DNA from: Aquificales bacterium
GTDB taxonomy: Bacteria > Aquificota > Aquificia > Aquificales > Aquificaceae
Direction of reading: 5' to 3'
Length of the DNA: 32,974 nt
NCBI GenBank assembly: GCA_015487615.1
Contig: WFPJ01000135.1
Location: forward strand, 1 to 32,974
The notes under the pieces were generated by a model that was not told the origin of the DNA, did not search any database, and saw only the letters and a program-made list of their open reading frames with translations. A program made the translations under genes and the position numbers. Positions 1 through 32,974 of this stretch are shown piece after piece; position 1 is the stretch's first letter, and the number at the start of each line of letters is the position of its first letter.

Positions 1-785
1 CTATCAGGAGCGGGTTGACAACCTTCACATCCGTAGGAAGCATTAACCACAACTACATTGACCCCTTTCCTTTTCATCTCAAGCACATAATTTAGGGCTT
101 CTATGACAGATGCAATATCACCTACTCCCCCAGCACCAAGGGCTTTAACAGCCATTATCTTAACATTCCAATTAACACCCGCAATACCCGTACCGTTGTT
201 ACCCACAGCACCTATGATACCCGCAACATGAGTGCCGTGACCGTTATCGTCCATTGGATCTCCATCACCGTTTACAATATCAACGCCGTACACATCGTCA
301 ACATAACCGTTGTTGTCATCATCAATACCGTTTCCCGGAATCTCATAAGGATTAACCCACATGTTTTGTCTTAAGTCCTCATGATTATAGTCAACACCCG
401 TATCAACAACAGCCACAACCACCGAGTTTGACCCTGTGGTTACATTCCAAGCATCGGGAGCTGATATTTTGTTCATAGCCCACTGCTGGGGATATTCAGG
501 ATCATTGGGTATTTGAAATATCTTAACCTTATAATTGGGAACTACCTCTACTACTCCCTGTTTGTTCTTCCATTCTTTTATCAATTCTTCTGTACTTTTA
601 CTCTTATCTATGATATGGAGATATCTAACATCACCCATTCTACCGAGGGCTTTTATTCTTTCTCTGCTAGCTTTAATATTAACAGATCCCTTAATCTTAA
701 CTATAATCTCACCCTCTTTATATTCCGCTGAAAGGGAAAGACTAAGAAATGCCAATATCAACCATCCTATAATAAGCACCCTCAT
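1..785 (-). CDS. Subtilisin-like serine protease (peptidase S8), N-terminal part; runs off the window edge
   Basis: My own reverse-strand translation from the ATG at 785-783: MRVLIIGWLILAFLSLSFSAEYKEGEIIVKIKG... (signal peptide), then ...VVVAVVDTGVDYNHEDL... (catalytic Asp motif) and ...DDNGHGTHVAGIIGA... (catalytic His motif). Open to base 1, so absent from the ORF track. Confidence 0.9.
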   Translation of the reverse strand, partial: MRVLIIGWLILAFLSLSLSAEYKEGEIIVKIKGSVNIKASRERIKALGRMGDVRYLHIIDKSKSTEELIKEWKNKQGVVEVVPNYKVKIFQIPNDPEYPQQWAMNKISAPDAWNVTTGSNSVVVAVVDTGVDYNHEDLRQNMWVNPYEIPGNGIDDDNNGYVDDVYGVDIVNGDGDPMDDNGHGTHVAGIIGAVGNNGTGIAGVNWNVKIMAVKALGAGGVGDIASVIEALNYVLEMKRKGVNVVVVNASYGCEGCQPAPD

Positions 786-830
786 ATCAGGATTAAATAT
801 ATTTTAATAGCACAAGCACACAGGTGAATT

Positions 831-1325
831 TTACCTTGCTTCTATTATAACCACCGGGTGTGGTACCACCTCTCCGTTAACATAAGAGCCCTCACCTACC
901 AGTAATTTTTTTACCACTCCCTCGTAAGGTGACACTACGGTAGTATAAGAAGCAATCAGCTTTAACTTCCTAAGTTCCGCTTTTGTCTTCTCAAGCTCAG
1001 CCTTGGCCTTTTTAAGTCTTATCTCATAATCCTCATAAACACTCTTTGCAAGCAAATCCCTTTCATAAAGTTCCTTATATCTCTCAAAATCTTTCCTTAT
1101 TTTTAAATAATTTTGCTCCTTTTCAACAACCTCATTCTCAAGCTTAAGTATCTCAGCATCATAAATCTCCGCACTTATCCTTAAAAGGGGCTCACCTTTT
1201 CCTACTCTATCTCCTTCTTTAACAAACACCTTTTCAACAACACCTTTTACTATAGTATGAACTGTATATTCTCCTGCATGAACAAAAGGAACAATAAGAA
1301 ATATAAAGCTATAGATAAAAAACAT
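831..1325 (-). CDS. Short periplasmic adaptor / HlyD-type membrane fusion protein
   Basis: Signal peptide, split lipoyl-like halves (VKGVVEKVFVKEGDRVGKGEPLL ... VVSPYEGVVKKLLVGEGSYV) around a coiled-coil hairpin; only 164 aa. Confidence 0.75.
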   Translation of the reverse strand: MFFIYSFIFLIVPFVHAGEYTVHTIVKGVVEKVFVKEGDRVGKGEPLLRISAEIYDAEILKLENEVVEKEQNYLKIRKDFERYKELYERDLLAKSVYEDYEIRLKKAKAELEKTKAELRKLKLIASYTTVVSPYEGVVKKLLVGEGSYVNGEVVPHPVVIIEAR

Positions 1326-2602
1326 CAGAAGGTAACCTCTCTTTCACCTATAAATGCATGTCCTTCTTTGAAAACATTGAAGACATCCTTACCCATAAGT
1401 AAGTAAACATCCATCAGGAAAAGGGTAAGTTTGTGTTCACACTCCATCCTTTTAAGCTCCGCATAGCTCCTGTAGGACATGGCATAACCCAGATCAAAGG
1501 CCAATTCAAGCTCGTACTCAGATCTTTTTACGTCAAGATTTTCTTCTGAATGTCTTTCAAGTGATTCCGCATATTCAAAACATCCCCTTATGAGCTCCCA
1601 GCGGTAATAAAGGCTGTCAATCTCTCCTTCTATCTTCCTTTTAAGGAAGTTAAGTCTATCAACCGCTTCCATTCTCTTAGTTTCATAAAAATTCCTGCGT
1701 GACGATATGAAACCACCATCATATATAGGTAACTCAATTCTTATCCCACCGTACCACTTGTAACGAGATCCGAAAGGACGTGTAGAATAACCGCCTCCGA
1801 AATCAATAAATAAATATGGTGCATATCTCTGTCCATCCCTTTTACTCTCATAGTATTCCATCAACATCCTTCCTATCTCCATATCATAATTTCCAGTAAG
1901 GGCTTCCCTTTTCACATAATCGCTTTTAAACTCACCGTTTATATCAACCTTTATTTCAGGAATAAGTATTTCAAAATCCTTATTATCAATCCCTATAAAG
2001 TACACAAGTTTATTAAGATAACGATTATAATCGTATTGAGCCTTCAAAAGCTCCATCCTTTTTTGTCTGTAAACTGTCTCAAATCTCGCCTCTTCCTCCC
2101 TGCTAAGCAAACCTTTCCCCTTTTCATTTCTTGCCTTGTCCCACCTGACATAAGCTACGGCCATCTCTTCCCTCTTTACCTCCGCCCTCTTCTCCGCAAG
2201 TTTAATTCTCCAAAATAGATCAACCAGCCTTATCTTAAAATTCTCATAAGCTTTTTTAAGCATAAGTTTTCCAATCCTTACCTTTATATCAGCGGATTCT
2301 ATCCCCTTTGATAATATTCCCCAATCCCATATCAAATACTCACCTCTTATATAGGAATAAAGATCAAAAACTTCCCTTTCACCATACGGAAAACCATAGT
2401 AAGCCCTTGTAATAAAAGACAGGTTAGGTCCCCTTAAAGATTCCACACTTTCCTTCTCAAATATCCTACTGTCCACTTCCCTCCTAAGGGATCTCAAATA
2501 ATCGCTTTCAGATAGAGCTATTTTAAAAGCCCTTAGCGGATCAATATATTCTCCCGAAAATGCTAACCCTCCGATAAAGAAAATAAGCAGAAAGAACATC
2601 AT
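1325..2602 (-). CDS. TolC-family outer membrane efflux protein
   Basis: Signal peptide, long alpha-helical coiled-coil stretches, two-repeat TolC-like layout; overlaps the adaptor gene by 1 nt. Confidence 0.75.
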   Translation of the reverse strand: MMFFLLIFFIGGLAFSGEYIDPLRAFKIALSESDYLRSLRREVDSRIFEKESVESLRGPNLSFITRAYYGFPYGEREVFDLYSYIRGEYLIWDWGILSKGIESADIKVRIGKLMLKKAYENFKIRLVDLFWRIKLAEKRAEVKREEMAVAYVRWDKARNEKGKGLLSREEEARFETVYRQKRMELLKAQYDYNRYLNKLVYFIGIDNKDFEILIPEIKVDINGEFKSDYVKREALTGNYDMEIGRMLMEYYESKRDGQRYAPYLFIDFGGGYSTRPFGSRYKWYGGIRIELPIYDGGFISSRRNFYETKRMEAVDRLNFLKRKIEGEIDSLYYRWELIRGCFEYAESLERHSEENLDVKRSEYELELAFDLGYAMSYRSYAELKRMECEHKLTLFLMDVYLLMGKDVFNVFKEGHAFIGEREVTF

Positions 2603-3093
2603 CTGCTCCTTCTGTACTTCCTTATAAAACTAAATATGTTTTCATTTTTATAATGACCTTCCACTATATACTTTCCTATCAACAAAAATTCTTCAGGTTT
2701 GTAATAGCCGGGCAACTTCAGTATAACTTCACCGTCCTTATTATAAAAAAGGAACACAGGTGTTGCCCTTACCCCATATTTCCTTGAAAATGTTTTTTCG
2801 GTATACTCCCTACCATCAACGTCAATAACAGGTAATGATCCCTTTATATTTATTTCAATCATATAAAAGTGCTTCGTAAAATACTCTTTTACCTCTTTAT
2901 CCTGAAAGGTTACTCTCCTCATTTTGTCACAAAAAGGACACCCTTCCTGATAAAACATAATAAAAAGGAACTTTCCTTCTTTCCTCGCTTCCTCCACATC
3001 CTGACCTATATCAAGGAAGGATATCTTAAGGAATGGTATGTCGGAAGCAAAAATAAAACCGGAAAAAATTAAAAACAGACAGAGCTTTAACAT
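2599..3093 (-). CDS. Thioredoxin-fold (SoxW/DsbD-C-like) exported protein
   Basis: Signal peptide; FYQEGCPFCDKMRRVTFQDKEV...VRATPVFLFYNKDGE thioredoxin pattern with CPFC active site and cis-Pro (ATPVF). 4-nt overlap with the TolC gene. Confidence 0.85.
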   Translation of the reverse strand: MLKLCLFLIFSGFIFASDIPFLKISFLDIGQDVEEARKEGKFLFIMFYQEGCPFCDKMRRVTFQDKEVKEYFTKHFYMIEINIKGSLPVIDVDGREYTEKTFSRKYGVRATPVFLFYNKDGEVILKLPGYYKPEEFLLIGKYIVEGHYKNENIFSFIRKYRRSR

Positions 3094-3104
3094 GGTTAAT
3101 TTTG

Positions 3105-3110
3105 TATAAT
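3105..3110 (+). promoter_or_regulatory. Candidate -10 element for the ccl gene
   Basis: TATAAT in the 54-bp divergent intergenic region between the thioredoxin-like gene and ccl; -35 box is weak. Confidence 0.35.
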
Positions 3111-3147
3111 ATCAAATTACTTACAAAATATCATCAGGGAGTACGGC

Positions 3148-3930
3148 ATGGCGGAAAAAAAGTGGAGAACCGCAATAACAAGACATATAGGTCATGAAAC
3201 CTATGTTAGAGGCTACAGATTGCTTGATCTTGTAGGCAACCTTTCTTTTGCTCAAGCCATATACCTGATTCTGAAAGGAGAACTACCAAACGAGAAAGAA
3301 TCAAAAATGATGGAAGCCATATTTGTATCTGTCATTGATCACGGGATAGCCCCCCCTTCTGTAATTGCTGCAAGGTCCGTGGCAAGCGGTGGTAACTCAC
3401 TGAATGTAGGAGTCGCTGCTGGTATCTTGGCGTTCGGATCCGCCCACGGCGGGGCTTTGGAAGATGCAATGAAATTTATTCAGGAAGGCGTAAAAGATAG
3501 TAGAAGTGTAGCGGAGATTGTTTCAGAATATCTTTCAAAGAAAAAACCTATTCCTGGATACGGTCACAGATATTACAAAGAGTTTGATCCAAGGACAAAG
3601 AGACTTATGAATATTGCAAGGGATCTAGGATTTTACGGTGATCATTGTAGATTTGCGGAAGAAGTAGAGGAAGAACTTTATAAGCAAAAGGGTAAAAGGC
3701 TTGTGCTTAATGTGGATGGTGCTATAGCTGCAGTGGTTTCTGAGATGGGCTTTGATTGGAGATTGGGGAAAGGATTCTTCATTATAGGAAGGGTGCCTGG
3801 TCTTGTCGCCCATGTTTTTGAAGAATTAACAACTGAAAAGCCTTTCTCCAAAAGATTGAATGAAGAAGAAGAAACTGAATACACTGGTGTAGAGCCAAGG
3901 GAATTACCAGAGGAGTTCAGGAAGATATAA
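3148..3930 (+). CDS. ccl: Citryl-CoA lyase-type citrate synthase-family protein (reductive TCA cycle)
   Basis: Short (260 aa) citrate synthase-fold protein with FGSAHGGALEDAMKF and IPGYGHRYYKEFDPRT motifs. Length and sequence style match the citryl-CoA lyase described in Hydrogenobacter rather than a ~400 aa citrate synthase. Confidence 0.8.
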   Translation: MAEKKWRTAITRHIGHETYVRGYRLLDLVGNLSFAQAIYLILKGELPNEKESKMMEAIFVSVIDHGIAPPSVIAARSVASGGNSLNVGVAAGILAFGSAHGGALEDAMKFIQEGVKDSRSVAEIVSEYLSKKKPIPGYGHRYYKEFDPRTKRLMNIARDLGFYGDHCRFAEEVEEELYKQKGKRLVLNVDGAIAAVVSEMGFDWRLGKGFFIIGRVPGLVAHVFEELTTEKPFSKRLNEEEETEYTGVEPRELPEEFRKI

Positions 3931-5136
3931 ATGGCTAAGAGGGTTATACTTGCTTACTCAGGGGGGCTTGATACATCCGTTATAGTCCGCTGGTTAACCG
4001 AAAGGGGTTACGAGGTAATAACCTATACCGCGGATGTGGGTCAGAATGAAGATCTAAGCGATATACCTGAAAAGGCTAAGGCTTCCGGTGCAGTAGATGC
4101 CATAGTTGAGGATTTAAAAGAGACCTTTGCAAGAAAATACTGTATGCCAACTTTGAGAGCCTTAGCACTTTATGAAGGCAAATATCCCCTTACCGCTTCA
4201 CTTTCAAGACCCCTTATATCCGAAAGAATGGTCTACTATGCAAAAAAGTTATCCGCAAATGCGGTCGCCCACGGATCCACAGGAAAGGGAAACGATCAAG
4301 TGAGATTTGAATTGTCCGTCTGGGCACTTGATCCAGATATTGAAGTTTTGGCTCCCGTCAGGGAATGGGAGTTTAAATCAAGGGAAGAGGAAATAGAGTA
4401 TGCTAAAAGATGGAATATACCCGTTAAAGTAACAAAAGAGAAACCCTACTCCATAGATGAAAATCTTTGGGGAGTGTCCATAGAATGCGGTCCCCTTGAA
4501 GATCCGTGGACCGAACCTCCGGAGGATGCCTACCAAATAACATGCTCTCCAGAAAAATCCCCGGAAGAACCTCTTTACCTGACCATAACTTTTGAGGATG
4601 GAGTACCAGTAGCTATCAATGGGAAAAGGTATGAAAGACTATGGGAACTCATAAGGGAACTGAACATTTTAGGCGGTAAACATGGAGTGGGAAGAGTAGA
4701 TATGGTTGAAAACAGACTAGTAGGTATAAAAAGTAGGGAGATTTATGAAGCACCGGGTGCCCTTATCCTTTATGAAGCGTATAGGGATCTTTTATCTTTA
4801 GTAACGGACAGGGAAACTTTCCATTATCTAATATCCCATGTATCTAACAAATATGCGGAGCTCGTCTATAATGGACTATGGTTTTCCCAACTCAAAGAGG
4901 CACTGGATAAATTTACAGAACACCTTTCACCCTATGTTAGAGGTGAAGTTAAAGTAAAACTGTACAAGGGAAGTATTAAAGTTATAGGTAGAACATCTCC
5001 TTACTCCCTTTATAGTGAAGATCTGGCTACCTATACTACCCAAGACAAATTTGACCACATTGCAGGAAAGTATTTTACAAAAGTGTATGGCCTACCGATG
5101 AAACTACTTGGCAGGGTAAGAAGTAAGAAGGTATAA
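3931..5136 (+). CDS. argG: Argininosuccinate synthase
   Basis: MAKRVILAYSGGLDTSVIVRWL N-terminal PP-loop motif; HGSTGKGNDQVRFEL; 401 aa. Confidence 0.97.
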   Translation: MAKRVILAYSGGLDTSVIVRWLTERGYEVITYTADVGQNEDLSDIPEKAKASGAVDAIVEDLKETFARKYCMPTLRALALYEGKYPLTASLSRPLISERMVYYAKKLSANAVAHGSTGKGNDQVRFELSVWALDPDIEVLAPVREWEFKSREEEIEYAKRWNIPVKVTKEKPYSIDENLWGVSIECGPLEDPWTEPPEDAYQITCSPEKSPEEPLYLTITFEDGVPVAINGKRYERLWELIRELNILGGKHGVGRVDMVENRLVGIKSREIYEAPGALILYEAYRDLLSLVTDRETFHYLISHVSNKYAELVYNGLWFSQLKEALDKFTEHLSPYVRGEVKVKLYKGSIKVIGRTSPYSLYSEDLATYTTQDKFDHIAGKYFTKVYGLPMKLLGRVRSKKV

Positions 5137-5166
5137 TAAATTAGTCAATCATCAGGGAGGTGAGCC

Positions 5167-6030
5167 ATGAAATTCCCTCTTATAATATCAGCTGTTGTTT
5201 TATACATCTCTGTATCTTTCGGTGCGGTTTTCAATGTAAGCAGTTATCTTGAGCTAGTAGGGGCATTAAGTATCGTAAGTAAAAACGGAGAAGATGACAT
5301 AATAAATATAGCAAAGGGAAATTATGTTATAAAGACTCCTTTGATTTATAAGCCTGAAGAGAACAAATCCCTAATCATACAGGGGGCTGGCGCGGATTTG
5401 ACTGTATTTGACGGTTCCAATTTATCAAGGATACTTATAATAGATACCACAAACCTTAAGAACGATTCCGAAGCTCATATAACAATAAACGGTATTACTT
5501 TCACGAATGGTAGCTCGTCAGAGATAGGAGGAGCTGTTGTTATAAAAACTAAACAGGCTAATATCACAGTTGAAAACTGTAAGTTTTACAATAACTCCGG
5601 AGAAAGCGGGGGTGGACTCTTTATAAGAACACTTTATGGAGCTGTTAATATAAAGGGTAATTCTTTTGTAGAAAATACTTCCAATGGTGGTGGCGGTGCA
5701 TGGATACAATCGGATCACGGCTCCATAGTTATGCTTGGAAATACCTTTGAAAGCAACACAGCTAACGGAGGAGGAGGGGCGCTTATATGGGGTAAAGAAG
5801 TTAAGATGGAAGGTAATAAATTCAGTAATAATGTAGCAAATGATATAGGCGGTACCGCACTTATTTATGGAGATACTGTAAGCATGGCAAGAAATGTATT
5901 TATAAGCGATACAACAAGTACCAACGGGAGCGCCTTTATATGGGGAAGTCTCCTCTCAATGACAGCAAATTCCTTTTTTAATTCAACAAATGGTAATGTA
6001 GCCTGGTCATGTATAGTTAAAAGTGATTAG
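5167..6030 (+). CDS. Exported right-handed parallel beta-helix repeat protein
   Basis: Signal peptide followed by pectate-lyase/Pmp-like repeats (GGGLFIRT..VNIKGNSFVENTSNG / GGGAWIQS..IVMLGNTFESNTANG / GGGALIWGKEVKMEGNKFSNNVAN). SD GGGAGGTGA upstream. Confidence 0.75.
   Translation: MKFPLIISAVVLYISVSFGAVFNVSSYLELVGALSIVSKNGEDDIINIAKGNYVIKTPLIYKPEENKSLIIQGAGADLTVFDGSNLSRILIIDTTNLKNDSEAHITINGITFTNGSSSEIGGAVVIKTKQANITVENCKFYNNSGESGGGLFIRTLYGAVNIKGNSFVENTSNGGGGAWIQSDHGSIVMLGNTFESNTANGGGGALIWGKEVKMEGNKFSNNVANDIGGTALIYGDTVSMARNVFISDTTSTNGSAFIWGSLLSMTANSFFNSTNGNVAWSCIVKSD
5527..5997 (+). repeat. Degenerate intragenic ~24-27-residue beta-helix coil repeats
   Basis: At least five to six successive [GG]-[A/G]-hydrophobic...GN.F..N repeats in the translated protein. 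Confidence 0.65.
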
Positions 6031-6034
6031 CTTT

Positions 6035-7318
6035 CTATACCTTTGCTGTGGCGTAAGCCTTAACCAGCTTATGTATCTCTTTAAAATTGATATCACCTGC
6101 TAGTATATAAGTTTTACCCTCATAATTAAATTTGCGGGCTACCGTTATACAAAAGTCATCGGTCGCCTGTGATAGGTAAATATCCGAAATGTAAGAATCT
6201 TCCTTCATTGTTTCCTCAAAGTAGGGTCTATCAGACCTGTCACTTCCCTTTCTACCTGTAGCAACAAAATAGGAAACTTTGGGATTTATAATATTGTTTG
6301 ATATCTGAAGACCCCTCTCATTTATTATATAAAACAGCTCAAAGTAGGGATAATCTCGGAAGATATCATACAAAGTATATTCCCACATATCCTTAGGTGA
6401 CCTCTTAACAGCCAGCACTATATTTTCAAAATCCCCCAGTATTTTTGATTTTATAGTCTTTATTATCTTGAAATCCCGTGGTTCAACAAGGATTAGCATA
6501 GGTCTTTCTCCGTGGATTATAAAGACAGATCCGTCTATCCTTTTAGCTCTGTTCCTTAATTCTTTTACAACATCCTCAAACTCAGCTTGTGACTTAACAT
6601 AGCTTAGGTCCAAGGACATACCGTAAACATTAACAGGCTCTATGTCACCGTAGAGGAGAGAAAACTCTTTATGGAATTCTTTTATAATTTCCTTTATATC
6701 ACTTTTACGGGGTGGTTCTTCGGAATAAACCCACATTTCACCGCTTTCTGGAGTACAGGAAACCTCCATGTTATAGAAGTCCGCTATATCCTCATACAAC
6801 AGCTTATAAATCCCTTCCTCTTTTGACATGCCGTATTTTTCTCTGAATTGTTTAACGTTCTTTAATCCGAAGATTATAAGATAGTGTTCTTTACCAAAAG
6901 AACTCTTTATCTGTTGAATTATGGGAAGCTTTCTACCCTTCCTTGAAATTATGTAATGAATTAAAACCTCATAGTTAAGAATTCCTTTATAATGTCCCTT
7001 CTTGTCAACTATAATGATATGCTCCTTCCTAATAGGAAGGATATCAAGAAGATCAGTAAGTTTATCCTCACTTATTTGAGGAACTCTCAACCTAGTTTTT
7101 ATGCGCGCCATATCTCCCGCTACAAGATTCTTATTGTTTGTTTTCATAACCTTGTCTCTGTAAACAAGACCTATTGGCCTTTCATCTTTTACAACTACCA
7201 TATAGTTATATATGCTAAGCTCCTTAAATAGTTTTTTAAGATTATCAATACTCAAATCATAGGGTACAGTAGGTATAGGCGTCACTACATCAAGTATGTC
7301 TAAATTGTCGGATTTCAT
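6035..7318 (-). CDS. Predicted cytosolic signalling protein: CBS pair + degenerate GGDEF-like + Cache/PDC-like domain
   Basis: N-terminal two CBS-like repeats (TVPYDLSIDNLKKLFKE..VVVKDERPIGLVYRDKVM; HIIIVDKKGHYKGILNYEVL). Middle region aligns by eye with a GGDEF fold but has GEMWV at the signature. C-terminal YIINERGLQISNN...DRSDRPYFEETM...YEGKTYILAGDI is Cache-like. No TM segment. Confidence 0.6.
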   Translation of the reverse strand: MKSDNLDILDVVTPIPTVPYDLSIDNLKKLFKELSIYNYMVVVKDERPIGLVYRDKVMKTNNKNLVAGDMARIKTRLRVPQISEDKLTDLLDILPIRKEHIIIVDKKGHYKGILNYEVLIHYIISRKGRKLPIIQQIKSSFGKEHYLIIFGLKNVKQFREKYGMSKEEGIYKLLYEDIADFYNMEVSCTPESGEMWVYSEEPPRKSDIKEIIKEFHKEFSLLYGDIEPVNVYGMSLDLSYVKSQAEFEDVVKELRNRAKRIDGSVFIIHGERPMLILVEPRDFKIIKTIKSKILGDFENIVLAVKRSPKDMWEYTLYDIFRDYPYFELFYIINERGLQISNNIINPKVSYFVATGRKGSDRSDRPYFEETMKEDSYISDIYLSQATDDFCITVARKFNYEGKTYILAGDINFKEIHKLVKAYATAKV

Positions 7319-8481
7319 AACTTTAAACGGCTGATCCTCTCAGCCGCCTCCAATAATCTATCGGTGGGCACCGTAAGGGATATTCTAAAATAACCTTCTC
7401 CATACTCACCAAATCCGTTACCGGGTGTACACACAATACCCGCCTCATCTAATAATTTAGCAACAAATTGGGCGGAAGTAAATCCCTCAGGTACCTTTAT
7501 CCAGAGGTAAAAGGTAAAGTCTGATTTATATATCTCAAGCCCTGCACTTTCAAGGGCTTCAACCATAGCCTTTTTCCTTTCTTTATAGATTTTCCTTATA
7601 CTGTTAACAACATCATCTCCAAGTTCAAGGGCTGCTATACCCGCCTCCTGAACAACCTGAAACTGCCCGGAATCTATGTTAGTTTTGACCTTTCCAAGGG
7701 CGGATATTAGTTCTCTGTTGCCAACAGCCATACCTATTCTCCAACCGGTCATATTATATGTCTTGGAAAGGGAATGAAACTCTATAGCCACATCCTTTGC
7801 ACCTTCAACTTCAAGAATGGAAACAGGTTTCTCATCCCCCGTGTATATTTCTGAATAAGCAAAATCAGAAGCCACAATTATGTTATTCTTCTTTGCCCAA
7901 TCCACCAGCTTTTTATAAAAGTCCTTAGTAGCCTTGGCACTTGTGGGATTGTTTGGATAGTTTATCCATATAATCTTTGCACGCTTTACCACCTCTTCAG
8001 GTATTGAATCAATATCCGGAAGAAAGTTATTCTTTTCCAAAAGGGGTATCTTGTAAACCTCCCCACCCGCAAACATGGTTCCTATTGAATAAACAGGGTA
8101 TGCAGGATCGGGACATAGAACGACATCGCCCTTGTCAATAAAGGCAAGGGGGAAATGGGCAATTCCTTCCTTTGATCCTATGAGGGTTATCACTTCTCCG
8201 GAAGGGTCAAGATCAACACCGAACCTCCTTTTATACCACCGCGCGACCGCCTCTCTGAATGCCATCATTCCAACATACGAAGGGTACCTATGATTTTCTG
8301 GCTTTTCCAAAGCCTTTTTTGCTGCTTCAACTATGGGTTCCGGTGTAGGCATATCCGGGTCTCCCACACCCAAATCAATAACATCAACTCCCTTATCTAT
8401 CTTCTCTTGTTTTTTCCTGTCAATCTCTGCAAAGAGATAAGGGGGTAATTTTCTTATTCTCTCCGCAAGTGTAAATTTCAT
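7315..8481 (-). CDS. dapL: LL-diaminopimelate aminotransferase (class I/II PLP aminotransferase)
   Basis: DLGVGDPDMPTPEPIVEAAKKAL, NYPNNPTSA, SLSKTYNMTGWRIGMAVGN. Start placed at MKFTLAERIR (8481), preceded by AAGGAGGTGG; the ORF-track start at 8553 adds 24 unlikely residues. Confidence 0.9.
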   Translation of the reverse strand: MKFTLAERIRKLPPYLFAEIDRKKQEKIDKGVDVIDLGVGDPDMPTPEPIVEAAKKALEKPENHRYPSYVGMMAFREAVARWYKRRFGVDLDPSGEVITLIGSKEGIAHFPLAFIDKGDVVLCPDPAYPVYSIGTMFAGGEVYKIPLLEKNNFLPDIDSIPEEVVKRAKIIWINYPNNPTSAKATKDFYKKLVDWAKKNNIIVASDFAYSEIYTGDEKPVSILEVEGAKDVAIEFHSLSKTYNMTGWRIGMAVGNRELISALGKVKTNIDSGQFQVVQEAGIAALELGDDVVNSIRKIYKERKKAMVEALESAGLEIYKSDFTFYLWIKVPEGFTSAQFVAKLLDEAGIVCTPGNGFGEYGEGYFRISLTVPTDRLLEAAERISRLKL

Positions 8482-8515
8482 AAACCCACCTCCTTGGAAT
8501 TTTAAGGGTCTATAT

Positions 8516-8544
8516 ATTGTACACGATATCGCTATATGGCACAA
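8516..8544 (-). promoter_or_regulatory. Candidate sigma-70-type promoter for dapL
   Basis: On the minus strand: TTGTGC (8544-8539), 17-nt spacer, TACAAT (8521-8516), then SD and ATG at 8481. Confidence 0.6.
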
Positions 8545-8552
8545 AAATTGCA
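8537..8552 (+). promoter_or_regulatory. Candidate sigma-54 (RpoN) -24/-12 promoter for the PII-nitrate operon
   Basis: TGGCACAAAAATTGCA matches consensus TGGCACR-N4-TTGCW, with exactly 10 nt between the GG and GC dinucleotides. Confidence 0.75.
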
Positions 8553-8566
8553 AAAATTTAATCAGG

Positions 8567-9187
8567 ATGGTGGAAATACTATCTATAGTAAGGAAAGAAA
8601 TGGCAATCCATCTGAAGGATAAACTTTATGAGAAAGATATATATTTCCACTTCTGGCATGTAAAGGGAAGAGGAAAAGAAGGAGGACTTAAATATAGGGG
8701 ATTTTTAAGAGAAAAAACAGCAATGGTTTTCTTACCGAAGGTAGCCTTTTCCATATTCACTGATGAAGAAAAAAAAGAGGAAATTATAAACACAATTATT
8801 GAAACCGTTCATACAGGTAGCTACGGAGACGGGAAGATATTTGTTTTCAATAAGAAGGAGGGTGCAAATATGAAAATGATAAAGGCAATAATAAGACCAG
8901 AAAAGCTTTACGATCTTATATCCGCACTTGAGAAAGCAGGCTTTAAAGCATTAACTACTTGGGATGTAATAGGACGCGGTAAAGAGGGAGGAGTACAGGT
9001 AGGAGAAAGAAGCTACAACGAGCTTGTGAAGACAATGGTACTGATCGGGGTTGAAGACAAAGACAAAGACAAAGTTGTAGATGTAATTACAAAAGTGTGT
9101 AACACAGGTGTTTATGGAGACGGAAAGATTTTCGTGTGTGATATCTCAGAGGTATGGACCATAAGGACCAAGAGGAGGGAGCTCTGA
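8567..9187 (+). CDS. Tandem PII-domain nitrogen regulatory protein (NifI2-like + NifI1-like fusion)
   Basis: Two PII units: GRGKEGGLKYRG...FLPKV...TGSYGDGKIFV and MKMIKAIIRPEKLYDLISALEKAGF...GRGKEGGVQVG...NTGVYGDGKIFVCDISEVWTIRT. Confidence 0.88.
   Translation: MVEILSIVRKEMAIHLKDKLYEKDIYFHFWHVKGRGKEGGLKYRGFLREKTAMVFLPKVAFSIFTDEEKKEEIINTIIETVHTGSYGDGKIFVFNKKEGANMKMIKAIIRPEKLYDLISALEKAGFKALTTWDVIGRGKEGGVQVGERSYNELVKTMVLIGVEDKDKDKVVDVITKVCNTGVYGDGKIFVCDISEVWTIRTKRREL
8855..8872 (+). promoter_or_regulatory. Internal Shine-Dalgarno and start codon inside the tandem PII ORF
   Basis: AAGGAGG at 8855-8861, 8-nt spacer, in-frame ATG at 8870-8872 exactly at the start of the second PII domain (MKMIKAIIRPEK). 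Confidence 0.65.
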
Positions 9188-10608
9188 TGGTAAGTGAGAT
9201 AATATCCGCAGTCAAAAAGGGGAATCCAAAAGCACTCTTTGCCTCCTTCATTTACTTTGACCATTCCTTCAGTATATGGTTGCTACTAGGTGCATTAGGA
9301 CCTTTTATAGCGGAGTACTTTAATCTGTCAGGAGCCCAAAAGGGATTTATGGTTGCTATACCTGTTATATCCGCTGCTATCTTCAGGATAAATTTTGGCC
9401 ACATGTTTCAGTACATAAACGGGAAGTATATAGCCGTAGGGGGGATATTACTTTCCTCTGTACCTCACATATACATGTTGATTAAGGGATTCAACATAAC
9501 TTACGAAGATCTTCTTTGGATGGGTGTATTCTTGGGAGTAGCAGGTGCGAGCTTTGCCATAGCCCTTCCCATGGCGGGAAGTAATTATCCTAAAGAAGTT
9601 CAAGGACTCGTACTCGGGCTTGCTGCAGCAGGTAACATAGGTGCAGTGCTTGACGGTATTCTCTTTCCTCCCATAGCAAAGGCAATAGGATGGCAATATA
9701 CCTTTGTAATATCCATACTGCTTCTTCTCATAGCCTTAATTTTTGTAATCTTGTGGGCGGAAGACAAAACACCCAAGAACGAAGGAAACAAAATTTACCC
9801 CGTTTTAGCATTCTTTTCAACCTTAGGCTTTATGGTCTTACTCGCTATAGGATTCCAAAAGGAGTGGTTCGGAGTAGGAGGTAATATAGGCAAACTACTT
9901 ATTCCGATCCTTGGATCCATATTCGGTATCCTCTTTATGCCTCTTGCCTTCAAAAAAGTTTTCCTTGAAAGGGATACATGGGTGCTTATGCTTGCCTATT
10001 CAATAACCTTTGGCGGATTCGTTGGCATGTCATCTTATATAGCCATGCTTCTTAGAGATGTTTATACAATCTCAAAGGTTGAAGCTGGAATACTTATGTC
10101 CGTCTTCGCCTTTACCGGCGCCATGATAAGACCACTCGGGGGATACATAGCGGACAAGATAAGCGGTGCAACAGCCCTAATATTTTTCCTTGGGGGTATA
10201 TCACTAATAAACTTTATATTTTTCCTTATAACACCACCCCTCATTTTGGGAATATTACTTTTCCTTTTACTGTATACCTTCTACGGTCTAGGCAACGGTG
10301 CGGTGTTTCAGCTTGTACCTCACAGATGGCCTCATCAGACTGGTCTTATGACAGGAATTATAGGAGCTGCGGGAGGTATAGGCGGTTTTTATCTGCCCAC
10401 AGTAAATGGTATAGTCTTTGAGGCAACAGGTAGCTACAATCTTGCATTTGCCCTGTTCGGCGTCATAGGAATATTGTGCTTAGTATTTGTTAAGATGTTG
10501 CATGCAAAGTGGATGGAGTGGGCTTATGTCAGATACGATTATGAAAAGGATCAACTTGTAGGCATAGATCCAAAGAGTGGGAGGGTGTTGATGGAAATAG
10601 GAGATTAG
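9187..10608 (+). CDS. nasA: MFS nitrate/nitrite transporter (NarK/NasA family)
   Basis: Twelve-ish hydrophobic segments; FGHMFQYINGKYIAVGGILLSS, GAAGGIGGFYLP NNP-family signatures. The start at 9187 overlaps the PII stop (TGATG) and follows GAGGAGGGAGCTCTG; the ORF-track start is 9154. Confidence 0.88.
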   Translation: MVSEIISAVKKGNPKALFASFIYFDHSFSIWLLLGALGPFIAEYFNLSGAQKGFMVAIPVISAAIFRINFGHMFQYINGKYIAVGGILLSSVPHIYMLIKGFNITYEDLLWMGVFLGVAGASFAIALPMAGSNYPKEVQGLVLGLAAAGNIGAVLDGILFPPIAKAIGWQYTFVISILLLLIALIFVILWAEDKTPKNEGNKIYPVLAFFSTLGFMVLLAIGFQKEWFGVGGNIGKLLIPILGSIFGILFMPLAFKKVFLERDTWVLMLAYSITFGGFVGMSSYIAMLLRDVYTISKVEAGILMSVFAFTGAMIRPLGGYIADKISGATALIFFLGGISLINFIFFLITPPLILGILLFLLLYTFYGLGNGAVFQLVPHRWPHQTGLMTGIIGAAGGIGGFYLPTVNGIVFEATGSYNLAFALFGVIGILCLVFVKMLHAKWMEWAYVRYDYEKDQLVGIDPKSGRVLMEIGD

Positions 10609-10611
10609 GAT

Positions 10612-12588
10612 ATGGAATTTCAATGTCCCTACTGCGGAGTAGGTTGCGGATTGTATATAGATGAAAAGGGTAAAGTTAAAGGAAATCCTGAACACCCAGC
10701 AAATAGAGGCGATATTTGTAAAAAGCCTCTCTATCTTCCCAAGATATATGACAAGGATAGAATACTTAAACCGTATATAAGACAAGGAAAAGAATTGTAT
10801 GAAAGTAATTGGGAAGAAGTTTATGAAATTATCATAAATAAGCTAATTAGTTTATCACCTGATGAAATGTACTTCTATATCTCCGGTCAACTTATGACCG
10901 AAGAATCTTACATCATTAATAAATTTGTTAAGGGATTTTTAAAAACGAACAACATAGACTCAAACTCAAGACTATGCATGGCTTCAGCGGTTACCGCCTA
11001 TAAACTTGCCTTCGGATCAGACGGTGTACCCTGCTGTTATGAAGATATAGACGATGCGGACACTTTTATATTTATAGGTTCAAATGCAGCAATTTCTCAT
11101 CCTGTTCTATTCAAAAGGGTTTTAAACAGAAGAAGAAAGGAAGAAAAAGCCCTCATAGTTACAATAGATCCTTATGAAACGGAAACAGCGAGAAAAAGCG
11201 ATATATACATACAAATAAGAGCTGGGACTGATACAGCCCTTTTGAACTCAGTGCTATATATACTTTACGAAAAAGGTTGGATTGACTACGAATTCGTATT
11301 TAAATACACGGAAGGCTTTGAAGAAGCCATAGAAGAAGCAAAGAAATTTCCACCTGATGTTGCAAGTGAAATATGTGATATTGAAGTCTCTGATATATAT
11401 CTGCTTGCAAATATCTTTCGTAAAAGCAGAAAACTTATTTCCTTCTGGTGTCAAGGTCTTAATCAATCGGTAAATGCTGTTATGAAGAACTTAGCTCTCA
11501 TAAATCTGCACTTGGCAACAGGAAGATTGAACGGAAAGGGATGCCCCTTTTCACTTACTGGACAGCCCAATGCAATGGGAGGCAGGGAAGTAGGCTATCT
11601 TTCCAACGGACTTCCTGGATATAGGGATGTAAGAAATGAAGAAGATAGAAAGTTTATAGAAAACTTCTGGGGAGTAAGCGGTATAAAAGAAAAACCTGGA
11701 CCAACAATCACGGAAGCAATTGATCTTATACTAGAAGGTAAGATAAAGTTCCTTTGGGTCGTATGTACAAATCCCGCTGTATCTTTGCCCAATTTGAACA
11801 AGGTACATAGGGCATTAGATAGAGTATTTCTTGTTGTTCAAGACGCTTATTGGAATGATACAACCGAGTTTGCGGATATTATACTTCCCGCTAGTACCTT
11901 AGGTGAAAAGGAAGGTACAATGACTGGATCGGATAGGACCTTAACTTTCTGCGGTAAATTCAGGAAAGCACCGGGTGTTGCAAAACCAGACTGGCTTATA
12001 TTCAAAGAGCTGGCTATTAAAATGGGATTCCTAGCTTTTGACTATGAATCGGTAGAGGATATATTCAATGAATTCAAAAAAACCACAAAGGGAAGGTTGT
12101 GTGATATATCTTCCTTGAATTATGAAAGTTTACCCGCAAGGTGGGGAAGAAGATGGTTATATGAAGATCTAAAATTCCCCACCGACTCCGGTAAGGCTAA
12201 ATTCCATCCTGTTACACTTCATATACCCAAGGAAAACGGAAGATTTATAATGATAACGGGAAGATTAAAAAATCAATGGCATACCATGACAAAAACGGGT
12301 AAGTCACAAGAACTTTTGAAAGGTGAGGTTCCTCCCTTTATAATAATGAATCCCGAAGATGCAAAAGAGCTCAATATACAAGAAGGTGATAAAGTGACCA
12401 TAGTATCGGACAGGGGAAATACGGAAAGGATAGTAAGATACGGAAATGTAAAAAGAGGACACATATTTGCCCCCTTCGGATATCCTGCAGAATTCGGCAA
12501 TCCCGTTAACGTACTTGTAAGCGACAGGGTTGACCCCTTGTCAAAAGAGCCTGATCTTAAATATACGGGAGTTGATATCATAAAATAG
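10612..12588 (+). CDS. narB: Assimilatory nitrate reductase catalytic subunit-like molybdopterin oxidoreductase (NarB/NasA type)
   Basis: CPYCGVGCGLYI...GDICKKP [4Fe-4S] motif; LCMASAVTAYKLAFGSDGVPCCYED; TGQPNAMGGREVGYLSNGLPGYR; directly downstream of the nitrate transporter. Confidence 0.85.
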   Translation: MEFQCPYCGVGCGLYIDEKGKVKGNPEHPANRGDICKKPLYLPKIYDKDRILKPYIRQGKELYESNWEEVYEIIINKLISLSPDEMYFYISGQLMTEESYIINKFVKGFLKTNNIDSNSRLCMASAVTAYKLAFGSDGVPCCYEDIDDADTFIFIGSNAAISHPVLFKRVLNRRRKEEKALIVTIDPYETETARKSDIYIQIRAGTDTALLNSVLYILYEKGWIDYEFVFKYTEGFEEAIEEAKKFPPDVASEICDIEVSDIYLLANIFRKSRKLISFWCQGLNQSVNAVMKNLALINLHLATGRLNGKGCPFSLTGQPNAMGGREVGYLSNGLPGYRDVRNEEDRKFIENFWGVSGIKEKPGPTITEAIDLILEGKIKFLWVVCTNPAVSLPNLNKVHRALDRVFLVVQDAYWNDTTEFADIILPASTLGEKEGTMTGSDRTLTFCGKFRKAPGVAKPDWLIFKELAIKMGFLAFDYESVEDIFNEFKKTTKGRLCDISSLNYESLPARWGRRWLYEDLKFPTDSGKAKFHPVTLHIPKENGRFIMITGRLKNQWHTMTKTGKSQELLKGEVPPFIIMNPEDAKELNIQEGDKVTIVSDRGNTERIVRYGNVKRGHIFAPFGYPAEFGNPVNVLVSDRVDPLSKEPDLKYTGVDIIK

Positions 12589-12595
12589 AAGGACT

Positions 12596-13270
12596 ATGTT
12601 TGGAATTAATATTCAAGAAGCAATACTTACAATACCTGCCCTTATGATAGCGGTAATTCTGCATGAGGTAGCCCATGGATGGGTAGCATATAAGATGGGA
12701 GACCCAACCGCAAAGCTTTCTGGAAGGATAACCCTTAACCCTATACCTCATATTGATCCATTGGGAACAATCATCCTACCTGGTTTATTTATCCTCATAA
12801 ACTCCCCTATTCTCTTCGGATGGGCGAAACCAGTTCCCATAAATCCTATGAACTTTAAAGACCTTAGGCGGGGAACATTCTTTGTATCAATAGCAGGCGT
12901 CGTTACAAATATATTTTTGGCGGTTATTTTCGGGGCGCTTTATAGGATAATAACGGGGATGATTTACTCCGCGGATGCGAATATAGCCCATAGCTTACTT
13001 ATACCCCTCGCAATATTTTGTGCAAAGTCAGTTCTTATAAACCTTATCCTAGCACTCTTTAACATAATACCCATACCTCCACTGGACGGAAGCAGGGCGT
13101 TAATGAGTTTTCTATCGCTAAAATATTGGGAAGCCTTTTACAGAATGGAGATGTACGGGTTCCTAATAATAAGCATACTCCTTTTTACTGGAATACTCGG
13201 AAAGATAATATATCCTCCACTTGTATTTTTATATGATCTTATTCTTGGAAAAAGTTTATTTTTACTTTAA
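12596..13270 (+). CDS. Site-2 protease family (M50) membrane metalloprotease
   Basis: VILHEVAHGWVAYKMGDPTA (HExxH) and NIIPIPPLDGSRAL (NxxPxxxLDG). Confidence 0.92.
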   Translation: MFGINIQEAILTIPALMIAVILHEVAHGWVAYKMGDPTAKLSGRITLNPIPHIDPLGTIILPGLFILINSPILFGWAKPVPINPMNFKDLRRGTFFVSIAGVVTNIFLAVIFGALYRIITGMIYSADANIAHSLLIPLAIFCAKSVLINLILALFNIIPIPPLDGSRALMSFLSLKYWEAFYRMEMYGFLIISILLFTGILGKIIYPPLVFLYDLILGKSLFLL

Positions 13271-13282
13271 TATTATTGTGTA

Positions 13283-14653
13283 ATGAGGGCTATTTTTGAT
13301 AAAAGACTTATTGAAAAATACGATAAAGCAGGTCCAAGGTACACAAGCTATCCCCCCGCAACCGAATTTACGGAAGAGGTAACCTACGAAGATTACGAAG
13401 TTAAACTTAAAGAGAGTAATGAGAGGAAAACGCCCTTATCACTTTACTTCCATATACCTTTTTGTGAAAGTGCATGTTGGTTCTGCGGATGTAATGTGAT
13501 AATATCCCACAGGAAGGATGTAACAAGACCCTACCTTGAATTCATGTACAAAGAAATGGACATGCTTTCGGAAATAATAGATACCTCAAGAAAGGTTATA
13601 CAGCTACACTGGGGAGGAGGTACACCCAACTTCTTAAGTAACGAAGAGATAAGGGAACTTATGGGAGAGATCAAGAAAAGATTTAACATTGATCCGGATG
13701 GAGAGATAAGCATAGAGATAGATCCCAGATATCTAAGCGAAGGTCAGCTTGAAACCATAAGGGAAGTTGGATTTAACCGCATAAGCATGGGTGTTCAGGA
13801 CTTTGATGAGGAAGTACAAAAGGCTATAAACAGAATTCAAACGGAAGAATTAATGAAAGAGGTTATGGCAAAGCTCAGGGATCTCGGATTCTCAAGCATA
13901 AATATAGATCTCGTATACGGACTGCCTTACCAAACCTATGAAAAATTTGAAAAAACCATAGATAAAACTATTGAACTTTCACCTGACAGAGTAGCCGTAT
14001 TCAACTTTGCCTATGTACCTTGGCTAAAACCTCTTCAAAGGAAACTTGATCCCTCAACCTTGCCCCCTCCAGAAGAGAAGCTGAAGATATTAGAAATGAC
14101 TGTAGAAAAATTTCAGGATGCAGGTTATGTGTTCATAGGTATGGATCATTTCGCAAAGCCCGAAGATGAGCTTAGCATAGCCCAAAGGAAGGGCGAACTC
14201 TGGAGAAACTTCCAAGGTTACACGACAAAGAAAGGAGTTGAGCTAATAGGTATAGGAGCCACATCCATAGGAATGCTTTACGATGCCTACTTCCAAAACT
14301 ACAAAACAACACGGGCTTATTATAATGCCCTAAGGGAAGATCGCCTTCCCATTATGAGGGGTTACATACTCAATGAAGATGATATTATAAGAAGGGAAGT
14401 TATTATGGATCTTATGTGTAACCTTGGAGTTAGGTTCAAAAAGATTGAAGATATGTTCGGTATAAAATTTAAAGATTATTTTGAGAGGGAAATAAACGAA
14501 CTTGGGGAGATGGAAAGGGACGGTCTTATTAAAATTAGTGATGAATCTATTGATGTATTACCCCTGGGAAGATTGCTTATAAGGAATGTAGCAATGATAT
14601 TTGATGTACATACTAGAAACAAAAAAGAAGCAAGATTTTCAAGAACAATATGA
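13283..14653 (+). CDS. hemN: Oxygen-independent coproporphyrinogen III dehydrogenase (radical SAM)
   Basis: [19 protein letters not shown] (CxxxCxxC plus FCGC), [24 protein letters not shown]. Confidence 0.95.
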
Positions 14654-15579
14654 AAGAAGAAAAAACCCCCCTCCTTTCCGTAAAAGGAGTCACAAAAGTA
14701 TTTCATAACAGAAGGGGTATATTTAAAAAGGAAGAGATATACGCCCTTAAAGATATAAACCTTGAAATTTATGAAGGAGAAATTCTCGGATTGGTGGGAG
14801 AGTCCGGATCGGGTAAAACGACCCTAGGCAGAACAATCCTAAGACTTTACCATCCAGAAAGGGGAGAGATATATCTTAAAGGAAAAGATATATTCTCAAT
14901 GGGAAAAGAGTTTTGCAAAAGGGTCTCTGTAATATTCCAGGATCCGAGGACGTCTTTGAATCCCCGTATGACCATTAAAGAGATCATTGAAGAACCTCTT
15001 AAAATACACGGGTATGACAGAAGGGAAGAGAGGGTAAAGGAAGCCTTGGAGATGGTCAAATTGCCTATAAGTTTTATGAATAAAAAGCCAGAAGAACTCT
15101 CCGGTGGTCAGAGGCAGAGGGTTGCCATTGCAAGGGCTATAGTTCTTCAACCCGATCTTATAATAGCTGATGAACCCACTTCCTCACTTGATGTTGCTAC
15201 ACAGATTGAAATAATAAATCTGATAAAAAGTTTGAAAGAGAAGGGTATATCCTTCCTATTTATAACCCATGATCTGAGAACAGTGAGGAACATAAGCGAC
15301 AGGATTGCTGTCCTTTACCATGGTACAATCATGGAAATAGGTAGAACAAATGAAATCTTTGAAAACCCTCTTCACCCTTATACCAAATACTTACTTTCAA
15401 GTCTTCCTGTTTCACACCCCTCCAAAAGGGGTGAGGTTGAATCCGTTGAGGTTGAAGACAGGATACCAGAAAAAGGGTGTCCTTTCTACTACAAGTGCTT
15501 GTTAAAGGTAGAGGAATGTTCAAAAACAGTTAGGAGGAAAAACATAAATGGAAGATATGTGGTCTGCAATCTCTACTGA
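14650..15579 (+). CDS. Oligopeptide/dipeptide-type ABC transporter ATP-binding protein
   Basis: Walker [12 protein letters not shown], signature [14 protein letters not shown], Walker [13 protein letters not shown], and Opp-type C-terminal tail [12 protein letters not shown]...GCPFYYKC. Confidence 0.9.
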
Positions 15580-16831
15580 AGTTACAGTCATATTATTCCT
15601 GCTTATCATGTCTGGTATATTCTCATCCTCTGAAGTAGTTTTCTTTAGCATAAGCAAACCCTATATGATGCGATTTTCAAATCACAGATTTTTCAATATA
15701 CTTATGAAAATACTTCAAAAGCCTAAGGAAATATTAATAACCATATTGATAGGAAATGAAATAGTAAATATATTGTTATCTTCTTATGGGGCAAAAGTAT
15801 TTACAGATCATTTTGGTAGTGTTGGAGCTTTTATATCCGCCTTTCTAATATCATTTCTGATATTTATATTCGGCGAAACCATACCTAAAAGTCTCGTTCT
15901 GTTTTCCGTTGATCGTCTGTCTCTTTTCTACGCACCCTTGTTTTATCCCATTCATATTCTGCTAACACCTTTAAGATATCTTCTTGTTTTACCCGCAAAA
16001 GGTATACTTAAAATGTTTAACATTGAAATTAAAGAAGAGAAGTTCATCCTTTCAGAGGAAAAAATCATAGATATGATGGAAGCGGGACTTGAAACAGGAG
16101 AATTTTCCACGGAAGAAAAGGATATGGTTGAAAAGGTTCTTAAAATGGAAGATACACTCGTAAGGGAAATAATGACCTCAAAACCAGATATATTTGCATT
16201 GCCAGAAGATAAAAAAATAAGGGAAGTTATAGACATAATACTTGAAAAGGGACACAGTAAAATACCTGTTTATAAGGAAAATCCTGATAATATAACCGGA
16301 TTTGTTTATGTAAAGGACTGGTTACCTCTTGAAGAAAACCTTGATAAAAAGCTTTCAGATTTTAAAAAAGAAGTTATATATGTGCCAGAAATAATGCCCG
16401 TTAGTAAACTGTTACAGGAGCTTAAAAGCAGTAAAACACAGGTAGCCATAGTTGTTGATGAGCACGGTGCGGTTTCCGGAATGATAACCCTATATGATAT
16501 ACTTGAGTGGTTAGTGGGCAATGTTCCAACGGAGTGGGAGGATTCTCAGGAAATCGTTAAACTTTCCGCAAACATGTACAGGGTTGACGGATCCGCGAGT
16601 ATAGAAGAGGTTGCCAAAGAGCTCGGTTTTGAACTACCAGAGGACTACGACTATGATACAATAAGTGGCTTCGTAATGGCAAATCTGGGTAAAGTACCAG
16701 AAGAGGGGGATTCATTAACATACGGCAATTTTAAGTTCATAGTAAATGAAATGGAAGGAAACAGGGTTAAAGAGGTGATAGTAAAGGTCCCTGTTAACAG
16801 CCAAAATGAAAAGGAAACCACCGCAAAATAA
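15548..16831 (+). CDS. CNNM-CBS-CorC/HlyC-type membrane protein (putative ion transporter)
   Basis: N-terminal CNNM-like TM domain (FSSSEVVFFSISKP, GNEIVNILLSSYGAKVF, FGETIPKSLVL), CBS pair, C-terminal CorC_HlyC domain (YRVDGSASIEEVAKELGFELPE). Alternative start at 15557. Confidence 0.88.
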   Translation: MEDMWSAISTEVTVILFLLIMSGIFSSSEVVFFSISKPYMMRFSNHRFFNILMKILQKPKEILITILIGNEIVNILLSSYGAKVFTDHFGSVGAFISAFLISFLIFIFGETIPKSLVLFSVDRLSLFYAPLFYPIHILLTPLRYLLVLPAKGILKMFNIEIKEEKFILSEEKIIDMMEAGLETGEFSTEEKDMVEKVLKMEDTLVREIMTSKPDIFALPEDKKIREVIDIILEKGHSKIPVYKENPDNITGFVYVKDWLPLEENLDKKLSDFKKEVIYVPEIMPVSKLLQELKSSKTQVAIVVDEHGAVSGMITLYDILEWLVGNVPTEWEDSQEIVKLSANMYRVDGSASIEEVAKELGFELPEDYDYDTISGFVMANLGKVPEEGDSLTYGNFKFIVNEMEGNRVKEVIVKVPVNSQNEKETTAK

Positions 16832-16932
16832 ATCATGAGGTGATAAACTTACAAATCATATTGCTTATACGAATACTGTTAATGACTTCTGATATAACCC
16901 TGGGTACCTCCACACCCCTATAGTTACTTTCT

Positions 16933-19900
16933 ATGGCGGTAAAGGATTTTGTACATTTACACCTACACACCCAGTACTCACTTCTTGACGGAGCAATAAA
17001 GATAGATGATTTAGTAAAGAAAGCCAAGGAGCTGGGATTTAAGGCTATAGCAATGACAGATCATGGAAATCTGTTCGGAGCAATTGATTTTTATAAAAAG
17101 CTTAAAGGGGAAGGAATAAAACCTCTTATAGGAATGGAAGCCTATTTTACAACGGGTTCAAGATTTGACAGAAGACAGAAGGGAACAGAAGATAACATAA
17201 CCGACAGATATAACCATCACCTTATCCTAATAGCAAAGGATTCAGAGGGATTGAAAAACCTCATGAAACTTTCAAGCCTATCTTATAAGGAAGGTTTCTA
17301 CTACAAACCTAGAATAGATTATGAACTTCTTCAAAAGTACGGAAAGGGATTGATAGCCCTAACCGCATGTATAAAGGGTGTTCCCACCTACTTTGCATCA
17401 AGGGGAGAGGAAGAAAAGGCAAAAGAATGGGTTGGAAAACTTAAGGATGTATTCGGCGAAGATTTATATCTTGAAATTCAAAAGAATGAACTTGAAGAAC
17501 AGGAAAGGGCTAATAAAATACTACTTGATATAAGTAAAAGGTACGGAGTTAAGCCCGTAGTTACCAACGACTGTCACTATCTTAACCCTTCCGACAGGGA
17601 AGCACATACCATACTTATGGCTATACAAATGAAGAAGAAAATCTATGAAATTGAATCAGAAGGTATAAAGTGTGCAAACGAAGGCTTACATTTTGCATCA
17701 CCTCAGGAGATGTGGAAGAAATTTGAAAATCTATTTGAGGGGTGGGAAGAGGCACTTATTAATACGGTTGAAATAGCGGAAAAGGTTGCGGACAAGCTTG
17801 ATATATTTGAGAACACGGATTATCTATTTCCCGTATATGAAACACCCCCAGATAAAAGCCTTCAGGACCTACTCAGAGAAATGGCTATTGAAGGTTTAAA
17901 GAGGAGAATAGAAAAAGGACAGGCAAAAAATACAAAGGAATACTGGGATAGGCTTGAATATGAACTTGAAGTCATAAATAAAATGGGCTTTGCAGGATAC
18001 TTTCTTATAGTTCAAGACTTTATAAACTGGGCAAAGCGTAAGAATATACCCGTAGGTCCAGGAAGGGGAAGCGCCGCTGGTTCCCTTATAGCCTATGCCC
18101 TCGGTATAACCGATGTAGATCCTATAAAACACGGTCTCCTATTTGAAAGATTTTTAAATCCCGAAAGGGTGTCCATGCCCGACATTGATGTTGACTTCTG
18201 CATGGACAGAAGGGATCAGGTTATAGAGTATGTAAAAAAGAAATACGGAGAAGAAAATGTAGCCCAGATAATTACCTACAACGTAATGAAGGCAAAACAA
18301 ACCCTCAGGGATGTAGCAAGGGCAATGGGAATACCTACCAATCTTGCGGACACCCTCGCCAAGCTTATACCTCAAGGGGATGTTCAGGGAACATGGTTGT
18401 CCCTTGAAGAGATGTATAAGGTACCCCTTGAAGAGCTAAGAAGAAAGTACGGATATCACAGGATTGATATAGAGGAAAATGTAACAAAATTCAGAAAATA
18501 CTGTGAAGAAGATCCACAGATAGACAGGCTTGTAAGGATATCACTTAAATTGGAAGGGCTTACTAGACACACATCCATCCACGCCGCGGGTGTGGTTATA
18601 TCTCCCTATCCACTGAGCGAACTCATCCCCCTCTACTACGATAGAAGTCAACAGCTGGCAACCCAGTTTGATATGACAAAGTTGGAAGAGATAGGCCTTA
18701 TAAAGATGGATTTCCTCGGACTTAAAACCCTAACAGAACTTGATCACATGAGAATACTTGTAAAAGAAAGATACGGTAAGGATATAGACTATCTGAGCTT
18801 ACCCCTTGATATACCCAAGGTTTACGAAATGCTCCAAGAGGGGAATACTGTGGGGGTGTTCCAGTTAGAAAGCAAAGGTATGAGGGATCTCTTAAGAAAG
18901 TTAAAACCCGATAAATTTGACGATATAGTGGCAGCTCTTGCCCTCTACAGACCAGGACCCTTAAAAAGCGGTCTTGTAGATAAATATATTAATCGTAAAC
19001 ACGGTAAAGAACCCGTTGAATATCCCTTTCCAGAACTTGAACCCGTTTTAAAAGAAACCTACGGAATAATCCTATATCAGGAACAGGTTATGAAAATATC
19101 CCAGATACTTTCCGGATTCTCCGCGGGAAAAGCGGACAATCTAAGAAAGGCTATAGGTAAAAAGAAGGCGGATCTAATGGCTGAGCTTAAAGATGAGTTC
19201 ATAAAGGGTGCTGTTGAAAGGGGATTTCCGGAAGATAAGGTAACAAAGTTGTGGAATGAGATAGAAGAATTCGCTTCATATTCTTTTAATAAATCGCACT
19301 CTGTCGCTTACGGTTACCTTTCCTATTGGACCGCATATATGAAAAGCCATTACAGGGATATCTTTTTTGTAGTAAAACTTTCAATGGAAAAATCTGATAA
19401 AAAATTCCTCAATCTTATAAAGGAAGCAAAGATAGAAGGTATAGAGATATTAAAACCGGATATAAACAAAAGTGATGTAGATTTTAAAATTGAGGATGAG
19501 GGTAAGATAAGATTCGGTCTATCCAGGATAAAAGGAGTAGGGGAAGAGGCGGTGCAGTCAATTATAGAAACAAGAAAGAGGGGTCTGTTCAAAGGAATTA
19601 CAGACTTTATATCACGAGTTGACAGCAGAAAGGTAAATAAAAAGGTTATTGAATCACTCATAAAGGCAGGAGCATTTGATTTTACGGGTGAGAAAAGGTC
19701 AGAGCTTTTGGAAAAGCTTGAAAAGGCAGGCAAAAATATGATTATGCTAAACCAAAATTCCCTATTCGGAGAAAGAGAAAAAAAGGACAACAAAAAAGAT
19801 ATAGATGTACTTAAGCTTGAAAAGGATGTTATAGGTTTTTATATATCAGGACACCCTATGGACAGATACGAGCACATACTTAAAGGTAAGATAGAAAATA

Positions 19901-20430
19901 TTGAGGAAGCGGAAGATATTGAAAAGGGCAGAAGGGTTAAGTTCGGTGGAGTAATATCTGATGTAACAAAGAAGAAAACAAGGAACGGAGATTATATGTA
20001 CATCTTCAATCTCATTGATAAAACCGGAATGATAGAAACAGTCGTATTCCCCAATGTTGTCTCCGCTTATGAAGACAAAATAAAGAATGATAAGGTGGTT
20101 GTGGTAGTCGGAACCATTGATGAGGATATTGAAACGGAAGAGATAAAGCTTATTGCGGAAGAGATATACGATCCGACAGAATTTGTTGATTCGGAAAGTA
20201 ACTTCATAAGGATAGTTATGTCTGAGAAGATAATAAATAACGGTATTGTTAATAAGTTGCATGAGTTTTTAAAAGAGAATCACTCTCCAAAGGGCAAAGA
20301 TATACTCATAGACATAGTAGGAGAGGATTACATAGCAACCATCCAAGCATCTCCTAAGTTCAGGGTTGAACTTAGCGGTGAACTTTTGGAAAAATTACAC
20401 AAAATCCCCGGCGTTAAGGTACTGCTTTAG
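16933..20430 (+). CDS. dnaE: DNA polymerase III alpha subunit, no intein visible
   Basis: PHP motif [54 protein letters not shown]; 1165 aa. Confidence 0.97.
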   Translation: [1165 protein letters not shown]

Positions 20431-21499
20431 GATAGGAACCCAATATCTTTATCATTTGTGTCCTCTTTTTTAACTCCTCAAGGGCTTTTTTTACATGTTC
20501 CTCTTCCTTGTGACCTTCAAGATCAACAAAGAAGACATAGTCCCACACCTTTTTACCGGACGGTCTTGATTCTATCTTCGTAAGGTTAACACCGTACCTA
20601 TAAAAACTTTCAAGCGCCTTATATAGGGCTCCTACTTCATCCCTTACCGCAAAAAGGAGACTTGTCTTATCATTACCTGTCGGACCAACATCCCTTCTAC
20701 TTATTATTAAGAACCTTGTATAGTTACTACCGCTGTCCTGAATATTCTTAGCTAATATGTTGAGATGATAGGTGTAAGAGGCAACCTCGGAAGCAATGGC
20801 ACCTACACCAGACTCCTCAAGGGCTATCTCACATGCCTTTGCGGTACTTTCAACTTCCACTATCTGGACATTAGAAAGATTTTTCTCCAACCAGCTCCTG
20901 CTCTGACCTATGGCATGTCTGTGAGAGTATACCTTCTTTATTTTATCTATGGATTCCTCTGTGGAAAGAAGATGTAAATTTATTGGAATAACTATCTCCC
21001 CGCATATCAACAGATCGCTCTCAAGAAACATATCAAGAGTGTAATTAACTATACCCTCAATAGTGTTTTCCACAGGAACGATTCCGTAATCCGCCCTTCC
21101 ATTTTCAACTTCTATGAAGACATCTCTGATGGTGGCGGAAGGTATATATTGGGCGGAAATACCGAAGTATTCAAGTGCAGCCTGATGGGTGAATGTCGCC
21201 TTGGGTCCGAGATAAACCACCTTAAGGGGTTTTTCCAGGGATAAACAGGCGGATATGATCTCCCTGTATATGTGAAAGAGGGCTTCCGTGGGGAAATTCT
21301 CTCCGTAAACTTCCTTATTAAGCTTTGAAATCCTCTCAAATATCTTCCTTTCCCTCTCAGGTACATGTATTTCCCTTCCTTCCCTCTTCTTTATATCACC
21401 TATCTTACGGGCAAGCCCTGCCCTCTCATTAAGAAGCCTGAGTATCTCCTCATCTATCTTATCTATTTGCTTCCTTAAATCATCAATGCTTTCTTTCAT
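20414..21499 (-). CDS. pheA: Bifunctional chorismate mutase/prephenate dehydratase
   Basis: N-terminal chorismate mutase MKESIDDLRKQIDKIDEEILRLLNERAGLARKIGDIK; YLGPKATFTHQAALEYFG; ACT-domain ESRPSGKKVWDYVFFVDLEGH. Confidence 0.95.
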   Translation of the reverse strand: MKESIDDLRKQIDKIDEEILRLLNERAGLARKIGDIKKREGREIHVPERERKIFERISKLNKEVYGENFPTEALFHIYREIISACLSLEKPLKVVYLGPKATFTHQAALEYFGISAQYIPSATIRDVFIEVENGRADYGIVPVENTIEGIVNYTLDMFLESDLLICGEIVIPINLHLLSTEESIDKIKKVYSHRHAIGQSRSWLEKNLSNVQIVEVESTAKACEIALEESGVGAIASEVASYTYHLNILAKNIQDSGSNYTRFLIISRRDVGPTGNDKTSLLFAVRDEVGALYKALESFYRYGVNLTKIESRPSGKKVWDYVFFVDLEGHKEEEHVKKALEELKKRTQMIKILGSYPKAVP

Positions 21500-21558
21500 A
21501 CCTATATAAACTGTACAATAAAAACATAAAGAGCTTCAAGTGTAATAAAATTTAAACA

Positions 21559-22260
21559 ATGGTTTCCTACATCACCTTCTTCACGGGAGCAGGTGTGTCC
21601 GCGGAAAGCGGAATACCTACATTCAGGGGAAGCGAAGGATTGTGGAGAAAGTACAATCCCATGGACCTTGCAACACCTGAAGCATTCCAAAAAAATCCCA
21701 AGCTCGTTTGGGAATTCTATGATGATAGAAGGCAGAATATAGCAAGGGCAAAGCCTAATAAGGCTCATCTGCTGATGGCGGATATTGAAAAGAAGTTTCC
21801 CAATGTTGCTGTTATAACCCAGAACGTTGACGGACTGCATCAAAGGGCGGGTTCTGAAAATGTTATTGAACTGCACGGAAATATATGGAAGGTTAGATGT
21901 ATAAGATGCGGTAAGGAAGAGTATAACTATGAAGCTCCTTTGAAAGAGTTACCGCCTTCATGTAAATACTGCGGGGGTATGTTGAGACCGGGTGTTGTAT
22001 GGTTCGGGGAGTCTTTGCCTTTCAACGAATTGAACAGAGCCTTTGAGATAGCGGAAAGGAGTAACTTTTTTATAGTCGTCGGAACTTCTTGTCAGGTTTA
22101 CCCCGCTGCACAGCTACCCTTTGTAGCAAAACAAAAAGGTTCAAAGGTGATAGAGATAAACCCAGAATATACACCCGTATCGGATATAGCCGACATTTCA
22201 ATAAGAAAAAAAGCAACGGAAGGAATGGAAGAGGTTTTTAAAATACTTATAAATTCTTAA
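21559..22260 (+). CDS. cobB: Sir2-family NAD-dependent protein deacylase
   Basis: FFTGAGVSAESGIPTFRG, TQNVDGLHQRAG, ELHGN, CIRC...CKYC zinc site, RPGVVWFGE. Confidence 0.95.
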   Translation: MVSYITFFTGAGVSAESGIPTFRGSEGLWRKYNPMDLATPEAFQKNPKLVWEFYDDRRQNIARAKPNKAHLLMADIEKKFPNVAVITQNVDGLHQRAGSENVIELHGNIWKVRCIRCGKEEYNYEAPLKELPPSCKYCGGMLRPGVVWFGESLPFNELNRAFEIAERSNFFIVVGTSCQVYPAAQLPFVAKQKGSKVIEINPEYTPVSDIADISIRKKATEGMEEVFKILINS

Positions 22261-23707
22261 CAATATTCTCCCATATCTTATCAACACGCCTTTTAACCTC
22301 CTCCGACATCTCTATAACCTCGGGCCATTCCCTTTTGTAACCTTCTTCCTTCCATTTGGTTGTAGCATCTATAACCATCTTACCACCGAAGCCCACTTCA
22401 TTAGTGGAATGGTCAAGAACATCTATCGGACCTTTAAGTATCTGTACATCTCTTGATGGATCTACATTGTTACCCCATGCCCATAAGACTTCTTCTATAT
22501 TGTGAACATCAACCCAGTGATCAAAAACAACGATGATCTTTTCAAGTGACATAAGACCGAGACCGAGAAGTGCATAAGCAACCTTGTAGGCATGACCAGG
22601 AAACCTTTTATTTATTGAAACAAAACAGAAGTTGTGGAAACAACCCTCCGCGGGAAGGTGATAATCCACAACCTCCGGTAGATTGAACTTTATAAGTGGC
22701 AAAAATATCCTCTCCGTTGCCCATCCTAAGTATTTGTCTTCCTGAGGCGGTTTGCCCACAATAGTTGCAAGATAAATAGGATCCTTCCTCATAACTATTG
22801 CTGTAACACGCATGAAGGGATAACGATCCACCGGCGTGTAATATCCTGTGTGGTCTCCGAAAGGTCCCTCATCAACTAAAGGATCTTCTGGATCTACATA
22901 GCCTTCTATAACAATCTCCGCATGGGCGGGATACTCTAAATCTACCGTAACACCTTTAACGAGTTCAACACCCTCACCTCTTATTATGCCCGCGAATAGA
23001 TATTCGTCCACTTCCGGCGGTAAAGGAGCGGAAGCGGAATAGGTAAGAACAGGATCACCCCCTATAGCTATTGCCACCTCAAGCCTTTCACCTTTACGCT
23101 TAGCCTTCCAGTAATGATGATTTCCGTGCTTGTGTATCTGCCAATGCATTATTATCTTGTCCTTGTCCAACAACTGTAGCCTGTACATACCAACATTCCT
23201 TATACCCGAATCTGGATCCTTTGTAATAACCTGAGGGTAAGTTATAAACCTTCCACCGTCTTTGGGCCAGCATTTAAGAATAGGCAATTTAAAAACATCT
23301 ATATCACTCTCTTTAAGGATAACCTCCTGAACAGGTCCCTTTCTCACACTTTTCGGTAATGCATCGTTTAATTTTTTCAATTCCGGAATCCTTTTAAGCT
23401 TTTCAAGAAATGTACCCGGAACCTCAGGTCTCAAAATACGGTACAGTTTCCAACCTATGTCTTCAAGGTTTTCATAACCGAGCGCCAGTTTTATACGCCT
23501 TTCCGAGCCGAGCAGATTGGTAACAACAGGTATATCATAATCGGAAGGGTTTTTAAAAAAGAGGGCTTTACCTCCACCAGGAAGTTTGCACATCCTGTCT
23601 GTTATCTCCGTAATTTCAAGAAGGGGAGAAACTTCTTCCTCAACATATACTATTTCCCCTTCCTTTTCAAGCTTCTTTATAAACTCCCTTAGATCCTTGT
23701 AAGGCAT
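22247..23707 (-). CDS. ubiD: UbiD-family decarboxylase
   Basis: MPYKDLREFIKKLEKEGEIVYV; EGPFGDHTGYYTPVDRYPFMRVTAI; CWPKDGGRFITYPQVIT; HKHGNHHYW. Confidence 0.92.
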   Translation of the reverse strand: MPYKDLREFIKKLEKEGEIVYVEEEVSPLLEITEITDRMCKLPGGGKALFFKNPSDYDIPVVTNLLGSERRIKLALGYENLEDIGWKLYRILRPEVPGTFLEKLKRIPELKKLNDALPKSVRKGPVQEVILKESDIDVFKLPILKCWPKDGGRFITYPQVITKDPDSGIRNVGMYRLQLLDKDKIIMHWQIHKHGNHHYWKAKRKGERLEVAIAIGGDPVLTYSASAPLPPEVDEYLFAGIIRGEGVELVKGVTVDLEYPAHAEIVIEGYVDPEDPLVDEGPFGDHTGYYTPVDRYPFMRVTAIVMRKDPIYLATIVGKPPQEDKYLGWATERIFLPLIKFNLPEVVDYHLPAEGCFHNFCFVSINKRFPGHAYKVAYALLGLGLMSLEKIIVVFDHWVDVHNIEEVLWAWGNNVDPSRDVQILKGPIDVLDHSTNEVGFGGKMVIDATTKWKEEGYKREWPEVIEMSEEVKRRVDKIWENIVKNL

Positions 23708-25403
23708 TTAACTTACCCCTCGTTTTAATATTGTTGACATAAAAAAGCATAACATCCTCTTCATCTTCAAGACGGGTGGGAACAATTTCCCCACCTTCAA
23801 CTTCCACATTTACATCCAAAGGTGCACCCTCAACACCCATCATGTAAAGGTAATTTGAAAGGTCCATAACGCTGAAAATGGGATTCTTGTAATCTATCCA
23901 TCCGCCGATCCTGTCAACAATCTCATCACTGCATACTATTACGCCTCCGAAAGCCTCCGCTTTTTCAAAGTCCTCCGTGATCACTGGCCTTTCATTGTCC
24001 TCATAAACAACATAGGGCTTTTTACCGTTTATAAGGGGAACTCCGAAATCCTTCCCTTTGCTTTTGAAATCTTTGTAAATGAGATCTATGTGTCTATCCT
24101 CTAAATCAAAGGCTGATATTATAAAGGCATTACCCATCCTATAAACCCTCGTATTTGAACTCAGGTAACCCCTAATTTCATCATAGCTTTCCTTTATATT
24201 TATAAGCTTTTCAATCTTTTCCCCAGCCCTGTTTATAGCTCCGTTGTAGTCTCCTATCTCCTCCTTACCATAGTTTATAATGCGATGAAGCATATCCGTA
24301 TCAATACCCTCAGTCAGCAAATCACTAACCAAGGTCTTTACATGATCAAGGCTTTCCGGCTTTATTACCACACCGTACTTACCGTAGTAATCAGGTATTT
24401 GCAGAAAATGTGAAACATCTATTACCGGCTTACCGAGGGCGAGGGCTTCGGAGACGAGTGTACTTCTTCCTGTTGTTATACATACATCAGAGGAAAACAA
24501 ATAGGGATAAACCTCCTCATCATGAACATGTATTAGATTATGCTTTTTACTTCCAATATTGTTTTTTATAGCATTTACCTGGGACAGATCCATTATGGGA
24601 TGATACTTGAATATGATATTGAGCCTGGGCAAACTTTCTATTTTCTCAATAATAAGCTTAAAAAGATCAATAACAGTCTGTTTTATATCCGCAAAGGAGA
24701 TAATAATAAGTAATGTGGGTCTGCCTCCTTCTATTCCCTTTTCTTTCTTAAAAGAGGAGAGAAAATTATTATCAAATTCCCTTACCATTTTATCAAAGTA
24801 TGTGTTTCCCACAACTATAAGTCTGTGGGGGTTACTTCCTGCTTCTATAAGTAGGTCAGCAGTCTTTCTACTCAACAAAAGGTTAATAGAATAGTTGTTA
24901 TGATATTTAAACCAATAAAGTTTACTGTAATACATCCCCTCCTGGAAGGAAACAACCGGTATGTCGTTTGTGTAGCCTATGTAACCAAGGAGTTTTGACC
25001 ACATATTTGATTCATTTTGAAATACTATAAAGTCCGGTTTTTCCTTTTTAATAACACCGTCCCTGAAAATGTAGAAGTCTTCAAGTGTCCAACGGAAAAT
25101 CTTGGACATAACACTCATAAACCAAGCTGGACCTTCCGGATGGCTGTAGTAAATAGAAGAGAATCTCTTCCCCTCTTCCTTTATGTATCTTTTTATTTTA
25201 TCTTCAATCTCACTATTCATATACTCATATTCATACTTAAAGTCCAGCCCCCTATCTATACAGAAACTCTCATAGGCGGGCTCCTGACTCACACCGAGGT
25301 ATAAAACCTTCAAGCCTTTTTTCTCAAGATATTCAAGAACAGGATAGACAATTCTTTGGTGATGAGGGGGACCTATTAAATAAACACTCTTTTTTCCTTC
25401 CAC
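23667..25403 (-). CDS. Glycosyltransferase / CDP-glycerol glycerophosphotransferase-like protein with uncharacterised C-terminal region
   Basis: GT-B-like features: LIVVGNTYFDKMVREF, IIFKYHPIMDLSQ, VYPYLFSSDVCITTGRSTLVSEALALGKPVIDV; about 180 further residues without a recognised motif. Confidence 0.6.
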   Translation of the reverse strand: MEGKKSVYLIGPPHHQRIVYPVLEYLEKKGLKVLYLGVSQEPAYESFCIDRGLDFKYEYEYMNSEIEDKIKRYIKEEGKRFSSIYYSHPEGPAWFMSVMSKIFRWTLEDFYIFRDGVIKKEKPDFIVFQNESNMWSKLLGYIGYTNDIPVVSFQEGMYYSKLYWFKYHNNYSINLLLSRKTADLLIEAGSNPHRLIVVGNTYFDKMVREFDNNFLSSFKKEKGIEGGRPTLLIIISFADIKQTVIDLFKLIIEKIESLPRLNIIFKYHPIMDLSQVNAIKNNIGSKKHNLIHVHDEEVYPYLFSSDVCITTGRSTLVSEALALGKPVIDVSHFLQIPDYYGKYGVVIKPESLDHVKTLVSDLLTEGIDTDMLHRIINYGKEEIGDYNGAINRAGEKIEKLINIKESYDEIRGYLSSNTRVYRMGNAFIISAFDLEDRHIDLIYKDFKSKGKDFGVPLINGKKPYVVYEDNERPVITEDFEKAEAFGGVIVCSDEIVDRIGGWIDYKNPIFSVMDLSNYLYMMGVEGAPLDVNVEVEGGEIVPTRLEDEEDVMLFYVNNIKTRGKLNALQGSKGVYKEA

Positions 25404-25414
25404 AGTTATAAAGT

Positions 25415-26365
25415 TTACACCATTTCAAGTTTTTCAGCCTTCTCCGATGTTACAATTTCCGCTAAAGCCTTTATAAATGTCGGATGGGTACCAGGTGTTT
25501 CAACCCTTACATATTCTTTAATACCGCTCTCCTCTGCTATCTTTCTGTCTTGTATGTCAAGCTCATATAGTGTCTCAGAGTGTTCGCAAACAAAACTGAT
25601 GGGGACAACTATAAGCCTTTTTATACCCTCCCTTCCGAGACGAACTATGATCTCTTCCGTTGAAGGTTCAAGCCACTTGGCGGGACCTACCTTACTCTGG
25701 TAAGAAAGCATATATCTTCCATGACCAAGTGCCTCCACAATCATTCTTACCGTTTCCTCCGTTTCCTTCTGATATGTATCCCCCCTCTCCACCATACTCT
25801 TGGGAATTGAATGGGCGGAGAATAAAAGAAAATCATTTTCATCCTTTATATACTTTTTGATAATGTCAACCCATGCGGAGATAAAGGTAGGATTATTATA
25901 AAATCTCTTTACTACCTTAACATTTATATCAACACCCAATTTTTTTATGGTTCTTCTAAGCTCATTTATGGCGGAAAGGGTTGTTGAGAAGCTGAACTGG
26001 GGATAAAGGGGAAAGAATATTACATCCCTTATGCCCTCGGAGATTATCTCCTCCACCGCTTCTTTTATGAAAGGTTTTGAATATCTCATGGCAACGGTAA
26101 CATGGTAGCCTTCCCCCAATATCTTTTTGAGGGCTTCAGCCTGTTTTAGGGTTTCCTCAAGTATGGGAGACTTCCCGCCTATCTTCCTGTAATACTCCGC
26201 TGATTTTGGTGCCCTTAATCGGGATATAAGAAGTGCCAGAGGCTTTTGAAGAAGGGAAGGCAAGGGGAATATATCGGGATCGGAAAAGAGATTATAAAGG
26301 AAGGACTTTACTTCTTCAAGGTTTCTTGGACCCCCGAGATTTACCAGAATAACAGCCTTTCGCAT
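25415..26365 (-). CDS. hemH: Ferrochelatase
   Basis: AVILVNLGGPRNLEEVKSFLYNLFSDPDIFPLP; LLFSAHSIPKSMVERGDTY; SYQSKVGPAKWLEP. Confidence 0.96.
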   Translation of the reverse strand: MRKAVILVNLGGPRNLEEVKSFLYNLFSDPDIFPLPSLLQKPLALLISRLRAPKSAEYYRKIGGKSPILEETLKQAEALKKILGEGYHVTVAMRYSKPFIKEAVEEIISEGIRDVIFFPLYPQFSFSTTLSAINELRRTIKKLGVDINVKVVKRFYNNPTFISAWVDIIKKYIKDENDFLLFSAHSIPKSMVERGDTYQKETEETVRMIVEALGHGRYMLSYQSKVGPAKWLEPSTEEIIVRLGREGIKRLIVVPISFVCEHSETLYELDIQDRKIAEESGIKEYVRVETPGTHPTFIKALAEIVTSEKAEKLEMV

Positions 26366-26403
26366 TTAAACTTCCCTAAGTATTACCGATAAATAATATT
26401 ACC

Positions 26404-26508
26404 ATGAAGAAGGAAATAAAAAACATTCTCCTCTGGGCCTTGGGGCTTGCGGGTATATATTGGCTGAGCGCGGGCCTTGTAATGGCCGCTATGATAAAGT
26501 TACTTTAG
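26404..26508 (+). CDS. Small predicted single-TM membrane protein (34 aa)
   Basis: ORF MKKEIKNILLWALGLAGIYWLSAGLVMAAMIKLL*, below the ORF-track size cutoff. Fills the gap between divergent hemH and the HMA gene; no strong SD. Confidence 0.45.
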   Translation: MKKEIKNILLWALGLAGIYWLSAGLVMAAMIKLL

Positions 26509-26783
26509 AATTTTTTCTCATCAAGAATTTTACCTTTATAATCCCCCGCCTTACTTATTGCATTAAGGATATCTTTACCCTTAACATTTTCCTCAGCGAC
26601 AACAACAGCCATTTTGTTATCAAGGTAAGCTTTAACCCATTTAACTCCCTCAAGCTGGCTTATTGCCTTTTTCACAGCAACAGGACACATCTTACAATAC
26701 ATACCTTCAACATCAATAACAAAAACCTTATCCGCCCATATAAAACCTGCTAACACAAGAGAAAGAATGAACAAACGCACCAT
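26505..26783 (-). CDS. Exported heavy-metal-associated (HMA, MerP/CopZ-like) protein
   Basis: Signal peptide MVRLFILSLVLAGFIWA; HMA motif GMYCKMCPVAVKKAISQLEGVKWVKAYLDN. Confidence 0.88.
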   Translation of the reverse strand: MVRLFILSLVLAGFIWADKVFVIDVEGMYCKMCPVAVKKAISQLEGVKWVKAYLDNKMAVVVAEENVKGKDILNAISKAGDYKGKILDEKKF

Positions 26784-26795
26784 GCCAAAACCCTC

Positions 26796-27086
26796 CTACT
26801 TTTTTAACAACGTTTTAACAGCTTCTATGAATTCATTAAAGGCTTCCACATTCCCTTCCGCAACAGAAGGTTTTATACAGTATTCCACATGATCCTCAAG
26901 GAATTTGTAGGCAACAGAAGAAAGGGCTGACTTCACAGCGGATATCTGAACAAGTATCTCTTCACAGCTTCTACCTTCCCTTATCATACCTTGGATACCC
27001 CTTATCTGACCTTCTATGCGGGCAAGCCTGTCAAGGACAGCTTTAACGCTTTCCTGCGGTAGGTTATATGTACACCTCTCCTTCAT
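26796..27086 (-). CDS. csoR: CsoR/FrmR-family metal-sensing repressor, Cu(I)-type ligand pattern
   Basis: RLARIEGQIRGIQGMIREGRSCEEILVQISAVKSAL...LEDHVEYC; Cys, then His-x3-Cys ligand spacing as in CsoR. Confidence 0.88.
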   Translation of the reverse strand: MKERCTYNLPQESVKAVLDRLARIEGQIRGIQGMIREGRSCEEILVQISAVKSALSSVAYKFLEDHVEYCIKPSVAEGNVEAFNEFIEAVKTLLKK

Positions 27087-27100
27087 AGTTGTCCAGTTTA

Positions 27101-27125
27101 CATATACCCGGTATCCGTATATATG
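27101..27125. promoter_or_regulatory. Candidate CsoR operator (nested inverted repeat)
   Basis: CATATACCCGGTATCCGTATATATG upstream of csoR contains the perfect inverted repeat ATACC-C-GGTAT within an imperfect CATATAC...GTATATATG repeat. Confidence 0.35.
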
Positions 27126-27132
27126 ATTTTTG

Positions 27133-27867
27133 TCATTCTCCTAATCTCTTACACATATCCCTAACCACATGCTCCCTGCCTTCCTTCTTTTTCAATACCA
27201 CAGAGGCGGAACCGATGGTAAATTCCAGCTCCATCTTAACAGGTATATTAATACGGGGATCAACCCACACCACCCACTCACCTGTAGGCTTTATAATACC
27301 GCTCGTTATTATACGGGGTTTCATCTCAACAACAAGTGAATCTCCTTCGTCACCGTACCCGGTAACAAAAAATGGAACATTATAAACATTACCGTCATAG
27401 AATATGGGCAATGTACCCGCCTTTTTTTTAAAGGCGTAGCAATAAAGTATCAGGGATGCGTATATAGGATCGTAAGCTTTTACATGATTGTGCTTTACAA
27501 CCCTTGTATACTCTATATCCTTTTTATTTCCTTTATACTTAACCACATACATAGTAACATCTCCCTTTTCAAAGTAATAGAACATATCCCTCTTATAATT
27601 GCCTTCTTCCTGAAGCAAGAAGAAACTGAAAGAGTCTAAATCCCTCCTTACTATTGATTTACCGTAATTGTTTATCCTATAAAGAAGATTGCCTATACCG
27701 TCCGTCGTAATATAAGCTTCTATCTCCATATAATTACCTAAATCCCTGTAAAAAACACATGAATGGGCAACGGGGAAGAAAAAGAAATAAGCCTTGTAAC
27801 ATGTACTCAAAGTCTCCGCAAGTGTTATATAAAATAGGGCAAATATCAAAAAGAATAACACCCTCAT
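27133..27867 (-). CDS. DUF3108-like exported protein
   Basis: Signal peptide, beta-rich 244-aa protein; ...[21 protein letters not shown]...[27 protein letters not shown] resembles DUF3108 proteins; 4-nt ATGA overlap with the upstream gene. Confidence 0.6.
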
Positions 27868-28460
27868 TTTCTACTAAAGATAAAACCGACAAGTGGCGGT
27901 AGCCAGCAGAGATTCGCCGCTATTGTCTCAAGGGCTACAAGTACATTTTTATCAGGGGAAAATCCTAATATACGAACCGTTAACAGTCCTACAGGAACAA
28001 TTAGCACAACAAGAAGACTTGTAAGCATTACGGGATTTTTGAAGTAAGACTTTAATGCGGGTAAAAGGGCTCCCTCTTTCTTTCTTAGGTATATAAATCC
28101 GCTTATATTAGCACCTATCTGGTCGCTCATCGCATAAAGGTAAGGTATATAAAAACCTTGCCAAGAGTAAACATCTACGCCGAGAAATCTGCTTGTAAAA
28201 TCTACAAACCAAGGGAAAGTCATGCCGATGAATTTGCCCCACCCGTAAGCCTCCGCCATTGATAGACTTTTTTTCTTTAGCCTCTGTTTTACAGCATATA
28301 TGCCCTCAAATATACTTTCCCCTTCCCCCGAAAAAACCCTTACCATCCACTCCACAATGGGGTTCTGGACAATACCGAGATAATCAAATAAGAACGCCAA
28401 AAAGAGACCTATAACATAACCGGTTACGGTGTATATGATTAATTCCTTAAATTCTTCCAT
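27864..28460 (-). CDS. Hypothetical multi-spanning membrane protein
   Basis: 198-aa ORF with several hydrophobic segments; sits 1 nt from the alaS stop in an apparent operon. Confidence 0.7.
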
Positions 28461-28461
28461 T

Positions 28462-31095
<2,634 letters not shown>

Positions 31096-31104
31096 TCAAC
31101 TACC

Positions 31105-32055
31105 CTACTTTGAAAGTTCTGATTTAATATAGTCAATTACCTTCACGGGAATAGGATCAAAACCATAAAGCTCCGCTATGTGATAGCTGACCCAATCACC
31201 TATGCTTATAAGATAGAGTATCCTTGAGAGATAAGAGTTACCCTTACCCTCAAGCACATAGGGGTTAACACCTAGTCTTTTTAGTACATCCTCCGTTATC
31301 TTTACCCTTAGCCTTATCCTCGGATGATCTTCCGGATCACTCATCAGTAAAAATGAACACTTTGCCCTCACCTCCGCATTGTCCAATCCCACAACCTCAT
31401 TATGATGCATCTCAGGAAGCACCGCATAGTAACACTGGGTCTTTCCGTTCTCATTCATCTGAGTCTTCCATCTGAATGCAACTACTTCCGTGCTCATGGT
31501 AGCGTAAATAACGGGTAAATAACTGTAAAATCTTCCCGCAATTGTCTTTGCGGTTTCATGGATTTCATCCCTGTTCTTTACGAGGTTATCCCTTATATCC
31601 TCCATCTCCCCCCTCTTTATACCGAAAAGGCAGAGGATTTTTGAAAGCATAAATCCCAATGCGTATCTGGGAGGCCACCCTTCGGGAATGGAAAGATACA
31701 TACACCCCTCAGAAATTGCTCTCTCTTTTAATTTTCCTCCAGAACTTATACATATAGGCTTTATTCCCCTCTTTATAGATTCATCAAATATATAAAGGGT
31801 CTCCTCCGTATTTCCGCTGTAGCTTGTACAGACTACGATATAATTGTTGTCAATATAGGAAGGAAGCTCGTATCCCCTTATAGAAAAAACAGGGTGGGGG
31901 TAGCCCGCTTTCTCCAACCACACCTTTGCTATATCGCCCACTATTCCCGAACCGCCCATACCACTGAAGACTATGCCCTTTCCCGTTTCTCCGAGATGTA
32001 AATCCTCATACACCAACTGATCAACAAAACCTTCTATCATCTCCCTTGCTTTCAT
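31105..32055 (-). CDS. Bifunctional phosphoglucose/phosphomannose isomerase (SIS domain)
   Basis: GMGGSGIVGDIAKVWL, VCTSYSGNTEETL, PEMHHNEVVGL motifs. Confidence 0.9.
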   Translation of the reverse strand: MKAREMIEGFVDQLVYEDLHLGETGKGIVFSGMGGSGIVGDIAKVWLEKAGYPHPVFSIRGYELPSYIDNNYIVVCTSYSGNTEETLYIFDESIKRGIKPICISSGGKLKERAISEGCMYLSIPEGWPPRYALGFMLSKILCLFGIKRGEMEDIRDNLVKNRDEIHETAKTIAGRFYSYLPVIYATMSTEVVAFRWKTQMNENGKTQCYYAVLPEMHHNEVVGLDNAEVRAKCSFLLMSDPEDHPRIRLRVKITEDVLKRLGVNPYVLEGKGNSYLSRILYLISIGDWVSYHIAELYGFDPIPVKVIDYIKSELSK

Positions 32056-32103
32056 ACCAAACCTCCTCTGTCTCCTCGCTAATATTTTAATAGAATATTA
32101 CTC

Positions 32104-32958
32104 ATGTATTTTCAGGACCTGATTATAAACCTACAAAAGTTTTGGGCGGAAAAGGGATGCGTAATAATGCAACCCTACGATATAGAAGTGGGAGCGGGTA
32201 CTATGAACCCCGCAACCTTTCTTAAAGTGCTTGAGGAAGGCAAATGGTACACAGCCTATGTGGAGCCTTCAAGAAGGCCTCAAGATGGAAGATACGGAGA
32301 GAACCCGAACCGTCTTCAACACTACTTCCAGTTTCAAGTAATCCTGAAACCAGCCCCCGAAAACTCACAAGACATATACCTTGAAAGTCTTGAATACTTG
32401 GGAATAAATATAAGGGAACACGATATAAGATTTGTTGAGGATGACTGGGAATCTCCTTCCCTCGGTGCATGGGGTCTCGGGTGGGAAGTTTGGCTTGACG
32501 GAATGGAGATAACTCAGTTCACTTATTTCCAGCAAGCGGGTGGTCTTGATTTAAAGGAAATAAGCCTTGAGATAACATACGGTCTTGAAAGGCTTGCCAT
32601 GTATCTTCAGGAAAAAGACAATGTTTTTGATCTTATGTGGAACGAAGAAACAACTTACGGTGAAATATACAAGAGGGCGGAATACGAATGGAGTAAATAT
32701 AACTTTGAAAAATCAAATCCTGAAACACTTTTTAAACTTTATGAAATATACGAATCGGAAGTTGACAGGCTTATTGATGAAGGAATGGTATTGCCCGCCT
32801 ACGATTTCTTACTAAAATGTTCTCATACATTCAATCTCCTTGATGCAAGGGGAGTTATATCCGTTCAGGAAAGGGCGAGATATATAAGAAGACTTAGCAA
32901 CAGAGCAAAAAGGATAGCGGAACTTTACAAAGAAACAAAAATAGGCGTCAAATCTTAA
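32104..32958 (+). CDS. glyQ: Glycyl-tRNA synthetase alpha subunit
   Basis: [75 protein letters not shown]. Confidence 0.98.
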
Positions 32959-32974
32959 TAAGAGTTTTTGTTTA

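Follow-up and report, generated by a model that had tools for sequence, protein, structure and literature searches.

One gene of the heat-loving Aquificaceae joins two PII-type sensor domains and retains, at the junction between them, a ribosome-binding site and start codon from which the second domain is very likely also produced on its own. The gene lies in the window, a 32,974-nucleotide stretch of DNA from an Aquificaceae genome, where one open reading frame of 206 codons runs through two P-II domains with no stop separating them (Table 1). An intact full-length fusion with no internal stop occurs in 20 of 64 Aquificaceae genomes, spread over four genera, and every one of these carries the internal signals. 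Selection on the internal start is well supported by this conservation, and the gene very probably yields its sensor in two forms, joined and single. The explanation as a whole, towards which we lean, is that of a fused NifI-type nitrate sensor with two products, an I2:I1:I1 ring and a target within its own operon. From the sequences we infer both products, their ratio, the composition of the ring, its ligand response and its target.

The two PII halves and their nitrate operon

An earlier note on this DNA had described two PII units in one frame without an intervening stop. Its coordinates match the sequence, and each half, scored independently, passes the curated Pfam P-II (PF00543) cut-off of 25 bits, with 41.4 bits for domain 1 and 89.9 bits for domain 2. 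The AF2 single-chain model of the fused protein (pLDDT 76.8, pTM 0.73) contains two PII folds with low-confidence T-loops; a structure search with this model returned single GlnK/PII chains only, among the matches listed.

Table 1. Features of the fused PII gene and its operon, in window coordinates
Feature	Position	Strand	Basis
Sigma54 (-24/-12) promoter, TGGCAC-N5-TTGCA	8537..8552	+	Exact consensus
Start 1 (ATG) of the fused protein; predicted ~4-nt leader, no usable SD	8567..8569	+	Gap and SD dG
Fused two-domain PII gene, 206 aa	8567..9187	+	Sequence, relatives, AF2 model
Domain 1, NifI2-type PII unit without C-terminal C-loop (RIRTG) segment	8567..8869	+	Pfam, tree, residue table
Internal SD, AAGGAGG, within the coding sequence	8855..8861	+	Sequence; kept in 20/20 fused genes
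Internal start, ATG (GTG in 4/20 relatives)	8870..8872	+	In frame, 8 nt past SD
Domain 2, NifI1-type PII unit, 105 aa, potentially a separate product	8870..9187	+	Pfam, PDB match, tree
NarK/NrtP-type MFS nitrate transporter	9187..10608	+	PF07690, 127.6 bits
NasA/NarB-type molybdopterin nitrate reductase	10612..12588	+	72% identical to orthologue L126:7583-9583

The two halves belong to different subfamilies. In a tree of 90 PII domains, with a short alignment and weak inner forks, domain 1 from fused and separate genes groups with NifI2 (support 99/87), domain 2 is nested inside NifI1 (99/95), and the GlnB/GlnK rows form a distinct starred clade. Domain 2 also finds its best PDB match in 9p1x_H (E 7e-25). 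A single-sequence PDB search with domain 1 ranked 9p1x_G about level with several archaeal GlnK chains, so its NifI2 type rests on the tree. Assignment of domain 1 to the NifI2 type and of domain 2 to the NifI1 type is well supported; domain 1 had earlier been read as NifI2/GlnB-like, of which the tree favours NifI2, and domain 2 as NifI1-like.

Domain 1 had also been said to lack the usual C-terminal RTG, which is true. At the C-loop arginines (RIRTG), domain 2 has TIRT as in NifI1, and domain 1 has none. The segment is likewise absent from the separate domain-1 genes of Aquificaceae relatives, so its loss predates the fusion, and the idea that fusion caused it was rejected. Elsewhere, the B-loop GDGK and Lys58 are invariant in both halves of all fused and separate Aquificaceae rows, and R9 is kept in both domains. 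At the position of Gln39, a ligand-binding residue of classical PII, every Aquificaceae nitrate-type pair examined has Glu in its two domains, and most members of the other groups have Gln. With Glu39 in both domains and no C-loop arginines in domain 1, ligand sensing may differ from that of classical PII. Both halves are under purifying selection as judged from codon substitutions, with dN = 0 at dS 0.08-0.59 for domain 2 (six within-genus pairs) and dN/dS ~0.04-0.21 for domain 1 (eight pairs of close relatives).

Gene order gives good support for placing the fused PII gene at the head of a nitrate operon. The start of NarK overlaps the PII stop (TGATG), and the PII coding sequence contains the NarK SD (AGGAGG, 9173-9178). 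The mechanical list of open reading frames puts the NarK start at 9154; the ATG at 9187 is the likelier start. In each of the 20 fused loci the gene immediately 3' of PII is a NarK homologue, usually with NasA (PF00384/PF01568) after it where the contig extends that far. The NasA orthologue L126:7583-9583 has PF00384, PF01568 and PF04879. In relatives with separate genes, the PII pair is followed by NarK or an NrtABD-type ABC transporter, plus NasA, and several of these loci also lie near genes for nirB-type nitrite reductase, siroheme methylase, cyanate lyase, globin or a formate/nitrite transporter. Some separate-gene relatives (L143-L145) have an extra nif-type pair. For the genome of the window, regulation of nitrogenase was rejected: the gene shares its operon with a nitrate transporter and a nitrate reductase, not with nif genes as NifI1/NifI2 would, and a search of the genome for nifH gave no convincing match, its hits to the NifH family being weak P-loop ones. 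NifI1/NifI2 bind NifDK and thereby block docking of NifH; this operon encodes no such nitrogenase target.

Related arrangements were also seen outside the Aquificaceae. In two Nitrospirota-group genomes, at L173:7844-8971 (-) and L174:8503-9633 (-), a molybdopterin oxidoreductase domain carries a NifI2-like PII domain at its C-terminus (PF00174 and PF00543 in the L173 protein, the one tested). A NifI1-like gene comes shortly after each of these fusions, and NarK-like and NirB-like genes lie close by. These fusions are an independent hint that NifI2-type domains may work with molybdoenzymes or nitrate loci. In the Omnitrophota-group draw, one genome, L169 (G493), combines two NifI-like pairs in a stretch of ~5 kb with a NarK-like gene close to them.

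The first and the internal start

Upstream of the gene lies a sigma54 promoter that the earlier note overlooked and that leaves start 1 SD-less and near-leaderless. Across the 1.55-Mb genome the consensus matched without mismatch at six sites and a reversed-pattern control at none, and the genome encodes rpoN and six strong bEBP matches. A sigma54 site with 9 or 10 of 10 bases lies 5' of 19 of the 20 fused genes, a score that was attained by 6 of 10,000 base-shuffled upstream regions. The window gene has a TTGC-to-ATG gap of 15 nt and an SD dG at start 1 of -1.9; gaps of 12-16 nt are found in 15/20 fused genes, the window included. By the positions of sigma54 promoters relative to the transcription start (-24/-12; PMC12316311), such gaps predict leaders of ~1-5 nt with no room for an SD, where the transcription start is taken from this rule and the leader lengths are predictions.

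Elsewhere in this genome, four further genes behind sigma54 promoters show a canonical SD and a gap of 22-35 nt, so that among them a start lacking an SD is peculiar to the PII gene. Start 1 also has a good SD in five of the 20 fused genes, so a low long/short ratio would not be universal; fused genes with a gap of 25-29 nt have an SD at start 1. A cyanate lyase gene (L126:5080-5529) precedes the fused PII gene of an A. aeolicus-like genome (L126), which has no sigma54 site there and a normal SD at start 1.

In 15/20 genomes, then, translation of the long product probably begins on an almost leaderless message, and that of the short product at a canonical SD. On predicted leaders and SD strength, the better initiation site in most fused genomes is that of the short product. 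The sigma54 promoter is the best available sign of unequal amounts, in which the free form may be favoured. Taken further, free domain 2 could be the main regulator and the long form a rare modifier or ring cap. The near-leaderless start 1 of those 15 genomes would fit, as would the missing C-loop of domain 1 and the lack of any amino-acid change in domain 2 across six within-genus pairs in which domain 1 varies. We nevertheless regard this as unlikely, because purifying selection on domain 1 is clear and R9, K58 and GDGK are retained in it, and because a quarter of the genomes (5/20) give start 1 a good SD.

The conservation of the internal start speaks for two products. The SD, the 8-nt spacing and the in-frame ATG at 8870 are all as first described, and relatives keep them: the junctions of 20/20 intact fused genes hold an in-frame ATG (16) or GTG (4) together with an SD of dG -10.9 to -15.1 kcal/mol. 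When the genes were recoded synonymously with amino acids fixed (500 trials), both signals, defined as an in-frame ATG/GTG with SD dG <= -10.9 kcal/mol, appeared in a mean of 7.9 genes (sd 2.1) and at most 15 of 20, against 20 observed. The second-best column of the gene for an SD plus start reaches 8/20. This recoding test leaves the relatedness of the genes in place. The SD also falls in two codon registers (AAG GAG GGT; GAG GAG GTn; GAA GGA GGC TCA; TCG GGA GGT) and the linker residues vary among fused genes, while GGAGG remains, changes that are hard to attribute to descent alone. Where the internal start encodes Val, the codon is GTG in 4/4 relatives, three of them closely related, and GTG makes up 23% of Val codons. 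Another candidate, the ATG at 8600 in domain 1, was dropped since the aligned sequences have it in this genus only.

The suggestion in the earlier note that domain 2 could be made alone has gained from this comparison: as the start is kept in every intact fused relative, free domain 2 is very likely produced. No second NifI1-type gene was found in any fused genome, which makes the internal start the only evident source of free domain 2.

Alternatively, the fused protein alone might matter, with three chains forming two linked rings of six domains and the SD surviving as an unused relic of a two-gene operon. By arithmetic, two rings do close from three fused chains. Separate-gene relatives carry an SD at the equivalent position between the genes, so the SD predates the fusion, as a relic would. 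An unused SD would be expected to decay, yet it is present in 20/20 fused genes whose proteins differ down to 52% identity, and it persists through register changes with ATG/GTG preserved exactly. We therefore consider this less probable still than a regulator made up mainly of free domain 2. It is very improbable that the SD instead serves as a ribosome pause between domains that aids folding, since a pause, for which an SD-like stretch at a domain boundary could act, needs no in-frame ATG/GTG at start spacing, and all 20 genes keep one.

Distribution and origin of the fusion

Relatives do not always have separate genes, a point on which the earlier note had sought a check. Besides the 20 intact fusions, nine of the 64 Aquificaceae genomes encode the same two domains as adjoining separate genes in identical order, closely spaced or overlapping, and none encodes domain 2 without domain 1. 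An additional fused copy, in G064, is interrupted by a contig end just past the SD and stands outside the 20. Although the nine closely spaced or overlapping pairs show how a lost stop might mimic a fusion, an assembly or sequencing error was rejected as next to impossible, given stop-free fusions in 20 genomes, one of them closed. The closed genome is the A. aeolicus-like L126, which we take to be Aquifex aeolicus VF5.

Outside the Aquificaceae, a draw of 246 Nitrospirota-group and 237 Omnitrophota-group genomes yielded no PII-PII fusion; matches in long open frames there proved on reading to be upstream read-through or other fusions. Separate NifI-like pairs are present in Omnitrophota (L037) and Nitrospirota (L039), suggesting that the fusion is likely the derived state.

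Ring composition and the wider PII family

We propose that the fused gene encodes a form of the NifI1/NifI2 sensor pair that serves nitrate assimilation. Genes ordered I2-then-I1 would have fused in one Aquificaceae branch, and selection would have kept the second gene's ribosome-binding site inside the fused gene. The sigma54 promoter would drive this gene with a start 1 that is predicted near-leaderless and SD-less in the window and most relatives. The long I2-I1 product (~23 kDa) and free I1 (~12 kDa) would then assemble into three-domain PII rings. A PII ring has three subunits and binds ATP/ADP and 2-oxoglutarate, and the simplest closed one here would combine a fused chain with a free I1 (I2:I1:I1). 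If it acts as NifI1,2 does on nitrogenase and PII on nitrate transport, a form of control known in cyanobacteria, such a ring may bind the co-encoded transporter and/or nitrate reductase and switch this target off at low 2-oxoglutarate. The target is suggested by the gene neighbours.

The proposed ratio has a parallel in M. maripaludis. The chain list of PDB 9p1x, the source of these counts, gives 6 NifK, 6 NifI2-like and 12 NifI1-like chains, the last twice as many as the second; on the assumption of equal halves, each half of the nitrogenase would have NifI2 and NifI1 at 1:2. A fused chain, being two subunits, and one free domain 2 would give the same 1:2 ratio, and by this analogy supplying it may be why the internal start was kept. 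More tentatively, one gene may encode a PII heterotrimer of fixed composition, in which the fused chain provides the NifI2-type and one NifI1-type subunit, the internal start provides the third, and the I2:I1:I1 ring controls nitrate uptake or reduction.

Comparison with known systems places the fusion close to NifI1/NifI2, both of which are required for nitrogenase switch-off in M. maripaludis (PMC9765008). The two subfamilies are the same by tree and are encoded side by side in both. However, the Aquificaceae pair is one gene in the order I2-I1, not I1-I2, stands in a nitrate operon rather than a nif operon, has Glu39 in place of Gln39 and an internal start within its frame, and its domain 1 lacks the C-loop and a long T-loop. 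Separate nitrate-locus pairs (Hydrogenobacter/Thermocrinis-type Aquificaceae, L037 and L039) share the I2-I1 order, the SD between genes and similar neighbours (NarK or NrtABD, NasA), but consist of two genes, and in the non-Aquificaceae pairs domain 1 retains the C-loop. Classical GlnB/GlnK and cyanobacterial PII share the fold, but are homotrimers of one chain, and GlnB/GlnK fall in the separate starred clade. In genes within genes such as Rpn and Cas10d/Cas11d, an in-frame internal start makes a C-terminal part able to join the long form (PMC10327210). The conserved in-frame SD and start codon that mark such genes are present in 20/20 fusions here. Unlike those short forms, the predicted short PII product would be recognisable as a whole sensor subunit, one that relatives encode in a gene of its own.

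The NifI pair and the gene-within-gene principle are already known; in the open papers searched, with most subscription journals and preprints outside the coverage, no description of a PII fusion in Aquificaceae was found. The fused frame itself is likely already annotated, presumably as glnBi, an annotation of a PII-like gene of A. aeolicus and a name that drew unrelated papers only in a literature search. A locus annotated as one protein would miss a product.

If correct, this explanation would point to a role of NifI pairs beyond nitrogen fixation, as a switch whose stoichiometry is fixed by the combination of a leaderless start with an internal SD. The fusion would amount to a natural experiment on PII stoichiometry, in which two of the three ring subunits are joined and a separate source of one is retained. 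With A. aeolicus, which we take to carry the fusion, the subunit ratio of a NifI-type ring would become testable in a cultured organism.
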